64,000 nucleotides of DNA, taken from positions 310,001 to 374,000 of the forward strand of contig NZ_SOSC01000001.1 of NCBI RefSeq assembly GCF_005049285.1. The letters run 5' to 3'. The first letter of the stretch is position 1. Each line of letters opens with the position of its first letter. The translations under genes and the position numbers were made by a program. Under the pieces are notes generated by a model, which saw only the letters and a program-made list of their open reading frames with translations, was not told where the DNA came from and did no database searches. Below are positions 1 to 64,000 of this stretch, one piece after another. Source of the stretch: Halorientalis salina. Its GTDB lineage: Archaea > Halobacteriota > Halobacteria > Halobacteriales > Haloarculaceae.

Positions 1-308
1 ACGCCGCCGACGAACGCGGTCCGCGAGACGGGATAGGTCCGTATCGTTTCGAGTTCGCCGCGCTGGGCGTCGGCGAATATCGCCCGATAGCCGAAGGCAA
101 AGGCCAGCACCGGGACGAGCACCTCGACCGGTCGCAGCAGGTCGAGCGTGAGCGGAAGGTACCCGCCGGTCCCGGCGGCGACGACCAGGCCGACGATCAC
201 CAGAAAATAGCCCGCTGCGAGCACCGCGATGGTCCGGGTCCGCAGGAGCGTGCGGAACTCCCGCTGGGCGAACACCAGCGCGGTCCGACCGGCCTCGCGC
301 ACGGTCAC
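1..308 (-). CDS. nosY: NosY-like ABC-2 permease, partial (continues past left edge)
   Basis: Membrane permease expected to pair with the NosF ATPase next to it, in the ABC transporter that supports maturation of the copper enzyme nitrous oxide reductase. Only the first 102 or so codons are inside the window. I read a GTG start whose GTGA overlaps the nosF stop codon, a sign of translational coupling. Two hydrophobic stretches (about residues 27-46 and 60-79) are followed by a FADAQRGELE and TYPVSR segment typical of ABC-2 permeases. The remaining membrane segments lie off the left edge, so intactness cannot be judged. Assignment to NosY rests on the segment pattern and on operon position. Confidence 0.75.
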   Translation of the reverse strand, partial: MTVREAGRTALVFAQREFRTLLRTRTIAVLAAGYFLVIVGLVVAAGTGGYLPLTLDLLRPVEVLVPVLAFAFGYRAIFADAQRGELETIRTYPVSRTAFVGG

Positions 309-1045
309 GCTGACCCTCCCGTCCCGTCGACTCGCGTCGCCACCTCGCCGGATTCATGGCTCACGAGCGCTGACATGGCGTCTTCGAGGTCAGCCGCGCC
401 CGTCTCCGCGAGCAACTCGTCGGGCGCGCCCGTCGCAGCGATCTGCCCGCGGTCGATCAGGACGGTGTCGTCGGCGATTCGCGAGACGGCCCCGAGGTCG
501 TGGGTCGCGACGATGACGGCCGCGCCGTCGTCGGCGAGTTCGGAGATGGTCTCGGTGATGTGGTGACTCATCATCGGGTCCAGGCCGCTGGAGGGTTCGT
601 CGAGGACCAGCAGTCCCGGATCGCCGATGGTCGCCTGTGCGATGCCGAGCAGGCGCGTCATACCGCCCGAGAGGGCTTCGACGCGCCGGTCCGGGACGCC
701 ACTGAGTCCGACGCGGTCCATGGCCGATTCGGTGTCGACGGACTCGCCCACGAGGTCGCCGTAGAACGACAGCGTCTCGCGGACGGTAAACTGCGGGCGA
801 AACGCCGGTGCCTGGGCGAGGTAGCCGACCGGACGCGTCCCGGTCGACGGTCGGTCGACGCTGCCGCTGTCGGGAACCAGCAGTCCCGCGACTGCGCGCA
901 GCATCGTCGTCTTGCCCGAGCCGTTCGGGCCGATGAGACACGTCACGGTCCCGGGGTCGACGCCGAAGGTAACGTCCTCGATGACGGTGAGGTCGCCGAA
1001 ACTGACGGTGACTGCCTCGACGCTGAGTCCGACTGTCTCTGTCAT
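305..1045 (-). CDS. nosF: NosF-like ABC transporter ATP-binding protein
   Basis: Cytoplasmic ATPase of the NosFY transporter, 246 aa, the normal length for the family. Walker A GPNGSGKT lies at residues 39-46, the Q-loop in YLAQAP at 75-80, the signature LSGGM at 125-129, Walker B LLVLDEP at 145-151 and the H-loop His at 182. All motors are intact, so it should hydrolyse ATP. It overlaps nosD upstream by ATGA (1042-1045) and the permease downstream by GTGA, so the four nos genes read as one minus-strand operon. The motifs alone would fit any ABC-2 exporter ATPase; the nosD and nosL neighbours give the specific role. Confidence 0.88.
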   Translation of the reverse strand: MTETVGLSVEAVTVSFGDLTVIEDVTFGVDPGTVTCLIGPNGSGKTTMLRAVAGLLVPDSGSVDRPSTGTRPVGYLAQAPAFRPQFTVRETLSFYGDLVGESVDTESAMDRVGLSGVPDRRVEALSGGMTRLLGIAQATIGDPGLLVLDEPSSGLDPMMSHHITETISELADDGAAVIVATHDLGAVSRIADDTVLIDRGQIAATGAPDELLAETGAADLEDAMSALVSHESGEVATRVDGTGGSA

Positions 1046-2934
1046 GGGTGTGTTGCGTTCAGTTTCGATAGTTGCTCCGGATTCACCGGTTGTGCCAGCG
1101 TTGCAGTGTCGACGATGCCGCTTTCGCGGAGCCCGGGGACGGCGCTCTGGACGTTCCGGATCATCCCGACCGCGGGCGACTCCCTGAGCGTGACCGTCCC
1201 GCTCGCGTTCAGGAGCGCCCCCTCGATGTCATCGGTCGGGTAGTAGGCCGCATCGAGGGTCCCGTCGCCGTCCGCGTCCCGGCCCGGAAGCGGCCCCCAG
1301 TAGTTACCGCGGTCCTCGGTCCACAGGCGAATCGGGCCGCGAAGGGGCTGCACCTGAACCTCGTTGTCGACGATGTCGTTCCGGGCCACCTCGTTGGAGG
1401 GCAACAGCGTGCTCGCCCGCAAGCCGAGGTCGTTCCCGGCGACGACGTTCCCCGTAATGACCGACCGGTCCGCGCCGAAGGTGATTCCAATGCCGTTGTC
1501 GACGACCACGTTGTCGGCGATGTAGGAGGCGGACCCGGACATCGAGAGTCCGATATCGTTCCGGCGCACGTCGTTCCCGAGGAGCACGTTCCCGCGGGGA
1601 CGCGTCATGACGATGACGCCCGCGTTCGTCCCCCGCATGGTGTTGTTCGCCACCACCGACCCGGAGGTGTACATCTCGTGGACGCCGTACCGCATGTCCA
1701 CCATACGGTTGTCCCTGACGACGATGCCCGGCGTGCGGTGGGTGTAGACGCCGTCTCGACCGCCCTGAACCGAGATGTTCTGGACCACGATGGGATCGTA
1801 CATCGCGACCACGCCCATGAAGCCCTCGACCCACTCCTCACTGCCGCGCACGGTACTGTCGCGAACCACCGTCCCGGAACTGTTGTGGACGATGAGCCCC
1901 GTGGCCGGCGTGTCGACGTGGACGCCCGAGACGAGCGACCCGGATGCGTTCTCGAACCTGATGGCCGAGTCGCCGCGGCCGTAGGCGACCCGGATGCGTT
2001 CGTCCCAGTCGTCGCCCACCTCCGCGAGCGACCGCGTCCCGTTCGGCCCGACTCCCGATACGCGGAGGTCGGTGACTGCCGACCCCGACGCTCGCATCTC
2101 CAGGACCGTCCCAGTCCCCGGACCCCTGAGATGAGTCTCGTTGCCCGCGCCCGTGATCGTCACCGGTTTGTCGACGGTCAGGTTCACGTCGTAGGTCCCC
2201 GGCGGCAATCGGACGGTCGTGTTCGGCTCCGCCCGTTCGATGGCTGTCGACAGGTTCGGCGCGTCCTCGCCGACGACGACGGAGACCGGCCGGTCGGCCA
2301 GCGTGGCTGTCCGCCGCACGCTCTCGTCAGCCCACGCCGAGCGGTTGTTGACGATGGTGTCGCGTTGCTCCCCGGGATCCGTGCGTTGCGTATCGGTCCG
2401 AGCCAGCAGTTCGTTCCACTCGACGACCCTGCCGTCGTACTCGTCTGCGAACGACCGCGCTGCGTCCGGGGACGAGAAGGGGACGACGGCTGGACCACCC
2501 GGTGTCCGGGCGCGGCTCTCGACGACGAAGTGGGCCTGACGCGCCGGGACCCACGAGATGTTGATGCTGCTGTTCGCGACGAGATAGTCACCTGCCGCCA
2601 GGGTCGGTTTGGCGCCGGTGTAATCGGTTACCAGTACTTCGATCGGACGCCCGAACTGCCGTGCAGTTCCCCGGGCAGCCAGGTGGTCCGCCGCCGCGTC
2701 GACGCCGTAGTAGCCGACGACGTACTGATACTGCGTGTAAAACACCTGTGCCTGCGGGATGCTGTAGCCAGCGTCCTCGGCCTGGAGGACGTCCACGCCC
2801 GACAAGCCGAGCCGCAGCGTCTCGTCGAACGGCACTGGCTGCACGCTCCGGTCGACGTCCGGGGAGACGGTGAACCCGGTCGCCATCACCGCCAGGACGG
2901 CCAACAGGGCGACGAGCGCGTACTTGACGTCCAT
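1042..2934 (-). CDS. nosD: NosD, secreted beta-helix protein with an N-terminal NosL-like segment
   Basis: Exported accessory protein for nitrous oxide reductase maturation, 630 aa. A hydrophobic N-terminal segment (residues 4-22) acts as signal or anchor. Residues about 225-560 are a right-handed parallel beta-helix (CASH/NosD repeats) with many short repeats of the V..N.......I...G type. Oddly, residues about 98-178 resemble the NosL fold: the stretch FSSPDAARSFADEYDGRVV (153-171) closely matches FSADDDAGSFADEYGGERV in the NosL encoded just upstream. This suggests a NosL-like domain fused into NosD. The NosL CxxCGM copper motif is not present in that segment. Overlaps nosF; 3 bp separate it from nosL. 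Confidence 0.88.
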   Translation of the reverse strand: MDVKYALVALLAVLAVMATGFTVSPDVDRSVQPVPFDETLRLGLSGVDVLQAEDAGYSIPQAQVFYTQYQYVVGYYGVDAAADHLAARGTARQFGRPIEVLVTDYTGAKPTLAAGDYLVANSSINISWVPARQAHFVVESRARTPGGPAVVPFSSPDAARSFADEYDGRVVEWNELLARTDTQRTDPGEQRDTIVNNRSAWADESVRRTATLADRPVSVVVGEDAPNLSTAIERAEPNTTVRLPPGTYDVNLTVDKPVTITGAGNETHLRGPGTGTVLEMRASGSAVTDLRVSGVGPNGTRSLAEVGDDWDERIRVAYGRGDSAIRFENASGSLVSGVHVDTPATGLIVHNSSGTVVRDSTVRGSEEWVEGFMGVVAMYDPIVVQNISVQGGRDGVYTHRTPGIVVRDNRMVDMRYGVHEMYTSGSVVANNTMRGTNAGVIVMTRPRGNVLLGNDVRRNDIGLSMSGSASYIADNVVVDNGIGITFGADRSVITGNVVAGNDLGLRASTLLPSNEVARNDIVDNEVQVQPLRGPIRLWTEDRGNYWGPLPGRDADGDGTLDAAYYPTDDIEGALLNASGTVTLRESPAVGMIRNVQSAVPGLRESGIVDTATLAQPVNPEQLSKLNATHP

Positions 2935-2937
2935 CCC

Positions 2938-3618
2938 TCACATCCCGAGCTGGGCGATCAGTTCCGGTGTCACGTCTTCGACCGCCACACGCTCGCCCCC
3001 GTATTCGTCGGCGAACGACCCCGCGTCGTCGTCGGCCGAGAACGCGATGAGGTCCTGACCCATCGCGCCCTCGACCGACGAGCCGGCGACGAACGTCACC
3101 TCGCTGGCCGTGGTGAAGGCGTCGGCTTCGGGATGCGTCGAAATCATCGTCGTGCCCTCGTCCTCGAAGACGTCGTACTCGACTGTCGAGTAATCGGTGA
3201 CGTACATGACGGATCGCTCCCAGCCGCGGTCCTGGCGCTCGAAGTCGTACTGAAACGCCTCCCAGGTGCTGTCGAACCGCGCCGGGTTCTCGTGGCCGGA
3301 AGGCTCGTTGTCGGGATAGAAGATTTCGGTGGTCGGTCCCGGGTGGTTCGGGATGATCATGCCACAGACCTCGCAGGCGTCGTCCGTGGTCAGGGTGATC
3401 GCGTCCGGCAGGTCCGCAGTCGTCGTCTCGCCGCCGGGGCCGGTCGTCTCCGAACAACCCGCTAGCGCCAGGGCCGCGCCGGCAGCGACGCCGCCGAGCA
3501 GCCGTCGCCGCGAGAGTCCGGCCGTCGGCGTCGTTCCACAAGCTCCGCGCGTTTCGTGCTCGCAGGGTCCGGTCGTCCGTCCGTGTGAACAGGGTTCGTG
3601 AGGGTTGTCGTCTTGCAT
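2938..3618 (-). CDS. nosL: NosL, Tat-exported copper-binding lipoprotein
   Basis: Copper chaperone-type lipoprotein of the nitrous oxide reductase system, 226 aa. A twin-arginine motif SRRRLLGG (36-43) precedes a hydrophobic stretch and a lipobox LAGC with Cys55, so it should be exported folded and lipid-anchored on the outer face. The copper motif CEVCGMI is at 82-88. The C-terminal FADEYGG (202-208) is the conserved NosL end. Unusual is a Cys/His-rich stretch (Cys10, His12, Cys19, His21, Cys27) before the Tat motif, which would be cytoplasmic or cleaved off; there is no internal Met before the RR motif to start from. First gene of the operon. Confidence 0.9.
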   Translation of the reverse strand: MQDDNPHEPCSHGRTTGPCEHETRGACGTTPTAGLSRRRLLGGVAAGAALALAGCSETTGPGGETTTADLPDAITLTTDDACEVCGMIIPNHPGPTTEIFYPDNEPSGHENPARFDSTWEAFQYDFERQDRGWERSVMYVTDYSTVEYDVFEDEGTTMISTHPEADAFTTASEVTFVAGSSVEGAMGQDLIAFSADDDAGSFADEYGGERVAVEDVTPELIAQLGM

Positions 3619-3753
3619 ACGTTGTGGACAGCTACGTCACAGGCATTTGGTTTCAGGCCGTTACTTCACTGGATCTATTCGCTCATTACCTAATTGGGTA
3701 TTCACTGTTTTCACAATATGAGAACCGATCGGGCGTCCACGTACCGACAGGGC

Positions 3754-4797
3754 TTACGTGTCACGTCGTTCGCGAACGCACTCCTCGATCGGCGCGAGGA
3801 TCTCGTCGGAGACGGCGTAGGGATCGGTCTCGCGGTCCATGACGCGGTCGACGAACGCCTCGATGCCGCCACGGCGATCGACCTCCGCGGCCAGCAGGTC
3901 GCTGGCGTCCTCACGGAGGAGCGTCCGGATCTCGGCGGCGTACCGCGAGCGGGCCTTGGCTTCGAGCTGTCCCGACGCCGTCAGGTACTCGGCGTGGTCC
4001 TCGAGCACCGAGCACAGTTCGCCGACGCCCTCGCCGGTTTTGGCGACCGTCTCGACGATGGGCGGCGTCCACGAGTGCTCCCCGTCGGTGTCGGTGTCCG
4101 TGCCGTCCGGTTCCGTCTCGACCGCGCCGTGGTGCCCCGTCGCGACCGCGACCTCGTTGCGTCGCCCCTCGATCATCTCGCGCAGTTCGTGGACCGTCCG
4201 ATCGGCACCGTCCAGATCGGCCTTGTTGACGACGAACAGGTCCGCGATTTCGAGGATGCCGGCCTTGAGCATCTGCACGTCGTCGCCGCTGCCCGGCGGG
4301 ACCAGCACCGCGACGGTGTCGGCGGTGCGGACGATGTCGACCTCGTTCTGGCCGGCCCCCACCGTCTCGATGATGACTTTGTCCTTCCCGAACGCGTCGA
4401 GGGCCTTGACGGCGTCCGTCGTGGCCGTCGAGAGCCCGCCGAGCGATCCGCGGGCCGACATCGACCGGAAGAACACGTCCATGTCGCCGGTGTTCGAGGC
4501 CATTCGGATTCGGTCACCGAGCACCGCCCCGCCGGTAAAGGGCGAGGACGGATCGATGGCGATGACGCCGACGGTGAGTCCCTGCTCGCGGTAGGCTTCG
4601 GCGAGTTTGTCGACCAGCGTGGACTTGCCGGCACCAGGGCTGCCCGTGACGCCGATGACGTCCGCGTCGCCGGTGTGTTCGTGGAGCCGCGAGACCAGTT
4701 CCCGATAGCCGGGCGCGCGGTCCTCGATCTTCGTGATCGTGCGAGCCAGGGCTCTGTGTTCGCCCGCGAGCAGGGCCTCGATCAGTTCGTCCGTCAT
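3754..4797 (-). CDS. meaB: Methylmalonyl-CoA mutase-associated GTPase MeaB (ArgK family)
   Basis: G3E-family GTPase that guards methylmalonyl-CoA mutase and controls loading of adenosylcobalamin; 347 aa, a normal length. Walker A GSPGAGKST is at residues 52-60. The DPSSPFTGGAVLGDRIRM segment is the family switch region, ETVGAGQNEVD is the G3 region and NKAD gives base specificity. All GTP-binding elements are intact. Its start overlaps the stop of the B12-domain gene upstream (ATGA, 4794-4797), so enzyme part and chaperone are translationally coupled. The catalytic large subunit of the mutase is not in this window. Older databases call this family ArgK, a misnomer for an arginine transport kinase. 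Confidence 0.94.
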   Translation of the reverse strand: MTDELIEALLAGEHRALARTITKIEDRAPGYRELVSRLHEHTGDADVIGVTGSPGAGKSTLVDKLAEAYREQGLTVGVIAIDPSSPFTGGAVLGDRIRMASNTGDMDVFFRSMSARGSLGGLSTATTDAVKALDAFGKDKVIIETVGAGQNEVDIVRTADTVAVLVPPGSGDDVQMLKAGILEIADLFVVNKADLDGADRTVHELREMIEGRRNEVAVATGHHGAVETEPDGTDTDTDGEHSWTPPIVETVAKTGEGVGELCSVLEDHAEYLTASGQLEAKARSRYAAEIRTLLREDASDLLAAEVDRRGGIEAFVDRVMDRETDPYAVSDEILAPIEECVRERRDT

Positions 4798-5210
4798 CGC
4801 TCCGGTGCGTTCTCACGGACGAACTCGATGATCTCGTCCATCGACGCGCCGGGTCCGAAGATGCGGGCCACGCCCGAGTCGAGTAACTCGTCGCGGTCCT
4901 CGTCGGGAATGATCCCGCCGACGAGCACCAGCGTGTCGTCGAGCGCGCCGTACTCCTCGAGTCCCTCCATGATCCGCGGCACCAGCGTGTTGTGGGCACC
5001 CGAGAGGATCGAGATGCCGAGTACGTCGACGTCTTCCTGGACTGCGGCCTGGACCACTTCGTCGGGTGCCTTGTGTAGCCCCGAGTAGATGACCTCGAAT
5101 CCCGCGTCGCGGAAGGCGCGCGCGATGACGTGTGCCCCGCGGTCGTGACCGTCTAACCCGACTTTGCCGACGAGACATCGGATGGTCCGCTGCTCCTGGT
5201 CAGCGCTCAT
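4794..5210 (-). CDS. mcmA2: Methylmalonyl-CoA mutase, stand-alone cobalamin-binding subunit
   Basis: Small (138 aa) B12-binding subunit that works with a separate catalytic subunit to interconvert methylmalonyl-CoA and succinyl-CoA, as in other archaea where the mutase is split. The DGHDRG motif (20-25) carries the cobalt-ligand His22, and the later LSGAH, GGIIP and GPGA elements complete the Rossmann-type B12 fold. I set the start at the Met of MSADQEQ (5210); the open frame extends upstream, but that part is unlike the family and overlaps the divergent membrane gene's leader. Coupled to meaB downstream. Confidence 0.92.
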   Translation of the reverse strand: MSADQEQRTIRCLVGKVGLDGHDRGAHVIARAFRDAGFEVIYSGLHKAPDEVVQAAVQEDVDVLGISILSGAHNTLVPRIMEGLEEYGALDDTLVLVGGIIPDEDRDELLDSGVARIFGPGASMDEIIEFVRENAPER

Positions 5211-5310
5211 GCGGGTTTGTAGCACGTTGTGGGCTTTCACTCTTGCCGTTGCCGTCCCCGACCGATCCGAACCCGACGGACTGATGGGCGTGCCGTCCAC
5301 AGAACCCCGT

Positions 5311-5952
5311 ATGGCTGTCGCCGATGAACCCCAAAGTTGGCCGAAGTCACACCCCCGCGCCGTAACCGCCGTCCTCTCCGTTCTCGGATACGCGCTCGTC
5401 GTCGGTGCCTTCGGCGGCCTGCTCCCCTTTCCGACGATCAGCCGCGACGCCGTCATCTTCCTGGGCGACGCCATCGCCGTCGTCAACACCCTGGCGCTGG
5501 CGGCGATCCTGACCGGCGTCTACTTCATCAAACGGGGCGAGGTCCGCAAACACCGCGCCGCGATGCTCACCGCCTTCGCGCTCATCATGGTCTTCCTCGT
5601 GCTGTACCTCCTGAAGGTCGGCGGCGGGTTCGAGAAGGCCATCCTCGCAGAGGGTGCGGTCTACTACACCTACCTGATTATGCTCGCCGTTCACATCCTG
5701 CTGTCGGCCCTGGCCGTGCCGGTCGTCCTCCACGCCGTCGTCCTGGGGTTGACCCACTCGCCGGAGGAACTCCGTGAGACCGTCCACGCCCGCGTCGGCC
5801 GCATCGCCGTGGCCGCCTGGGGCCTCTCGCTCGCGCTCGGCGTCATCACGTACATTCTGCTCAACCACGTCTACATGTGGACGCCACGGGGCCACAGCGC
5901 CGGTCTGGCCCTCCTGCTTCTCTCCACCCGGCCGCTCCTCGACCGGGAGTGA
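5311..5952 (+). CDS. DUF420 family multi-pass membrane protein
   Basis: Integral membrane protein of 213 aa with about six hydrophobic helices and the DUF420 pattern: an early N-T-L-A helix, KRGEVRKHRAAML between helices, LAVHILLS and a late GRIAVAAWGLSL segment. I set the start at MAVADEP (5311), because upstream in-frame sequence overlaps the divergent mutase subunit. DUF420 proteins often accompany respiratory-oxidase genes and conserve His residues that could bind heme or metal; this is family context, not proof. A paralogue lies at 35891-36451. Followed after 59 bp by a histidine kinase on the same strand. Confidence 0.85.
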   Translation: MAVADEPQSWPKSHPRAVTAVLSVLGYALVVGAFGGLLPFPTISRDAVIFLGDAIAVVNTLALAAILTGVYFIKRGEVRKHRAAMLTAFALIMVFLVLYLLKVGGGFEKAILAEGAVYYTYLIMLAVHILLSALAVPVVLHAVVLGLTHSPEELRETVHARVGRIAVAAWGLSLALGVITYILLNHVYMWTPRGHSAGLALLLLSTRPLLDRE

Positions 5953-6011
5953 GGGAGGGACGGTCGAACAGACAAACATAAAAATACGCGCGGCCAGGTT
6001 CGGTCACGCAC

Positions 6012-7643
6012 ATGGCCTCGGTTCGGGTCTGGCTCGTCGGCCTCTACATCGTCGCTGGACTGCTCCCGCTCTTTCTCTTCCCGTATGTCCTGGACAACCG
6101 TGATAAACCCGGCGCGACCGGGCTGGTCCTCCTGCTGTTCGGAGCCACCGTCTGGAGCGTAGCCACCGCTGTCGTCACGATGGCGACGACGGGGACACCC
6201 GCGTTCGTGGGCGAGAACCTCACGTCGCTGGGAGCAGGCGTCCTCGGAACCGGCTGGGTCCTCATGGCGGCCGAGTACGCCGGCATCGTCGTCCCGTCAC
6301 GGTCGACGGTCGGTGCGGTGCTCGGGGTGGGGGTCGTCCCGCAGCAACTCGTCGCCTGGACAAACCCGTTCCACGGGCTCTACTACCAGTCGATAGCGCC
6401 ATCGGCGTCACTGACCAGTGCGTCGACTGACGTCGGTCCCGCGTTCTGGGTGTTCGTCGTCGTCGGCTACACGTTCTTCTCCGTCGGCTTCCTCGTCCTC
6501 CTCACCGAGGTGCTCACCGCTGGCGGCGTTCGCCGGAAACAGAGTGTGTTCCTACTGGCGAGTACGCTGCCGATCGTCCTGCTCTCGTCCATCAGCGTGT
6601 TCGCGTTTCCCGAGGTCAGCCTGTCCCCGTTCAGCTTCGTCGGGATGGTGTTCATCGTCACCTGGGCGCTCTTCCGGAGTGATTTCCTGGATATCGTGCC
6701 GATCGCCCGAAAGGAACTCGTCGCGACCATGCACGACCCCATGCTCACCCTCGACGAGCAGGGGCAGGTCATCGACAGCAACGCGGCCGCCCGGGCGCTC
6801 GCCGAGGTCGAATCGGAATACACGGGTGTACAGGCGTCGGAGTTCCTCCCGGACCGTGCCTGGCAGAGCGTGGACGACGAGACGCACGTGACCGTCACCC
6901 GCGACGGCCGGGACCGACACTTCGTGCCGGACGTGTCGCGGCTCACCGACGCCCGGGGCAACGAGCGCGGACGGCTCGTGGTTCTCCGGGAGGTCACACG
7001 GCTCAAAGAACACGAGCAGCAACTCGAGCGACAGAACGAGCGCCTCGAGCAGTTCGCGTCGATGATCTCTCACGACCTGCGGAACCCGCTGAACGCGGCC
7101 CAACTCCGGTTCGATATCATCCGGGACGAGGCGACCGAGGAACACGCCGCGGCGGTCGAACGGAACCTCGACCGGATGGAAAGGATGATCGACGACATGC
7201 TGACGGTGGCCAGGGCTGGGGCGGACGTCGAAGACACCGAACCGGTCGATCTGCCCAGTCTCGTCGCGGAGGCCTGGGACACGGCAGAGACCGACGGGGC
7301 CACCCTGCACAGCGACTTGCCCCCGGACACGACCGTCGCGGCCGACCCGTCCCGGCTCCGGAACGTCTTCGAGAACCTGTTTCGCAACGCCACCGACCAC
7401 AACACCGCGCCCCCGACCGTCCGGGTCGGCACGCTTCCGGACGGGTTCTACGTCGAAGACGACGGCAGTGGCATCCCCGACGACGAGCGCGACGCGGTGT
7501 TCGATCGCGGGTACACGACCAGCGACGACGGCACCGGACTGGGACTCTCCATCGTGAGCGACATCGTCGAGGGCCACGGCTGGGAGATCACCGCCACCGA
7601 CGGCGAGGCCGGCGGGGCGCGGTTCGAGATCACGACGGAGTGA
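6012..7643 (+). CDS. Membrane sensor histidine kinase (7TM - PAS - HisKA - HATPase)
   Basis: Two-component sensor of 543 aa. Residues about 1-215 hold seven hydrophobic segments of the 7TM histidine-kinase N-terminal type, about 225-330 a PAS-like domain, then a short coiled coil (KEHEQQLERQNERLEQ). The H-box SHDLRNPLN carries the phospho-acceptor His354. The N-box NVFENLFRNATDH, G1 box DDGSGIPDDE and G2 box GTGLGLSI show an intact ATPase domain. No response regulator lies beside it; haloarchaeal kinases are often orphan. The signal is unknown. The ATG at 6012 is the natural start. Confidence 0.92.
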   Translation: MASVRVWLVGLYIVAGLLPLFLFPYVLDNRDKPGATGLVLLLFGATVWSVATAVVTMATTGTPAFVGENLTSLGAGVLGTGWVLMAAEYAGIVVPSRSTVGAVLGVGVVPQQLVAWTNPFHGLYYQSIAPSASLTSASTDVGPAFWVFVVVGYTFFSVGFLVLLTEVLTAGGVRRKQSVFLLASTLPIVLLSSISVFAFPEVSLSPFSFVGMVFIVTWALFRSDFLDIVPIARKELVATMHDPMLTLDEQGQVIDSNAAARALAEVESEYTGVQASEFLPDRAWQSVDDETHVTVTRDGRDRHFVPDVSRLTDARGNERGRLVVLREVTRLKEHEQQLERQNERLEQFASMISHDLRNPLNAAQLRFDIIRDEATEEHAAAVERNLDRMERMIDDMLTVARAGADVEDTEPVDLPSLVAEAWDTAETDGATLHSDLPPDTTVAADPSRLRNVFENLFRNATDHNTAPPTVRVGTLPDGFYVEDDGSGIPDDERDAVFDRGYTTSDDGTGLGLSIVSDIVEGHGWEITATDGEAGGARFEITTE

Positions 7644-7692
7644 GGTCCCGGTTGCCACGGCGACTGACCGCGACCACGCGCGCCCCCGAGCG

Positions 7693-8463
7693 TCAGTCCG
7701 TTCGCGGCAGAGCCGCCGCACCGCCGGCGAAGAACACGAGCGTCAGTCCGGCGAGCGCGCCCAGATAGAAGAGCGGTCCGGGCGGGGCCATCCCGAGGAA
7801 CGGCTCGGTGCCGGCCTCGTAGGTCACCCACCGAACTCCTCTGGCGAAGTACGTCAGCGGCGAGAGCTCCGTGGGGAGCCACGCCGGGAGCATCGCCGGC
7901 GCGACGAACGTCTCCGAGAGGAAGAGCAAGGGCAGGGCGAGCGCGTTGCTCGCCGCGATGACGCCGTCCTGTGAGTCCGCGAAGCTCCCGAGCATCGCGC
8001 CGAGGCCGCAAAACAGCGCGACGCCGAGGCCGACGAACGGAACGAGCAGCGGCGAGAACGTGATCTCCGCGCCGGTCACGAGGACGATGAGGCCGAGCAG
8101 CAGTATCCCGGCCAGGCCGATGACGACGACGTTGACGAGCGTCTGTGCCAGCAGCCACTCCCACCGGGAGAGCGGCGTCGTCGCCAGCTTCTCGAACTGG
8201 TTGCCCTCGCGGTGGCGCGCGACCTCGCTCCCCACCCGTGAGAGCGGGGTGAAGAGGACGACGACGGCCAGATAGCCGGGGACGTAGTACCCCGCCGGTT
8301 CGGAGAACAGCCCGCTCCCGGTCGGTTCCGTCTGGACCACTGCGCCGAAGATGAGGATGATGATGACCGGGAAGAAGAAGGTGAAAAAGACCGCCGTTCG
8401 ACGGCGCAGGAAGGAGTACCAGGCCGCGACGAACGCCGCCCCGATCCGGCCGGGTGCGCTCAT
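7693..8463 (-). CDS. ABC-2 type transporter permease
   Basis: Membrane permease, 256 aa, with about six hydrophobic segments and the ABC-2 layout: one helix near the N-terminus, an amphipathic GSEVARHREGNQFEKLATTPLSRWEW stretch after the second helix (positions roughly 85-112), then four more helices. It overlaps the upstream ATPase gene by 4 bp (8460-8463), so the two form a heterodimeric-subunit exporter of the DrrAB/NatAB kind. The substrate cannot be told; such haloarchaeal pairs are usually labelled drug or multidrug exporters only by similarity. Confidence 0.88.
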   Translation of the reverse strand: MSAPGRIGAAFVAAWYSFLRRRTAVFFTFFFPVIIILIFGAVVQTEPTGSGLFSEPAGYYVPGYLAVVVLFTPLSRVGSEVARHREGNQFEKLATTPLSRWEWLLAQTLVNVVVIGLAGILLLGLIVLVTGAEITFSPLLVPFVGLGVALFCGLGAMLGSFADSQDGVIAASNALALPLLFLSETFVAPAMLPAWLPTELSPLTYFARGVRWVTYEAGTEPFLGMAPPGPLFYLGALAGLTLVFFAGGAAALPRTD

Positions 8464-9446
8464 CGTTGGGCCCCCTGGTGGGTGTCATCGTCGGCCCCGT
8501 TCTGGACTCGTCCGCCGTCGGCCAGGGGCGTCTCGCCGGCCGTAACGGGGTCCCCGCTGGCGGTGACCGCCTGCCCGGTCAGGTCGAGATACACGTTCTC
8601 CAGGTCCGGTTCGGTCCAGTTCAGCGCGTCGTAGGTCGCCCCCTGAGATTCCAGGGTCGAAACGATATCGCCGATGGCCTCGGGCGGCACGTCGTAGACG
8701 GTGAGCTGTCCGTCCGCCATCTTGGCGGGGTAGCCGAGCGCGTTCGTGACCGACGGGTCGGCGTCGGTCTCGACGACCAGCCGACTGTCCCCGCCGTGGG
8801 TTTCGATCAACGAGGCCGGCGAGTCGCAGGCGACGAGTCGCCCGTCGGCGAGCAGGCCGACGCGGTCGGCCAGCCGTTCCGCTTCGGCCATGTAGTGGGT
8901 CGTCAGAAAGACCGTCGTCCCCCCGGCGGCCAGGTCCTCGATGAGTCGCCAGACCGCGCGGCGGCCGGCCGGGTCGATACCCGTAGTCGGCTCGTCGAGG
9001 ACGAGCAGGTCCGGATCGTTGACCAGCGTCGTCGCGAGACAGGTCCGGCGCTGCTGGCCGCCCGAGAGGTTCTCGTACCAGGTGTCGGCGTCGTCGGCGA
9101 GCCCCACGTCGGCCAGCACGTCCTCGACCGGTCGCGAGTCGTCGTACAGGCCGCCGTAGTACTCGACGAGTTCGCGCGCGGTCAGTCGCGCCGGCGGATC
9201 GAAACTCTGGGGGAGCAGTCCGATGCGAGCGCGGTCGACGTCGCGGGGGTCCTGACCGAACACGCGAACCGTCCCCTCGGCGTCAGTCGTTCCGAGCAAC
9301 GCACGAACCAGCGTCGTCTTTCCGGCCCCGTTCGGGCCGATGAGCGCGAACACCTCGCCCTCGCCGACCGAGAGCGAGACGCCATCGACTGCGACGGTGT
9401 CGCCGTAGACCCGGCGGACGTCCTCGGCGACGACGGTGTCTGCCAT
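8460..9446 (-). CDS. ABC transporter ATP-binding protein (DrrA/NatA-like)
   Basis: ATPase subunit, 328 aa, of the exporter with the downstream permease. Walker A GPNGAGKT is at residues 37-44; the signature LSGGQQRR, Walker B LLVLDEP, and the TTHYMAEAE H-loop region typical of DrrA-like proteins follow. The C-terminal about 100 residues are the extra regulatory region seen in this subgroup. It starts 40 bp after the end of the frameshifted antiporter gene upstream. Intact by every motif. Substrate unknown. Confidence 0.9.
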   Translation of the reverse strand: MADTVVAEDVRRVYGDTVAVDGVSLSVGEGEVFALIGPNGAGKTTLVRALLGTTDAEGTVRVFGQDPRDVDRARIGLLPQSFDPPARLTARELVEYYGGLYDDSRPVEDVLADVGLADDADTWYENLSGGQQRRTCLATTLVNDPDLLVLDEPTTGIDPAGRRAVWRLIEDLAAGGTTVFLTTHYMAEAERLADRVGLLADGRLVACDSPASLIETHGGDSRLVVETDADPSVTNALGYPAKMADGQLTVYDVPPEAIGDIVSTLESQGATYDALNWTEPDLENVYLDLTGQAVTASGDPVTAGETPLADGGRVQNGADDDTHQGAQR

Positions 9447-9485
9447 GTCCGGAGACGTGACCGGGACCGGCGTAAGGGATTCGGT

Positions 9486-10473
9486 TCAGACCACCGCGAC
9501 CGCCCACCGGCCGACCGCGAACGCGATCAGGACAGCTCCTTCCGCGCGCGACAACGCAGCGTCGGTCCAGGCCAGGAGGACGACGACGGCCACGGAGACC
9601 GCCAGCAACCCGATCCCGACCGGGACCCTGGCTCCCGACCGACAGCGGTGCCAGGACTGCCGCACCGCCGAGTCCGAGCGTGAGGTTGGTGAGATCGCTG
9701 CCGACGAGGCTTCCCGCCGAGACGTCCCGTTGCCCGCGCGTCGTTGCGACCACTGCCGTCGCCAGTTCCGGCGTCGAGGTCCCGATGGCGACGACGGTGT
9801 TCCCGATAGCCCACTCCGAGAGCCCGACTGTCCGTGCGAGGTTGGCTGCAGACCCCACGAGAAAGTGCGCACTCCCCACGACGGCGACGAGTCCCCCGAG
9901 GAGTTTCAGGGCGGACAGCAGCCACGGCTCCCGGGGGTCGGCAGCGACCGGCCCGGGCACGGCGTCGGCCGTCGCCGTCGGTGTTCGGTCCCGGTTCCCT
10001 CGCAACAGCACGCCGATATATCCGATCCACAGACAGACCAGGACCGCGCCTTCGAGCCGACCGAATCGCAGGTCGAGGAAGAACGCGGTCGTCAGCGTGC
10101 CGGCAGCCAGAAGGACGAGGCCGTCGCGGCTCACGACCCGGCGCGGGATCGGAAGCCGACCGGAGAGCGCCACGCCACCGAGAATGATCCCCAGGTTGAA
10201 CACGTTCGACCCGACGACGTTGCCCACCGCGATGGCCGGTTGTCCCTCGACGGCGGCGTCGAACGTGACGACCAGTTCCGGCATCGAGGTGCCGACGGCG
10301 ACGACGGTGAGGCCGACGACGAGCCCGGACAGGCCGAGCCGGTCGCTCACCGCGACTGCCCCCGTGACGAGCAGGTCGGCCCCGAAATACAACCCGACGA
10401 TGGTCACGAGGACGACGGCCAGATCGACGGCGACGCCGGGAGTCACGTATCGGTTCTCTGCCGGGACCGTCAA
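9486..10473 (-). pseudogene. Na+/Ca2+ antiporter (CaCA family), frameshifted near 9633
   Basis: Cation antiporter with the two inverted alpha repeats of the CaCA family: VGLTVVAVGTSMPELVV early and GNTVVAIGTSTPELATA late, plus GNVVGSNVFNLG and GSLVGSDLTNLTLG. The first frame encodes about 280 residues and then runs into unrelated Arg-rich sequence reaching into the next gene. The expected last helix (VPVGIGLLAVSVAVVVLLAW) continues in the next frame and ends at 9486. One extra base around 9633 (in GGGAGCC on the coding strand) explains this; removing it gives a normal 328-residue protein. It is either a recent loss of function or a sequence error. Start 10473 taken at MTVPAEN. Confidence 0.85.
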
Positions 10474-10495
10474 AAAGCACCGGTACGTCCCGTGT

Positions 10496-10726
10496 TCAGA
10501 CGAACGTGCGAACCTGCCGAACGATGTCGTCCACGTCGTACGCGTCCTCGTGTTTGTCGAACACCGTCTCCCCGCCGACGCTCACCGTGAACACCCCGTT
10601 GTCGCCGGTTTTCAGCGTCACCGCGTCGAGTTGTTCGCCGAACGTCGTCAGGAGCGCGTGCTGGACGGTTTCGGCGCGGTCGAGGAAGCCACAGGGAACA
10701 CAGTACTCGATTTCGACGGTGGTCAT
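10496..10726 (-). CDS. SelT/SelW/SelH family (Rdx-type) redox protein
   Basis: Small thioredoxin-like protein of 76 aa. The family CxxC is present as CVPC (Cys9, Cys12), here with cysteine in place of the eukaryotic selenocysteine. The later GDNGVFTVSVGGETVFDK stretch is the conserved G-x-F-E-V-x-x-x-G region. I start it at MTTVEIEY (10726); longer upstream frames are implausible because they overlap the next gene's end. Probably a cytosolic thiol-redox protein; the substrate is unknown. It lies 35 bp after a membrane-protein gene on the same strand. Confidence 0.88.
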   Translation of the reverse strand: MTTVEIEYCVPCGFLDRAETVQHALLTTFGEQLDAVTLKTGDNGVFTVSVGGETVFDKHEDAYDVDDIVRQVRTFV

Positions 10727-10761
10727 ACGAGAGGCATGGAGTGGCGCAGGTTTGAACCCTC

Positions 10762-11448
10762 CTACTGACCGAACGGCCGCCAGTACAGCAGGCCGACCGT
10801 CACCACGAACACGATCGTCGAGAGCCCGTAGGACTGGGAGTAGACGGCGCTCGCGACCGCGGTCCCGCTGCCGAAGACGCCCGTGGCGATGCCTGCCAGC
10901 ACCGGCCAGGTGCAACTGACGCAGGACAGCAACCCGAGCAGTCCCGTCACGGCCGACCCGGCGGCGTCGAGGACCGTCGCGTAGACCAGATACGCCAGCG
11001 CGACGTAGCCGACGGCCTTGAACGGAAGTATCGAGACGGTGAACAGCGATCCGCTGTAGAACAGGGCCGGACCCCATCCCGGCGGGAGGTCGAAGCTGGC
11101 CGAGAACCCCGCCATTGGCCCGCCCATCGGGCCGTTGATCAGACCGCCGACGTACGCAAGCACCGCGAAGTAGCCCACTGCGAGCACCAGACCGATGCGC
11201 CGGTGGCGAGCGCTCGCGGCGGCGGGTGTGGTCCGGACGATGGCCCAGAGGCCGACGTTGATCCAGACGAACGGATAGAGCCAGTAGCGGACGGCACCGG
11301 CACTGGTCAACGTACCGTCGAACCCGACGACGTACAGGCTGAGGAGCAGCAACTCGAAGTTACAGACGAGAGCCACCCAGAGCAGCGTCTCCGTGTCGGG
11401 GCGCAAGCGGTCGTACCATTGCGAAGCGGCGATTGTGTCAGTTGTCAT
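10762..11448 (-). CDS. Membrane protein linked to heme O synthase gene
   Basis: Integral membrane protein, 228 aa, with about six or seven hydrophobic helices; I do not recognise a named family with certainty. A Gly/Met-rich loop GPMGGPMAGF and a CVSCTW motif with two cysteines inside a late helix stand out. The start at MTTDTIAA (11448) overlaps the stop of the CtaA-CtaB fusion gene by ATGA (11445-11448), so the two are translationally coupled, which suggests a role in cytochrome oxidase biogenesis. The CxxC could bind copper or heme, but this is only a guess. Confidence 0.8.
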   Translation of the reverse strand: MTTDTIAASQWYDRLRPDTETLLWVALVCNFELLLLSLYVVGFDGTLTSAGAVRYWLYPFVWINVGLWAIVRTTPAAASARHRRIGLVLAVGYFAVLAYVGGLINGPMGGPMAGFSASFDLPPGWGPALFYSGSLFTVSILPFKAVGYVALAYLVYATVLDAAGSAVTGLLGLLSCVSCTWPVLAGIATGVFGSGTAVASAVYSQSYGLSTIVFVVTVGLLYWRPFGQ

Positions 11449-12881
11449 AGCGCGAGTGCGTCGACGACGACAGCTACCAACACGGCACCCAGGTAGGCGT
11501 TCGAGGCGTGGAACGCACGGAACGCCGCGTCCTCGGTCTGCTCGCGATGGAGCCTGATGACTGCCCACAGGAAGACCCCGCCCAGCGAGACCGTCGTCGC
11601 GGCGAACAGCCAGCCCAGGTCTGTCAGCGTCGCCAGGACCGTCGCGGCCAGCAGCGTCGCCGACAGCCAGAGCAGGATGTGCTTGCGCGTGGTCGCCTCA
11701 CCGCGGACGACTGGCATCATCGGGAAGCCGCCCGCCTCGTAATCGTCCTTGTACGCCAGCGCGAGGTTGTAGAAGTGCGCGGGCGTCCAGACGAAGATGA
11801 GGCCGGCGAGTGCAAGCCCGGGGAGTCCGATCTTCCCGGTGACGGCCGCCCAGCCGATGAGCGCAGGGAGCGCGCCCGCCGCCCCGCCGATGACCGTGTT
11901 CTGGACGGTGTTCGGTTTGAGGACCAGCGTGTAAATGACGCTGTAGAACAGGATGGCCGACAGCCCGAGCGCTGCCGCGAGTGGATTGATCTGGAGGAAC
12001 ACGCCGACGGAGACGGCCGCCAGCGCCAGGCCGAAGGCGACCGCGTTCCGGACCGGAATCTGGTGGGTCGCCACGGGCCGGTCGCTCGTTCGGTCCATCC
12101 GCTTGTCTTTCTCCCGTTCGAGGACGTGATTGAAGGTCCCGCTCGCGCCGATCGCGAGTACACCACCACCGAGCGTGAGGACGACGGTTCGGACCGTCAG
12201 CGCCGGCCCCGCTGCCAGGGCCATCCCCGCGGACGCGACGAGACAGAGCAGCCACATCAGTCGCGGTTTCATCAACCGGAAGTACGCCAACCCGATGTAC
12301 TTCGCACGCGTGAGCGGGCCCGCGTTCAGGACCGCCTCGGTCGTCTCCTCGCCCTCGTTCGCCGTCGCCACTGGTTCCTCGTCGAGGGTCAGGTCGGCCG
12401 TTCTGGTCGCCGTGTTTCGCTCGTGTTCGGGTTCGAGGTGCCAGGCCAGAGCCAGCGTCAGCCCGGCGAAAATCGCCATCCCGGTTACGAGGTGTGCCAG
12501 CGGGAGCGGATCGGCAGCGCCGTTGAGTGCGACGAACGCGCCGATCGCGATCTGGACGGGATAGAGCGCGAGCGACGCGGCGAGCGCGGCCTTGACACGA
12601 GTGGAAACGTCCGCTCGTCGCAGGCCGACGATTCCCGTGACGACGGCGAGGACGCCCACCAGCGACGCCACGGTCCGGTGGGTCCACGCGACCAGTAGCG
12701 TCGGCGTCGAGAGCGTGGGCGTCCGGTGACAGACGGGCCAACTCGAGCAGGCCGCAGCGGCGTCCGTCAGCGCGGCCGTCGCACCGAGTACCACCAGCAA
12801 ATAGACCCCCATCGCGGTACTGGCCAGTAGAGTCACGAACCGTGGACGGGGGAGGCGCTGGAACACGGCTGATTCTCTCAC
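11445..12881 (-). CDS. ctaB: CtaA-like/CtaB fusion: protoheme IX farnesyltransferase (heme O synthase)
   Basis: Makes heme O by farnesylating protoheme, the first step to heme A for cytochrome oxidase. At 478 aa it is far longer than a plain CtaB (about 290). Residues 1-150 resemble half of a COX15/CtaA heme A synthase with four helices and conserved His (THRTVAS, LAHLVTG). An acidic linker follows, and residues about 190-478 form the UbiA-type prenyltransferase with NHVLEREKDKRMDRTSDRP and YKDDYEAGGFPMMP as the two diphosphate-binding regions. GTG start at 12881, with a TATA-like CATAAG about 27 nt upstream. Divergent from coxB. Confidence 0.92.
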   Translation of the reverse strand: MRESAVFQRLPRPRFVTLLASTAMGVYLLVVLGATAALTDAAAACSSWPVCHRTPTLSTPTLLVAWTHRTVASLVGVLAVVTGIVGLRRADVSTRVKAALAASLALYPVQIAIGAFVALNGAADPLPLAHLVTGMAIFAGLTLALAWHLEPEHERNTATRTADLTLDEEPVATANEGEETTEAVLNAGPLTRAKYIGLAYFRLMKPRLMWLLCLVASAGMALAAGPALTVRTVVLTLGGGVLAIGASGTFNHVLEREKDKRMDRTSDRPVATHQIPVRNAVAFGLALAAVSVGVFLQINPLAAALGLSAILFYSVIYTLVLKPNTVQNTVIGGAAGALPALIGWAAVTGKIGLPGLALAGLIFVWTPAHFYNLALAYKDDYEAGGFPMMPVVRGEATTRKHILLWLSATLLAATVLATLTDLGWLFAATTVSLGGVFLWAVIRLHREQTEDAAFRAFHASNAYLGAVLVAVVVDALAL

Positions 12882-12993
12882 TATCTGAATCTTGGAGCGC
12901 GACCACTTATGCCCCCCGCTTTACCCGCGCAGGCTGCCGAACACCTTCGTGGAAACCGCTATAGGGAGGGGGTCCTCGGGAGAAGACAGCAGC

Positions 12994-13000
12994 TATTTAA
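12994..13000 (+). promoter_or_regulatory. TATA box of coxB
   Basis: TATTTAA lies centred 28 nt before the coxB ATG, the spacing expected for a leaderless haloarchaeal transcript, and so supports the start at 13025. Confidence 0.75.
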
Positions 13001-13024
13001 GCCCGAATTCCTAACGCCCGAACA

Positions 13025-14017
13025 ATGCTAAACCGCAAGCGTGCCGGGCTCCTGGGGCTTTTCGGCCTTGGCCTGTTTCTGGCTGCGGTCGAACCGGCCA
13101 CAGCACAGTCGACGGAGTCGACGATCACCGAGGGACTGATCTGGGGACTGAACGAGAAACTCGTCTACGCTGCAGTCCCCATCACGGTCCTCGTCGAAGG
13201 GATCCTGATTTACACGGTCTGGAAGTTCAGCAAGAACGACGAGGCGAAACCGACCCAGGAGAACCGCCGACTGGAGATCACCTGGACGATCGCCACCGCC
13301 ATCATCCTGCTTTTCGTCGGCGTGGCGACCTACCAGGTGCTCGGAAGCCCCTACGTTTCCGCCGGGTCACAACAGGCGATCGAAGAGCCGGGCAACGTCG
13401 AGGAGATCGAGGTGTACGGACAGAAGTACGTCTGGAACTTCGAGTACTCGGTCGACGCTGAGGGAGTCACGGCCTCCGATCTGACGCTCGAAAACGTCAC
13501 GTTAGATGAGGCAACCGTAACGAACACCTCTGGAGACGGAATCCAGGTCGAAGATGCGGAGGTGTCCGGCGAGAAGATCGAGAGCGGCACGCTATTCAAC
13601 GGCGTCGTCACGGGCCTCGATAACGAGACCCGCGACTCGTTGACCGAAAACGAGACCGAGACGTTCTCGGACGTCACCGTCGAGTCGGCCACCATCTCGG
13701 ACGCGACCATCCAGAACGGGACAGTGAGTTCCTCCGAGACGATGAAAATGCCGGCGAACCGTGAGGTCACGCTGAACATCACCTCCAACGACTGGCTGCA
13801 CTCGTTCCACGCTCCGGGCCTCGGCCTCAAGCAGGACGCGTTCCCGGGCGAGTGGAACCAGATCAGGACGAAAGCGACCGAAACCGGTGAACACCAGCTC
13901 TACTGCGCCGAGTACTGTGGCTCCGGCCACTCCGACATGCTCGGACAGGTCGAAGTCGTCTCCCAGGAAGAGTACCGCGAGTGGAAAGTCGATACCTGGC
14001 TCGAAGACCAGCAGTAA
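13025..14017 (+). CDS. coxB: Cytochrome c oxidase subunit II with a glycosylation-rich insertion
   Basis: Heme-copper oxidase subunit II, 330 aa, facing outside, carrying the CuA centre. A signal-like N-terminus is followed by two helices (about 45-65 and 83-105). CuA ligands are visible: His259, Cys294, Cys298, His302 and Met305 in CAEYCGSGHSDM. Between the WNFEYS strand (about 138-143) and MKMPANRE (240) sits an insertion of about 90 residues made of short V/L/I-T/S-x-x repeats and five N-x-S/T sequons; ordinary subunit II has only a short loop here. Divergent from ctaB; subunit I is not in the window. Confidence 0.94.
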   Translation: MLNRKRAGLLGLFGLGLFLAAVEPATAQSTESTITEGLIWGLNEKLVYAAVPITVLVEGILIYTVWKFSKNDEAKPTQENRRLEITWTIATAIILLFVGVATYQVLGSPYVSAGSQQAIEEPGNVEEIEVYGQKYVWNFEYSVDAEGVTASDLTLENVTLDEATVTNTSGDGIQVEDAEVSGEKIESGTLFNGVVTGLDNETRDSLTENETETFSDVTVESATISDATIQNGTVSSSETMKMPANREVTLNITSNDWLHSFHAPGLGLKQDAFPGEWNQIRTKATETGEHQLYCAEYCGSGHSDMLGQVEVVSQEEYREWKVDTWLEDQQ

Positions 14018-14340
14018 CTAAACGCTCCGTTTCTACGTTTCCGGTACTCGTGTTCGCGAACTCGACAGTCACCACTGTCGAAAGCAGAGACACGAACTGG
14101 ATGTTCTGGCTCGCTTCGGAAACCGACGTATTCTATCTCGATCGCTGAGCAGTCACGTCCGACTGCAATCGCCCTCTGCACGTTGTTCGGTCGGTTCGCC
14201 GGTTCGGATGTCGAACAGTCCAGACACGCCACACGGCGGTCCAGAGGACAGACACATCTGGACGGACAACATGGACAGTACGACTGGAGTAACAACAGTC
14301 ATCGACAACAGTACGGACGAAAGAAAACGTCGCTCGTGGT
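14018..14340 (+). other. Intergenic region with a perfect hairpin after coxB
   Basis: This 323-bp gap between converging genes holds no convincing gene. A perfect inverted repeat, TCGACAGT at 14062-14069 and ACTGTCGA at 14074-14081 with a 4-nt loop, lies 44 nt after the coxB stop. There is no T-run right after it, so a classical terminator is not proven. Confidence 0.5.
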
Positions 14341-15111
14341 TCAGCAGACGTTCGCGGTGGCGTACACGTCGCCGGAGTCGGTGATCTCGACACCGGTGCC
14401 GATCTGATTCGCGTTCTCGTAGGTGAGTCGCGTGCGAAGGTACTGGTTGCTGGTCCACTGGTCGACGATCTCCCGCGCGATCGTGGTATCGTTCAGGTAA
14501 TACTCCGCGGAGACGGTCTCGACGTTCTCGAACATGGCGTTGTCGACAGAAATGGTGGCACCACCGCCGTCCTTCTGGAACTGACAGACACCGTATAGAT
14601 CAGCTTCACGGTATCGATCCGCGCTCGACTGGCCGTCGATTTTGTGGATCGCTTTCCCCTCGGCTGCCATGGCGATGCTGTGGTTCCTCGCCATCCAGTC
14701 GACGCGTTTGGCGGTCAGTCCGGTGGTGCTCAGCGGGTCGAGGCCGCGCGACTGCCGATACTCGTTGATGAACCGCTCCATTTCGGTCTCGATATCGTCG
14801 CTGTCGTACCGCCTGAATCCGACGACCGTTCGCGTTTCGCCCGGTTCAGGCGTCCCGGACTCCGTGACCGATGGAGAACTCGGACCGGCAGTCGAGGTCG
14901 GCACCTCCGTTTCACCGCCGGGGATCGGGGTCGGACTGCCGCTGTCCCCGTTGTCCCCGCCGTTTCCGTTACCGCCGTTGGTTCCGCTACCGCCGCCATC
15001 ACTCGCCTGGTTGTTGGTCGGTCCACCGAGTTGCATTCCGATGAGGATACCGACACCCATCGAAACGAGGACGATGACCCCGAGGACGGCGAGTGCCGTT
15101 TTGTTCACCAT
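14341..15111 (-). CDS. Secreted or membrane-anchored CAP-domain protein
   Basis: 256 aa. An N-terminal hydrophobic helix (residues about 5-27) anchors or exports the protein. Residues about 30-95 are a Gly/Asn/Ser/Pro/Thr-rich linker typical of haloarchaeal surface proteins. The C-terminal about 150 residues look like a CAP (SCP/PR-1) domain: MERFINEYRQSRGLDPLS, then A..R..WMARNHSIAMA, an HKIDGQSSADRYREA stretch and YGVCQF, with a final Cys pair possible. CAP domains bind lipids or act in adhesion or proteolysis in other organisms; the role here is unknown. It converges with coxB. Confidence 0.75.
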   Translation of the reverse strand: MVNKTALAVLGVIVLVSMGVGILIGMQLGGPTNNQASDGGGSGTNGGNGNGGDNGDSGSPTPIPGGETEVPTSTAGPSSPSVTESGTPEPGETRTVVGFRRYDSDDIETEMERFINEYRQSRGLDPLSTTGLTAKRVDWMARNHSIAMAAEGKAIHKIDGQSSADRYREADLYGVCQFQKDGGGATISVDNAMFENVETVSAEYYLNDTTIAREIVDQWTSNQYLRTRLTYENANQIGTGVEITDSGDVYATANVC

Positions 15112-15479
15112 ACTGCCTACGTTATATCCAGCGAGTAAATCAATGTTGGGTACCGCTCAGGTTGTCGACACGACACGAACGGCGTCGACCAGCCGGATCG
15201 TAAGGATACATTAACATACCCGTTCTCGGGAGGAGCCAGCATAAACGAGGTCCTTCGGTCGATCTGTCGGCCAATAGTACCTAGCGGACCCGTTCCAATA
15301 GCACGACGATTCATGATGGGTAGCGCGGTGTTAATGGCTACCTAACTCGTCGTATCGGGGTTCAGCCTTCAGGTCGGAATCAAAATATCGTTCTATTGGT
15401 ATCGGACAGTGGGGTCCGTCGGCTTCGAAACCGACGACTGTCCCGGAAACGTCACGTTTCTGGCGACGTATGAGTCGCC
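15112..15479. other. Divergent intergenic region with a near-palindrome
   Basis: This 368-bp A/T-richer spacer between the CAP gene and the CitE-like gene has no convincing ORF. An 18-bp near-perfect palindrome at 15418-15435 (GTCGGCTTCGAAACCGAC, 16 of 18 positions symmetric) lies 45-62 bp before the lyase start and could be an operator. Confidence 0.45.
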
Positions 15480-16331
15480 ATGGCCCGACGAAGCGTTCTG
15501 TTCTCTCCAGGAGACCAGCCGGACCTCATGCGCAAAGCGCCCGGAACTGGAGCTGACGTCGTCGTTTTCGATCTCGAAGACGCCGTCTCGCCGGATCGGA
15601 AATCCCACGCACGATCGGCCGTCAACGACGTGCTCACCGACGAGTCGTTCGATCCCGAGTGTGAAGTCTGCGTCCGCGTCACACCACCGTCGGTCGCTGC
15701 CACCGAAGACCTCGACACCGTTCTCGACGGGACGCCACGTATCGACAGCGTGATGCTCCCGAAAGCGTCCGGGGCCGACGACGTGGCTGAGATCGCGTCC
15801 ATGCTCGCGGACTTCGACGTCTCGCTTCCGGTCGTCCCCATCATCGAGTCGGCTGCCGGCGTCCTCAACGCCGAGGAGATCGCCGCGTCGGCCGCGACGA
15901 CCGCCGTCGCGTTCGGTGCCGAGGATCTCGCCGCAGATATCGGGGCGACCCGAACCGAGGCGGGAACCGAGGTACTCTACGCCCGGGAACGCGTCGTCCT
16001 GGCTGCCAGTGCCGCCGGTGTCGACGCGATCGATACGATCCACGCCGACATCGAGGACACGGAGGGACTCCGCGAGGCGACCGACTTCGCCATCGAACTC
16101 GGATACGATGGCAAAATGGCGATCCACCCGGCCCAGGTCCCCGTCATCAACGACGCGTTCACCCCTACCGACGACCAGGTCGACTGGGCCGAACGGGTGA
16201 TGGACGCGAAGGCCGCGGCCGAGGCCGAGGGACGCGGCGTCTTCACTGTCGACGGCGAGATGATCGACGCACCGCTCGTGAAACAGGCCGAACGCATCCT
16301 CGAACGCGCTCGCGTTGCCGAGACCCAGTGA
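15480..16331 (+). CDS. CitE-like CoA-ester lyase (HpcH/HpaI family)
   Basis: TIM-barrel lyase of 283 aa. The start MARRSVLFSPGDQPDLMRKA and the strand VVVFDLEDAV are the CitE signature; Arg and acidic residues for CoA and Mg2+ follow (MLPKAS, IESAAGV, FGAEDL, KMAIHPAQ). Such enzymes cleave malyl- or methylmalyl-CoA; in haloarchaea CitE paralogues serve the methylaspartate cycle, as beta-methylmalyl-CoA lyase or malyl-CoA thioesterase. The adjacent glutamate dehydrogenase supports that role, but which reaction this paralogue performs cannot be told by eye. An upstream palindrome may regulate it. Confidence 0.85.
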   Translation: MARRSVLFSPGDQPDLMRKAPGTGADVVVFDLEDAVSPDRKSHARSAVNDVLTDESFDPECEVCVRVTPPSVAATEDLDTVLDGTPRIDSVMLPKASGADDVAEIASMLADFDVSLPVVPIIESAAGVLNAEEIAASAATTAVAFGAEDLAADIGATRTEAGTEVLYARERVVLAASAAGVDAIDTIHADIEDTEGLREATDFAIELGYDGKMAIHPAQVPVINDAFTPTDDQVDWAERVMDAKAAAEAEGRGVFTVDGEMIDAPLVKQAERILERARVAETQ

Positions 16332-16375
16332 CGAAGCGTCTATTAATATAAGTATATTATAAATTCGACATTACG

Positions 16376-16380
16376 TTTAT
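16376..16380 (+). promoter_or_regulatory. TATA-like box of glutamate dehydrogenase gene
   Basis: TTTAT is centred 28 nt before the ATG at 16406, within a very A/T-rich 74-bp spacer. This points to a separate leaderless transcript rather than read-through from the lyase. Confidence 0.6.
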
Positions 16381-16405
16381 CAGTACAGTCAGTGATGGGT
16401 CGGCC

Positions 16406-17665
16406 ATGAGCGACGACGTGAACCCGTTCGAGAGTCTGCAGGAGCAGATCGACGACGCTGCCGCCTACATTGACGTTGCTCCCGACGTTCTGGAGCGGTT
16501 GAAACACCCGGAGCGCGTCCTGGAGGCGAACCTCTCGGTCGAGATGGACGACGGCTCCATCGAGGTGTTCAAAGCGTTCCGGTCCCAGTTCAACGGCGAC
16601 CGTGGACCGTACAAGGGCGGCATCAGATACCACCCGAACGTCTCCCGCGACGAAGTGAAAGCGCTCTCCGGCTGGATGGTGTACAAAAGCGCGACAGTCG
16701 ATATTCCTTACGGCGGTGGCAAAGGGGGGATCGTCATCGACCCGCGCAAGTACTCGGCAAACGAGATCGAGCGACTCACACGGGCGTACGCGACCGAACT
16801 GCGGCCGATTATCGGCCCGGACAAGGACATCCCCGCCCCGGACGTCAACACCGGGCAGCGCGAGATGAACTGGATCAAGGACACGTACGAGACGCTGGAG
16901 AACACGACGGCACCGGGGACCGTGACCGGCAAGGCTCCGACCAGCGGCGGCAGTGCCGGCCGAGTGAAGGCGACGGGTCGCTCCGTCATGCTCACGGCCC
17001 GGGAGGCCTTCGAGTACCTCGGGAAAGAGGTCGAATCGGCGACCGTCGCCGTTCAGGGCTTCGGTAACGCCGGTTCGGTCGCCGCGGGGCTGATCGACGA
17101 GGAACTGAACGCGAATATCGTGGCCGTCTCGGATTCGAGCGGCGCCATCTACAATTCCGACGGGCTGGACATAGCAGACGCCAGGTCCCACAAGAACTCG
17201 ACCGGACAGCTCTCGGGCTACGGGGGCGCATCGAAGGAACTCACCAACAGGGAACTGCTCACGCTCGACGTGGACCTGCTCGTTCCCGCAGCCCTGGAGA
17301 ACGCCATCGACGCGAGCATCGCGGCGGACGTCGAGGCCGACATCATCGTCGAGGCAGCCAACGGTCCGTTGACCCCCGACGCCGACGACGAGCTCACGGA
17401 CCGTGACGTGGCCGTGTTCCCCGACATCCTCGCGAACGCCGGCGGCGTCACCGTCTCGTACTTCGAGTGGGTCCAGAACCGCCAGCGGTTCCACTGGACG
17501 GAAGAGCGCGTCAACGAGGAACTGGAACGGATCATCTGTGACGCGTTCGATACGCTGACCGACCGATACGAGGGAACGGACGCCCCGAACTACCGAACCG
17601 CCGCCTACGTCGTCTCGATCGAACGCGTCGCCCACGCCGCAAAAGAGGCCGGACAGTTCCCGTAG
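16406..17665 (+). CDS. gdhB: Glutamate dehydrogenase (Glu/Leu/Phe/Val dehydrogenase family)
   Basis: Oxidises glutamate to 2-oxoglutarate and ammonia, or the reverse; 419 aa, the normal hexameric-GDH length. The substrate-binding region KGGIRYHP and the catalytic Lys region PYGGGKGGI are followed by [13 protein letters not shown], and the Rossmann NAD(P) site is [13 protein letters not shown]. All catalytic elements are present. Haloarchaea have several GDH paralogues, NAD- or NADP-linked; the cofactor cannot be told with certainty, so the letter in the symbol is tentative. Next to the CitE-like lyase, it may feed glutamate into the methylaspartate cycle. Confidence 0.93.
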
Positions 17666-17736
17666 CCGCCCGTCGATCCCGGTCCTGATTCGCCAGTACC
17701 ACGTTCGTTTTACGGATACCGCCCCTAGCAGTTGCC

Positions 17737-18216
17737 ATGTCCGTCTACCAGCGCGAGGTCCGAGTCGCTGCGCCGTTCGACGACGTCTGGGAGTTTCACT
17801 CGCGAGTCAGCGGATTAGAGGCACTGACGCCCAGCTGGATGAACCTCGACGTCGAATCAGTGGTCGGTCCTGACGGTGACCCCGATCCGGGGATTCTGGC
17901 GGTCGGGTCGCGTATCGAATCGTCGATCAAGCCGTTCGGGATTGCCCCCCAACAGCGCTGGACCTCGGTCATCGTCGAGCGGGAGGCGGGCGACGGGTCC
18001 GCGATGTTCACGGACGAGATGGAGGGCGGGCCGTTCCGGGAGTGGCAGCACACCCACTCGTTTTACGCGGACGGTGACGAGACCGTCGTGCACGACCGGG
18101 TGGAGTATCAACTCCCGCTCGGGAGCCTCGGTCGGCGGCTCGGACCGCTCGCCGTCGTCGGCCTCGAACCGATGTTCCGCTACCGTCACCGGCAGACGAA
18201 GCAACTACTGGAGTGA
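17737..18216 (+). CDS. SRPBCC (START-like) family protein
   Basis: 159 aa, one helix-grip domain of the SRPBCC/polyketide-cyclase type. The N-terminus YQREVRVAAPFDDVWEFHS is the characteristic first strand and helix, and the late HDRVEYQLPLGSLGRRLG followed by a long C-terminal helix closes the fold. Such proteins bind hydrophobic ligands; in haloarchaea many are called cyclase/dehydrase or coxG-like without evidence. The ligand is unknown. It stands alone between gdh and the MutS-like gene on the same strand. Confidence 0.82.
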   Translation: MSVYQREVRVAAPFDDVWEFHSRVSGLEALTPSWMNLDVESVVGPDGDPDPGILAVGSRIESSIKPFGIAPQQRWTSVIVEREAGDGSAMFTDEMEGGPFREWQHTHSFYADGDETVVHDRVEYQLPLGSLGRRLGPLAVVGLEPMFRYRHRQTKQLLE

Positions 18217-18309
18217 CTGCTTCCCGTTCGCAGTCTCCTGACCACGGGGATTCGAGTCGTCCTGCCCGATTCCTGAACGCCTAAGACGCCGCCGGTCCTC
18301 GGGCGGGGT

Positions 18310-20067
18310 ATGCGACTGGAGGACTACTGGGGCGTCGGGCCGAAGACCCGGGACCTGCTCGCCGAGTCCATCGGCGAGTCGGCGGCCATCGAAGCCGTCG
18401 AATCCGCGGACAGTCGAGCCCTCATGGCCGCCGGGCTCAGCCGCGGGCGGGCGACCCGGATTCTGCGGCGAGCACAGGGCGGCGAGGGCATGGACGTCCT
18501 CGCCACGCGGGATACGCGAGACGTATACAAGGACATTCTCAACCTGGCCAGCGAACACGCGGTGACGCGCCACGCGGAGGACCGCATTCGGGTTCTGACG
18601 CCGCTGCGCGACCGCGAGGCGATGGAAGACCGGCTCGACACCGTCCTCGAGGCCGTCGACGCCTGGCGAGGACTCGACGAGGAGACCAGGGGTGCGGTCG
18701 TCGACGCCTTCAAGCGTCACGACAGCATCGACGGCGGGGAACGGTCGGCCGTGCGGACGGTCCTCGAACTGCTCGACGTGGGCGTCTCCGGGGGCGTCTT
18801 CGATCGGCTGGCACCGCTCGATGCGGACGCGCTCGACGACGCGGCCGACGCGCTGGCTGCGCTGGGTGACGGACGGGTCGGACAGGGGGCCGACGACCGA
18901 CTCGACGACCTGCGCGATCAGCAGACTGCGGTCGAGGAACTGGCCGCGAACCAGGCCGACGTGCTCGAATCCGTCCAGGAGGGCGTCCGCGGGACGGACG
19001 AGTTCCGCGAGGCGTTCGTCCGGCACGTCAGCGACGAAACGGGCATTCCCCTGAGTGCAGTCAGGGAGGCCATGCCGTCGGACGCGACCGACGCGTCGGG
19101 GTTCGTCAGCGAGACGCTGCGGTCACTGGCCGACGACAGACGGAAATCGGCCACCGATCGGGCCGACGAGGTGGCGGCCGACCTCGAAGGGGCAATCGAA
19201 GAAGCACGTGACGACATCGACACCGCAGTCGCGGCCATCGACGACATCGCGTTCTACGTGTCGCTGGCTCGATTCGCGCTCGCGTACGACCTCACGCGGC
19301 CGACGTTCGTCACCGACCGGGAGACGATCGCCGTCGCCGACGCCCGGAACCTCGAACTGCTCGGTGCGGACGCGGGGTCCGTCCAGCCGATCACGTACGC
19401 CGTCGGGGAGCACGACCTCGATGTCGGAAACGCCGACGGCCCGCCGAACGGCGATCAGGTCACGGTATTGACCGGGGCCAACAGCGGGGGGAAGACCACA
19501 CTGCTGGAGACGCTCTGTCAGGTCCAACTGCTCGCCCAGATGGGGCTGCCCGTTCCGGCGGCGGCCGCCGAAGTGAGCGTCGTCGACGTGGTCGTCTTCC
19601 ACCGGCGACACGCCAGTTTCAACGCGGGCGTGCTGGAATCGACCCTGCGAACCGTCGTCCCGCCGCTGTCGAGCGACGACCGGACCCTGATGCTCGTCGA
19701 CGAGTTCGAGGCGATCACGGAACCCGGGAGCGCGGCCGATTTGCTCCACGGGCTGGTGACGCTGACCGTCGACCGCGGGGCGATGGGCGTGTTCGTCACG
19801 CACCTCGCGGACGACCTAGAACCACTACCCGAGGAAGCTCGAACGGACGGCATCTTCGCCGAAGGGCTCACGCCCGACCTCGACCTGGCCGTCGATTACC
19901 AGCCACGCTTTGGCACCGTCGGGAAGTCCACGCCCGAGTTCATCGTCTCCAGACTCGTCGCCGACGCCGGCGACCGCCAGGAACGCGCCGGCTTCGAGAC
20001 GCTCGCTCAGGCCGTCGGCGAGGAGGCCGTCCAGCGGACGCTGGCCGACGCTCGCTGGACGAACTGA
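18310..20067 (+). CDS. MutS-family ATPase (MutS5/MutS2-like) with N-terminal HhH region
   Basis: 585 aa. Residues 1-55 read as a helix-hairpin-helix (WGVGPKTRDLL, LMAAGLSRGRATRI), which is unusual for a MutS homologue. The middle is mostly helical (core and clamp-like). The C-terminal ABC-type ATPase has Walker A GANSGGKTT at 389-397 and Walker B MLVDEFE, with FVTHLADDL as the H-loop. The mismatch-reading N-terminal domain of MutS1 and the Smr nuclease of MutS2 are absent, so it more likely acts on branched DNA than in mismatch repair. Haloarchaeal genomes label such genes mutS5. Confidence 0.82.
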   Translation: MRLEDYWGVGPKTRDLLAESIGESAAIEAVESADSRALMAAGLSRGRATRILRRAQGGEGMDVLATRDTRDVYKDILNLASEHAVTRHAEDRIRVLTPLRDREAMEDRLDTVLEAVDAWRGLDEETRGAVVDAFKRHDSIDGGERSAVRTVLELLDVGVSGGVFDRLAPLDADALDDAADALAALGDGRVGQGADDRLDDLRDQQTAVEELAANQADVLESVQEGVRGTDEFREAFVRHVSDETGIPLSAVREAMPSDATDASGFVSETLRSLADDRRKSATDRADEVAADLEGAIEEARDDIDTAVAAIDDIAFYVSLARFALAYDLTRPTFVTDRETIAVADARNLELLGADAGSVQPITYAVGEHDLDVGNADGPPNGDQVTVLTGANSGGKTTLLETLCQVQLLAQMGLPVPAAAAEVSVVDVVVFHRRHASFNAGVLESTLRTVVPPLSSDDRTLMLVDEFEAITEPGSAADLLHGLVTLTVDRGAMGVFVTHLADDLEPLPEEARTDGIFAEGLTPDLDLAVDYQPRFGTVGKSTPEFIVSRLVADAGDRQERAGFETLAQAVGEEAVQRTLADARWTN

Positions 20068-20198
20068 CGCGGCACAGGACAGGCATCTCTCAGCCGTCCC
20101 ACACACCGGGTTTCCGGTGAAACCGGCCGTAGAGGAGTCGATACCGCCCTCGAAAACGAGGGTCAGCTAGATGTATTGGCGCAGAATACTTTTCGCGG

Positions 20199-20408
20199 TC
20201 ACTCACTCCCGATCGGTTCGACGTCATCGAGCGCGAGTGCGACCGAGGATCGTCCGTCCGGCGTCGGGTCGTCCAGGGAGAGCGCGACGACGACGTTTCC
20301 CTTCTTCGGCGTGTAGGTGACCGACGTGATCGTCCCGGGTCGCGTTTCGCCATCGACGGTCGCGGTGGCCCGTCGGCCCTGCAATCGCTCGGCCAGGTCG
20401 TCTGACAT
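20199..20408 (-). CDS. Small conserved-type haloarchaeal protein
   Basis: 69 aa, acidic, no membrane segment. It begins MSDDLAERLQGRRATATVDG and contains GTITSVTYTPKKGNVVVAL, which reads as alternating strands of a small beta barrel. I do not recognise a named family. Codon use and acidity fit a real gene, and the frame is closed on both sides by non-coding sequence. Function unknown. Confidence 0.6.
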   Translation of the reverse strand: MSDDLAERLQGRRATATVDGETRPGTITSVTYTPKKGNVVVALSLDDPTPDGRSSVALALDDVEPIGSE

Positions 20409-20919
20409 ACCCGAGACTCAGCACTCACTGCCCCTGGATGTTGCGAAGCGTCACCCGGCGGGTCGAGAATACCAGTTCCGACGGGTGACTCCAACCGTCC
20501 GATATCTCCAGCCGAAACCACGGTTTCGACCCGACACACAGGACGGCCCCGATATCATTCCATGGCAGAAACGGCGAAATATGGTATACGTTACCAAAGA
20601 ACATTATAGTCATTTGCTACGTGAGTGATATCAATGGGCTACGGTCGAACCCCGATTTTTCGCGTGGAAACCTCCGCCGTGCAGGGCGACCAGATCGGAA
20701 CACGATCTGAACAGAACCGCTCTGGGGGTTCTGACCGTCCCCTCGGTCTGCGCTACTCGCGGAGGATTTCGTCCGTGTGGAGTCGGGATTATCTGCATAA
20801 GTTATGGCGATTTCAAACAGTGGTTCAATCATCATTTCAAATGCCTTCATGGGAAGGAATCGGGGAAACGTTTTTGTAGAATCGTTCTGAATCTCTATAC
20901 GTGGAGGTGAATGCCAGAT
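20409..20919. other. Intergenic region without a clear gene
   Basis: About 510 bp with lower GC than its surroundings and only short frames of non-haloarchaeal composition on both strands. The last bases hold a strong ribosome binding site, GGAGGTGA at 20903-20910, for the next gene. I see no RNA gene or repeat. Confidence 0.5.
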
Positions 20920-21162
20920 ATGACACGCAGTGATGACTCTATCACTCGACGGCAGGAGAACAGACCCGGATTGACTCGGTCCTTGTCACGATACGACCTC
21001 CTGCTAGCGTTCATGCCGACGGTTTTCCTCGTGAGTATCGTCGTGGGGAACCTGCTATCAATCGGTGTTCAAACGGCATTCACCGGGGCATCGCTCGTCG
21101 GCGTGATCGCACTGGTCGATGCGCTGTTCCTGCACCCGCCGGAGGGTGCGGGACGCGCCTGA
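20920..21162 (+). CDS. Small two-helix membrane protein
   Basis: 80 aa with two hydrophobic segments (about residues 30-50 and 52-72) after a charged, Arg-rich N-terminus. GGAGGTGA sits 9 nt before the ATG at 20920 but directly touches another ATG at 20911; the spacing favours 20920 (MTRSDDS). No family recognised with confidence; proteins of this size and layout are common in haloarchaea. Function unknown. Confidence 0.6.
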   Translation: MTRSDDSITRRQENRPGLTRSLSRYDLLLAFMPTVFLVSIVVGNLLSIGVQTAFTGASLVGVIALVDALFLHPPEGAGRA

Positions 21163-21218
21163 CGGCTTCGTTTTCCGTCCGACGTGACCGCACCAGGTGA
21201 CAACCAGCCAGCAGTTGC

Positions 21219-23123
21219 TCAGTCCTCGGGTTCGACAGCCTCTGCTTCGCCTTCCGTCACGCGGACGCCCTTCGAGGAGAGGTGACGCATCCGTCGCTGG
21301 GCGAAGTCCTCCTCGTTGCTTCCCCGCGTCGCGAGGACGTACACCAGCGATCGGCCCTCGGGCCGCATCGTTCGCCCGGCCCGTTGAGCGCCCTGCCGTC
21401 GCGACCCGCCGAGCCCCGAGGCGACGATCGCCAGTTCGGCGTCCGGGAGGTCGATCCCCTCGTCACCGACGCGGGAGACGATGAGCGTGTCCCGGGTCCC
21501 CTGCCGGAACTCCGAGAGCAATCGCTCCCGTTTGCTGTGTGGCATCTCGCCGTTGACGAACGGAACGTCCAGCGCCGCCGAGAACGCTCGGCCCTGGTCC
21601 AGGTAGTCGGCGAACACGAGCGCCTTCTTGTCGACGTGTCGGGAGAGGAGATGCCGCGTCTCCTCGATCTTGGCCGGGTTGGTCGCAGCGAGTTGCCGGC
21701 GTTCGTGGCCGTCGCTGCTGACGTACTCGTTGCGCGCGTCGTCGTTCGCCCACGGGACGTATCTGATCTCGACTTCCGGCTCGGCGACGAAGCCGGCGTC
21801 GAACAGCGAGTCCCAGTCGGTCCCGATGGGCGGTCCGATGAGGGTGTAGATGTCCTCTTCCTTGTCGTCTTCCCGCACTGGCGTCGACGAGAGTCCGAGT
21901 CTGTGTTTGGTCTGTAAGTTCGCGCTCCGCCGGTAGATCGATGCGGGAACGTGATGGACCTCGTCGTAGACGACGAGCCCCCACTCGCGGCTGTCGAACA
22001 GCTGGCGGTGACGGTCCATCCCGGCGGTCTGGTAGGTGGCGATGGTGACCGGCCGCACGTCCTTTGTCCCGCCGTGGTACTCGCCGACCTGGTCGGGGGA
22101 AAGCGTCGTGCGCGCGAGGATCTCGTCACGCCACTGGCCGGCGAGTTCGCGACTGGGAACGAGGATCAACGTCTCCCCGCCGACCCTGGCGAGAATGCCC
22201 AGCGCGGCGACCGTCTTCCCCGCTCCCGGCGGCCCGACCAGCACACCGGATTTCGTCTCCATGAACCGGCTCACCCACGCGTGCTGGTAGTCCCTGAGGT
22301 CGAGGTTCAGTTCGAGCGCCAGGTCCTCACCGGTGTCGAGGTCGCGCTCGTCCTGGACGGGATAGCCCGCCTCGTAGAGGATGCGCTTGACTTCGGCGAC
22401 GGACTCCTCGGCCACCCAGCTCTCGGTGTCGGAGATCGGGGCGCGCAACTGGCCGTCGTCGAGTTTCTCACGCCCCACGTTGCCCATCAGGTTCTCCGTG
22501 GCGGCTTCGAGGACGACGTATCCGTCCTCGTGTGATTTCAGCGTGAACTGGTGGGCGCGTTTCCACTGATCCTCGATCCACTCCTCGAAGGCCGGCGAGC
22601 GCTCGGGCAGCACGTCCCGAACGGTGCCGAGCAGTCCCTCGAAGTCCTCGTAGGGCGCGCCCCAGATGTCCTCGCGGCGCACGTCGTAGAGGTAGCCGCC
22701 GCGATGGGTGGTGTCGACGAGGTGCGCGAACTGTGAGAGTTGCGCCCGCGTGAACTGCGTCGGGTGGTCGACGACGATCTGGCGGCGGTCGGGGAAGAGA
22801 ATGACGCGTTCTCGGTCGGTCAGCCGCGACCAGTCGGTCGGGTACCAGACCACCGGGTCGGCGGACACGTCGAGTTTCTGAATCAGGTCCTCCGCCGCCA
22901 GTGCGTCCAGTGCCTCGCTGGCCGCTTCCTGGGAACACTCCAGTGTCTGTGCGACCCGGGTCGCCGTGACGACCGGTCGGCCGATGTCCTGAATGACGTC
23001 GGTGAAGCCGTCGCCGTCGAGCACGGGCGACGCGTCGGCGTCCGGGGATGGGGTGTCAACGTCCGCGGAAGCCGATTCCTCGCCGTCGGGAGCCGTTTCG
23101 GCGGAGTCCTCGTTGTCGGTCAC
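21219..23123 (-). CDS. rad25: XPB/Rad25-type DNA helicase (superfamily 2)
   Basis: 634 aa. After an acidic N-terminus, residues about 40-90 form a winged helix, and about 110-240 a damage-recognition-like region. Two RecA domains follow: Walker A GPPGAGKT, motif Ia PSRELAGQW, DExH box DEVHH, LSSTPVRED with the XPB-specific RED triplet, and motif VI QRAGRTMRP. In eukaryotes XPB opens DNA in TFIIH; archaeal XPB usually works with the Bax1 nuclease, which I do not see next door. Role is probably nucleotide excision repair or transcription-coupled unwinding. Confidence 0.9.
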   Translation of the reverse strand: MTDNEDSAETAPDGEESASADVDTPSPDADASPVLDGDGFTDVIQDIGRPVVTATRVAQTLECSQEAASEALDALAAEDLIQKLDVSADPVVWYPTDWSRLTDRERVILFPDRRQIVVDHPTQFTRAQLSQFAHLVDTTHRGGYLYDVRREDIWGAPYEDFEGLLGTVRDVLPERSPAFEEWIEDQWKRAHQFTLKSHEDGYVVLEAATENLMGNVGREKLDDGQLRAPISDTESWVAEESVAEVKRILYEAGYPVQDERDLDTGEDLALELNLDLRDYQHAWVSRFMETKSGVLVGPPGAGKTVAALGILARVGGETLILVPSRELAGQWRDEILARTTLSPDQVGEYHGGTKDVRPVTIATYQTAGMDRHRQLFDSREWGLVVYDEVHHVPASIYRRSANLQTKHRLGLSSTPVREDDKEEDIYTLIGPPIGTDWDSLFDAGFVAEPEVEIRYVPWANDDARNEYVSSDGHERRQLAATNPAKIEETRHLLSRHVDKKALVFADYLDQGRAFSAALDVPFVNGEMPHSKRERLLSEFRQGTRDTLIVSRVGDEGIDLPDAELAIVASGLGGSRRQGAQRAGRTMRPEGRSLVYVLATRGSNEEDFAQRRMRHLSSKGVRVTEGEAEAVEPED

Positions 23124-23216
23124 TGCGCGTGGGTAGGCCGCCGAGCGTCAAACGGTTTGCGTCACGAGATGGATTCCCCCACCCCTCATCGCTGGGTATG
23201 GCCCGCGAACGCCGGC

Positions 23217-23816
23217 CTACACGCCCAGCCACTCGTCGTTGCGGACCTCGTAGCCGTTCGACCGACAGAACTTCGCCGCCTGCCGTCGAACCGCTCTGGA
23301 GCCCGGGATTTTTCCCTCGTCGTGAATCCGCTCGACGATCCAGTCGCTGATCGCCGCGACTCCCTCGTCGTCGTCATCGGCGTCGATCGCCTTGAGTTCT
23401 CGAAGCGTCTTCTCGTAGGCCTCGCGCTGTGACTTGCCGAGGTCCGTGTTCGGAACCGTCTCGACCGCCTCCACGACCCGCTTCATGGCCGCGGCGATCG
23501 TCGGCCGCTGGACCCGCATTCGAACGGTGTCGGGGGCGTCGAACGTCTCCTGGTCCGTCTCAGCCACGAGTTCCGAGACGGTGTACGTCCCCTCGACCGA
23601 CTCGACCGTTTGATCGCCGACCGCATCGACGACCTCGGCACCCGTCACCGGGAACGCCAGGGTGTCGAGTTCCGACTCGAACTCCCCGAGGTCCCGCTCG
23701 TCGACCGGGGGCTCGGTTTCGTCCGCTCGTTCGAGTGCCGCGAGGACCTCCCGCTCCCGTTGACGACGATCTTCGTCCCGCGCTTGCTCCTCTCGCCCTC
23801 GTTTGTCGTCTGCCAT
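23217..23816 (-). CDS. Haloarchaeal protein of unknown function upstream of XPB
   Basis: 199 aa, highly charged. It begins with a Lys/Arg/Glu-rich helix (MADDKRGREEQARDEDRRQR), then an FPVTGAEVVDAVGD segment, a helical part around 90-150, and a basic C-terminus GSRAVRRQAAKFCRSNGYEV that looks like a nucleic-acid-binding tail. The first 40 residues resemble a widespread haloarchaeal N-terminal signature, but I cannot name the family with certainty. It lies 93 bp upstream of the helicase on the same strand, so they may be co-transcribed. Confidence 0.75.
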   Translation of the reverse strand: MADDKRGREEQARDEDRRQREREVLAALERADETEPPVDERDLGEFESELDTLAFPVTGAEVVDAVGDQTVESVEGTYTVSELVAETDQETFDAPDTVRMRVQRPTIAAAMKRVVEAVETVPNTDLGKSQREAYEKTLRELKAIDADDDDEGVAAISDWIVERIHDEGKIPGSRAVRRQAAKFCRSNGYEVRNDEWLGV

Positions 23817-23950
23817 CCGAGATAGTAGGCCGGCGAGTCGGATAACCTTGTGGTGATCTCAATTACACTAGAGGAATCGGGTTCACGATCGGGGAGCCCA
23901 GACGGTTTCGATACACCACAGCCGGTCAGGAGACCGACCGGTAGTCCCAG

Positions 23951-25108
23951 TCACGGCGATTCGGTCCACCACTCGTCGCGTCTGTCGCTCGCGTCGGCGT
24001 TTCGGAACGGGGCTGGGAGGTCACGCTCGGCGAGGCCGAGCGCCTGACCGAACCAGTACCCGGTGTGCCAACCGACGGCCTCCGTGTCGATGTCAGCCAG
24101 CGCAATGGTGGCGTTCGTGTAGTACTCGATGGCTCCGTCGCCGTCGGTATCCGATCCGAACCGAGCCAGCGAACTCCGTTCGGTTTCGCCGTGCCGTAAC
24201 CGGTCGGGGAACTCGACGACGACGTTGGCGTCGCTTCGGTTGTCGACCCGCACGATCGTGACGTTCTCGGGCACGTCGTCGTCCTCGTCTTTGATCCGTT
24301 CGTAGTAGTCGATGACGTGCCCGACCTGCTCGCGGGCGTCGGCGCGGTCGCTCGCTCGGAGGTCCTCGGTCGCGGCGAAGACGCGGAAGTCGGTCGTCTC
24401 CCAGGGATAGCCGCGCTCGCTGGCGTTGGGTCGGGCCGTTCGATTCACCGTCTCGGTCGGCTGCATGTACTGCTCGGGGTCCTCACCGTGCCGAATCCCG
24501 AGGACGTGACCGAACTCGTGGATCATGATCTCCTCGGTACTCGCCGTGTCGTACCCCGATTCGATCAGTACCTCCGCCGGCGGGTCCGCAGTAGTGTCCT
24601 CCGTGAGCAGCGGCGCACACCCTAGCACGCGCTCGCCCTGTTCGATCCCGCAGCTATCGACCGAATCTCTGATCTCGACGTGTACGTCGGCGTCGTCAGC
24701 GTCGTCGACGGTGACGAACTCCACCGTGTAATCCCCGTACTGGGCGTTCGTGTTCCAGTAGTCGAGGGCGTCCGAGAGCGGGGTTCGGTAGTCGATTTCG
24801 CCGTCGCCTTCCGAAACGAGCGCGACGGTTACCGTGTCCACTCCCCAGGGGGTATCAGCGGGGTCGATGTCCGGCGTCGGCGTTGTCTCCGGACTGTTCC
24901 GGGTCATCGACGTGGTTTCAGCGGTCGCTGTTGCTCCCGCCGTCGTCGGTCTCGACGCGGTTTCGGTGGCTTGCGGACCCGGTGTCGAGTCGGTTCCGCC
25001 GCCGTCACCGTCCGTGACACGAGGAGTCTCGGCTGTCCCGGTCGCCCCCGGGAGCGCCGAACAACCGGCCAACACCACCAACAGGGTAACGAGAAACACC
25101 CGTTTCAT
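23951..25108 (-). CDS. Secreted matrixin-like zinc metalloprotease lipoprotein
   Basis: 385 aa. I start it at MKRVFLVTLL (25108), which gives a proper signal peptide with lipobox LAGC at residues 15-18; a TTTT promoter element sits about 29 nt upstream. A Thr/Ala/Gly-rich linker (about 20-85) precedes the domain. The zinc site HEFGHVLGIRHGEDP is the extended HExxHxxGxxH of metzincins, and a YMQP about nine residues later could be the Met-turn. The protein should be lipid-anchored outside the cell. Target unknown. Residues after 280 contain a second, unassigned domain. Confidence 0.82.
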   Translation of the reverse strand: MKRVFLVTLLVVLAGCSALPGATGTAETPRVTDGDGGGTDSTPGPQATETASRPTTAGATATAETTSMTRNSPETTPTPDIDPADTPWGVDTVTVALVSEGDGEIDYRTPLSDALDYWNTNAQYGDYTVEFVTVDDADDADVHVEIRDSVDSCGIEQGERVLGCAPLLTEDTTADPPAEVLIESGYDTASTEEIMIHEFGHVLGIRHGEDPEQYMQPTETVNRTARPNASERGYPWETTDFRVFAATEDLRASDRADAREQVGHVIDYYERIKDEDDDVPENVTIVRVDNRSDANVVVEFPDRLRHGETERSSLARFGSDTDGDGAIEYYTNATIALADIDTEAVGWHTGYWFGQALGLAERDLPAPFRNADASDRRDEWWTESP

Positions 25109-25171
25109 TCGCCTCGCCGGTTCCACGGCCGCACGCAAAAGCGTTCGTCCGACCTCGGATGGACCCAACCG

Positions 25172-25175
25172 TTAA
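25172..25175 (+). promoter_or_regulatory. TATA-like box of the DUF302 gene
   Basis: TTAA within CCGTTAACC is centred 28 nt before the ATG at 25201, as for a leaderless transcript. The palindrome ACGC-AAAA-GCGT lies about 30 bp further upstream, between the divergent genes. Confidence 0.5.
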
Positions 25176-25200
25176 CCCCATGGACGGTCTATGATATTTC

Positions 25201-25617
25201 ATGAAATACACAATACAGGCTGCAGTCACTGGGGAATTCGACGAGGTCGTCGACGCGACGAACGCTGCACTCGAAAGCGAGGGATTCGGCGTCCTCTGTG
25301 ACATCGACATCCAGGCGACACTCGAAGAGAAACTCGGTGAGGCGTTCCGTCAGTATCGGATCCTCGGTGCGTGTAATCCCTCGCTTGCATCTAGCGGATT
25401 GGCCGAGGAAATCGAACTTGGTGCCCTTTTACCCTGTAACGTCATCGTCTACGAGAGTGATGATGGTGACGTCGTGGTGAGTGCGGTCGACCCGGGACAG
25501 TTGGTCGGCATCGCGGACAACGATGCGCTCGATTCAATCGCGACAGAGGTCACCGAGCGATTCGACCGCGTACTGACCGCTGTGACAGATGAGTTCGAAC
25601 CCGCACCGGAGGCCTGA
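25201..25617 (+). CDS. DUF302 domain protein
   Basis: 138 aa, a single DUF302 domain. Visible hallmarks are GFGVLCDIDIQATLEEKLG, RILGACNP and LLPCNVIVYE, with Cys in both of the latter, followed by a DPGQL stretch and a C-terminal helix. DUF302 proteins are cytosolic and often sit in heavy-metal or redox-stress loci in bacteria and archaea; their biochemistry is not established. It is 6 bp upstream of a Met-rich SHOCT membrane protein on the same strand, so the two are surely one operon and begin the metal/redox island. Confidence 0.9.
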   Translation: MKYTIQAAVTGEFDEVVDATNAALESEGFGVLCDIDIQATLEEKLGEAFRQYRILGACNPSLASSGLAEEIELGALLPCNVIVYESDDGDVVVSAVDPGQLVGIADNDALDSIATEVTERFDRVLTAVTDEFEPAPEA

Positions 25618-25623
25618 TTTGGG

Positions 25624-25977
25624 ATGTCAGCATCCGACCAACTGGATCCGACGACGATACTACTCCTGGTCCTCGGCGCGGTCATCCTCCTACCCATGCT
25701 GATGATGGGGCTGGGTTTCGGCGGGATGATGGGATACGGCGGGATGATGGGCCAGTATAGCGGTACAGGTGGCTGGTGGCCCTTCGTCGGGATGCTCATG
25801 CCACTCGCCTTCCTGCTCGTGCTCATCGGCGGTGGCTACCTCGTCTTTCGGCGCACGAGCGGGACGCAGTCGCCTCACAACTCCGCGATGGAGGAGCTCC
25901 GAATGGCGTACGCTCGTGGCGATCTCACCGACGAAGAATTCGAAGCCCGCCGCGAGAAACTCGAACGATCAGAGTGA
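25624..25977 (+). CDS. Met-rich membrane protein with C-terminal SHOCT domain
   Basis: 117 aa. Two hydrophobic helices (about residues 11-34 and 55-77) are joined by a Gly/Met-rich loop with repeated GGMMG units, and the C-terminus MEELRMAYARGDLTDEEFEARREKLE is a SHOCT motif, a short oligomerisation domain. The Met cluster could bind Cu(I). It follows the DUF302 gene after 6 bp. Similar SHOCT membrane proteins occur beside copper and stress genes in haloarchaea, but the function is not proven. Confidence 0.85.
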   Translation: MSASDQLDPTTILLLVLGAVILLPMLMMGLGFGGMMGYGGMMGQYSGTGGWWPFVGMLMPLAFLLVLIGGGYLVFRRTSGTQSPHNSAMEELRMAYARGDLTDEEFEARREKLERSE

Positions 25978-26213
25978 CCGCTGCCGAACCAACATAGAAC
26001 CCGTTCGAGCGGGCTCTCATCGAACAAGGAGTATCGAAACGACACGTCTGGGCGGGAGCGAGCTTCGAATCGAAGAAACGAGCCCGTTTCAGCTTGTGAT
26101 CGCGAGTAGTAATGGGAATAAACCACAATCACGTATCCTTCAGTACGGTGGATGCCACCCACTTCGCACGGATGTCGCTTGTCGCTAACCACGGATCAAA
26201 CGGCCCAGTAATC

Positions 26214-26963
26214 ATGACACATCACACTCGACGTCGATTCTTGGGGCTCGTCGGTGCCGGCGCAGTCGCTAGCACGAGCTTCGTTCAGTCAGCGCACGCA
26301 CAGCAGACACCCGTCGTGGAGATGGGGAACAATTACTTCGACCCGATCGGTCTCCGAGTCGATCCCGGGACAACCGTTCGATTTGAACTCGCAGAAGGGG
26401 CACATTCCGCCACGGCCTACTCGGATCGCATTCCGGACGGTGCTTCTGCCTTCGATAGCGGCACGATTTCACAGGGACGCTTCGAACACACGTTCGAAAC
26501 TCCGGGGACGGTTGATTACTACTGCATCCCGCACGAGTCGACTGGGATGGTCGGACGGATCGTCGTGGGTAGCCCTGGAGGGCCGGCGGAGGAGGGCTCG
26601 ATCCCGTATGGAGAGGTCCCGTCGAGTGAGGCCATCGTCGAGCAGGGAGCAGTAGCCTACGGCTCGACCAGTGACGGGAGCAGAGATGGGGGCGATGGAA
26701 TGATGGGACCCAGCGGCCACGGAATGATGAATGACCGCAATGGGGGAGGAGTGGGGGTTCCCGTTGTCGGCGGGGGGCTCGGAATGCTGGGGATTCTCGG
26801 TGGTGCACTCTACTGGCTTCGAGGTCGAAGCACCCCATCGGAGAATCATAGCTCGCCGAGAGAGGTCCTCGAGACCCGCTATGCGAGCGGGGAAATCGAT
26901 GAGGAAGAGTATCGACGTCGCCGCAAGCGCCTGGATGGTACTGGTGAGGACTCCTCTGAATGA
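26214..26963 (+). CDS. Cupredoxin (halocyanin-like) fused to membrane helix and SHOCT domain
   Basis: 249 aa. A Tat signal (TRRRFLGLVGAGAVA, residues 4-18) leads to a blue-copper domain (about 35-120): His in EGAHSATAY, then YYCIPHESTGM with the Cys, His and Met ligands. A Met/Gly-rich segment (GMMGPSGHGMMND) follows, then a C-terminal helix (about 180-200) and a SHOCT motif (LETRYASGEIDEEEYRRRRKRL). I chose the ATG at 26214; the frame extends upstream, but the Tat signal begins here. It is probably anchored with copper site outside and SHOCT inside. The 236-bp spacer before it shows no gene. Confidence 0.88.
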   Translation: MTHHTRRRFLGLVGAGAVASTSFVQSAHAQQTPVVEMGNNYFDPIGLRVDPGTTVRFELAEGAHSATAYSDRIPDGASAFDSGTISQGRFEHTFETPGTVDYYCIPHESTGMVGRIVVGSPGGPAEEGSIPYGEVPSSEAIVEQGAVAYGSTSDGSRDGGDGMMGPSGHGMMNDRNGGGVGVPVVGGGLGMLGILGGALYWLRGRSTPSENHSSPREVLETRYASGEIDEEEYRRRRKRLDGTGEDSSE

Positions 26964-27229
26964 TATCTGTTTGAAATCGATGATTCAGTCGATGCCCAGT
27001 GCTTCGAGAACCCCGGGTTCGGGTCATCACGAAGCCCCTTCTGTTTCCGAATCATCTCGGGACACTGGGCCTGTACTGATCGGGGAAGCTGAAACTCCGG
27101 TCCGCAACCGAACGCTAAAAGTCACGCACTCGCCAGATTTCCTCACCCGCCGAAAGGCAGGTGTATTCACTTTGCTGTCTCTATACCGGTCGGGAGCGTC
27201 AAGAGACGGGAAACTGGGTCGTTACCGAG
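26964..27229. other. Spacer between converging cupredoxin genes
   Basis: This 266-bp gap between two converging cupredoxin genes holds only short frames with poor composition. I see nothing functional in it. Confidence 0.4.
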
Positions 27230-27898
27230 TTAGTGAGTATGGCCCAGTGCTTCGTTGCACATATCGTTGAGCTCCGATATCTTCTCGCGGACCCGCTCCG
27301 GCTTGTCTTCTGGGGAGTCTTCGAGCGCCGGTTGATCGTGTGCGTCGGGTTCGCCGACGATGACACTACCGATCATGCCAGTAGTCTCGTGGGGCGTGCA
27401 GTAGTAGTGGTAGACACCCTCGGTTTCGAATGTGTGTTCGAAAGTCGCTCCATCCTCCGAAAGGAGGCCACTATCCCAGGCAGCGGCACCGTCGGGGACG
27501 AGTTGTGGCTGGTCGTTATCGGGGTGGTACGCCGTCGTGGAGTGGTTGCCGCTCTCGTTGACGAACGTTACCGTCCCACCGACGTTGACTCGGGCGACGT
27601 GGGCCTCGAAGTGCTCCCCATCGTCCGCTGTTATCATCGCTACGCTGGCGGAGTCGGTCGGGTCACCAACCGCTTCGTCGTGTCCGTGTCCGTCATCCTC
27701 GTGGCCACTTCCCCCGTCATCGTGTCCGGACCCCTCGGTTTCTTCATCGTGTTGGTCTTCCGTGTGGGTGGACGTCGAGTCCGAGTCCGCCGGGCTGCTG
27801 TTGTTCTGTGTCCCCGTACATCCTGCAAGCCCGACGACCGCCGCACTACCGGTCACTCCGAGCACCCGTCGGCGCGTATACTGTAAATCAGTTGGCAT
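27230..27898 (-). CDS. Halocyanin-type blue copper lipoprotein with His-rich linker
   Basis: 222 aa. A Tat motif (TRRRVLGVTG, 8-17) and lipobox LAGC (Cys27) mark an exported lipoprotein. Residues about 42-78 are a linker very rich in His, Asp and Glu (repeats like GHDDGGSGHEDDGHGH), a likely Zn/Cu/Ni sponge. The blue-copper domain has His in GNHSTTAYH and the Cys-His-Met set in YYCTPHETTGM. A C-terminal amphipathic tail carries a Cys and ends GHTH. An AAGGTGA ribosome binding site lies about 6 nt before ATG 27898. Divergent from the winged-helix regulator, sharing the operator at 27954. Confidence 0.9.
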   Translation of the reverse strand: MPTDLQYTRRRVLGVTGSAAVVGLAGCTGTQNNSSPADSDSTSTHTEDQHDEETEGSGHDDGGSGHEDDGHGHDEAVGDPTDSASVAMITADDGEHFEAHVARVNVGGTVTFVNESGNHSTTAYHPDNDQPQLVPDGAAAWDSGLLSEDGATFEHTFETEGVYHYYCTPHETTGMIGSVIVGEPDAHDQPALEDSPEDKPERVREKISELNDMCNEALGHTH

Positions 27899-27953
27899 CG
27901 TCGGTCACCTTACATATGTGACTACGAGAGGGCTACAAAAAGACGAGAACCCT

Positions 27954-27974
27954 GTTTTGCACGCGACGCAAAAC
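27954..27974. promoter_or_regulatory. Inverted-repeat operator between halocyanin and regulator genes
   Basis: Perfect inverted repeat GTTTTGC-N7-GCAAAAC. It lies 9 bp upstream of the TATA-like TTAAGTATA (27985-27993) of the winged-helix gene and 56 bp from the halocyanin start, so one regulator dimer could control both genes. The most natural candidate is the winged-helix protein encoded next to it. Confidence 0.6.
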
Positions 27975-28027
27975 GGTCCGTTACTTAAGTATAGTTGATC
28001 GAGTAGCTAGCATCGCGAGGAACAGCT

Positions 28028-28378
28028 GTGTCCAAAGACGATCGTGCTGAGGAGCTTCTGGAACTTCTGGGTGAGGAGCGCGTCCGCCAGATTCTGGCAG
28101 CCACGAGCCGTGAGCCACTTTCAGCGAAAGAACTGAGTGAGGAATGTGACGTTGCGCCCTCGACGATTTATCGCCGTGTAGAGGACATGGTTGCCACCGA
28201 TTTGCTCGTCGAACAGACACATATCGAAGCCGATGGGAGCCACCACAGCGTCTACGAGGCGAACGTCGATCACCTCGACATCGATATCGAGGACGGAACG
28301 ATCGAGATTCGGAAACACGTTCGCGAGGATGCATCTCAGCGGTTCTCGCGCATCTGGAACGACATCCGGGACACCTAA
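28028..28378 (+). CDS. ArsR-type winged-helix transcriptional regulator
   Basis: 116 aa, cytosolic. Residues about 10-70 form a winged helix: RVRQILAATSREPLSAKELSEECDVAPSTIYRRVEDM is the helix-turn-helix with the PLSAKELSE and STIYRRV hallmarks of the haloarchaeal ArsR/HTH_20 group. No cysteine-based metal site is apparent, though His residues occur (HIEADGSHHS). A GTG start at 28028 is preceded by GAGG at a spacing of 7 nt. It is followed, 2 bp later, by two small membrane proteins, a recurrent arrangement in which the membrane proteins may be sensors. Confidence 0.88.
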   Translation: MSKDDRAEELLELLGEERVRQILAATSREPLSAKELSEECDVAPSTIYRRVEDMVATDLLVEQTHIEADGSHHSVYEANVDHLDIDIEDGTIEIRKHVREDASQRFSRIWNDIRDT

Positions 28379-28380
28379 CC

Positions 28381-28680
28381 ATGCACATCGAACTCGTCAT
28401 CGCGAAACTCATCACAGTCGGACTGGGACTGTTGATAACGTATCAGGCATACCGTGGGTACAGAGTCCACGGTAGCGAACCGATGATTTACGTGGCTATC
28501 GGATTCCTCTTCATCAGTGTCGGGTCCGTAATCGAAGGTGTTCTCTTCGACGTACTCGGGCTGTCCATCTTCGTGGCAGGGACTATCCAGACGTCTATTG
28601 TCGCGGTGGGCATGCTCATCGTTCTCTACTCGCTATACGGACGAATGTCCCAACCAGCAGATGGAGGAGATTACTCGTGA
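28381..28680 (+). CDS. Small three-helix membrane protein (paralogue 1)
   Basis: 99 aa, three hydrophobic helices, with TYQAYRGYRVHGSEPMIYVAIGFLFISVG in the middle. It matches the neighbouring 91-aa protein in layout (helix, YR-rich turn, helix with GF.FI..G), so the two are probably duplicates of a haloarchaeal family (I believe DUF7521). It lies 2 bp after the winged-helix regulator and overlaps the next gene by 4 bp, forming a three-gene operon. It could sense a membrane signal for the regulator; that is inference. Confidence 0.82.
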   Translation: MHIELVIAKLITVGLGLLITYQAYRGYRVHGSEPMIYVAIGFLFISVGSVIEGVLFDVLGLSIFVAGTIQTSIVAVGMLIVLYSLYGRMSQPADGGDYS

Positions 28681-28952
28681 CCAACGGGTGGGAATTCACG
28701 CTGACTGGAATCCGTGTCCTGCTACTTTTATTGGGTATTGCCACGACAGTGATCAGTTTTCGCGCGTATCGTCGGGAACGGACTCGATACTTGCGTGATG
28801 CCACGATCGGCTTCGGGTTCATTACGCTCGGCGTCCTCATAGAGGGGTTTCTCTACCAATTCACAGCGTTACCGCTCACGCAGGTTCATATCGCTGAATC
28901 CGTCGCGTTGGCGTGTGGATTCGCTGTCCTCCTCTGGTCCTTTCTTCGGTAA
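28677..28952 (+). CDS. Small three-helix membrane protein (paralogue 2)
   Basis: 91 aa, GTG start overlapping the previous stop (GTGA). Three helices; the stretch FRAYRRERTRYLRDATIGFGFITLGVLIEGFLYQ parallels AYRGYRVHGSEPMIYVAIGFLFISVGSVIEGVLFD in the gene before it. As its partner, it is likely part of a sensor pair working with the winged-helix protein. Function not established. The 286 bp after it (28953-29238) hold no clear gene. Confidence 0.8.
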   Translation: MTNGWEFTLTGIRVLLLLLGIATTVISFRAYRRERTRYLRDATIGFGFITLGVLIEGFLYQFTALPLTQVHIAESVALACGFAVLLWSFLR

Positions 28953-29238
28953 GTTTCGGAACCCCTCGCAGAAGACTCGATCTTTATTCTCATCGAATCT
29001 GGGTTGGGGGGAGAGATCGTTGTGGCTCCCTCTCACATGCGAAGATGCTGTGACCGACACAGTACCAATCGATGCCGTCCAAACTCGACGAGCACGGAAC
29101 TACATACGGGAGGGCTGATCTTCGAGCGATCGAAAAAGCGGACAGTCGAACACGGTTCTACCGAGCGACACCCTTCCAGCTCTGTGTCCTCTCGCTCAGG
29201 GGCAACACCTTTTACCGGGTAGGTGACAACCACCTGGC

Positions 29239-30138
29239 ATGCAATGGGGTACTTCGACGCTGGCGGTCTGTGGGGTTGCAGTCCTGTGTGTCCTGGCGGG
29301 GTGTAGCGGGAACGGGAGTCCGCCACCGGTCGAGACACCGACAGTCGACGAGAACGGAACGGCGACCACGCCGTTCGAGAGCGGGACGGCGACCCCGTTC
29401 GAACCGGGGGTCGCCGACACCGAACGCGGGCGAGCGATCCTCGACGTGATCCGCGGGCGAGACCTCCCGGTGCAATCCGTCGAAACCCGGAATCGAACCG
29501 TCCACCTGACCTACGAGGCGACGAACGGGTCACGGGACGAGACCGTCTTCTTCCTCGCGCTGGCCTACGGTGAGGCCGTCGACGATACGTGGTCGAGCGG
29601 ACTGACGTGGAACGCGAGCCGGATGGACGCCGTCGCGCTGGACGGCGACGGCACGCCGGTCGCCCGGTTCCGAATGCCGGCGTACTGGGCCCGACAGACG
29701 GCCGAGAGACAACTCAACGCGACCGAACTCGCGGCCAGACTCCGAAACGCGACGGAGACCGTCCGCGCTGACACGCCCGACCGGGACGAACGAACGGGGT
29801 CGTTCCGTTCGGCCGTGACGGCGGACGCCGATGGAACAGTGACCGAAGTCGACCGACGCGGTCGAACGGTGTTCCTCACGATCGAAACCGACACCGACGA
29901 CGAGACGCTGGAGAGAACGCTTGGCAACCTCACGGCGACCTACGGCACACACGTCGACCGAGGCTGGAACACGACCGCGATGGAAGTGACGATCCGGGGC
30001 CCCGACGGTGATCTGTACGGCTGGTACCGCGCCGACGCCGACCTCGCAGTCGACGCCGCGAGTGGAAACGAGAGCGTCACGGCCGACCTGCTGGACGCGA
30101 TCTATCCGGAGGACGACGCCCTCGAATCGAGTCCGTGA
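29239..30138 (+). CDS. Haloarchaeal lipoprotein with an internal duplication
   Basis: 299 aa. The signal peptide ends in a lipobox LAGC with Cys22, followed by a Thr/Pro/Glu linker. Two copies of a domain of about 75-100 residues can be seen: the first runs through ETRNRTVHLTYE ... DTWSSGLTWNASRMDAVALDGDG, the second through DRRGRTVFLTIE ... DRGWNTTAMEVTIRGPDG. Both contain R-x-R/N-T-V-x-L-T and a W-N-x-x-x-M/A-x-V core. No enzyme motif is seen. It is probably an extracellular surface lipoprotein of unknown function. Confidence 0.78.
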   Translation: MQWGTSTLAVCGVAVLCVLAGCSGNGSPPPVETPTVDENGTATTPFESGTATPFEPGVADTERGRAILDVIRGRDLPVQSVETRNRTVHLTYEATNGSRDETVFFLALAYGEAVDDTWSSGLTWNASRMDAVALDGDGTPVARFRMPAYWARQTAERQLNATELAARLRNATETVRADTPDRDERTGSFRSAVTADADGTVTEVDRRGRTVFLTIETDTDDETLERTLGNLTATYGTHVDRGWNTTAMEVTIRGPDGDLYGWYRADADLAVDAASGNESVTADLLDAIYPEDDALESSP

Positions 30139-30211
30139 GCGCGACTGGCGGACGGAGAGAACGGCGTCTTCCGACACGTTCTTCGGTCACTGTGTCCAAG
30201 ACGTGAACAGC

Positions 30212-30754
30212 ATGCGCGTCAGAGACTGGCAGGACATCTTAGAGGAGGTGGTCGAGAGCAACGCCGAACCCGACGGGTGGCGAGCCGTCGGCGGCGACCG
30301 CGCCAACGGTATCGGCGAGGACCTCTACGTCGGCCATCCCAGCGCCGGCGTCTTCCATCTCAAGACCTACGCGAAAAACCCCTTCCAGGTCGAGGGCGTC
30401 GGTGCGCAGGTCGCCCGTCGGATCGACGACGACCTGGACCCGCTGTTCCCCGCCGACGACGCCGGTCGGTTCGGCGTGCAACAACCCATCGAGGCGGACG
30501 ACGCCGAGGACAAAGCGAACGAGCTCTCGGAAGTGCTACAGGCCCACGCCGACGCGCCGACGACGCCGGACGACCTCTTCGACGACGTGATGGAGACGCT
30601 GGAGAGCCCAGCGTTCGGTCCCGCCGAGATCGACACCTACGACCGGCCCGATTCGGTCGACGACCTCTCGACGACGTTCGAGGAAGCCGAAGAACTCCTG
30701 GACGCCGAACTCGACGAGATCGTCGACGAGTCCGTCGACCGCGGGTTCCAGTGA
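30212..30754 (+). CDS. Acidic haloarchaeal protein of unknown function
   Basis: 180 aa, soluble and very acidic, start at MRVRDWQDILEE (30212). The N-terminal half has a recognisable GIGEDLYVGHPSAGVFHLKTYAKNP core, the C-terminal half is helical and rich in Asp/Glu (FEEAEELLDAELDEIVDESVDR). I know no biochemical function for it. It lies alone between the lipoprotein and the NTF2-like gene, all on the plus strand. Confidence 0.72.
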   Translation: MRVRDWQDILEEVVESNAEPDGWRAVGGDRANGIGEDLYVGHPSAGVFHLKTYAKNPFQVEGVGAQVARRIDDDLDPLFPADDAGRFGVQQPIEADDAEDKANELSEVLQAHADAPTTPDDLFDDVMETLESPAFGPAEIDTYDRPDSVDDLSTTFEEAEELLDAELDEIVDESVDRGFQ

Positions 30755-30823
30755 CGGTGTGTGTTTTTGACACGGGCGTCGAGAACCCACAGCCGTAAGT
30801 CCCACCGGTGGGTTCCTCCCGAC

Positions 30824-31246
30824 ATGGACGCCGCGGCAACCATCCGCGAGTACTACGACGCCCTCCGAGCCGGTGAGCCCCTCGGCGAGTTCTTCGGGGA
30901 CGAGACCTCCGACGGGGACCAGCCAGTCAAGTTCGGCATCTCCGAGCGACTGGTCGGGGCGGACGAGATCCGATCCGGCCTCGGAGAGCAAACCGAGACG
31001 ACGACGGGCTGGACCGTCGAGAGCCGCGCCCTCCGGGTCACCGAACGGCCCCGTCACGCCTGGTTCAGCGACGACGTGTTCATGGCCTGGACCGACACCG
31101 AGCGGGGCATCCGCTACGAGTTCGAGACGCGCTGGAGCGGGACGCTCGAACGCCGAACGGACGATGGATCGCCGGTCGAAGACCGGAACGACGACGCCGA
31201 CTGGCAGTTCGTCGGGATGCACGTCAGCACAGCGGGGTCGCTCTGA
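30824..31246 (+). CDS. SnoaL/NTF2-like protein
   Basis: 140 aa, start at 30824 (MDAAATIREYYDALRAG). The opening helix IREYYDALRAGEPLGEFFGDE followed by strands (VGADEIRSGL, FSDDVFMAWTD, YEFETRWSGTLE, WQFVGMHVS) fits the NTF2-like cone fold, as in SnoaL-3 proteins. It is cytosolic, possibly a ligand binder. Its stop codon overlaps the start of the next small membrane protein (TGATG), so the two are coupled. Confidence 0.8.
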   Translation: MDAAATIREYYDALRAGEPLGEFFGDETSDGDQPVKFGISERLVGADEIRSGLGEQTETTTGWTVESRALRVTERPRHAWFSDDVFMAWTDTERGIRYEFETRWSGTLERRTDDGSPVEDRNDDADWQFVGMHVSTAGSL

Positions 31247-31479
31247 TGGTCGGACCGGTGTCCGACGAGGAACGCGAGTCCGCGACCACGAAGGTCAAAC
31301 TCGCCTTCACGGCGCTCATCGGTTTCTCGGCGGCGCTCGTCACGCTGCAGGTAGACCCGTCGCCGCTGGTGTTCGCCAGTGCGCTGGCCGGCGGACTGGT
31401 CGTCGGGTGGCTGCTCGTCTGGTACGTGTTCCCGGATACGAGCGGCCTCACCCAGCGGGAGAGTCGACGACGGCGATAG
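31246..31479 (+). CDS. Small two-helix membrane protein coupled to SnoaL-like gene
   Basis: 77 aa. Two hydrophobic helices (about 18-36 and 43-63) and a basic tail (RESRRRR) that should face the cytoplasm. The ATG shares a base with the upstream stop (TGATG). No family identified with certainty. Converges with the metalloprotease-like gene after 12 bp. Confidence 0.7.
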   Translation: MVGPVSDEERESATTKVKLAFTALIGFSAALVTLQVDPSPLVFASALAGGLVVGWLLVWYVFPDTSGLTQRESRRRR

Positions 31480-31491
31480 AACGAAGCGGCG

Positions 31492-32439
31492 TTACTGGAC
31501 GCGGCGGAGCCAGGCCGCGGGGTCGTCGATCTCCGCGTCGGTGGGCAGGTTCTCCTCGCGCGCCCAGACCTCGCTGGCGCCCTCGATCCCGCGCTCGTCG
31601 GCGACGGACTCGAAGAAGTGTTTCCCGCGCTCGTACTGGCGGCGTTTCATTCCGAGGCCGAGCAGGCGACGGACCAGACGAGCGATGGGGCCGCGACCGC
31701 TCCGGCGCTCGTCGAGTTTGCGTCGGAGGTCGGCGTATTCGTCGTCGAACGCCCGGTCCATGATGAGTTCGGCGTACCCCTCGACGGCGGTCATGGTCGT
31801 ATCGAGCGCCGTCAGGGCGTCGCGGTCGATGTGGCCCTCGCCCAGCGCGTCGATGGCGGTCTGGAGGTCAGATTCGAGTTTCTCCGAGAGCCACGGAGCC
31901 GCGCCGAACTCTGCGGCGTGGGCGACCTCGTGGAACGCGATCCACCGGCGGAATCGGGGTTCGGAGACGTCGAGCATCGACGCGACCCGGCCGATGTTGG
32001 GGTGGACGAAATAGAGCGCGTGGTCCGAGCCGTCGGCGAGCAAGAGCGGGTCGTACTGGCCGAGGACGTTGTCGCCGAGAAAGGAGAGCGCGACGGACAT
32101 CGAGGCCGTGTTGGCGACCCTGGCGAACCCCGGGAGCATCCCGACCTGTTCGCCGAGGGGATCCATCACCCGACGGAAGGTGCCGATGTTGGCGTCGATC
32201 CAGTGGTGACGGTTCTGTATCTCGATGGTCTCGGGGACGTCGAAGTCGACGGCGGCCACATCGCGGACCCGCGTCCGGGCATCACGGACGTCCGCCGCGT
32301 ACGCCTCGCGGACGTCGGCCGGGAGGTCGAGCGAGCCTGGATCGGTCGACGCCTTGGACGCTTCGGCGACGGCGTCCCAGTCGACCGGCCCGTCGCCCGA
32401 GGCTCCCGTTACCGCCTGCACACTGCGAAATAATCCCAT
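31492..32439 (-). CDS. Zincin-like metalloprotease (DUF2342 / F420-biosynthesis-associated)
   Basis: 315 aa. The HEVAHAAEF segment contains a zincin HExxH, and the region around it (RRWIAFHEVAHAAEF, then LDTTMTAVEGYAELIMDR) matches the DUF2342 family, found both in actinobacteria and in haloarchaea and once noted as associated with coenzyme F420 producers. The protein lacks a signal peptide, so it should be cytosolic. Peptidase activity has not been shown for this family as far as I know. Stand-alone gene. Confidence 0.85.
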   Translation of the reverse strand: MGLFRSVQAVTGASGDGPVDWDAVAEASKASTDPGSLDLPADVREAYAADVRDARTRVRDVAAVDFDVPETIEIQNRHHWIDANIGTFRRVMDPLGEQVGMLPGFARVANTASMSVALSFLGDNVLGQYDPLLLADGSDHALYFVHPNIGRVASMLDVSEPRFRRWIAFHEVAHAAEFGAAPWLSEKLESDLQTAIDALGEGHIDRDALTALDTTMTAVEGYAELIMDRAFDDEYADLRRKLDERRSGRGPIARLVRRLLGLGMKRRQYERGKHFFESVADERGIEGASEVWAREENLPTDAEIDDPAAWLRRVQ

Positions 32440-32485
32440 GGTTGGCGGTGGGTCGCGTCGGTGAAATGTCTTCCCCCTGCCGTAG

Positions 32486-32749
32486 TCAGGGGGTTACTTC
32501 GAGTTCCTCGTCGATGTCCGGCATCCGGCCGCGCTTGAGCCACCAGCCCACGCCACCGAGGAGTCCGAGTCCGATCACTGCAAGCAGGAGTTTGCTCGGT
32601 CCATCGCCGGTCGACTCCTCCTCACCGATCGACACCTCGGTGGCCCCACCGCCCGATTCGCTGGACTCGCCGCCCTCGCCACTGAAGGGTGCCTTGGCAC
32701 TGAACGATGCGTCTTCCAGGTGGAGTTCGACCAGGGTCACGTCGACCAT
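32486..32749 (-). CDS. Small single-helix membrane protein
   Basis: 87 aa. N-terminal strands (VDVTLVELHLEDASFSAKAP) precede a Gly/Ser/Glu-rich linker, a hydrophobic helix at about residues 54-71 (LLAVIGLGLLGGVGWWL) and an acidic tail. No family name I can support. It lies 46 bp upstream of the metalloprotease-like gene on the same strand; function unknown. Confidence 0.68.
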   Translation of the reverse strand: MVDVTLVELHLEDASFSAKAPFSGEGGESSESGGGATEVSIGEEESTGDGPSKLLLAVIGLGLLGGVGWWLKRGRMPDIDEELEVTP

Positions 32750-32856
32750 AGCGATACATCCACGGCACCGCTCTTATCGTTTGGGCGCATCGGCGGTCTG
32801 TCAGTCTCGCCGACCGCAGGCGTCGGCTTGATAGTGATCCCCACGTCATGGCCGGT

Positions 32857-33921
32857 ATGGACGAGAGACAGCGCGAGTTCCTCTTCGAGTTGATCGAAAC
32901 GCCCTCGCCGACCGGGTTCGAGGCTGCCGGACAGCGCGTCTGGATCGACTACGTCGAGTCGTTCGCCGACGAGGTCCGGACCGACGCGTACGGCAACGCC
33001 ATCGCGGTCCACGAGGGGAGCGGCGGCCCCGAAATCGCCGTGACCGGCCATGCAGACGAGATCGGGTTCGTCGTCCGCCGCATCGACGACGACGGCTTTC
33101 TGCATCTCTCACGGGTCGGCGGGACCGACAAGACCGTCTCCCGCGGGCAACACGTGACGGTCCACGCGAGCGACGAGTCCGTGGACGGGGTCGTCGGCCA
33201 GACCGCCATCCACCTGCGCGACCGGGACGAGGACAGCGAGGTCGCGGACATCACCGAACAGTACGTCGACATCGGGGCGGCCGACCGCGAGGAAGCGACG
33301 GAGTTGGTCGACGTGGGCGACCCCCTGACCGTCTCGTCGACGGTCGAGGACCTCCAGGGCTCGCGGCTCACCGGCCGAGCGATGGACAACCGGGTCGGCG
33401 TCTGGGCCGCCGCGGAGACGCTCAGGCAGGCCCACGAGGCCGACACCGAGGCGACGGTGTACGCGGTCAGTACCGTCCAGGAGGAGGTCGGCGGGAACGG
33501 CGCGCAGATGGTCGGCTTCGACCTGGAACCGGACGCCGCCGTCGTGGTCGACGTGACACACGCGACGGACACGCCGGGGCTCCCCGGGAAGAAACAGATC
33601 GACGTCGAACTGGGTGGCGGCCCGTCTGTCAGACGCGGTCAGCCCGATCACCCAGTCCTCGTCGACGCCCTGCGGACCGTCGCCAGCGACCAGGAAACCG
33701 AGATACAGATCGAGGCCGGCAGCAACACCACCCTGACCGACGCGAACTCGCTGTTCGTCCAGCGCGGCGGCATCCCCTCGGTGAACGTCGGGATTCCGAC
33801 CCGGTACATGCACACCCCGGTCGAAGTCGTCGATTCGGAGGACCTGACGGCGACGGTCGAATTAGCCGGCGGGTTCGTCGAGCGGGCAGCGGACTTTACT
33901 CCGTACCGGACGCGTATTTGA
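32857..33921 (+). CDS. M42-family aminopeptidase/deblocking peptidase
   Basis: 354 aa, cytosolic, two-zinc aminopeptidase of the M42 (TET/FrvX) family, which form dodecameric shells that trim peptides left by the proteasome. Ligand motifs: GHADEIG, AMDNRVG, TVQEEVGGNGAQ (catalytic Glu and bridging Glu), VVDVTHATD and the closing YMHTPVEVVD. A frame-matched ATG lies 9 nt upstream (32848), but the TATA-like TTGATAG near 32828-32834 is about 28 nt from 32857, which favours the second Met for a leaderless message. Alternative annotations call it endoglucanase; I consider that a misnomer. Confidence 0.92.
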   Translation: MDERQREFLFELIETPSPTGFEAAGQRVWIDYVESFADEVRTDAYGNAIAVHEGSGGPEIAVTGHADEIGFVVRRIDDDGFLHLSRVGGTDKTVSRGQHVTVHASDESVDGVVGQTAIHLRDRDEDSEVADITEQYVDIGAADREEATELVDVGDPLTVSSTVEDLQGSRLTGRAMDNRVGVWAAAETLRQAHEADTEATVYAVSTVQEEVGGNGAQMVGFDLEPDAAVVVDVTHATDTPGLPGKKQIDVELGGGPSVRRGQPDHPVLVDALRTVASDQETEIQIEAGSNTTLTDANSLFVQRGGIPSVNVGIPTRYMHTPVEVVDSEDLTATVELAGGFVERAADFTPYRTRI

Positions 33922-34011
33922 ATGCAGGCCGTGAAGCGCCGAAATCGAGGGGTATAACAGACCAAAAGCCGTGTTCGTCGGCCCTGCAGGGATTCGCAGT
34001 GGAGCGGTACG

Positions 34012-34017
34012 TTTATG
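34012..34017 (+). promoter_or_regulatory. TATA-like box of the lsm-rpl37e-purF operon
   Basis: TTTATG is centred 28 nt before the lsm ATG at 34042, consistent with a leaderless operon transcript and deciding between this start and an in-frame ATG 27 nt upstream. Confidence 0.65.
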
Positions 34018-34041
34018 GGTTCGTCGACACCCCGTTGGCGT

Positions 34042-34227
34042 ATGAGTGGACGACCACTGGACATCCTGGAGGACTCCCTCGGGGAGACAGTGACAGTGCA
34101 ACTGAAAGGCGGCGAGAGCTTCGAGGGGGAACTGACCGGGTACGACCAGCACATGAACCTGGTCATCGAAGCGGACGAAGACACAACGATTATACGCGGC
34201 GATAACGTGGTGTCTATCAACCCATGA
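34042..34227 (+). CDS. lsm: Archaeal Sm-like protein (LSm)
   Basis: 61 aa, a single Sm fold that forms a heptameric ring binding U-rich RNA. Sm1 is [32 protein letters not shown] in spirit (residues 11-42, with the GYDQHMNLV signature), and Sm2 is [12 protein letters not shown] (48-59). Start MSGRPLDIL is supported by the promoter spacing. Its stop overlaps the rpl37e start (ATGA at 34224-34227), an arrangement conserved in haloarchaea. Confidence 0.95.
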
Positions 34228-34397
34228 CTGGCGCAGGAACCCCGAGCCAGGGCAAAAAGAACAAAACGACACACGTGAAGTGCCGCCGCTGTGGCGAAAA
34301 ATCATACCACAAGCAAAAGAAGGTCTGTTCCTCCTGTGGCTTCGGCAAATCGGCGAAGCGCCGAGACTACGCCTGGCAGGAGAAGGCCGGCGAATAA
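34224..34397 (+). CDS. rpl37e: 50S ribosomal protein L37e
   Basis: 57 aa, basic, zinc-ribbon ribosomal protein. Read directly from the sequence: [17 protein letters not shown], then [10 protein letters not shown] and CSSCGFG giving the four zinc cysteines (Cys20, Cys23, Cys35, Cys38), ending WQEKAGE. ATGA overlap with lsm; its TAA is followed directly by the purF ATG at 34398, with no spacer. Length and sequence are normal for archaea. Confidence 0.95.
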
Positions 34398-35843
34398 ATG
34401 CACGAGAAGTGCGGCGTTGTGGGAATCTCTCTGGAGGACCGGAGCGCCGCCCGACCGCTGTACTACTCTCTTTACGCCCTCCAGCACCGCGGTCAGGAGT
34501 CGGCAGGCATCGTCACACACGACGGGTTCCAGCAACACTCCCACGTGGAGATGGGGCTCGTCGGCGACGCCTTCGACCAGACCGACCTAGAACAGCTGAA
34601 CGGCCCGCAGGGCATCGGCCACGTCCGCTATCCCACTTCGGGAAGCGTCGACAACAGCTGTGCCCAGCCGTTTTCGGTCTCGTTCAAGAGCGGGTCGCTC
34701 GGACTGTCCCACAACGGAAATCTCGTCAACACCGAGGAGTTGCGCGACCAACTGGCCGAGCAGGGCCACGCCTTCACCTCGGACGGTGACACCGAAGTCA
34801 TCGCCCACGACCTGGCGCGCAACCTCCTGGAGGAGGACCTGATCCGAGCGGTCAAACACACGATGGCGCGCATCCACGGGTCGTACGCGCTGACCATCAT
34901 GCACGACGACACGGTGATGGGCGTGCGCGACCCGCAGGGCAACCGACCGCTCTGTATCGGCGAACTCGACGACGGGTACGTGCTCGCCTCCGAGAGCGCC
35001 GCGATCGACACGCTCGACGGGGAACTCGTCCGTGACGTAAAACCCGGCGAGCTCGTCGTCCTCCACGACGACGGGAGCGGCTACGACACGTATCAACTCG
35101 TCAAGACGGAGAACACCGCCCACTGTTTCTTCGAGCACGTCTACTTCGCGCGGCCGGATTCGGTCATCGACGAGGAACTCGTCTACGAGGTGCGACGCGA
35201 ACTCGGCCGCAAACTGTGGGACGAAAACGGCATCGACTCCGACGTGGTGATGCCCGTCCCGGACTCGGGTCGGTCGTTCGCGTCCGGCTACGCCGAAGCC
35301 GCCAACGAGGACCCCAACGCCGAGGGCGTCGAGTTCGCTGAGGGACTGATGAAAAACCGATACGTCGGTCGGACGTTCATCATGCCCACCCAGAGCGAGC
35401 GCGAACGGGCCGTCCGGATGAAGCTCAACCCGATCAAGTCCACGGTCGAGGGGAAGACGGTGACGCTCATCGACGACTCCATCGTCCGCGGGACGACCTC
35501 GACGCAACTGGTCGAGTTGATGCGCGACGCCGGTGCCGAGGAGGTCCACGTCCGCATCGGCGCACCGCCGATCATCGCTCCCTGCTACATGGGGATCGAC
35601 ATGGCCTCGCGCGAGGAACTGATCGCGGCCGATCAGTCCATCGAGGAGATCTGCGAGGAGATCCAGGCCGACTCCCTGTCGTATCTCTCCATCGACTCGG
35701 TGGCCGAGGCGCTGTCGGAATCGCGAACGGACCTCTGTCTCGGCTGTGTCACCGGGGAGTACCCCTACGACATCGACGGCGAGGCGACCGACAGGGACGT
35801 CGACCGCCCCGGGATCGACACCGCGACACCGGCCGACGACTGA
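34398..35843 (+). CDS. purF: Amidophosphoribosyltransferase (PurF)
   Basis: First committed enzyme of purine synthesis: makes phosphoribosylamine from PRPP and glutamine; 481 aa. The start MHEKCGVVG puts the nucleophile Cys at position 5, so the first four residues must be removed, as in the propeptide-type (Bacillus-like) enzymes. Glutaminase elements (YALQHRGQES, HNGNLVN) and the PRPP loop VTLIDDSIVRGTTSTQ are intact; C-terminal CLGC and other Cys suggest the Fe-S type. It starts directly after the rpl37e stop. A T5 run at 35854-35858 after the stop may end transcription. Confidence 0.97.
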   Translation: MHEKCGVVGISLEDRSAARPLYYSLYALQHRGQESAGIVTHDGFQQHSHVEMGLVGDAFDQTDLEQLNGPQGIGHVRYPTSGSVDNSCAQPFSVSFKSGSLGLSHNGNLVNTEELRDQLAEQGHAFTSDGDTEVIAHDLARNLLEEDLIRAVKHTMARIHGSYALTIMHDDTVMGVRDPQGNRPLCIGELDDGYVLASESAAIDTLDGELVRDVKPGELVVLHDDGSGYDTYQLVKTENTAHCFFEHVYFARPDSVIDEELVYEVRRELGRKLWDENGIDSDVVMPVPDSGRSFASGYAEAANEDPNAEGVEFAEGLMKNRYVGRTFIMPTQSERERAVRMKLNPIKSTVEGKTVTLIDDSIVRGTTSTQLVELMRDAGAEEVHVRIGAPPIIAPCYMGIDMASREELIAADQSIEEICEEIQADSLSYLSIDSVAEALSESRTDLCLGCVTGEYPYDIDGEATDRDVDRPGIDTATPADD

Positions 35844-35853
35844 CGACGGGCCG

Positions 35854-35858
35854 TTTTT
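35854..35858 (+). terminator. Putative T-tract terminator after purF
   Basis: GGGCCGTTTTTCG places a run of five T 11-15 nt after the purF stop, in the short gap before a converging gene. T-tracts suffice for archaeal termination. Confidence 0.45.
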
Positions 35859-35890
35859 CGAGCGTCGGTGGTCGATTCCCGCGGCATCGA

Positions 35891-36451
35891 TCAGAACAGA
35901 ACGTACAGCAGCAGGTAGACGACCGTCCCGAGGGAAAACGAGATCAGCCACAGCGACGCGGCGACGCGACCGATTTTCGGATGGAGCGTCTCGCCGAGTT
36001 CGCTCGCCGGGCGCGTCACGGCGAGCAGGAACACGTAGTACAGCAGCGGGATACAGACGATGGCGAGCAGGATGTGAACGGCAAGGATCGGGACGTAGAG
36101 GTACTGTTCGAGCACCGCAGGACCCGCGAACTGCGCCGGTCCTTCGAGGGTCACTCGGTAGAGATAGAGGACGAGGAACACGGCGAACAGGACGAGCGAG
36201 GCGACCATCGCCTTGCGGTGACGGTCGACGTTCCCGGCGCGGACGTTGCGCCACCCCGAGACGATGGTCACGATGGCCGCGAGACTGACGACGGCGTTGA
36301 CGTGGGGAATGGCCGTGAGCACCCACTCGGGTGCGTGTGGTATCAGTCCGGTCGGGATCGCGCCGAGAACTGCCCCGAACACGAGCGCGAGCGACACGGC
36401 GGTCAACAGCCCGGTGAGTTCCGGAACGCGGTCCCGCGCCTGGAGTTGCAT
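35891..36451 (-). CDS. DUF420 family membrane protein (second copy)
   Basis: 186 aa, about six hydrophobic helices, start at MQLQARDRVP (36451). The DUF420 markers PHVNAVVSLAAI, RHRKAMVASLVLF, LAVHILLA and the late helix RVAASLWLISFSLGTVVYLLLY match those in the paralogue at 5311-5952. Presumed to bind a cofactor through conserved His (H in PHVN, RHRK and AVHI). Linked in other genomes with cytochrome oxidase assembly, without experimental proof known to me. Converges with purF. Confidence 0.83.
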   Translation of the reverse strand: MQLQARDRVPELTGLLTAVSLALVFGAVLGAIPTGLIPHAPEWVLTAIPHVNAVVSLAAIVTIVSGWRNVRAGNVDRHRKAMVASLVLFAVFLVLYLYRVTLEGPAQFAGPAVLEQYLYVPILAVHILLAIVCIPLLYYVFLLAVTRPASELGETLHPKIGRVAASLWLISFSLGTVVYLLLYVLF

Positions 36452-36502
36452 AGCTGAACCTGAGAACTCGACGGGCAAGGACCTTACTTTTCGGCCGGGC
36501 CG

Positions 36503-37597
36503 TCAGGGTTCGGGCCGACTGCCCAGCGTGAGTTCGACGGTCGTCTCGCCGCCGTCGCGGACGACGCCGACCGGAATGGTGTCGCCGGGGCTGGTTGCGA
36601 GGGCGAGATACGTCGACAGCGCCTGTTGGGTCAGAATCGGGTTCCCGCCCATGCTGACGACGACGTCGCCGCCGACCGGCACGCGGACGCCGTCGACCGC
36701 TCGTTCGTCGGTCGAGCCCTGGAGGACGCCGTCCGAGGGGCCGTCGTCGACGATTTCGCTGATGTACACGCCCTGGGCGTCGTCGAGGTCGTTCGCATCG
36801 GCGATCAGCGGCGTGACGTTCGAGAGCTGGACGCCCATGTAGGAGTGCTCGTAGGCCCCCGAGTCGATCAGTGCTGGCACGACGCGTCGCATCAGCGCCG
36901 CCGAGATAGCGAAGCCGATGTTGTCGGCCCCGCCGGAGTTGATGACGCCCGCGACCTCACCGTTGAGGGTTACCAGCGGGCCGCCGCTGTTGCCGGGGTT
37001 GACGGCGGCGTCGGTCTGAATCGCGTCGGGAATCGTGAAGTCGTTGGCCGCCGGAAGCGTCCGGTCGACGCCGCTGACGATCCCCGACGAGACCGAACCC
37101 GAGAGCCCGAACGGGTTCCCGATGGCGACGACCTCCTGCCCGACGGCGACTTCGCCGTCGATGAGCGGCAGCGGTGTCGCGGCGTCGGGGATTCCGTCGA
37201 CGGAGAGCACCGCCAGGTCGCTGTAGACGTCGGTCCCCCGCAGCGTCGCGTCCCGCCAGGTTCCGTCGGTGAATCGGATCTCGATCGAGGCGGCACCGTC
37301 GACGACGTGCTGGTTCGTTACGACGTGTCCGTCGTCGTAGACGAACCCGGAGCCCTGGCCGGTCCGTCCGGCGTCGGTGTACACCCTGATTCGAACCACC
37401 GAATCGATGGTCTGTCGGTACACGTCGGTGTAGACGGACTGGGACGTCGGCGTCGAGTTGATGAGGTCTGCTTGTTCGTTGGGACTGGCTCCTCGCCCTT
37501 TTGCCGAATCCGTGGTCGGTGCGTTACAGCCAGCGAGTCCAACCGTCACTCCCGCCACGGCGAGAAAACGACGCCGTGACAACCGCTGTTCGTCCAT
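36503..37597 (-). CDS. HtrA/DegP-like serine protease, Tat lipoprotein
   Basis: 364 aa. Tat motif SRRRFLAVAG (7-16) and lipobox LAGC with Cys24 place it outside, lipid-anchored. The trypsin-like domain has the triad His97 (TNQHVVDG), Asp127 (YSDLAVL) and Ser204 (NPGNSGGPL). A C-terminal PDZ domain (about 250-355, with MGVQLSNVTPL and MGGNPILTQQALSTYL) follows. It should degrade or refold damaged surface proteins. All residues are intact. A G-rich tract lies about 100 bp upstream of the start. Confidence 0.93.
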   Translation of the reverse strand: MDEQRLSRRRFLAVAGVTVGLAGCNAPTTDSAKGRGASPNEQADLINSTPTSQSVYTDVYRQTIDSVVRIRVYTDAGRTGQGSGFVYDDGHVVTNQHVVDGAASIEIRFTDGTWRDATLRGTDVYSDLAVLSVDGIPDAATPLPLIDGEVAVGQEVVAIGNPFGLSGSVSSGIVSGVDRTLPAANDFTIPDAIQTDAAVNPGNSGGPLVTLNGEVAGVINSGGADNIGFAISAALMRRVVPALIDSGAYEHSYMGVQLSNVTPLIADANDLDDAQGVYISEIVDDGPSDGVLQGSTDERAVDGVRVPVGGDVVVSMGGNPILTQQALSTYLALATSPGDTIPVGVVRDGGETTVELTLGSRPEP

Positions 37598-38018
37598 GCC
37601 GCCCGGTTAGGAGAGCGCCGAATAAAGTCCAGTGGTTCCAGGCGCTCACGAACGGAGTGGTTTACCGCCCAGTGACAGAAACGGTCGAAGGAAAGGGTGG
37701 GGAGAGCAGGGGTGGGTAAGGGGTGGGTGGGTGAACGTGGCACCGCTGTGCCAGCATACATCCGTTCCAGACGATTCGTAATAAAGATATCTCCGCAGTT
37801 TTCTGTTTTGAGAATAAGTCGGCGCGAGACAGACAGAAACGGATTTCTTTCCCTGTAGAAAGCCGCTACTCGGGCTTGCTGGTCTGGACGCCTGCTGGTA
37901 TCGGAGATTGTAGTTGCCACAATCTATTTCTTGACTTACCGCCAAGGGTGGGTATAAGAATGGTGAGCGATACCGTCGTGTCGCTATCGGGTGACGAATT
38001 GTCCGGTGTGGGGGATCT
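37598..38018. other. Intergenic region with a G-rich tract
   Basis: 421 bp between the divergent htrA-like and response-regulator genes, with no convincing ORF. Positions 37695-37731 carry seven or more runs of three or four G on the plus strand (GGGTGGGG, GGGGTGGG, GGGGTGGGTGGG), a strong candidate for a G-quadruplex. The other half is A/T-rich and probably holds both promoters. Confidence 0.5.
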
Positions 38019-38657
38019 ATGAGCAGCGAATCGCCAGTCGTACTCGTCGTGGACGACAACAAGGCGATCGCGAACACGTATACGGCGTTTCTCTCGGACG
38101 AGTATTCGGTTCGAACTGCCTACAACGGGAAGGAGGCCCTAGAAGAGTTGGGGCCGGACGTCGACGTCGTGTTGCTCGACCGGCGGATGCCGGAGGTGTC
38201 AGGAGACGCCGTTCTCGAAGAGATCCAGTCGCGACAGCTGGACTGCCGAGTCGTCATGCTGACCGCCGTCGACCCCGACTTCGACATCATCGACATGGGG
38301 TTCGACGAGTACCTCGTCAAGCCCATCGAACGCGAGGAACTCAACGAAGTCGTCGAGGAGATGCTGGAACGCGCGACCTACGACGACGATTTCCGCCGGT
38401 TCCTGGCGCTCGTCTCGAAGAAAGCGACCCTCGAAGAGGAGAAATCAAGCGCCGAACTGGAAGCCAGCGACGAGTACGCCAAAATCGAGGACCGGCTCTC
38501 GGACCGCCGCCAGCAGGTGGGCGTCGACCTCTCGAATCTCGAACGGGACTTCACCGAAGTCTCGGGGCGCGTCAAAGTCGCCGAGGAGATCTCCGGCGGA
38601 AGCGACGACGCACCCGACATCCCGGGTATCGACGACGACTCCGAGGACGAGGACTGA
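38019..38657 (+). CDS. Response regulator with receiver and HalX domains
   Basis: 212 aa. The receiver (residues 5-118) has the acid pocket Asp12-Asp13 in VVDDNK, the phospho-acceptor Asp54 in VLLDRRMPEV, and a Lys in YLVKP. The rest (about 125-190) matches the HalX domain, a helical output module of haloarchaea (YDDDFRRFLALVSKKATLE, coiled-coil like). It has no DNA-binding domain in sight, so it acts through HalX. No partner kinase is adjacent. Confidence 0.9.
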   Translation: MSSESPVVLVVDDNKAIANTYTAFLSDEYSVRTAYNGKEALEELGPDVDVVLLDRRMPEVSGDAVLEEIQSRQLDCRVVMLTAVDPDFDIIDMGFDEYLVKPIEREELNEVVEEMLERATYDDDFRRFLALVSKKATLEEEKSSAELEASDEYAKIEDRLSDRRQQVGVDLSNLERDFTEVSGRVKVAEEISGGSDDAPDIPGIDDDSEDED

Positions 38658-38826
38658 TCGCGGCGCGTTTCGTTTCTCTCATCGTAGCGAGCCAACAGCG
38701 ACGGCGATGCCGACCGCTCACCGGCGGACCATTGAGAGAGCGCCGAAGCTGTGACTGTGTGAAGTTGCGTCGGAAGTAAGGTTTTGCGTGGGTGATGTCC
38801 TGTAGGACGTCACCTGCACTTTGCAG

Positions 38827-38911
<85 letters not shown>

Positions 38912-39032
38912 ACGTGGTCTCTGTCTGCATTGAATCCGTATCCGTGGCCGCATAAAAGGGCTTTCGTTTGCCATCGGCCGGAGGGCCCTCGGAAACGGAC
39001 CTTTCAAATACGGGGAAGCTACTACCGGTGAC

Positions 39033-39545
39033 ATGGCCAAATATTCGACCGGCGGGGCTGGCGGCAGCGCCGGTGGGAACTGTGAACTCTGTGGCGCGGA
39101 GGAGTCGGACCTCCGAACGGCCAACGTCGCCGGTGCCACCCTGGAAGTCTGTAGCGAGTGCGCCCAACACGGTGAGACCGAGGACAACAGCGGGTCCAGC
39201 GGTGACGACGGCGAGCGGAGCGAACAGGACCGCAAGCGGCGCGCCGCACAGAACACAGCCCGAGTCGAAGACGCGCGCAAGGGCGACCCGAAACACTGGG
39301 AGGAAGGCGGGACCGACTACGAGGACGACCAGCTCCCGTATCTCGTCTCGGGCTACGGGAAGCGGCTCACCGAGGCCCGCCAGGACGAAGGCCTCCAACT
39401 CGAAGAACTCGCCGAGGAACTCGACATCGACGAGGGCGACCTGTTAGCGGTCGAGCAGGGCCGAGCCACTCAGGCCGGCGTCGGCGGGTCCGTCGTCGCC
39501 AAACTCGAAGACCGACTCGACATCGAGCTCTCGGAGTCGGCCTGA
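39033..39545 (+). CDS. Multiprotein bridging factor 1 homologue (aMBF1)
   Basis: 170 aa. An N-terminal zinc ribbon (Cys17, Cys20, Cys40, Cys43: CELCG and CSEC) is followed by a charged linker and a C-terminal Cro/C1-type HTH (about 110-165: RQDEGLQLEELAEELDIDEGDLLAVEQG). The layout is that of archaeal MBF1, which contacts the ribosome and/or TBP. TATA-like TTTCAAATA lies about 27 nt upstream of the ATG, supporting the start. Confidence 0.93.
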   Translation: MAKYSTGGAGGSAGGNCELCGAEESDLRTANVAGATLEVCSECAQHGETEDNSGSSGDDGERSEQDRKRRAAQNTARVEDARKGDPKHWEEGGTDYEDDQLPYLVSGYGKRLTEARQDEGLQLEELAEELDIDEGDLLAVEQGRATQAGVGGSVVAKLEDRLDIELSESA

Positions 39546-39688
39546 GGTTTTCATCACGGCCCGGTTCTACCGGGACGCGAAGGTGACGACCATCTACGAG
39601 GGAACGACGGAGAGCCGGAATGGGATCATCGCGCGCGACCTGCTTTGACCCCGACACACATATCTACCGGCCGTCCATACGGCAGTTC

Positions 39689-40228
39689 GTGACGGACGAG
39701 TACGAGGCGTACGTCTACGACCTGGACGGGACGCTGGTGTCGCTGGCAGTCGACTGGGACGAGGTCGCCCGTGAGGTTGCGGGAGTGTTGCGAGCCCGCG
39801 GGGTCGGCGTTGACGGGGCCGACCTCTGGTCGATGCTCGAACTGTCCGAGGAGCACGGCTATCGGCGAAAGGTCGACGAGACCATCGCCGAGTTCGAGCG
39901 CGAGGGGGCACGCACGTCCGCGAAGCTCCCGCTCGCCGACGCGCTGCCCCACGACCAGCCGGTCGGCGTCTGTTCGCTGAACTGCGAGGCCGCCTGTCGC
40001 ATCGCACTGGAGACCTACGGGCTGGACAGTGCGGTCGACGCCATCGTCGGCCGGGACTCGGTAGCGACCGAGAAACCCGACCCCGAGCCGCTTCTGGCGA
40101 CGATCGACGGGCTTGGAGCCAGCCCGGAGCGGACGCTCTTTATCGGCGATTCACAGCGCGATTACGAGACGGCGGAGAACGCCGGAACTGCGTTCGTCTA
40201 CGAGTCCGAGTGGCTGGACCGCGTTTGA
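39689..40228 (+). CDS. HAD-family hydrolase (phosphatase-like)
   Basis: 179 aa from a GTG at 39689; the frame could be opened 69 nt earlier at an ATG, but TATA-like ACATATCTA at 39659-39667 is about 27 nt from the GTG and fits a leaderless start there. Motif I DLDGTL, motif II SLNCEA-like (VCSLNCEA), Lys in the EKPDPEPLL stretch, and GDSQRDYETA as motif IV identify the HAD subfamily I fold. Possible phosphoglycolate-type phosphatase; substrate uncertain. Confidence 0.85.
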   Translation: MTDEYEAYVYDLDGTLVSLAVDWDEVAREVAGVLRARGVGVDGADLWSMLELSEEHGYRRKVDETIAEFEREGARTSAKLPLADALPHDQPVGVCSLNCEAACRIALETYGLDSAVDAIVGRDSVATEKPDPEPLLATIDGLGASPERTLFIGDSQRDYETAENAGTAFVYESEWLDRV

Positions 40229-40244
40229 GTCCGATTTGCCGAAG

Positions 40245-40487
40245 TCAGTTCGACCGGCGGGCGTAGAGGAACACCGCGACTGCTGTACAGAGCCAGACGA
40301 TCGCGCCGACGCGGACCGCGAAGCTGACGCGGGCTTCCCACGAGGGGAGTTCGACGCCGGCCGAAAGCAGGGCGACGATCGGCGCCCCGAGGACAATCGT
40401 CGTGACGAACGTGACCTGCATGACCCACCCGTAGTCGACGGTCTCGTGGTCGGTGGGTTCGTCCGGATCGTCGACGCGTGTCGGCAC
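40245..40487 (-). CDS. Small haloarchaeal membrane protein (DUF5822-like)
   Basis: 80 aa. GTG start at 40487 (VPTRVDDPDEPTDHE...). An acidic N-terminus with YGWVMQVTFV leads to two hydrophobic helices (about 23-43 and 58-76) ending ARRSN. I believe it belongs to the DUF5822 family but cannot verify this. The first in-frame ATG lies much further downstream, so a GTG start is needed. Convergent with the HAD gene, divergent from panB. Confidence 0.7.
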   Translation of the reverse strand: MPTRVDDPDEPTDHETVDYGWVMQVTFVTTIVLGAPIVALLSAGVELPSWEARVSFAVRVGAIVWLCTAVAVFLYARRSN

Positions 40488-40563
40488 GGATGGGCCTGTG
40501 AGCGGACGGAATAAGCGTCTATTGGTTGCGAGCGCGGGCTCCGGTGACCGATATTCGGACACG

Positions 40564-40568
40564 TTTAG
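40564..40568 (+). promoter_or_regulatory. TATA-like box of panB
   Basis: TTTAG in ACGTTTAGGA is centred 28 nt before the panB ATG at 40594, matching the leaderless pattern seen throughout the window. Confidence 0.5.
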
Positions 40569-40593
40569 GAACCCGGGCCGCGAGAGGGTTCGT

Positions 40594-41406
40594 ATGCCCA
40601 CAGTCACAGAGATACGCGAGATGGCCGGCGAGGAGAAGATCACGATGCTCACGGCGTACGATGCGGTAACCGCGAGCATCGTCGACGAGGCGGGCACCGA
40701 CATCGTCCTCGTCGGCGACAGCGTGGGCAACGCGGAGATGGGCCACGACTCGACGCTGCCCGTCACGGTCGACGAGATGGCGAGTCGTACGGGGGCCGTC
40801 GTTCGGGGGACCGAGGACGCGATGGTCGTCGCCGACATGCCCTTTCTCTCTTTCGGCGTCGACGAGTCCGAAAGCATCGAACACTGCGGGCGGATGTTGA
40901 AAGAGGAAGGTGCCGACGCGGTCAAGATCGAGAGCAGCCCTCGAACGGTCGAACTGACTCAACGGCTGAGCGAACTCGGCATCCCGGTCATGGCACACCT
41001 CGGGCTGACGCCCCAGAAAGTCAACCAGCTCGGGGGCTACACCCGACAGGGGACCACGCCGGAAGCGGCCAGGCGCATCCTCGACCTGGCCAACAAACAC
41101 GAGGAAGCGGGCGCGTTCTCGCTGGTTTTGGAACACGTCCCGGCCAACCTCGCCGAGCGGGTGACCGACGCGCTCACGATCCCGACCATCGGCATCGGTG
41201 CGGGACCGGCCTGTGACGGTCAGGTACTGGTCATCAACGACGTGGTGGGCCTGAGCGAGTGGGAGCCGCCCTTCGCGAAACAGTTCGGCGACGTTCGCAG
41301 CGAGATGGAAGGAGCGGTCGAAGGGTACGTCGACGCCGTCGAATCCGGCGAGTTCCCCGCCGAAGAACACAGCCACCACGAGGACGAGCTAGACGAGTTG
41401 TACTGA
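40594..41406 (+). CDS. panB: 3-methyl-2-oxobutanoate hydroxymethyltransferase (PanB)
   Basis: 270 aa. Transfers a hydroxymethyl group to ketoisovalerate to give ketopantoate, an early step towards CoA. Start MPTVTEIREM at 40594. The metal-binding Asp in VGDSVGN and DMPF, the catalytic region ESSPRTVELT...PVMAHLGLTPQ, and GAGPACDGQVLVINDVVGL show a complete enzyme. Some haloarchaea make pantothenate de novo; PanB is clearly intact here. Confidence 0.95.
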   Translation: MPTVTEIREMAGEEKITMLTAYDAVTASIVDEAGTDIVLVGDSVGNAEMGHDSTLPVTVDEMASRTGAVVRGTEDAMVVADMPFLSFGVDESESIEHCGRMLKEEGADAVKIESSPRTVELTQRLSELGIPVMAHLGLTPQKVNQLGGYTRQGTTPEAARRILDLANKHEEAGAFSLVLEHVPANLAERVTDALTIPTIGIGAGPACDGQVLVINDVVGLSEWEPPFAKQFGDVRSEMEGAVEGYVDAVESGEFPAEEHSHHEDELDELY

Positions 41407-41407
41407 G

Positions 41408-42181
41408 TCAGAGCCGCTGCCGGAACCGGTCCACCGCGGCGTCGAACGCGTCGGGTCGCTCGATCATCGCGAGGTGGGCAGCGTCCTCGATCGTCGTCAG
41501 TTCGGCGTCCGGTATCTCGTCGGCGAGGTATTCGTGAAAGTCGACGGGCGTGAGCGAGTCGTGTTCGCCAACCAGCGCCAGCGTCGGCACGTCGATCTCG
41601 TCGATCCTGTCGCGTACGTCGAACTCGTGACACGACAGGAAGTCCCGCTCGGTGACGGCCCGGCCGACCGCACGCATCGCGTCCTTCGAGCCTTCGACGT
41701 GAGCCGGATCGGGGTCGTGAAAGAGCATGTCGTCGCCGTGGAGCACGTCGATCGCCCGCTCGAAGTCCTCGGCAAGTAGCTCCCGGAGGTCCGGGTGGAC
41801 AGTGAGTTTCGCGCCCGTTCCTGCCAGTACCAGACCACCGGGGTCGACATCGGTTTCGAGGACGAGGTGGAGGAGGACGGCTCCGCCGAGAGAATTGCCG
41901 ACCAGGATCTCCGCCCCGGTCTCACGCATGACCGCGCGCACGTCCGCCGCGTACGCATCGAGCGTCTCGTCCCCGAGAGCCGTATCGACGTCGTCGGAAT
42001 CGCCGTGACCACTCAGATCGATCGCAACAGCGGGCGCGTCGTTCTCCTGGCGCCCGTACTGTGCGGTCCACACCTCGTGTGTCCCGCCGCTGCCGTGGAC
42101 GTAGAGGATCGGTGCCGATTCGTCGCCGAAATCCGTCCGCCTGTAGGCCGTCTCCCGGCCGTCGTGTGTAATCGTCTGCAT
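41408..42181 (-). CDS. Alpha/beta-fold hydrolase
   Basis: 257 aa. The oxyanion region YVHGSGG, nucleophile elbow VGNSLGG (Ser), late Asp (VGEHDSL) and His (EDAAHLAMIE) form a complete triad. Start MQTITHDGRE at 42181. The substrate is unknown; it may be an esterase or epoxide-hydrolase relative. Converges with panB after 1 bp. Confidence 0.9.
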   Translation of the reverse strand: MQTITHDGRETAYRRTDFGDESAPILYVHGSGGTHEVWTAQYGRQENDAPAVAIDLSGHGDSDDVDTALGDETLDAYAADVRAVMRETGAEILVGNSLGGAVLLHLVLETDVDPGGLVLAGTGAKLTVHPDLRELLAEDFERAIDVLHGDDMLFHDPDPAHVEGSKDAMRAVGRAVTERDFLSCHEFDVRDRIDEIDVPTLALVGEHDSLTPVDFHEYLADEIPDAELTTIEDAAHLAMIERPDAFDAAVDRFRQRL

Positions 42182-42304
42182 GGTCCCGATTGCACCGAGA
42201 CAGTCATAAAGGCTCGCGACACATATCGACACGTTAGGACATGAACCGCATTTCGACCGATAAGTTGGACTTCCGCCGCCCTTTGCCGGTTTCTGGGCAA
42301 TAGA

Positions 42305-42312
42305 TTTATATA
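42305..42312 (+). promoter_or_regulatory. TATA box of the Hsp20-like/cdc48 operon
   Basis: TTTATATA is centred about 29 nt before the ATG at 42338, among the clearest TATA boxes in the window, consistent with strong leaderless transcription of the operon. Confidence 0.7.
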
Positions 42313-42337
42313 CTATCGATGCTTACTTTGAGTTAGT

Positions 42338-42592
42338 ATGAATTCAAGAGAGCAGTTCAGAGAGCAGGAAGGACCCGTGAGCCGGATGGAATACGACGAC
42401 GGGTCGATGGTGCTGGCAGCCGACGTCGGCGCCGACCGGGAGGCGACCGTCGACGTGGTCGGCGACACGGTCATCGTCGTGACCGACGACGACCAGTACG
42501 AGTTCGAGCTCTCGGGTGACGAGACCGAAACCGAAGGGGACGCGCAAGCGTTTATGAAAAACGGCGTCCTCACTGTCGAGGTAGAAGCATGA
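42338..42592 (+). CDS. Small Hsp20-like protein coupled to CDC48 (DUF7127-like)
   Basis: 84 aa, acidic. After a helical N-terminus ([14 protein letters not shown]) come strands [23 protein letters not shown] and an end [14 protein letters not shown] that copies the final strand of Hsp20/alpha-crystallin proteins (NGVLTVEV). The domain is shorter than a normal Hsp20. Its stop overlaps the cdc48 start (ATGA at 42589-42592), so both are made together. It could be a substrate-feeding cofactor of CDC48; that is inference. Confidence 0.82.
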
Positions 42593-44865
42593 AACTCACT
42601 GTCAAACCTCTCAAGCAGAAAGACGCGGGGCGCGGACTGGCCGCCATCGACCGGGCCGCAATGTCCGAGATGGGGCTGGAAAACGGTGATTACATCGTCA
42701 TCGACGGCCACGAGGGCAGCCGAGCGGTCGCTCGCGTCTGGCCCGGCTACCCCGAAGACGAGGGACGGGGCGTCGTCCGAATCGACGGCCAGCTCCGCCA
42801 GGAAGCCAACGTCGGAATCGACGACACGGTCGAAGTCGAGGACGCCGACGTCCAGCCGGCCACGTCCGTGACCGTCGCGCTCCCCCAGAACCTCCGGGTT
42901 CGCGGGAACGTCGGCCCGCACATCCGGAACAAGCTCTCCGGGCAGGCTGTCACGAAGGGCCAGACCGTCCCGTTCTCGCTCGGGCTCGGCCCCCTCTCGT
43001 CGATGTCCGGCCAGCAGATCCCGCTGAAGATCGCCGACACCGACCCCGAGGGGACGGTCGTCGTGACCGACTCGACGGACATCGAGGTCAGCGAGAAGCC
43101 GGCCGAGCAGATCGCCGGCGAAGCCCCCGGTGGCGGCAACCACGCCGACACGCCCAACATCACCTACGAGGACATCGGCGGGCTCGACGACGAACTCGAA
43201 CAGGTCCGCGAGATGATCGAGTTGCCGATGCGACACCCCGAACTGTTCCAGCAGCTCGGCATCGAGCCGCCGAAAGGCGTGCTCCTGCACGGGCCGCCGG
43301 GCACCGGGAAGACCCTGATGGCCAAGGCCGTCGCCAACGAGATCGACGCCTACTTCACGAACATCTCGGGCCCCGAGATCATGTCGAAGTACTACGGGGA
43401 ATCCGAAGAGCAACTCCGCGAGGTGTTCGAGGAGGCCGAAGAGAACGCGCCGGCCATCGTCTTCATCGACGAGATCGACTCCATCGCACCCAAGCGCGGT
43501 GAGACCTCCGGTGACGTGGAACGCCGCGTCGTCGCACAGCTCCTCTCGCTGATGGACGGCCTGGAGTCCCGGAAGGAAGTCGTCGTCATCGGGGCGACCA
43601 ACCGCGTCGACGCCATCGACCCCGCACTGCGCCGGGGCGGTCGTTTCGACCGCGAGATCGAGATCGGCGTCCCGGACAAGGAGGGCCGCAAGGAGATCCT
43701 GCAGGTCCACACCCGCGGGATGCCCCTGGTCGACGAGATCGACCTGGACGAGTACGCCGAGAGCACGCACGGGTTCGTCGGGGCCGACCTCGAATCGCTG
43801 ACCAAGGAGTCGGCGATGAACGCGCTCCGCCGCATCCGGCCGGAACTCGACCTCGAATCCGACGAGATCGACGCCGAGATACTGGAGCGGTTGAAAGTCA
43901 CGGAGGCGGACCTCAAGGACGCATTGAAGGGCATCACGCCCTCGGCGATGCGCGAGGTGTTCGTCGAAGTCCCCGACATCACCTGGAACGACGTCGGTGG
44001 ACTCGAAGACACCAAGGAGCGACTCCGTGAGACCATCCAGTGGCCCCTGGAGTACCCCGAGGTGTTCGAGACCATGGACATGGCCTCGCCCAAGGGCGTG
44101 CTCATGTACGGCCCGCCGGGCACAGGGAAAACGCTGCTCGCCAAGGCCGTCGCTAACGAGGCCCAGAGCAACTTCATCTCGGTGAAAGGTCCCGAACTGC
44201 TGAACAAGTACGTCGGGGAGTCGGAGAAGGGCGTCCGCGAGGTGTTCGAGAAGGCACGCGCCAACGCACCGACCGTCGTCTTCTTCGACGAGATCGACGC
44301 CATCGCGGGCGAACGCGGCCGCAACTCCAGCGACTCGGGCGTCGGCGAACGCGTCGTCTCCCAGCTGCTGACGGAACTCGACGGCATCGAGTCCCTGGAA
44401 GACGTCGTGGTCATCGCGACCTCGAACCGGCCGGACCTCATCGACTCGGCGCTGTTGCGCCCCGGTCGCCTGGATCGGCACGTCCACGTGCCGGTCCCCG
44501 ACGAGGAAGCGCGCCGCGCCATCCTCGAGGTCCACACCCGGAACAAGCCGCTAGCCGACGACGTCGACCTCGACAAGGTCGCCCGCAAGACCGAGGGCTT
44601 CGTCGGCGCGGACATCGAAGCGCTCGCGCGTGAGGCCTCGATGGCCGCCTCGCGGGAGTTCATCAACAGCGTCTCCCCCGAGGAGGTCGACGAGAGCGTG
44701 GGCAACGTCCGCGTGACCATGGACCACTTCGAGGACGCCCTCGATCAAGTCGGCGCGAGCGTCACCGAGGAGACCCGGGAACGCTACGACGAGATCGAAG
44801 AGCAGTTCGACAAGCGGGACGCCGGCGTCGAGGAAGAAGAGACCGTCAGCCGGACGTTCCAATGA
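42589..44865 (+). CDS. cdc48: AAA+ ATPase CDC48/p97
   Basis: 758 aa, hexameric unfoldase. The N-terminal double-psi barrel and second subdomain span residues about 1-185 ([13 protein letters not shown]), D1 has Walker A GPPGTGKT at 235-242, D2 Walker A GPPGTGKT at 508-515; [11 protein letters not shown] and [11 protein letters not shown] are the Walker B plus arginine-bearing second regions. All ATPase motifs are intact. It extracts and unfolds proteins for the proteasome. Coupled to the Hsp20-like gene; followed by three tandem hairpins. Confidence 0.97.
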
Positions 44866-44874
44866 AGTAGTACC

Positions 44875-44920
44875 TTTTTTACGCTCGGGTTCGCCTTCGG
44901 CGAACCTCTCGCGTAAAAAA
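44875..44920 (+). terminator. Large palindromic hairpin after cdc48
   Basis: TTTTTTACGC (44875-44884) pairs perfectly with GCGTAAAAAA (44911-44920); an inner pair GGTTCGCC (44888-44895) and GGCGAACC (44899-44906) stacks within it. It starts 9 nt after the cdc48 stop. The T6 run on the plus strand fits termination of cdc48. Confidence 0.75.
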
Positions 44921-44936
44921 TCTACGCTAAAAAAGC

Positions 44937-44961
44937 GGAACTCGCGCGACGCGCGAGTTCC
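44937..44961 (+). repeat. Perfect hairpin, second of three
   Basis: GGAACTCGCGC (44937-44947), a 3-nt loop GAC, and GCGCGAGTTCC (44951-44961) form an 11-bp perfect stem directly following the first hairpin. Confidence 0.8.
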
Positions 44962-44996
44962 GTGAACCGGCGCGCGGAGCGCGCCGGATGCTTGAC
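44962..44996 (+). repeat. Short repeat with GC-palindrome, copy A
   Basis: GTGAACCGGCGCGC-GGA-GCGCGCCGGATGCTTGAC; the core CCGGCGCGC/GCGCGCCGG is a 9-bp stem. The same element, with loop TT instead of GGA, recurs at 52509-52542. Its ends (GTGAAC and TGCTTGAC) are conserved beyond the stem, so the likeness is not just palindrome chance. The remaining 177 bp to the next gene hold no clear feature. Confidence 0.75.
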
Positions 44997-45173
44997 CGCA
45001 ACCGTAGCTAACTGTGTGTCAGTGTAGCGCTAGCGATTCTATCGAACTATTCTTCGACGGTGTCGTACTGTAGACAGGACGCGACTCTATACGCGTCGCG
45101 CTGATACTCTGATGAGTCCGTCCGACTGGCTGCAGTGGGATGGCTTATGAGCGGACCCGCCTTCTCGAAAAGT

Positions 45174-45551
45174 ATGTCCGAGGAAACGGACGACTGGGTC
45201 TACTGTCGGGAATGTGGGGCGAAAATCCGGCGGGCAGCAGAAATCTGTCCGGACTGTGGCATTCGGCAGCGCCCGCCGCCGACATCGCCAGCCGTAGAAT
45301 CGGTCCTCGATGGCCGGAATCCCCTCGTTGCTGCACTGCTGTCAGCGCTATTTCCGGGGCTTGGACACATCTATGCCCGGGAAATCGAGACGGGGCTGTT
45401 TTTCGCCGTCTCGTTCATCCTTGCAGTGCTCTCGCTCATCGTCTTCATCGGCATCGTGCTCGTGCCGGCCATCTGGCTGTATGCCCTCTACGACGCTGCC
45501 AAGTCGGCCCAGCGCCGCGACGACGAGCTGACGACGGCATACGTCTCATGA
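45174..45551 (+). CDS. Zinc-ribbon and TM2-like membrane protein
   Basis: 125 aa, start MSEETDDWVYC (45174). A zinc ribbon with CRECG and CPDCG (residues about 10-30) is followed by a DGRNPLVAALLSALFPGLGHIYARE segment and a second helix, the pattern of TM2-type small membrane proteins. It has a cytosolic ribbon and two helices. Function unknown; such proteins are common in haloarchaea. Confidence 0.8.
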   Translation: MSEETDDWVYCRECGAKIRRAAEICPDCGIRQRPPPTSPAVESVLDGRNPLVAALLSALFPGLGHIYAREIETGLFFAVSFILAVLSLIVFIGIVLVPAIWLYALYDAAKSAQRRDDELTTAYVS

Positions 45552-45606
45552 TCGAACCCCGAGTGGATAGTGGACAAATAACAGCCAGTAGCATCAGAAA
45601 GCCCGC

Positions 45607-46845
45607 CTATTCGTACCGTAGCGCTTCGATCGGGTCCACTTTCGCCGCGCTCCATGCCGGGTACAGGCCTGCGAAGATGCCCACGAGAACGCCGACGGCG
45701 ATGGCGAGCGCGAACCACTCGTAAGCCAGCACCAGCGGCAGGTCGGCGTACTGTGTGACGATCCACCCGCCGAGGATTCCGAGCGGCGTCCCGACGAGGG
45801 CACCGAGCAGGCCCAGCAGCGTGGCTTCGACGAGGAACAACTGGAGGACGTCGCGGTTCGTCGCGCCGACGGCTTTCATGATCCCGATCTCCCTTGTGCG
45901 CTCCCGGACTGAGACGAGCATGATGTTGGCGATGCCGATGGCCCCGACCAGCAGGGAGATAACGGCGATACCGGTGACGAACTGGGTGAGTCGGTCGACG
46001 ACGTTTCCGATGCGTTCGACGATGTCCTCGTTGGTGCGAGCGGTCACTTCGTAGCCGTCGGGCACCAGTTGGGCGGCGTCCGAGGCCGCGAGGGACCGCT
46101 GGACGCGCTCCTGGACGCCTCCGATCTCGCCGGGGTTTTCGGCGATGACGGTCACCTGGGGATACACCCGCTGTGTCTCGCCAGTCGAGGGACTTTCGAC
46201 GACCTGGTCGTAGTACGACGTGGGGAGATAGAACGCGGGGCCGCCAGAGCCGAAGCCGCCGAACGGCGAGACGCTCGCGTCGGTAGCTAGCACGCCGACG
46301 ACGGTGACGTTGACGCTGGTGCCGTTGCGATACGCCACGGTCACTTCCTCACCGACCGAGAGGTTTCCGGGGAACTGGGACGCCGCGTCACGATTGACGA
46401 CGATCCCCGGACGGCTCTCGTTGAAGGGGCCACCGGCGGCGAACTCCGTTCCGTCGAACAGGGCCGGGGAGGTCGCCGTCACGTCCGCCGTCGCGACCGA
46501 TCTATCGCCGTGGTCGACCGCCGAGACGGGAATCGACCCGACCGGGATCACCGCACGAACGCCCTCGACGGCACGAAGCCGGTCCAGATCCCGTTCGGTA
46601 AATACGGACTGTGCGCCGAATCCAGGCCCACCGCCGTCGCCGCTGGGCGAAGCGACGAGGAAGATCCGATTCGCGCCGGAGTCGCCGAACTCCCCGAGTA
46701 TGTCGGCCTTGAGACTCACGCCGAGCGTGACGAAGGTGATGACGGCGGCGATGCCGATGACGATGCCCAGCGTCGTCAGCACGCTCCGGAGTTTGTGGCC
46801 CCGAATGGTTCGGACGCTCATCCGCAGGCTCTCGCCGAGTTCCAT
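45607..46845 (-). CDS. MacB/FtsX-type ABC transporter permease
   Basis: 412 aa. One N-terminal helix (about 19-42), a large extracellular MacB-type periplasmic core domain (about 45-270), then three C-terminal helices of FtsX type with the NIMLVSVRERTREIGIMKAVGA motif and a final WSAAKVDPIEALRYE end. It starts one base into the ATPase stop (TGATG at 46843-46847), so the pair is coupled. Substrate probably a lipoprotein or peptide; unknown. The C-terminal end WSAAKVDPIEALR is the hallmark of the family. Confidence 0.92.
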   Translation of the reverse strand: MELGESLRMSVRTIRGHKLRSVLTTLGIVIGIAAVITFVTLGVSLKADILGEFGDSGANRIFLVASPSGDGGGPGFGAQSVFTERDLDRLRAVEGVRAVIPVGSIPVSAVDHGDRSVATADVTATSPALFDGTEFAAGGPFNESRPGIVVNRDAASQFPGNLSVGEEVTVAYRNGTSVNVTVVGVLATDASVSPFGGFGSGGPAFYLPTSYYDQVVESPSTGETQRVYPQVTVIAENPGEIGGVQERVQRSLAASDAAQLVPDGYEVTARTNEDIVERIGNVVDRLTQFVTGIAVISLLVGAIGIANIMLVSVRERTREIGIMKAVGATNRDVLQLFLVEATLLGLLGALVGTPLGILGGWIVTQYADLPLVLAYEWFALAIAVGVLVGIFAGLYPAWSAAKVDPIEALRYE

Positions 46846-47606
46846 CAGGACCCCTCCGTTCGGTCGTCGGTGGGCGTTCCTTCCGGCTGTCTGTTCCCGA
46901 GTTCCTCGATGCGCTCGACACCGCCGTCCAGGAGGTGGACGATGCGGTCGGCGTGTTCGGCGATGGTTCGCTCGTGAGTGACCAGGAGGATCGAGTGGCC
47001 CTCGTCCCGCAGGTCGTCGAACAGGTCCATGATCGTCGCGCCGGTCTCGGTGTCGATGTTGCCGGTCGGTTCGTCGGCCAGGAGCAGGGCCGGGTCGGTC
47101 GCGAGCGCTCGGGCGATCGCGACCCGCTGGCGCTGCCCACCGCTGAGTTCCGACGGCCGGTGGTCCGTGCGGTCGGCGAGGCCGACGCTGTCGAGCAGGT
47201 CTCGTGCCCGGTCGAGTCGTACGTCGCGGTCGACGCCCTGGAAAACGAGCGGGAGCGCGACGTTCTCCTCGGCGGTCAAACGCGGCATGAGGTTGAACGT
47301 CTGGAAGACGAAGCCGATCTCCTCGCCGCGGACCCGCGCCCGGTCCCGGTCGCTCAGGCCGGTCACTTCACGGCCATCGACGTGAACGGTCCCGGAGTCT
47401 GGGGTATCCAGACAGCCGATGCAGTTCAACAGCGTGCTCTTCCCGGACCCGCTCGGTCCCATCACCGCGGTGTAGGAGCCGTGGGGAAGGGTGAGGGACA
47501 CGTCAACCAGCGCGTGGACCGGCTGGCCGCGCTGATACGTGCGACTGACATCGCTGAGCTGTACCGCGGCCGTCGACGCGGCGCGTTCGCCCGCCGTCCC
47601 GTCCAT
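46845..47606 (-). CDS. ABC transporter ATP-binding protein (LolD/MacB-type)
   Basis: 253 aa from the ATG at 47606, chosen because the TATA-like TTTAAC (47631-47636, read in reverse) is about 28 nt away; a GTG or ATG 24 nt upstream is possible. Walker A GPSGSGKST, signature LSGGQRQR, Walker B LLLADEPTGNID and the H-loop VTHE are intact. The LolD-type ATPase pairs with the MacB-like permease downstream. Confidence 0.92.
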   Translation of the reverse strand: MDGTAGERAASTAAVQLSDVSRTYQRGQPVHALVDVSLTLPHGSYTAVMGPSGSGKSTLLNCIGCLDTPDSGTVHVDGREVTGLSDRDRARVRGEEIGFVFQTFNLMPRLTAEENVALPLVFQGVDRDVRLDRARDLLDSVGLADRTDHRPSELSGGQRQRVAIARALATDPALLLADEPTGNIDTETGATIMDLFDDLRDEGHSILLVTHERTIAEHADRIVHLLDGGVERIEELGNRQPEGTPTDDRTEGS

Positions 47607-47664
47607 ACTCGGAATTGGGGCTCGGGCCAATTTAACGTACCGCGAGCGTTGGGTCGGCCGCGGA

Positions 47665-49308
47665 TCACTCGTAGGTGAACGCGTTCACCCGTCTGATCGT
47701 GTACCGATAACAGATCGCACCGATGGCCCCGACGCTCGCGGCCCAGAACGCCAGCGCACCGAGTTGGGCGAGCAGTTCAGTCGTCCCGGTGAAGGGTGGG
47801 CCGTCGTAGAGGGCCGGAACGAAGACGGCGGCAAAGCCCAGCGCGGCCAGGATCGCGGTCAGAAACGAGTGGCCCAGCAGCGCGACGGTAGTCGGCGTCG
47901 GCGCTTCGACCCCGCCGAAGGCCCTGACCGACTCGAACCGCGGCGCGGCAGCGCCGAGCGCCAGAGCCAGCGTACTGCTGAACCAGGTGAGCGCAACGGC
48001 GAGCACTGCGACGAACGCCACGTCTACGGCTCCGAGACTGCTGAACCAGCCGAGGGCGACGACCAGCAGAAGGGAGAGGGGGAGCCACAGCAGCGTCCCG
48101 GCGAGAACGCGCGCCCGAACGATCGTTCGACCCGGCGAGGGCGTCGTCACGATCGCGGGAAGCATCGAACCCTCGATGCCCAGCGGGTTCAGCCCGAAGG
48201 TCCCACCGGCGAGGAACGCGCCCAGGACGGCCACGAACATCGGCAGGACGGCCGACCGCGGATGCTCGAACGTGTATTGCAGGATCGGGAAGCCCATGAA
48301 CAGGAAGTACAGCAAGTGAACGAACTGGCCCGGGGCGCGGAGACCGCGCAGCCACTGCCACCAGATCAGCCGCATGGTCCGGGTCGCGCCGAGCGGACCC
48401 GGCGCACCGACCCCGCCGAACCGCGGCGAATCGTCGCTAGCGTCGCCCTCCTCGGTCGTCGTGGCCTCACCGTCACCGTACCAGACCGCGGGTCCGAGCC
48501 GCCAGGCCGTCCCGAGCAACAACGGGAACACACCGAAGACGAGTCCCGCTGCAACGATCGATTCGAGACCAGGTGCGACGGCAAACGGCGACGCGACGAG
48601 CAGGAAGTCGGCGTAGGGACCGATGGGAACGACACTCAGCGGTTCGAGCAGGTAGTGGATGCGCGAGGTGTCCTCGGGAAGGTAGACGTTGATGCCGAAG
48701 ACGACGCCGACCATGACGACGAGGGCGACGCCGGTCTGAGGGACGTCGCCCCAGCCGAGTCGGCGGTAGAGCAGGCGAACAGCGTAGGCCAGGACGAACC
48801 CGCCCGCGAGGGCAACAGCCAGGATCGGGAGCAGCCCGAAGAGGACGACGGGCACCATCAGCGGGGTGCCTGCCCCGTAGGCGAACGCACCGACGACGAA
48901 CGCGATCGGCGTCAGGAAGACGGCGAGAATCCGGAGATACTCGGCGAGCACCAGTCCCGTGACGACGGCACGCGGCCGGACCGTCGTCAGCATCAGGTCG
49001 GCGTGGTCGATGTCCCCGGCGCGTTCGATCATCCGCAGGCCGAACAGGGCCGTCATCGACCCGAGCCAGGCGGTGATCTGCGCCCTGGCGAGCGTGATGA
49101 CGGGCATCGTCGTTCCGTCGGCCAACCGGGTACCGGCGGCGTAGCTCCCGCTGACGAACAGGAAGCCGGCCGGCGTGAACGCCAACAGCATGAACGAGAG
49201 ACCGAGCAGTTGGCGGCGGCTGGCCAGGATCGATCGGACGCTCCGGCGGACCTCGACGCCGGCGATGCGAACGCCGTGGCGCAGGTCGGTTCCGAGCCGT
49301 CCGGCCAT
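47665..49308 (-). CDS. ABC-2-like exporter permease, large
   Basis: 547 aa with about twelve hydrophobic segments, i.e. a double-length ABC-2-like permease. An early IERAGDIDHADLMLTTVRPRAVV segment and a mid ALVF-rich half (GTFGLNPLGIEGSMLPAIVTTP) can be picked out. It starts 3 bp after the ATPase gene stop. Substrate unknown; similar gene pairs in haloarchaea are annotated only as ABC transporters. Confidence 0.85.
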   Translation of the reverse strand: MAGRLGTDLRHGVRIAGVEVRRSVRSILASRRQLLGLSFMLLAFTPAGFLFVSGSYAAGTRLADGTTMPVITLARAQITAWLGSMTALFGLRMIERAGDIDHADLMLTTVRPRAVVTGLVLAEYLRILAVFLTPIAFVVGAFAYGAGTPLMVPVVLFGLLPILAVALAGGFVLAYAVRLLYRRLGWGDVPQTGVALVVMVGVVFGINVYLPEDTSRIHYLLEPLSVVPIGPYADFLLVASPFAVAPGLESIVAAGLVFGVFPLLLGTAWRLGPAVWYGDGEATTTEEGDASDDSPRFGGVGAPGPLGATRTMRLIWWQWLRGLRAPGQFVHLLYFLFMGFPILQYTFEHPRSAVLPMFVAVLGAFLAGGTFGLNPLGIEGSMLPAIVTTPSPGRTIVRARVLAGTLLWLPLSLLLVVALGWFSSLGAVDVAFVAVLAVALTWFSSTLALALGAAAPRFESVRAFGGVEAPTPTTVALLGHSFLTAILAALGFAAVFVPALYDGPPFTGTTELLAQLGALAFWAASVGAIGAICYRYTIRRVNAFTYE

Positions 49309-49311
49309 CGG

Positions 49312-50103
<792 letters not shown>

Positions 50104-50152
50104 TTGCTATTCACTCCCCCAGCCAGGGCCATCAATCAACCGCTCTCGGACC

Positions 50153-51175
50153 TCAGTCGAGGCGCTCGGCGGCGTCGCGTTCGACCAGCGGGTCGGCGTT
50201 CGTCGCCGGCAGCGTCACCACGTCCTCCGAGGAGAGATCGTACTCGCGGTCGTCGACGCCCAGAATCTCGCCCACGTCGCGTGTGATGCGAACGGTCGTC
50301 CGGTCGACTCGCCGATCGCCACCACCGTCCGACCGGGGCTCCGCTTCGGGCGTCGTCCCGGTTCTGCCCCCCTGGGGTTCGTCGGTTCCTCCGGCGGACT
50401 GAGTGGCGTCGGGACCGTCCCCGACGGACACGACGTCCGGCTCGCTCGCCTGGCCATCGGGGCCGTCCGGTGGGACTGCCTGTGTGCCGTTCCGTGTGGA
50501 TTCCGACGAGTCGCCGTCCGATCCCACTCCGGCTTCGGGTGCCGGTCGGTCCGTGTCGGTCGGGTCCATCTCGGCTCTCGACCTCGAACCATCGGTAGAC
50601 GATGGTTGCTTCCCGTCGGTATCCGACTGTGGATCGTCCGACTGGGTTTCGGCCGTCGACGCCGAGTCCGTCCCGCCCATGAGGTCGGCGGCGTCGACGC
50701 CGTCGGTCGGGTCGGGCGCCGTCGGCTCGGGTGACTCCTGGGCAGGGCTCGCGTCCGTCTGACCGGAGTCGGTCCCGGACTCGGCGTCGTCGCCGTCGAG
50801 AACGCCGAACACCTGATCGCGGTTCGCCTCGATGGATGCGACCAGCTGTTCGAACAGTTCCCGTTCCTCGGCGGTGAGTCCTTCGTCCTCTGTGGGCATG
50901 TCCGCGGCGGCGAAGGAAGCCATCTTGACCAACTTCCCGACGCGGCGTTCGTAGATGGCCTCGACGGTCTGTTCGGCCGTCTTGATGTCGTCGGAGAGTC
51001 GGTTGACCTCGGGGGAGTCGAACGGGTCGTCGGCGCGAGCGGCCGCCGTTTCCCGTTCCTCTCGGAGGTTTTGAACGAACTCGCCGGCGTCGGCGTAAAA
51101 GGTCTCGCGCAGTTGCTGGAGGCTGTCGCTCTGTCGCTCGCGGTCCCGAATCGATTGCAGCTCGTCCAGGTTCAT
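50153..51175 (-). CDS. GINS complex subunit (archaeal GINS51-type) with very long linker
   Basis: 340 aa. Residues 1-130 are the helical A domain (MNLDELQSIRDRERQSDSL...LYERRVGKLV-like, with YERRVGKLVKMA). Residues about 130-295 are an acidic, Ser/Thr/Pro/Asp-rich linker of some 165 residues, and the C-terminal 45 residues (RITRDVGEILGVDDREYDL to AERL) are the GINS B domain. GINS activates the replicative MCM helicase with Cdc45/GAN. It follows priS after 13 bp. Other archaeal GINS51 proteins have a much shorter linker. Confidence 0.88.
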   Translation of the reverse strand: MNLDELQSIRDRERQSDSLQQLRETFYADAGEFVQNLREERETAAARADDPFDSPEVNRLSDDIKTAEQTVEAIYERRVGKLVKMASFAAADMPTEDEGLTAEERELFEQLVASIEANRDQVFGVLDGDDAESGTDSGQTDASPAQESPEPTAPDPTDGVDAADLMGGTDSASTAETQSDDPQSDTDGKQPSSTDGSRSRAEMDPTDTDRPAPEAGVGSDGDSSESTRNGTQAVPPDGPDGQASEPDVVSVGDGPDATQSAGGTDEPQGGRTGTTPEAEPRSDGGGDRRVDRTTVRITRDVGEILGVDDREYDLSSEDVVTLPATNADPLVERDAAERLD

Positions 51176-51188
51176 GCGGTCTGTAGTG

Positions 51189-52367
51189 TCACTCTTTGCC
51201 CTTCTCGGCGCGACCCCGTGCCATCAGGAACACGCCCACGTGCTCTGGAACGGTACGAACACCCTCCGCAAGTGTAAAGCTATCGCCCCCGAGTTCGACC
51301 GTTCCACCGTCGGTCACTTCCACAGAGATGTCGTGGCCCCGGAACGTCTCCGGGACGGCATCGACCAGCGGGTCGAACGCCTCGATGTCCCCCCGGTCGA
51401 TGCGGCGCACCGCAAGCCCGCTCCCACCGTGGATGGTACCCGGCATCCGGATCAGTCGGTTGGTGTCCGTCGTGACCGGCTCGTCGATGGGAGCGTTGTC
51501 CGCTTCGACGACGTCCCCGATCAGCACCTTCGCGACCTGGACGAACGCCGAATGCACGTCGATGTTGCCGGCCCGGATCTGCTCGCGGTTCTGGCGGGCG
51601 GCGTTCAGCGCCGCGGTCGCCTTCCCCTCGCCGATACCATCGAACTCCTGGAGTCGATCGACGGCGTCGTCCTCGTCCATCGCCAGCAGATCGTCGACGA
51701 ACGACTCGATGTGGTCCAGTGCGCGGCGACTCCAGCCGCCCTCCGCCGAGAGGGTTCGCTTCTGGGCCGGGCTCTTCCGGCCCGCTTCACCGCCCACGGC
51801 TTCTTCCTCGATGAGCGCGTCGAACTCCAGGCCGATGCCCCGCACGTAGTCGACGATCTCCCGGCGGGCGTCGCTTTCGAGTCGCTGGATGCCCTCGTCG
51901 CGGACGTGGACGTGGTAGCCTCGCCCGCCCGAGAAGACGACGGTCAGGTCGTCGAAACCGAAATCGTTTTCGAGGAAGTCCAGCAGCCGGCAGAGCGCGT
52001 CTTTGCACTTTGCCAGCATCTCCGCGTAGGAGTCCTCGCCGAGCGTGACCGACGGGAGGTGGTCGGCGTCCAGGTCGAAGACCAGGTCCGAGGAGCGCCA
52101 GTTTTTCTCGCCCATCGAACTCGCGCCGGGCGCGTCGTAGCGGCCGGCCGAAAAGTAGACGTGACGCGGCCGCTCGCGTTCGAGGAACGATTCGAGGTCG
52201 CCCAGGTCCAGGAGCGACTTGTGCCGGACCATCGTCGTCCCCGGACTCTCCGTCCAGGGGATGTACCCCCACTCGCGCTCGTTGGCGTCCGGCGGCGGCG
52301 ACAGGTCCGTCCGGCGATAGTAGTCACCGAACCGACCCCGAAGGTACGCTCGCGTTCGTTCCTCCAT
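51189..52367 (-). CDS. priS: DNA primase small (catalytic) subunit PriS
   Basis: 392 aa, start MEERTRAYLR at 52367. The catalytic DxD is FDLDAD (Asp98, Asp100); the SGGRGYHVHV loop and RLIRMPGTIHG segment bind NTP. Residues about 225-285 hold a helical insertion containing LQEFDGIGEGKATAAL, a helix-hairpin-helix-like element. PriS, with PriL (not in the window), makes primers for replication. The gene leads the priS-gins operon, a conserved archaeal pairing. Confidence 0.95.
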   Translation of the reverse strand: MEERTRAYLRGRFGDYYRRTDLSPPPDANEREWGYIPWTESPGTTMVRHKSLLDLGDLESFLERERPRHVYFSAGRYDAPGASSMGEKNWRSSDLVFDLDADHLPSVTLGEDSYAEMLAKCKDALCRLLDFLENDFGFDDLTVVFSGGRGYHVHVRDEGIQRLESDARREIVDYVRGIGLEFDALIEEEAVGGEAGRKSPAQKRTLSAEGGWSRRALDHIESFVDDLLAMDEDDAVDRLQEFDGIGEGKATAALNAARQNREQIRAGNIDVHSAFVQVAKVLIGDVVEADNAPIDEPVTTDTNRLIRMPGTIHGGSGLAVRRIDRGDIEAFDPLVDAVPETFRGHDISVEVTDGGTVELGGDSFTLAEGVRTVPEHVGVFLMARGRAEKGKE

Positions 52368-52824
52368 GCTATCACTCCGATGGCAACCCTCGGACAATAG
52401 CGTTTGCGTTCCACTTTTTACTCTCTCGGGTGGCCTGCGGCCACCACTCGGTCGCAAAACCTGGACTAAAACTGCCGGACGACTCGCTCACTGCGTTCGT
52501 CGCGTCCGGTGAACCGGCGCGCTTGCGCGCCGGATGCTTGACTACTTACTGTGTCTGCGGACTGAACACGAGCATCCGCGCGAACGTAGTGAGTGCGGTT
52601 CACTGAAATCGAACAGAGTGAGGCTTCAGTCTTTTTCGCCCACGTTTTTCGAGGAGTGGTGATCGAGCGGAGCGAGGTCACCCGACGATGAAAAAGGTGG
52701 CTGTACTGATCGGTCTCCTGTTCTCCAGCCATCTCGACGCGTGATGACTCACACTGAAACAACTGCGCACAGCGTACTGGCACTGATAGAGGAGGCTAAA
52801 ACAGACAGTCCGACGCCCCGGGAA
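52368..52824. other. Intergenic region with nested inverted repeats
   Basis: 457 bp upstream of priS without a convincing gene. It holds the repeat copy B (52509-52542), an imperfect inverted partner (GCATCCGCGCG at 52572-52582 to CGGTTCAC at 52596-52603), and two T-rich tracts near 52630-52655. Probably regulatory or a small mobile remnant. Confidence 0.5.
52509..52542 (+). repeat. Short repeat with GC-palindrome, copy B
   Basis: GTGAACCGGCGCGC-TT-GCGCGCCGGATGCTTGAC. It differs from copy A at 44962-44996 only in the loop. A degenerate inverted copy lies about 30 bp downstream (52572-52603), so the site is a nested inverted repeat. Confidence 0.75.
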
Positions 52825-53355
52825 TTACCCGAGGAACAGCCGGAGTTTCGGGTAGCGCTGGACCAGGCTTGTCTCCTCGAGGTAGCCGTCGAGGCCGAAG
52901 ATGCGGCCGGCACCGAACGCGCCCAGACCGAACAGCAGGAGCGCGTAGACGATGTGGTCGTCGATGACGATGCCGTTCGCGAGCGGCAGCGCCGCCGCCC
53001 AGTAGAACAGCATCATTACGGCGCCCCAGATGGCTGCCCAGCGAACGAGTGCGCCGAGCAGCAGGCAGAGCCCGACGAGCATCAGTCCCCACGCGTTGAG
53101 GGGGTCGATCAGCCAGACCCACTCGTTAGCCAGGGTCGCCCAGAGCCCGCCGAAGGGGTTCCCTTCGGGGATGGCGTTCAGCAGGAATCCCGCTGCGGTC
53201 CACTCTGGGTCCAGCACCTTCGTGATGCCGGCGTAAAAGAACGTCCAGCCCATGACGAGCCGGAGCCCCAGCAGTGCGTACCCGATCCAGTGTTCGGAGT
53301 ACTCGAAGTCGGTTTCTCTGCCGAATAAGTCAGTTTCTAATTTGCGTGTGGACAT
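52825..53355 (-). CDS. DoxX-family membrane protein
   Basis: 176 aa with about four helices. GLRLVMGWTFFYAGITKVLDPEW is the DoxX start; DPLNAWGLMLVGLCLLLGALVRWAAIWGAVMMLFYW holds the middle helices. A strong ribosome binding site GAGGTGA (53362-53368) lies 6 nt before ATG 53355. DoxX proteins are linked to thiosulfate:quinone oxidation or oxidative stress. A large inverted repeat flanks its TATA box. Confidence 0.88.
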   Translation of the reverse strand: MSTRKLETDLFGRETDFEYSEHWIGYALLGLRLVMGWTFFYAGITKVLDPEWTAAGFLLNAIPEGNPFGGLWATLANEWVWLIDPLNAWGLMLVGLCLLLGALVRWAAIWGAVMMLFYWAAALPLANGIVIDDHIVYALLLFGLGAFGAGRIFGLDGYLEETSLVQRYPKLRLFLG

Positions 53356-53374
53356 GTTCGGTCACCTCTACATG

Positions 53375-53427
53375 TATACTTTTGAGGACTGATGATATAT
53401 AATAGTATGACTATTTTCAAAAGTATA
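53375..53427. promoter_or_regulatory. Inverted repeat flanking the doxX TATA box
   Basis: TATACTTTTGA (53375-53385) and TCAAAAGTATA (53417-53427) are a perfect 11-bp inverted repeat with a 31-bp spacer. The reverse-strand TATA CTATTATATATC (53393-53404) lies between them, 38-49 bp upstream of the doxX ATG. A regulator bound to both arms could loop over or block the promoter. Confidence 0.65.
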
Positions 53428-53524
53428 TAATGGTATTTTAATTAACACCTCCAGAACAGTCAATTTATGCCTCTGGGGACAGAGACGTGCCGGAAACGAA
53501 GAACAGTTATTGGTCGCGAACAGG

Positions 53525-54145
53525 TCAGTTTCGTTCGACAACGCTCGTCCGCTGTGTCACCGGGTCGAGGTAAGCAATCAGTGATCCGTCCTCGTAGTCC
53601 GCTTCGACGACCCAGACGCTCACCTGGTGGTCGACGCCGGTGATCGTCGCGTCGTATCCAGCGTCCTCGATGGCCGATTCGACCAGTTCGCGGGCGTGGT
53701 CGTCGTCCTCGACGGTGACGTCCGACTCGGGGAGTCGAACCGTCATGACCGGGCAGGACGCGTGACGGACGAGTCGCTCCGCCACGCTCCCGATGAGTCG
53801 CCGCTTGACGCCGGTGCGGCCGTGGGTGCCGGCGACGATGACGTCGGCGCCGATGTCATCGGCGTAGTCGAGGATTTCCGAGGCGGGGTCGCCGTCCCTG
53901 ACCGCCGTCTCGGCGGTGACACCGTGGATGTTGGCCATCGTCTCGATGCGCTCGACGGCGTGTTGTCCCTGCTGTTCCAGTTCGTCAGTCGACTCCCCGT
54001 CCCCGAGCATCGAACTGACGTCCGAGTCGACGACGTTGAGGACGTGGAGCGTCGCCCCGTACTGCTCGGCGAGGTCGATGGCCTGCATCGCTACGTGTGC
54101 TGTACCCGTGCTTCCGTCGGTGGGGATCAGTATACGCTCGTACAT
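53525..54145 (-). CDS. Universal stress protein, UspA type, with extra C-terminal domain
   Basis: 206 aa, start at 54145 (MYERILIPTDGSTG), with TTATTT (54171-54176, reverse strand) about 28 nt upstream. Residues 1-140 are the Usp fold with the ATP-binding motif GTHGRTGVKRRLIGSVAE. Residues 141-206 (VTVEDDDHARELVESAIEDAGYDA and a short sheet) add a second, unassigned domain, so the protein is longer than a plain Usp (about 140). Probably a cytosolic stress or signalling protein. Confidence 0.9.
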   Translation of the reverse strand: MYERILIPTDGSTGTAHVAMQAIDLAEQYGATLHVLNVVDSDVSSMLGDGESTDELEQQGQHAVERIETMANIHGVTAETAVRDGDPASEILDYADDIGADVIVAGTHGRTGVKRRLIGSVAERLVRHASCPVMTVRLPESDVTVEDDDHARELVESAIEDAGYDATITGVDHQVSVWVVEADYEDGSLIAYLDPVTQRTSVVERN

Positions 54146-54488
54146 ATTCGGAGTGAGGATGGCGGCGTGTAAATAAGTGGTCCTGCGCTCCCGGGCGGTG
54201 AGAACACACGTGGCGAAGGCCGGCTTCGAATACGACGGGCAGACCCCAGTTACCGACCCGCAGAAGCCCCCGGAACACAAAGAGGGCCGCAGCACCAGTC
54301 ACCAGAACACGATCACTAGCGAGGCAAGCACCGAACCCCGAGCGGCCGCCCCAGGACGACCGCGGCCCGGGACCACCGAATTTACAATGGTGTTTCCGAT
54401 CCGGCGAACTGAAACATTGGTGGCTGATTATATAGCTGTGTTGCCAGTTTACGTTCATTTTTAAGGTAGTAGACCCAACCCGTGAGAC
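54146..54488. other. Divergent intergenic region
   Basis: 343 bp between the Usp gene and the MBL-fold gene. Both edges carry TATA-like boxes 28 nt from their genes (54171-54176 reverse; TTTTTAAGG at 54458-54466 forward). I see no gene in between. Confidence 0.55.
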
Positions 54489-55169
54489 ATGCCGATGAAA
54501 GGATCGGGGACGGCGACGGAGTACCGGGAAATCGACCGCCGTGAGGAGGGCGTCGGCTGGATCGCGTTCCCGAACGAGACGATGCAGCGGGCGAGTCACG
54601 CATTCGCCGTCGACGGCGAGGTCTGGGTCTGTGACCCGATCGACGTCGACGGACTCGACGAGTTGCTCGGGGAGTTCGGTGAGGTCGCCGGCGTCGTAAT
54701 ACTGCTGGACAGGCACAAACGCGACGCCGCCGAAGTCGCGAACCGACACGACGTGTCCGTTCACGTCCCCGAGTGGATGGACGGCGTCGTCGAGGACATC
54801 GACGCGCCGACGGAGCGTATCCACGTGGAACTGGGGGAAACGGGCGTCGGCGTCCACAAACTCGTCGACAACCGGTTCTGGCAGGAAGCCGCCCTGTACA
54901 TCGAAGAACGTGACGAACTCATCGTTCCGGAGTCGGTTGGGACTGCGGACTACTTCCGGACGGGGAGCGAACGGCTCGGCGTCCATCCGATGCTCCGGCT
55001 GAAACCGCCGAAACGGCTGAAGCGGTTCTCACCGGACCGAGTCCTCGTCGGACACGGTGCCGGCGTCCACGAGGGGGCAGCCGAGGCACTCTCCAGCGCT
55101 GTCTCGGGAGCGCGAGCGCGAACGCCGGGGCTCTACGTGAAGAATTTGAAAAACCTCGTGCTGGGGTGA
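54489..55169 (+). CDS. Metallo-beta-lactamase-fold protein lacking metal ligands
   Basis: 226 aa. The order of elements follows the MBL fold: strand pair HAFAVDGEVWVCDPIDVDGLDEL, GVVILLDRHKRDAAEVANRHDVSVHVP where a canonical protein has LTHxHxDH, and VLVGHGAGVHEGAAEAL, which copies the late PGHG motif. At the HxHxDH position the residues are D-R-H-K-R-D, so most ligands are lost. It is likely a non-catalytic or substrate-binding relative. TATA box and ATG spacing support the start. Confidence 0.72.
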   Translation: MPMKGSGTATEYREIDRREEGVGWIAFPNETMQRASHAFAVDGEVWVCDPIDVDGLDELLGEFGEVAGVVILLDRHKRDAAEVANRHDVSVHVPEWMDGVVEDIDAPTERIHVELGETGVGVHKLVDNRFWQEAALYIEERDELIVPESVGTADYFRTGSERLGVHPMLRLKPPKRLKRFSPDRVLVGHGAGVHEGAAEALSSAVSGARARTPGLYVKNLKNLVLG

Positions 55170-55176
55170 GTCACCG

Positions 55177-55470
55177 TCAGGCGATGGCGACTTCGACGTC
55201 CTGAAGGTACGAGTTCTCCCATTCGCGCCGGTCGACGAGGGCGCTTTCGCCCGACTCGGTCAGGTCGTAGGAGTTGGTCCGACGGTCGATCTGTCCTTTC
55301 TCGACGTAGCCACGCTCGACGAGTTCGTCGAGGTTCGGATACAGCCGCCCGTGGTTGACGTCGCCCTCGTAGTAGTCCTCGAGTTCGGCCTTGATAGCCA
55401 GGCCGTACGCCTCGTCGAGTCCGGCCAGTACGTAGAGGACGTCCCTCTGGAACGCGGTAAGGTCGTGCAT
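55177..55470 (-). CDS. PadR-family transcriptional regulator
   Basis: 97 aa. A winged helix of PadR type (TAFQRDVLYVLAGLDEAYGLAIKAELEDYYEGDVNHGRLYPNLDELVERGYVEKGQ) with the signature N-H-G-x-L-Y-P-x-L; the second helix pair and ESGESALVDRREW end complete it. Its target is unknown; the gene converges with the MBL-like gene, which may be a partner. ATG 55470 is the natural start. Confidence 0.9.
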   Translation of the reverse strand: MHDLTAFQRDVLYVLAGLDEAYGLAIKAELEDYYEGDVNHGRLYPNLDELVERGYVEKGQIDRRTNSYDLTESGESALVDRREWENSYLQDVEVAIA

Positions 55471-55642
55471 TGTTCATATAGCTGTTGTGTTTTGACAGAG
55501 ATAAAATTGTTGGCAGTCCAAAACCCGGTTACAGTTACCTAACCTACCGATTGTTCCCAACTGTTCGATAATGTGTTCATGTTTCAAATCAAATATTTCA
55601 AGCTCAGGGGCCGGTCGGTGAAATTATATCTAGGGGGCCCAA

Positions 55643-56065
55643 ATGGAAACTGTGGTCAACATCACTCGTGGTTTAGCCGAGACGTTAGTCCGGTTCGGGG
55701 GTGACCGCGACCCGGAGTCCGTGACGATCGCCCTCTCAGTACGGCCGGCAGGGGAACTCGACGAGACGGATCTCCCGGACGATACCCCGGTATTCACGCA
55801 TTTCTACCTCCCGAACGCGGGGGGATCGGTCAACGCGGTGTTCGGGATGGATCTCGGGACGCCGGCCGGCCAGACACAGGGTCGGTTCGTCTCGCACCCG
55901 TCGGGTAAGCTCTCGGTCTCCGAACGCGACGACCTCGCGGAGGTGGTGTTCGTCGCCGTCCCACCGTGGGACCTAGACTCGCTGGCCGCGTTCGACCGGA
56001 GCGGTCGACGGCAGGAACTCACACTCGTCGACGCCGAACCGCCGGAAGAATCGGTGTCGCTGTAG
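55643..56065 (+). CDS. JAMM/MPN-like protein lacking one zinc His
   Basis: 140 aa. The middle and C-terminal half follow the JAMM layout: FYLPNAGGSVNAVF, then F-V-S-H-P-x-G-x(4)-S-x-x-D (His85, Ser93, Asp96), then VVFVAVPPW and RRQELTLV. Canonical JAMM has H-S-H-P; here the first His is Val83. Glu26-like acid residues occur in the opening PESVTIAL segment. So zinc binding, and with it isopeptidase activity, is doubtful. It may be a pseudo-enzyme adaptor. This is a pattern-based reading, not a database match. Confidence 0.55.
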   Translation: METVVNITRGLAETLVRFGGDRDPESVTIALSVRPAGELDETDLPDDTPVFTHFYLPNAGGSVNAVFGMDLGTPAGQTQGRFVSHPSGKLSVSERDDLAEVVFVAVPPWDLDSLAAFDRSGRRQELTLVDAEPPEESVSL

Positions 56066-56084
56066 CGGTCCCGGTCCTCGGCAG

Positions 56085-56294
56085 CTAATCCAGGTAGCCC
56101 AGGTCCTGCAGTTGCTCGGCGATTTCAGCGAACTCCGACTCCGTGAGTTCGTCCTGCTGTTGGTGTTGGATGACGATGCTTCGCAGGAGGAACCGGACCA
56201 GATCGCTGGTGCTGGAGAAACTCGTGCCTTCGATAGTCTCGTCGACGCGATCGGCCAGATCGGTGGGGATCGAGACCGTCGTGTAATCGGTCAT
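56085..56294 (-). CDS. Ribbon-helix-helix (CopG-like) DNA-binding protein
   Basis: 69 aa, start MTDYTTVSIPTDLADRVDETI (56294). The beta strand TTVSIPTDLADRV followed by SSTSDLVRFLLRSIV is the CopG/RHH dimerisation fold. A Gln-rich tail (HQQQDELTESEFAEIAEQL) follows. It may be a repressor or the antitoxin of an unrecognised module; no toxin partner is adjacent. Confidence 0.82.
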   Translation of the reverse strand: MTDYTTVSIPTDLADRVDETIEGTSFSSTSDLVRFLLRSIVIQHQQQDELTESEFAEIAEQLQDLGYLD

Positions 56295-56392
56295 GTCGCT
56301 CCCAAGGTCGACCGCTCGGATAGGCGTTGTGCTGCCGAGCGCTCGGTCGGGAGGGATAGGGTTTTCGGGATGCGAGCAGATAGACTCAACCA

Positions 56393-56719
56393 ATGGGAGT
56401 TCGGCCACCACAACAGGACGACGACGAACCGGATGCCATCGAGTTCGGCATCGCGGCGCTGGACGCACGCCTCTCGGAGGTCGCGGTCGAGTACCCGACC
56501 GACGGTGAGACGATTCGAAGGACGCTCGGCGACACTGAAATCCCGTACAACGCGGCCGGAAACACCGTCTCGATCGGCGAGGCCATCGACCAGTCCGGGA
56601 AGACCCACTTCGAGTCCGAGCAGGAACTGCTCAACGCCCTCCACCCGGTCTTCGAGGAGATGCGTGAATCAGCGTCGTCCAGTATCCTCATGCAACTGCG
56701 TGCCCTGGTCCCCTTCTAG
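56393..56719 (+). CDS. Haloarchaeal protein, DUF5789-like
   Basis: 108 aa, soluble. The segment VAVEYPTDGETIRRTLGDTEIPYNAAGNTVSIGEAI and the FESEQELLNALHPVFEEM end match a widespread haloarchaeal family that I believe is DUF5789. No membrane segment; no known function. It overlaps the glycosyltransferase end by 4 bp in a convergent layout. Confidence 0.72.
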   Translation: MGVRPPQQDDDEPDAIEFGIAALDARLSEVAVEYPTDGETIRRTLGDTEIPYNAAGNTVSIGEAIDQSGKTHFESEQELLNALHPVFEEMRESASSSILMQLRALVPF

Positions 56720-57738
56720 TCCCGTTCTGCACTTTCGCCCGGGGCGGTCAGCTCCTCCGAAGAATCGGATTCCGTCTCCCGAGTTCCCGCTGACTCGGCG
56801 GCCTGTGGCTGCTGCTCGCTCAGTTTCTCGGCCAGTTCCTCCAGACGCCGGGTCTGTTCGCGGTTGATCGCCACGATCATGTCCGATAGGACGCCGAAGA
56901 TCAGCAGCTGGACGCCGAAGATGATCGCAAGCGTCCCCACGATGGCGATGACTTCGTGTGAGGTCCGGGTCGTGATCCACTCGATAGCCACGTACGCCCC
57001 GAGCGCGACGCCGGCGAGCGTGCTCAACACGCCGACGCTCCCGAAGTAAAACAGCGGGTTGTTGGTCTTGGCCATCTGGTACAGCGTCAGAATGATGACG
57101 CCCCCGTCCCGGAACGGCCGGAGGTTCGTTTCGGAGTCGTCCGGTCTGGCCTCGTAGCGGATGGGCACGACCTCGGTCTTGACGCCGTGTTTGACACACT
57201 CGACGGCCAGTTCCGTCTCGATACCGAATCCCGAGGCGGTCAGGTTCAGTCGCTCCATCGACTCCCGCGTGAACGCGCGGTAGCCGCTCAGGATGTCTTG
57301 GAGGTTCCGGCCGTGGATCCAGCGGAACGCGCCGTTGATGAGTCGGTTCCCGAGACGGTTGAGCCGCGACATCGCCCCTGACTCCATGTCGGCGAACCGG
57401 TCGCCGATGACGTGTTCCGCTCGTCCCGCAAAGAGCGGTTCGAGCATCGCGTCCGCATCCTCGACCCGGTAGGTGTCGTCGCCGTCGAGCATCAGGACGT
57501 ACGGGTTGTCGATGTACCGGAGGCTCTCGCGGACGGCCTGTCCCTTCCCGTTCCCGGACTGAATCTCCACGCGTGCGCCGTGCTCGGCCGCGATCTCTCT
57601 GGTCCCGTCGGCGGAGTCGCCGTCGATGACCAGCACGTCCTCGAAGCCCCGCGAGGTGAACTCGTCGATGACGGTGCCGATGGTCTCGGCCTCGTTCAGC
57701 GTCGGGATGAGGACACAGACGTCCGAGCGGTCGGGCAT
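56716..57738 (-). CDS. aglJ: AglJ-type family 2 glycosyltransferase
   Basis: 340 aa, start MPDRSDVCVLIPTLNEAETI (57738). A GT-A domain at residues about 5-215 with VLVIDGDSADGT and VLMLDGDDTYR (the DxD-type metal site) is followed by two C-terminal helices (about 237-260 and 268-290) and an acidic, Glu/Gln-rich tail. In Haloferax, AglJ attaches the first sugar to dolichol phosphate in the S-layer N-glycosylation pathway. The match is to the family, not the exact enzyme. The gene lies directly before the TrmB/surface-glycan part of the window. Confidence 0.82.
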   Translation of the reverse strand: MPDRSDVCVLIPTLNEAETIGTVIDEFTSRGFEDVLVIDGDSADGTREIAAEHGARVEIQSGNGKGQAVRESLRYIDNPYVLMLDGDDTYRVEDADAMLEPLFAGRAEHVIGDRFADMESGAMSRLNRLGNRLINGAFRWIHGRNLQDILSGYRAFTRESMERLNLTASGFGIETELAVECVKHGVKTEVVPIRYEARPDDSETNLRPFRDGGVIILTLYQMAKTNNPLFYFGSVGVLSTLAGVALGAYVAIEWITTRTSHEVIAIVGTLAIIFGVQLLIFGVLSDMIVAINREQTRRLEELAEKLSEQQPQAAESAGTRETESDSSEELTAPGESAERD

Positions 57739-57817
57739 CGTCGGGGTATGGTCACCACGTTCGCAAAAAGGTACGGTTCCGTCGCCGTGTTCTCGGTCGG
57801 ACACCCGTCCGTGCCGC

Positions 57818-57928
57818 TCACTCGTCGGTGCGCTGGTCGCTCATGTGTTCCCAGATCTCCGTGCACCCACAGCCGTCGTCGACGTCCGCGAGGTGATCCG
57901 CGTCGTCGGGTTCCCTGTCTCTCGGCAT
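57818..57928 (-). CDS. Tiny Cys-containing protein divergent from trmB
   Basis: 36 aa: MPRDREPDDADHLADV followed by DDGCGCTEIWEHMSDQRTDE. The GCGCTEIWEH core is one I recall from a family of tiny haloarchaeal proteins, though I cannot verify it. Two Cys and two His could hold a metal. The TrmB-type operator abuts the ATG (57930-57950). It is shorter than usual gene-calling limits. Function unknown. Confidence 0.7.
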   Translation of the reverse strand: MPRDREPDDADHLADVDDGCGCTEIWEHMSDQRTDE

Positions 57929-57929
57929 A

Positions 57930-57950
57930 GTTACTCGATCTCTGAGTAAC
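57930..57950. promoter_or_regulatory. TrmB-type operator, GTTACTC-N7-GAGTAAC
   Basis: A perfect inverted repeat of 7 + 7 + 7 bp, containing TACT-N8-GAGTA, which matches the TACT-N7/8-GAGTA site reported for Halobacterium TrmB. It lies 1 bp before the start codon of the tiny gene (over its leaderless start site) and about 15 bp upstream of the trmB TATA (57965-57975). Confidence 0.75.
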
Positions 57951-58017
57951 TGTAGTGATTTCTTTTGATAAGTATCTTTCGGCACCCTTAGGGGGAGGGG
58001 GTTCATATCGGGGCGAC

Positions 58018-58869
58018 ATGACCGAGGAAGCGGCCGGGATATTCGACCGGCTTGGGCTGACCGAGTACGAGACGACCGCGCTGACGGAGTTACTCACGCT
58101 CGGCCGGACGACGGCCCCGAACCTCGCGGAGGCGACCGGCATCCCGAAAGCCCGTATCTACGGCGTCCTCGATTCGCTCTCGGATCGGGGCTACATCGAA
58201 ATCGTTCCGGGCCGACCCAAAGAGTATCAACCAAAATCCCCCGAGGAGATACTCGACCGCGCCAGGGAGAACCGCCGACAGGACTACGAGCAGTTCTGCC
58301 AGGACCTCTCGGACCACCGGGAGGCGTTCCTCTCGGAGTTCCGGCCCCGCTTCGAGCGGGCGAGCGAGGACATCACGCCCACCGAGGAACTGTTCCACGT
58401 CGTCGACGTCGGGGAACCCAGCGAGCGGGAGACCCGCCGACTCTACCACGACGCCGAGGAACGCGTCCGCGTCATCACCAAGAGCTTCGAGTACTTCGAC
58501 GCCGTCAGGCCCGCCTTCGAGGAGACGCTCGACCGGGGTATCGACGTCGACGTTCTCTTTCTTCACCCCGAACATCTCTCCGACGAGAACCGTCCGATAC
58601 AGGAACGGATGGTCGAGCGCATGACTGGCGAGTACCCGTCGGTCGACCTGCGGTTCAGCGAGTCGAAACTCCCCTGGCGGGGCACGATCGTCGACCCGAG
58701 CATGGAGTACGAGACCGGCAACGCCCTCTTCCTCGTCGAGGAAAAGGACATCCCGCTCCACATGCGCCAAGCGGCGATCACCGAGAACGGTTCGTTCGTC
58801 GCTGGCCTCCAGCGCTACTTCGAGTTGGTCTGGGAACACGAAAGTGACACGTCGACGTACGAACCGTAA
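58018..58869 (+). CDS. trmB: TrmB-family transcriptional regulator
   Basis: 283 aa. An N-terminal winged helix (MTEEAAGIFDRLGLTEYETTALTELLTLGRTTAPNLAEATGIPKARIYGVLDSLSDRGYIEIV) is followed by a helical linker and a C-terminal ligand-binding domain of the phospholipase-D-like sugar sensor type. In haloarchaea TrmB controls gluconeogenesis and glycolysis with glucose. Its own operator lies upstream. Start 58018. It converges with the propeller gene after 3 bp. Confidence 0.9.
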   Translation: MTEEAAGIFDRLGLTEYETTALTELLTLGRTTAPNLAEATGIPKARIYGVLDSLSDRGYIEIVPGRPKEYQPKSPEEILDRARENRRQDYEQFCQDLSDHREAFLSEFRPRFERASEDITPTEELFHVVDVGEPSERETRRLYHDAEERVRVITKSFEYFDAVRPAFEETLDRGIDVDVLFLHPEHLSDENRPIQERMVERMTGEYPSVDLRFSESKLPWRGTIVDPSMEYETGNALFLVEEKDIPLHMRQAAITENGSFVAGLQRYFELVWEHESDTSTYEP

Positions 58870-58872
58870 CGG

Positions 58873-59895
58873 TCAGTCGGAAGGAACTGATTCTGCCGGC
58901 AGCCCAAAGCCGATCGCCCACATTGACCCGCTGACTCGATTGCGACCGAAACCGACGTCACCGTCGTACGCACAGTAGAGTTCTCCGTCTATCATCCTGA
59001 GGTCGAGGTGATGCATACGACCGGAGTTCCACCCGACACCGCCCGTTCCGACCAGAACTGGTTCCTCGAATAGCGGGCGTTCTTCGTATGTCGACGTATC
59101 CAGCGTGGTAATCTCGTAGGCACGGAGGCCACTCCCGTATTCGCCGGTAGAATCCTGGAAAAACGCGATGATGGCGTCGTCCGTGACGATGGGACGACCT
59201 GCGGGACGGCCAGCGGTTGGTCGATCCGCCACGACTGGGTTGTCGGGGTGTGGCGTCCAGTTGGGTTTGGTGAGGTCTTCCGAATAATAGACGCTGATTT
59301 CGTCGTTGGCCCCCGTTCCCGCGATGGCCCACCAGCGAGACCCTTTCTGAAAGACAACCGTGTCCTGGTATTTGTCCGGTCCGGTGATGATGTCTGCAAT
59401 GGGTTCCCACTCGTGCGGGAACTCACTCGCCCAATACAGTCGCGCTGGTGCCCTGTACTTCCCCGAGTTCGCGATATCGGGGACCATATATATCTCGCCG
59501 TCCGCTGCAAAGACGTACGGAAAGGACAGGTGCCTGTCGATACTCAATGCCAGTCCAGTGTACGTCCACTCCTGGCCTGGGTTCTCGCTCACTGCGTGCC
59601 CAATCGCTGCCGTCGGGTCTCGAAGCGGACTAAACACCTCGAAAAAGAGGTGCAGTTCGTCGCCTACCGAATGCAGAAACGGGTCGGCGACGAACCCCAG
59701 TTCGCCGTGGTCCGTCACGTTGCTGGCAGTGAAGCCTGAACCGTGTAGGTCCGCACGTCGGAGTTGCTTCAGTGCGGTCCGGATGTCTGTCGTGTGAAAT
59801 CGAAAGCCGTGCTGCGTTCGACCGCCGAACGAATGGTGGAGGCCACGTAACCCAGCCCGAGAGAATCGTCGTAACGTTCTGACGGCTCGATTCAC
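58873..59895 (-). CDS. GINT1-N-like five-bladed propeller protein
   Basis: 340 aa. The propeller repeats carry the family sequence: LGFVADPFLH, LHLFFEVFSP, HLSFPYVFAADGEIYMVPDI, LYWASEFPHEWE and WWAIAG, which match the N-terminal domain of glucosamine inositolphosphorylceramide transferase 1 and bacterial formyltransferase fusions. It has no signal peptide and presumably acts in surface-glycan synthesis in the cytosol. Divergent from the formyltransferase gene (55 bp apart), so the two modules that are fused elsewhere are separate here. Confidence 0.82.
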   Translation of the reverse strand: MNRAVRTLRRFSRAGLRGLHHSFGGRTQHGFRFHTTDIRTALKQLRRADLHGSGFTASNVTDHGELGFVADPFLHSVGDELHLFFEVFSPLRDPTAAIGHAVSENPGQEWTYTGLALSIDRHLSFPYVFAADGEIYMVPDIANSGKYRAPARLYWASEFPHEWEPIADIITGPDKYQDTVVFQKGSRWWAIAGTGANDEISVYYSEDLTKPNWTPHPDNPVVADRPTAGRPAGRPIVTDDAIIAFFQDSTGEYGSGLRAYEITTLDTSTYEERPLFEEPVLVGTGGVGWNSGRMHHLDLRMIDGELYCAYDGDVGFGRNRVSGSMWAIGFGLPAESVPSD

Positions 59896-59950
59896 TGTGT
59901 TCAGTTGGTAATCTCGGGAATTTATACCTACTGATTACGACAACATCACC

Positions 59951-60775
59951 ATGTCGCACTCGCTGGCGCTTCTTCTCGGCAGCCGACGAGTTCCCCGGTG
60001 GGTCGTCGACGCCATCGATCGCGTCGAACGGAACGGGACCGGCTGCGTCGAGAACGTGTTTGTTCCCGAAACGACGTCGCCAGCGTCACCGGACAAGGGG
60101 CTCCGATTCTACGTCGATCAGGTCCGAGAGAAAGGGTGCTGGACGCCAGTCGCGGCGGGACAGAAACTCGTCGGCGCCGTTCTCGGCCCGCTGCCCGCGC
60201 TCGAACGCGTCCCCGTCATGACCATCGACTCCGTAGACGAGGAACGCATCGAGACCTGTGGTCTCGAACGGCCATCGGAACACCGGTGCGAACTCTCGGC
60301 ATCGGCCGTGGATGCGCTCACCGGAACCGATGTTGCGTTCCACTGGGGCATCGGTATTCTCACCGGTGAAGTCCTGTCCGCTCCAGAACACGGCGTGTTG
60401 GGCGTCCATCAGGGGAACGTACGGGAGTATCGTGGTGGGCCACCAGGATTCTGGGAGTACCTCCACGGCGACGACCAAGCAGGAGTGACCCTCCAGCGGT
60501 ACACCGAAGACCTGGATGCAGGCGGAATCGTTGCCGAACGGACGGTGGACGTCGACGACGCCCACACTTGGCGGTCGGTTCGTCGTCGCCTCTGTACGGC
60601 GAGCGCTAGACTTCTCGTTGACGGACTCGACAAACTCGGTGACGACGGCATCGCCGTTGACTTACCTGAAAAACTGGGACCGGTGTACCGCCCCAGTCAA
60701 CGAACCTGTAAGACCACTGTCCAATACCTCGGCCGTGCGCTCCCCGGGTGGATGCGAGAACTGGCGAACAGCTGA
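59951..60775 (+). CDS. Formyltransferase-family protein for surface sugars
   Basis: 274 aa. The region LGVHQGNVREYRGGPPGFWEYLHGD (approx. residues 153-177) is the formyltransferase loop, with the catalytic His and RGGPPGFW; the Asp in EDLDAGGI follows. The Asn of the usual N-x-H motif is Gly here, as I recall for the propeller-linked subfamily. N10-formyl-THF is the likely donor and an amino sugar the likely acceptor. A short A/T-rich divergent promoter region (59896-59950) separates it from the propeller gene. Confidence 0.85.
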   Translation: MSHSLALLLGSRRVPRWVVDAIDRVERNGTGCVENVFVPETTSPASPDKGLRFYVDQVREKGCWTPVAAGQKLVGAVLGPLPALERVPVMTIDSVDEERIETCGLERPSEHRCELSASAVDALTGTDVAFHWGIGILTGEVLSAPEHGVLGVHQGNVREYRGGPPGFWEYLHGDDQAGVTLQRYTEDLDAGGIVAERTVDVDDAHTWRSVRRRLCTASARLLVDGLDKLGDDGIAVDLPEKLGPVYRPSQRTCKTTVQYLGRALPGWMRELANS

Positions 60776-60808
60776 ACACCATCGAAGTATCTCGGCAGCG
60801 CACCGCAC

Positions 60809-62347
60809 TTATTCGTCGACGAACAACCGCGCAACGCGCTTGAAGGGGCCGAGGTTGACGCCGAACCGATCCTCGAAGCTCAACACGAGCATTATCTCTT
60901 CTTCCTCGATGCCACCGAGCGCGAGAATTGCGACGCCGTAGATACTGACGAAGGCCATGCCCATACCGACCAACACGGGTGCGGTCATATCGAGGAATCG
61001 GTTGACTACGTAGTAGATGCCTGCCATCGACAAAATGCCCACCGTGGCGGGCTTTACCAGCGCGGCCGTTATCGGATGGATGCTGGTTGCTCTATAGACC
61101 TGCGCCGAGTAGAGGACGTTCAGCCCTGTGTACGACACGGCGGTGGCGACGGCTGCACCCAGAATTCCGTACTCCGGAATTAGTGCGAAGTTGAGTACGA
61201 CGTTGGTCGCCCCGGCCAGAAGGTTGTCCCACATGACGACCCGAGTCCGGCCGATGGCCGTGAGCGTGTTCACGTTGGGGCCCGCCACCGAGTGGGTGAA
61301 AAATCCGAGCGCGAGCACCACAAGTGCTAGTGACCCGTCGACGTACTCCACGCCAAACGTGAGCCGAATCGACGCCGTCGGGAAGAACACGAGGATGAGT
61401 GCCGGGGGCAGCGTTGCCATGAATATCCACTTGGTGACGAGTTTGTAGGTTCGATCCATCTCATCTGTCCGTTCGTCGGAGTGTAACTGGGAGAGGACAG
61501 GCATGGCGATGAAGCTGAACGCCGAGAGCGTAGCCGTCAGCAGTTCGGCCAGCGGATACACGACGTTGTAACTCCCGACTTCCCCCGAGGTGCGAAAGTA
61601 GCTCAGCATGAAGATGTCGAAATACGAGAGGACCATCACCATCGCCGCGGTGAGCATCAGCGGCGCCGAGAACGAGACGAGTTCACGTCGACGCATGTTC
61701 GCGGTGACCGACGACCGGAGGTTCGTCCGGGTCACCACGTAGTAGAGGCCAGCGAGTCCGGCGGCGGCGAACGTCACCGAGTAGGCTCCGACGATTCCCA
61801 CAGCGCCAAGGCCGAAGTACAGCACGACGAGGACAAGCGAAAAGCGGACAATCGGTTGTCCGATGTTCCTGATGAGTACCTTTGGAAGTGAACGCTGGAG
61901 CCCCTGGACGATCCCGATAGTGAATTTCATCAGCGCTGCGAAGGGGATGCCCAGAGCGGCGATTCGGACGACGCCGACCGCTTCCGGCGCACGGAGAGCA
62001 TACGTTGCAAACGGCTCGGCGAATACGAACAGCAGGATAGCACAACCGACAGACAGGCCAGTCACGACCTGGAGGCCGGACGCCATGACGCCCTTTCGGT
62101 CTGCTTCGTCGTCGAACCGCGGCAAATACCGGCCGACGCCCGTGTTCATCCCGAACAACAGAATGGTGGAAACAAACGACAGCGTAGTGATGCCGATGGT
62201 GGCCACGCCGTACGAGGTCCGACCGAGTAACTGTGCGATGAGAACTTTCGCCACGAACGAGATTCCGAGTTCGAGAACGAGTCCGGCGAACAACAGGACG
62301 CCACTCTTGAACAGTCGCCGAACGATGGAATTCTGTTTCTCAAACAT
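60809..62347 (-). CDS. Wzx/MATE-type oligosaccharide flippase
   Basis: 512 aa, start MFEKQNSIVRRL (62347); a GTG 30 nt upstream is possible. About fourteen hydrophobic helices. It shows the polysaccharide-flippase pattern (early LLGRTSYGVATIGIT, then MNTGVGRYLPRF, and SYFDIFMLSYFRTSGEVGSYN). It should move lipid-linked glycan across the membrane for S-layer or exopolysaccharide decoration, like AglR in Haloferax. Gene order places it in the surface-glycan locus with the formyltransferase, an AP-fold protein and a GT4. Confidence 0.88.
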   Translation of the reverse strand: MFEKQNSIVRRLFKSGVLLFAGLVLELGISFVAKVLIAQLLGRTSYGVATIGITTLSFVSTILLFGMNTGVGRYLPRFDDEADRKGVMASGLQVVTGLSVGCAILLFVFAEPFATYALRAPEAVGVVRIAALGIPFAALMKFTIGIVQGLQRSLPKVLIRNIGQPIVRFSLVLVVLYFGLGAVGIVGAYSVTFAAAGLAGLYYVVTRTNLRSSVTANMRRRELVSFSAPLMLTAAMVMVLSYFDIFMLSYFRTSGEVGSYNVVYPLAELLTATLSAFSFIAMPVLSQLHSDERTDEMDRTYKLVTKWIFMATLPPALILVFFPTASIRLTFGVEYVDGSLALVVLALGFFTHSVAGPNVNTLTAIGRTRVVMWDNLLAGATNVVLNFALIPEYGILGAAVATAVSYTGLNVLYSAQVYRATSIHPITAALVKPATVGILSMAGIYYVVNRFLDMTAPVLVGMGMAFVSIYGVAILALGGIEEEEIMLVLSFEDRFGVNLGPFKRVARLFVDE

Positions 62348-62405
62348 ACCAACGTGGAATCTGGAACGACCGGTCACACGAAGTGTTTTCGCAGCGGTAC
62401 TGGAG

Positions 62406-63326
62406 TCAGTCGGCGTAGCCGAGACTACGGAGTTGCTCCTCGACGTCGGCTGTCATCTGCCGGTCTCCTTCGTCCACCGTCTCCCCCTCGATAACTGCCC
62501 AGGGAACTTCACGGAGGGCCGGGTGATGAATGCCGGTCGGATGACCATAGAGTCGCATTGGAAGCAGAGGCATGCGCTCGCCTAAATTGTTTCCGTGATC
62601 GGACGTTACGACGGTACGACCCTCGTGGTCAAGAAGGGGTTCGATAGCGTCTAATACGCGTTGGAGATTGTCACCGTAAGCCTCCCAGACCTCGTCGGCG
62701 TTTTCGTACCCGAGTCCCACCGCCTCCCAGACATCGGTGGCACCCTGCTTGACCCCCTCAACCGTCACTTCCTCGGTCCCATTGAACTCGGCGTAGCGCA
62801 GGTGCGGGGCACCGAGGAACGGGTAGTGGGGCTGGAGGTAGTGGACGATGAGTCGCTTTTCAGGGAACTGTTCGCGGGCATCCAGCGCCGCCTCAGTGAC
62901 GTCTTCTGGTGGAACCGTTCCGATTTCTGGGTCGAACGACTCTCGCCAGGGCTCCAGAAAGCAATGGAACGCCGTCTCGACCTGCCGCGAGACGACGGGG
63001 TTGCCGGTGACGTACACGCAGTCAGTCTTCGCTGGACTGCCGAAGTTGGCCTTCACCCACTCGTGTGTCGCGCTCCCGGCACTGTATACTCGCTCGTAAC
63101 TGTCGTAGGTACTCGTGTCTGCGATCTCCTCGAACAGGTCTCCACGGCAGGCGTCCAGCACGAGGAGCGTGTCCCACTCTCGGTCCAGCACGTGAATACC
63201 GTCGTGCTCGTGGAATCGCGACTGGAGCGGGCCGACGATTCGATGTGCTGCTCTGTTTTGCCACCAAGTCGGACGGTCGTAATTCGCCGCGATCTCGTTG
63301 ACGGCGTACTGTAGCTTCTTTAGCAT
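62406..63326 (-). CDS. Sulfatase/alkaline-phosphatase-fold protein
   Basis: 306 aa, start MLKKLQYAVNEI (63326); an upstream TTG start is less likely. The LLVLDACRGDLFEEI segment and TSDHGNNLGERM carry the metal-binding Asp/His pattern of the alkaline phosphatase superfamily. The sulfatase C/S-x-P-x-R cysteine is not present; a Cys occurs in DACRGD, at the nucleophile position. No signal peptide, so cytosolic. It may hydrolyse or transfer a phosphate or sulfate in glycan synthesis. Confidence 0.78.
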   Translation of the reverse strand: MLKKLQYAVNEIAANYDRPTWWQNRAAHRIVGPLQSRFHEHDGIHVLDREWDTLLVLDACRGDLFEEIADTSTYDSYERVYSAGSATHEWVKANFGSPAKTDCVYVTGNPVVSRQVETAFHCFLEPWRESFDPEIGTVPPEDVTEAALDAREQFPEKRLIVHYLQPHYPFLGAPHLRYAEFNGTEEVTVEGVKQGATDVWEAVGLGYENADEVWEAYGDNLQRVLDAIEPLLDHEGRTVVTSDHGNNLGERMPLLPMRLYGHPTGIHHPALREVPWAVIEGETVDEGDRQMTADVEEQLRSLGYAD

Positions 63327-63436
63327 CGAGGATGTGCGTATCAATCCTGAACTGCGGATAAATCACTTTCGACTACTCGGCACCGACAGGTTCAAGTCTG
63401 AAACGGCTACCTTTCGATTTATGAGGGAAATGTAAC

Positions 63437-64000
63437 GTGGTTCGGGTCCTCCTCCTCCATACGAACAAATCGTACGCGGAAACCCTAGCCCGAATCGCCT
63501 CGCGAGATCATCCGTCCTACGACGTCGAAGTCGTCTCGCGAGTTCCCGTTTCGCACCGGGTTCGAGCGCTCAGGACCCGTGATTTCGACCTGGTTCAGAC
63601 GGACGAACTCATTGTCAACGGGATGCTCGCCACCGGTGCGTCAGTTCTCTTCGACGTGCCACTCGTCGCCGCGATTCGCGGCTGGGCCGATTACACGAAC
63701 GCCCACGGTCAGTACGGCTGGTTCAAAGACGCCAGTATTCGTGCGCGCACGCGACTTGCCCTCCGCCAGGCGTCCGAGACGATTTTCATCAGCGACACTG
63801 CACGCAAGACGTTCCGGGCACAGTATCCGGTCGACCGGTACTCTGTCGTCGGCAGACCTGTTGACGTCGACCGCTACGGGACCGGGCAAGCAACCGAACG
63901 GGGAACGTTCGACCTTCTCACTGTCACGAATCTCCGATACGAGGAGAAATACGAGGGCGTACTCACGGTATTACGTGCCCTCCGCCCACTGTTTGCGGAA
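63437..64000 (+). CDS. GT4-family glycosyltransferase, partial (past right edge)
   Basis: The first 188 codons of a group 1 (GT-B) glycosyltransferase, GTG start at 63437 with GAGGG about 11 nt upstream. Read directly: VVRVLLLHTNKSYAETLARI begins the N-terminal domain; WADYTNAHGQYGWF, ETIFISDTARKTF, and VGRPVDVDRY give the linker between domains. LLTVTNLRYEEKYEGV opens the donor-binding domain, which ends off the window. It probably belongs to the surface-glycan locus. Confidence 0.8.
   Translation, partial: MVRVLLLHTNKSYAETLARIASRDHPSYDVEVVSRVPVSHRVRALRTRDFDLVQTDELIVNGMLATGASVLFDVPLVAAIRGWADYTNAHGQYGWFKDASIRARTRLALRQASETIFISDTARKTFRAQYPVDRYSVVGRPVDVDRYGTGQATERGTFDLLTVTNLRYEEKYEGVLTVLRALRPLFAE

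Follow-up and report, generated by a model that had tools for sequence, protein, structure and literature searches.

The window analyzed here, a 64,000-nucleotide stretch of DNA from Halorientalis salina, carries seven open reading frames between positions 25201 and 28952, and inspection of the reading frames confirmed each of them at the coordinates first given for it. The seven genes form two operon-like modules. Module A comprises three genes, which encode a DUF302 protein, a SHOCT membrane protein rich in Met and a Tat-exported cupredoxin-TM-SHOCT fusion, whereas module B consists of a gene for a halocyanin lipoprotein with a His/Asp-rich linker that is divergent from a winged-helix gene and two genes for DUF7521 membrane proteins. 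A single seven-gene operon is ruled out by the strand changes and by the separate distributions of the modules. The GC content of the island is 53-61%, and that of most flanking bins 64-70%. Insertion at a tRNA gene was ruled out, the sole tRNA lying at 38.8 kb, as was a direct-repeat insertion site, flanking repeats being absent. A 20-nt inverted repeat at 26481/27423 was rejected as the end of a mobile element because it represents a cupredoxin coding motif that is common to both cupredoxin genes in opposite orientation.

The first gene of module A (25201..25617, + strand) encodes a DUF302 protein (PF03625, E 1.1e-24; 86.5 bits, cut-off 23) that is predicted to be cytosolic, signal and TM segments being absent, and that matches 1j3m and 1q9u in fold and sequence (TM-score 0.78-0.79). 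Cys33, Cys58 and Cys79 are invariant in our alignment A2. Cys58 and Cys79 are DUF302-wide, while Cys33 is typical of this subfamily: it occurs in 42 of 44 DUF302 proteins adjoining the Met-rich SHOCT protein (one of the remaining two being unreadable by the pattern) and is absent from 1j3m and from the genome's own DUF302 paralogue. Directly 3' of the DUF302 gene, in an arrangement conserved in relatives, lies the second gene (25624..25977, + strand; PF09851, E 2.1e-8), whose product has two TM segments, with hydropathy peaks at residues 12-30 and 57-75, and a C-terminal SHOCT domain. The Met-rich GGMMG repeats that had been noticed in this protein are indeed present as GGMMGYGGMMG, which reflects an 18-nt tandem duplication at the DNA level.

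The third gene of module A (26217..26963, + strand) encodes the fusion, in which a Tat signal is followed by a type-1 cupredoxin domain, a Met-rich linker, a TM helix and a SHOCT domain. Copper-bind (E 1.9e-9) and SHOCT (E 1.6e-8) were detected by Pfam on the same chain, and both SHOCT proteins score above the gathering cut-off of 27 (34.1 and 34.5 bits). The best start is the ATG at 26217 with the Tat motif RRRFLG, the start of the longest ORF at 26112 being disfavoured. The Met/Gly-rich linker (approximately 26670..26770, + strand; columns 152-180 of alignment A1) has the sequence GMMGPSGHGMMN, and a single hydrophobic segment spans residues 179-197. The type-1 copper ligands H63, C103, H106 and M111 are invariant among 12 homologues of the fusion, and its matches in the PDB are pseudoazurin and plastocyanin. 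The AlphaFold model of the fusion, computed with 12 sequences, was of poor quality (mean pLDDT 42), the two SHOCT helices alone being moderately supported, and thus none of our structural claims rests on it. The proposed topology of a Tat-exported cupredoxin, a TM helix and a C-terminal SHOCT domain is supported. The suggestion that SHOCT acts as an oligomerisation motif was not upheld, since the paper defining the domain reports no support for such a role from its initial experiments (PMC3581485).

In module B, the halocyanin gene (27230..27898, - strand; Copper-bind, E 6.9e-12) encodes a lipoprotein with a Tat signal and the lipobox LAGC. Its His/Asp/Glu-rich linker (approximately 27640..27817, - strand; residues 28-85) contains 6 His and 17 Asp/Glu per 58 residues, in agreement with the His/Asp-rich character ascribed to it earlier. 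Tat signal, lipobox, linker and copper ligands are all conserved in the family alignment, including the type-1 motifs SG.H and C.PHE..GM. The two cupredoxins score 50.0 and 46.3 bits with the halocyanin model TIGR03102, below the NCBIfam cut-off of 93.8, yet they exceed the Pfam Copper-bind cut-off and are classified here, by these sequence models, as halocyanin-like. The putative winged-helix regulator (28028..28378, + strand, GTG start; HTH_20, E 5.9e-8) shows no TRASH match in Pfam. A metal site in this protein was considered and rejected because its Cys varies among homologues, and none is claimed. The two DUF7521 genes (28381..28680, PF24365 E 3.6e-23, and 28677..28952, GTG start, PF24365 E 2.7e-19; both + strand) overlap by 4 bp and encode three-TM membrane proteins, the first with three hydrophobic segments, that score 82.1 and 69.7 bits (cut-off 27).

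Between the halocyanin and regulator genes lies the palindrome GTTTTGC-ACGCGAC-GCAAAAC (27954..27974, unstranded). The core TTTGC-N7-GCAAA was found in every halocyanin/regulator intergenic region examined, with one compensated variant, and changes in the arms are symmetric across the module-B regions. The exact form TTTTGC-N7-GCAAAA matches the 3.66 Mb genome only once, at this site. The divergent promoter carries a conserved palindrome, as expected for a metal-responsive regulator with its operator, and we regard this newly found site as a candidate operator of the winged-helix regulator, for which metal-dependent binding is predicted. In Halorarius litoreus, Halomicroarcula rubra and G043 the palindrome is also located upstream of the module A DUF302 gene, and in G043 the halocyanin/regulator site and the DUF302 site are the sole exact matches in the genome, so that the two modules are linked by sequence in some relatives. 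No such palindrome was found before the window's own DUF302 gene, and therefore module A of the window may escape control by this regulator.

Both modules recur across Halobacteria. The fusion gene was found in 18 of 146 genomes and in 16 of these 18 has DUF302 within 5 kb; among 31 fusion-gene haplotypes, DUF302 occurs within 10.5 kb in 24, the Met-rich SHOCT protein (SHOCTmet) in 23 and a P1B ATPase in 11, while seven have the fusion and no DUF302. On plasmids, homologues of the regulator at 75-81% adjoin both module A and the halocyanin, and module A is at most 3.4 kb away for six of the seven closest plasmid homologues; a full-length His-rich halocyanin adjoins all six of the best homologues of the first DUF7521 protein. 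In 32 other 20 kb regions, no DUF302, SHOCTmet, permease-YHS or MarR7343 was found, which together with the recurrence indicates that the grouping is not due to chance. Since some of this background was drawn from plasmids that bear the island and contains P-type ATPases, we state only counts for the ATPase enrichment. A 20 kb version of the island is more than 98.8% identical across several genera, and hence the island moves. The coding sequences of the window are under purifying selection (Ka/Ks approximately 0.14-0.19 for the genes of module A, 0.06-0.34 for those of module B; 0.111/0.784 for DUF302 in comparison with L084). The preliminary description had proposed a comparison of haloarchaeal neighbourhoods, in which the genes do recur together, but in G137, a member of the same genus, DUF302 and module B lie on one chromosome approximately 860 kb apart. 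Such unlinked modules would fit an absence of any joint function, with module A as a truncated passenger and the modules juxtaposed by independent insertions at a rearrangement breakpoint. Indeed, module A of the window runs in the opposite orientation to its plasmid counterparts and, besides having no operator, is without the thioredoxin and DoxX genes and the upstream SHOCT genes found in relatives, and the island flanks map to two places approximately 400 kb apart in G147. However, seven intact ORFs under purifying selection and the joint recurrence of both modules in several lineages make this explanation very improbable.

The plasmid neighbours of the gene set include CopA/P1B ATPases, HMA chaperones, AsnC-TRASH regulators, YHS-permease, DUF411 and multicopper oxidase, and a four-helix-bundle copper-binding protein is also among the annotated plasmid neighbours of both modules. 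In G009, module B comes immediately after genes for CopA, AsnC-TRASH and CopZ. These neighbours, CopZ and copper oxidases among them, uphold the shared metal function proposed earlier for the seven genes, which form two modules. The same linkage bears on the idea that the island might be a cassette for electron transport and not for resistance, in which the two halocyanins would serve an oxidase or a nitrite/N2O reductase. Halocyanins are small blue copper proteins that have been suggested as NirK donors (PMC9240420), and NosD/NosL-like genes (0.3-3.6 kb) and cox2 (13 kb) lie nearby in the window. Oxidase or reductase genes are not recurrent neighbours, however, the linkage being to CopA, CopZ, TRASH and HMA genes; moreover, electron transfer does not need Met- and His-rich linkers and the distribution is sporadic and mobile, so that we consider this role quite unlikely. 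Somewhat less improbable, though still unlikely, is the handling of sulfane sulfur or sulfide, in which DUF302, thioredoxin and DoxX would process reactive sulfur and cupredoxins carry electrons, copper linkage being secondary or reflecting copper-sulfide chemistry. The conserved Cys residues of DUF302, the DoxX and thioredoxin genes of haloarchaeal islands, the rhodanese, DsrE, TauE/SafE or MBL-fold genes adjoining DUF302 on Arthrobacter, Streptomyces and Rhodococcus plasmids and the presence of DUF302 in sox clusters of Acidithiobacillia (PMC5037610) are compatible with it. Yet copper genes dominate the haloarchaeal islands, rhodanese and DsrE are missing from the annotations of the plasmid islands read, DoxX and thioredoxin are absent from the window copy, and in Corynebacterium comes DUF302 has CopC, a P-type ATPase and DUF305 as its neighbours.

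In summary, the two modules probably constitute an accessory haloarchaeal island that moves horizontally and confers tolerance to copper and possibly silver. This reading draws on what the sequence itself provides, namely gene content, domain order, copper ligands, topology signals, copper-gene linkage, purifying selection, mobility and the conserved palindrome; from it we infer the identity of the metal and every biochemical step, including the direction of regulation, DUF7521 sensing and the roles of DUF302 and SHOCT. Module B would represent a regulated switch, in which the winged-helix protein may bind the palindrome and control its own gene and that of the halocyanin, the two DUF7521 proteins probably relaying to it a cue from the membrane or from outside the cell, and the halocyanin, which is anchored by lipid and carries the His/Asp-rich linker, might buffer or oxidise Cu outside the membrane. 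Module A would contribute another blue-copper protein, held in the membrane by its TM helix and bearing a Met-rich linker of Cu(I)/Ag(I) type, along with a Met-rich membrane partner that has a SHOCT domain and a DUF302 protein that is cytosolic and contains Cys. Together, both modules may intercept Cu(I) at the membrane and hold it protein-bound and redox-controlled, presumably working with CopA-type export encoded elsewhere in the genome; a CopA gene (71% identity) lies approximately 100 kb from the island. Support for the tolerance reading comes from Haloferax alexandrinus, in which the silver-induced set includes copA-lrp-copZ together with a plastocyanin/azurin protein and a membrane protein with a SHOCT domain (PMC10694973). 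The seven haplotypes with the fusion but no DUF302, and the lack of an ATPase, HMA chaperone or TRASH protein in the 3.8 kb, count against it, as do the missing operator and partner genes of the window's module A and the frequent association of DUF302 with sulfur genes on bacterial plasmids. That the island is a new type of membrane-coupled Cu/Ag sensing-buffering system, in which the extracellular cupredoxins would signal the metal state via DUF7521 and SHOCT tails to the winged-helix regulator and TTTGC-N7-GCAAA would control both modules, appears doubtful. The proposed tolerance island places DUF302, SHOCT and DUF7521, three families whose function is not known, in a functional context that can be tested, and it provides a regulator and an operator as a candidate pair for the response of haloarchaea to copper or silver stress. 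It would represent metal-tolerance cargo that has moved recently between haloarchaeal genera; culturable Haloarcula marismortui, with module A and CopA on pNG600, makes it directly testable.

No paper describing this gene set was found in our literature search, in line with the earlier view that the exact combination had not been described, and several known systems share parts of it. The DUF302 protein has the fold and the conserved Cys motifs CNP and PCN in common with 1j3m and 1q9u, but the metal-island subfamily has the extra Cys33 and copper genes, not sox or rhodanese genes, as neighbours. As in other SHOCT domain proteins (PF09851), a C-terminal two-helix motif follows a TM helix, whereas the defining paper never mentions copper or cupredoxin (PMC3581485). 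The two cupredoxins share the type-1 copper ligand set and Tat export with halocyanins and the pseudoazurin-plastocyanin blue copper proteins, and the His-rich one also the lipobox; they differ in that one is joined via a Met-rich linker and a TM helix to SHOCT and the other has a His/Asp-rich linker. CinA of Pseudomonas putida, a Met-rich copper-linked cupredoxin that is not known to be linked with SHOCT or DUF302, is functionally alike in outline. This methionine-rich azurin-like protein has been linked to CopA (PMC10694973). Finally, the archaeal cop cluster of Sulfolobus solfataricus and Haloferax alexandrinus (copA-lrp-copZ), which combines copA with a TRASH/AsnC regulator and copZ/copT, likely responds to the same stress, and a homologue adjoins these modules in L084, L163 and Haloarcula marismortui pNG600. 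In contrast to that cluster, the island contains no P1B ATPase (none was detected within 10 kb either), HMA chaperone or TRASH protein and thus lacks both of its hallmarks, a P1B ATPase and a TRASH-domain regulator or chaperone; its own regulator belongs to a different winged-helix family and is accompanied by DUF7521 membrane partners.

All seven open reading frames that the preliminary description had placed at 25201-28952 were confirmed there. The first three, all on the + strand, form module A and encode a DUF302 protein, a Met-rich SHOCT membrane protein (SHOCTmet) and a cupredoxin-TM-SHOCT fusion with its best start at ATG 26217, while module B consists of a His/Asp-rich halocyanin gene (-) divergent from a winged-helix gene and two DUF7521 membrane protein genes, a and b (all +). 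GC content is 53-61% across the island and mostly 64-70% in the flanks. Measured against the homologous locus L084, the three module-A genes have Ka/Ks values of 0.111/0.784, 0.122/0.645 and 0.133/0.754, and the module-B genes are likewise under constraint. Synteny with contig G147:C1 of a compared genome is split: it places the left flank (15.5-25.1 kb) near 1.88 Mb and the right one (29.2-38.7 kb) near 2.30 Mb. The island therefore lies at a synteny breakpoint, around which neither a tRNA nor a flanking repeat was found as an insertion mark. The lipoprotein encoded at the left breakpoint, 23951-25108 (-), has a peptidase domain of matrixin-like (M10) type. Elsewhere in the window, 305-3618 (-) carries nos-like copper maturation genes (ABC ATPase, a 630-aa NosL-NosD joined protein that may merit attention, and a NosL lipoprotein) with no NosZ in view, and 10496-14017 carries the cytochrome oxidase assembly genes Rdx (SelW-like), DUF7546, a CtaA-CtaB (COX15-UbiA) fusion and cox2.

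The full fusion gene was present in 18 of 146 genomes of the order, and a hand count placed a gene for a close DUF302 homologue within 5 kb in 16 of these 18. The seven genes form two separate modules, not one operon, and members of the same genus can have them apart, as in genome G137 (DUF302 at 0.56 Mb, module B at 1.42 Mb). Across 84,980 species scanned, 45 haloarchaeal loci turned up, which were merged, where near-identical, into 31 haplotypes including the window. Because these were selected via the fusion gene (a few via the regulator), the following are linkage counts and not prevalence: within 10.5 kb we found DUF302 in 24/31, SHOCTmet in 23/31, thioredoxin in 22/31, a second SHOCT protein in 21/31, permease-YHS in 16/31 and a P1B ATPase in 11/31. 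DUF302, SHOCTmet, permease-YHS and MarR7343 were all absent from 32 other 20 kb regions. The recurrent permease (L068:5658-7052 in one such locus) is of ArsP_1 type with a C-terminal YHS/TRASH-like domain. An exported protein of ~106 aa without a Pfam match (L068:7946-8266, L099:7947-8267) is regularly encoded immediately before the upstream SHOCT gene of module-A islands and is missing from the window.

All six best DUF7521a homologues adjoin a full-length His-rich halocyanin and a winged-helix gene, and in genome G009 genes for CopA, AsnC-TRASH and CopZ immediately precede module B. Among the seven plasmid homologues closest to the window regulator (75-81%), six have a module-A DUF302 gene within 3.4 kb. 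The order on annotated plasmids is DUF7521b, DUF7521a, winged helix divergent from halocyanin, followed, in a somewhat variable arrangement, by DoxX, a small exported protein, SHOCT, DUF302, SHOCT, thioredoxin and cupredoxin-SHOCT; relative to this arrangement module A of the window is inverted and reduced. Most of these plasmid islands carry P-type ATPases, HMA proteins and AsnC regulators alongside, and in Halorarius litoreus they are joined by a multicopper oxidase and by a copper-binding protein of the four-helix-bundle kind. A 20.7 kb version of the island shows 98.9-99.995% identity between loci of Halorussus, Halosegnis and Haloarcula; in Halorhabdus and Halarchaeum, shorter segments match at up to 99.9%. 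Four plasmid or scaffold loci from the first three genera (L068, L069, L071, L073) have 20.7 kb of common DNA at >99.5% identity and, judged by sequence, represent a putative metal-tolerance island that crossed genera very recently. A second winged-helix and DUF7521 pair near copper genes (L163:14081-14674, G098:C1:130098) suggests that regulator and membrane protein make up a unit that can be reused.

From ATG 26217 the fusion protein gains the Tat motif RRRFLG and has a single hydrophobic segment (179-197) ahead of its SHOCT tail, which by established Tat topology agrees with the earlier placement of the cupredoxin outside and SHOCT inside; for an oligomerising role of SHOCT, also proposed there, the SHOCT-defining paper (PMC3581485) holds contrary evidence. 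Ligands H63, C103, H106 and M111 are invariant across 12 homologues, the linker is Met/Gly-rich in all 12, and the closest solved structures are pseudoazurins and plastocyanins. The halocyanin has a Tat signal with lipobox (TRRR...LAGC) and a 58-residue linker in which 6 residues are His and 17 are acidic; its family conserves the same type-1 ligand motifs, and every member has a His/acidic linker. No description of SHOCT with halocyanin, or of DUF7521 by name, was found in the open-licence literature.

The predicted DUF302 model (pLDDT 81) matches 1j3m and 1q9u, with which it has the CNP and PCN cysteines in common. Cys33 is typical of this subfamily (42/44 of copies next to SHOCTmet) and missing in both structures and in the genome's own DUF302 paralogue. 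Several bacterial DUF302 genes adjoin rhodanese, DsrE or TauE genes, another adjoins copper genes, and one occurs in sox clusters of Acidithiobacillia (PMC5037610), so this protein may have a sulfur-related function.

Between the halocyanin and winged-helix genes lies the palindrome GTTTTGCACGCGACGCAAAAC (27954-27974). Every module-B locus read has TTTGC-N7-GCAAA at this position, save L166 with the symmetric variant TTTGGC...GCCAAA, and a second class of module-B palindrome is GATTTGCTGGGTCAGCAAATC. These symmetric changes in both arms argue for a putative dimer-binding site, and from its position we infer that the winged-helix protein binds it. The 3.66 Mb genome has a single mismatch-free TTTTGC-N7-GCAAAA, and 640 kb of further haloarchaeal sequence contained no TTTGC-N7-GCAAA; since a reversed control pattern was equally frequent genome-wide, what counts as evidence is where the motif lies and that it recurs, not how rare it is. 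Genome G043 has just two exact matches, the module-B site and one ~0.4 kb upstream of the module-A DUF302 gene; Halorarius litoreus has both sites and Halomicroarcula rubra the module-A site. No such palindrome precedes the window's own DUF302 gene. As the three module-A copies resemble each other, they may reflect one event. At L245:3635-3838, an ORF of 57-67 aa with a SHOCT-like end lies between the module-A candidate operator and DUF302, and similar DNA occurs in L103 and L168.

The simplest account of the island is copper or silver tolerance, in which Met- and His-rich segments of the external cupredoxins would catch or oxidise Cu, the regulator, with its own operator, would switch the cupredoxin genes, and export would be carried out by CopA, which is encoded 100 kb from the island. 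In Haloarcula marismortui, pNG600 combines module A with two P-type ATPases, and a review describes this plasmid as exceptional among archaeal plasmids in its CopA homologues (PMC4187130); its copy of the island shared across genera (L238) adjoins an integrase gene. In Haloferax alexandrinus, silver induces copA, lrp and copZ, together with a plastocyanin/azurin protein and a SHOCT membrane protein (PMC10694973).
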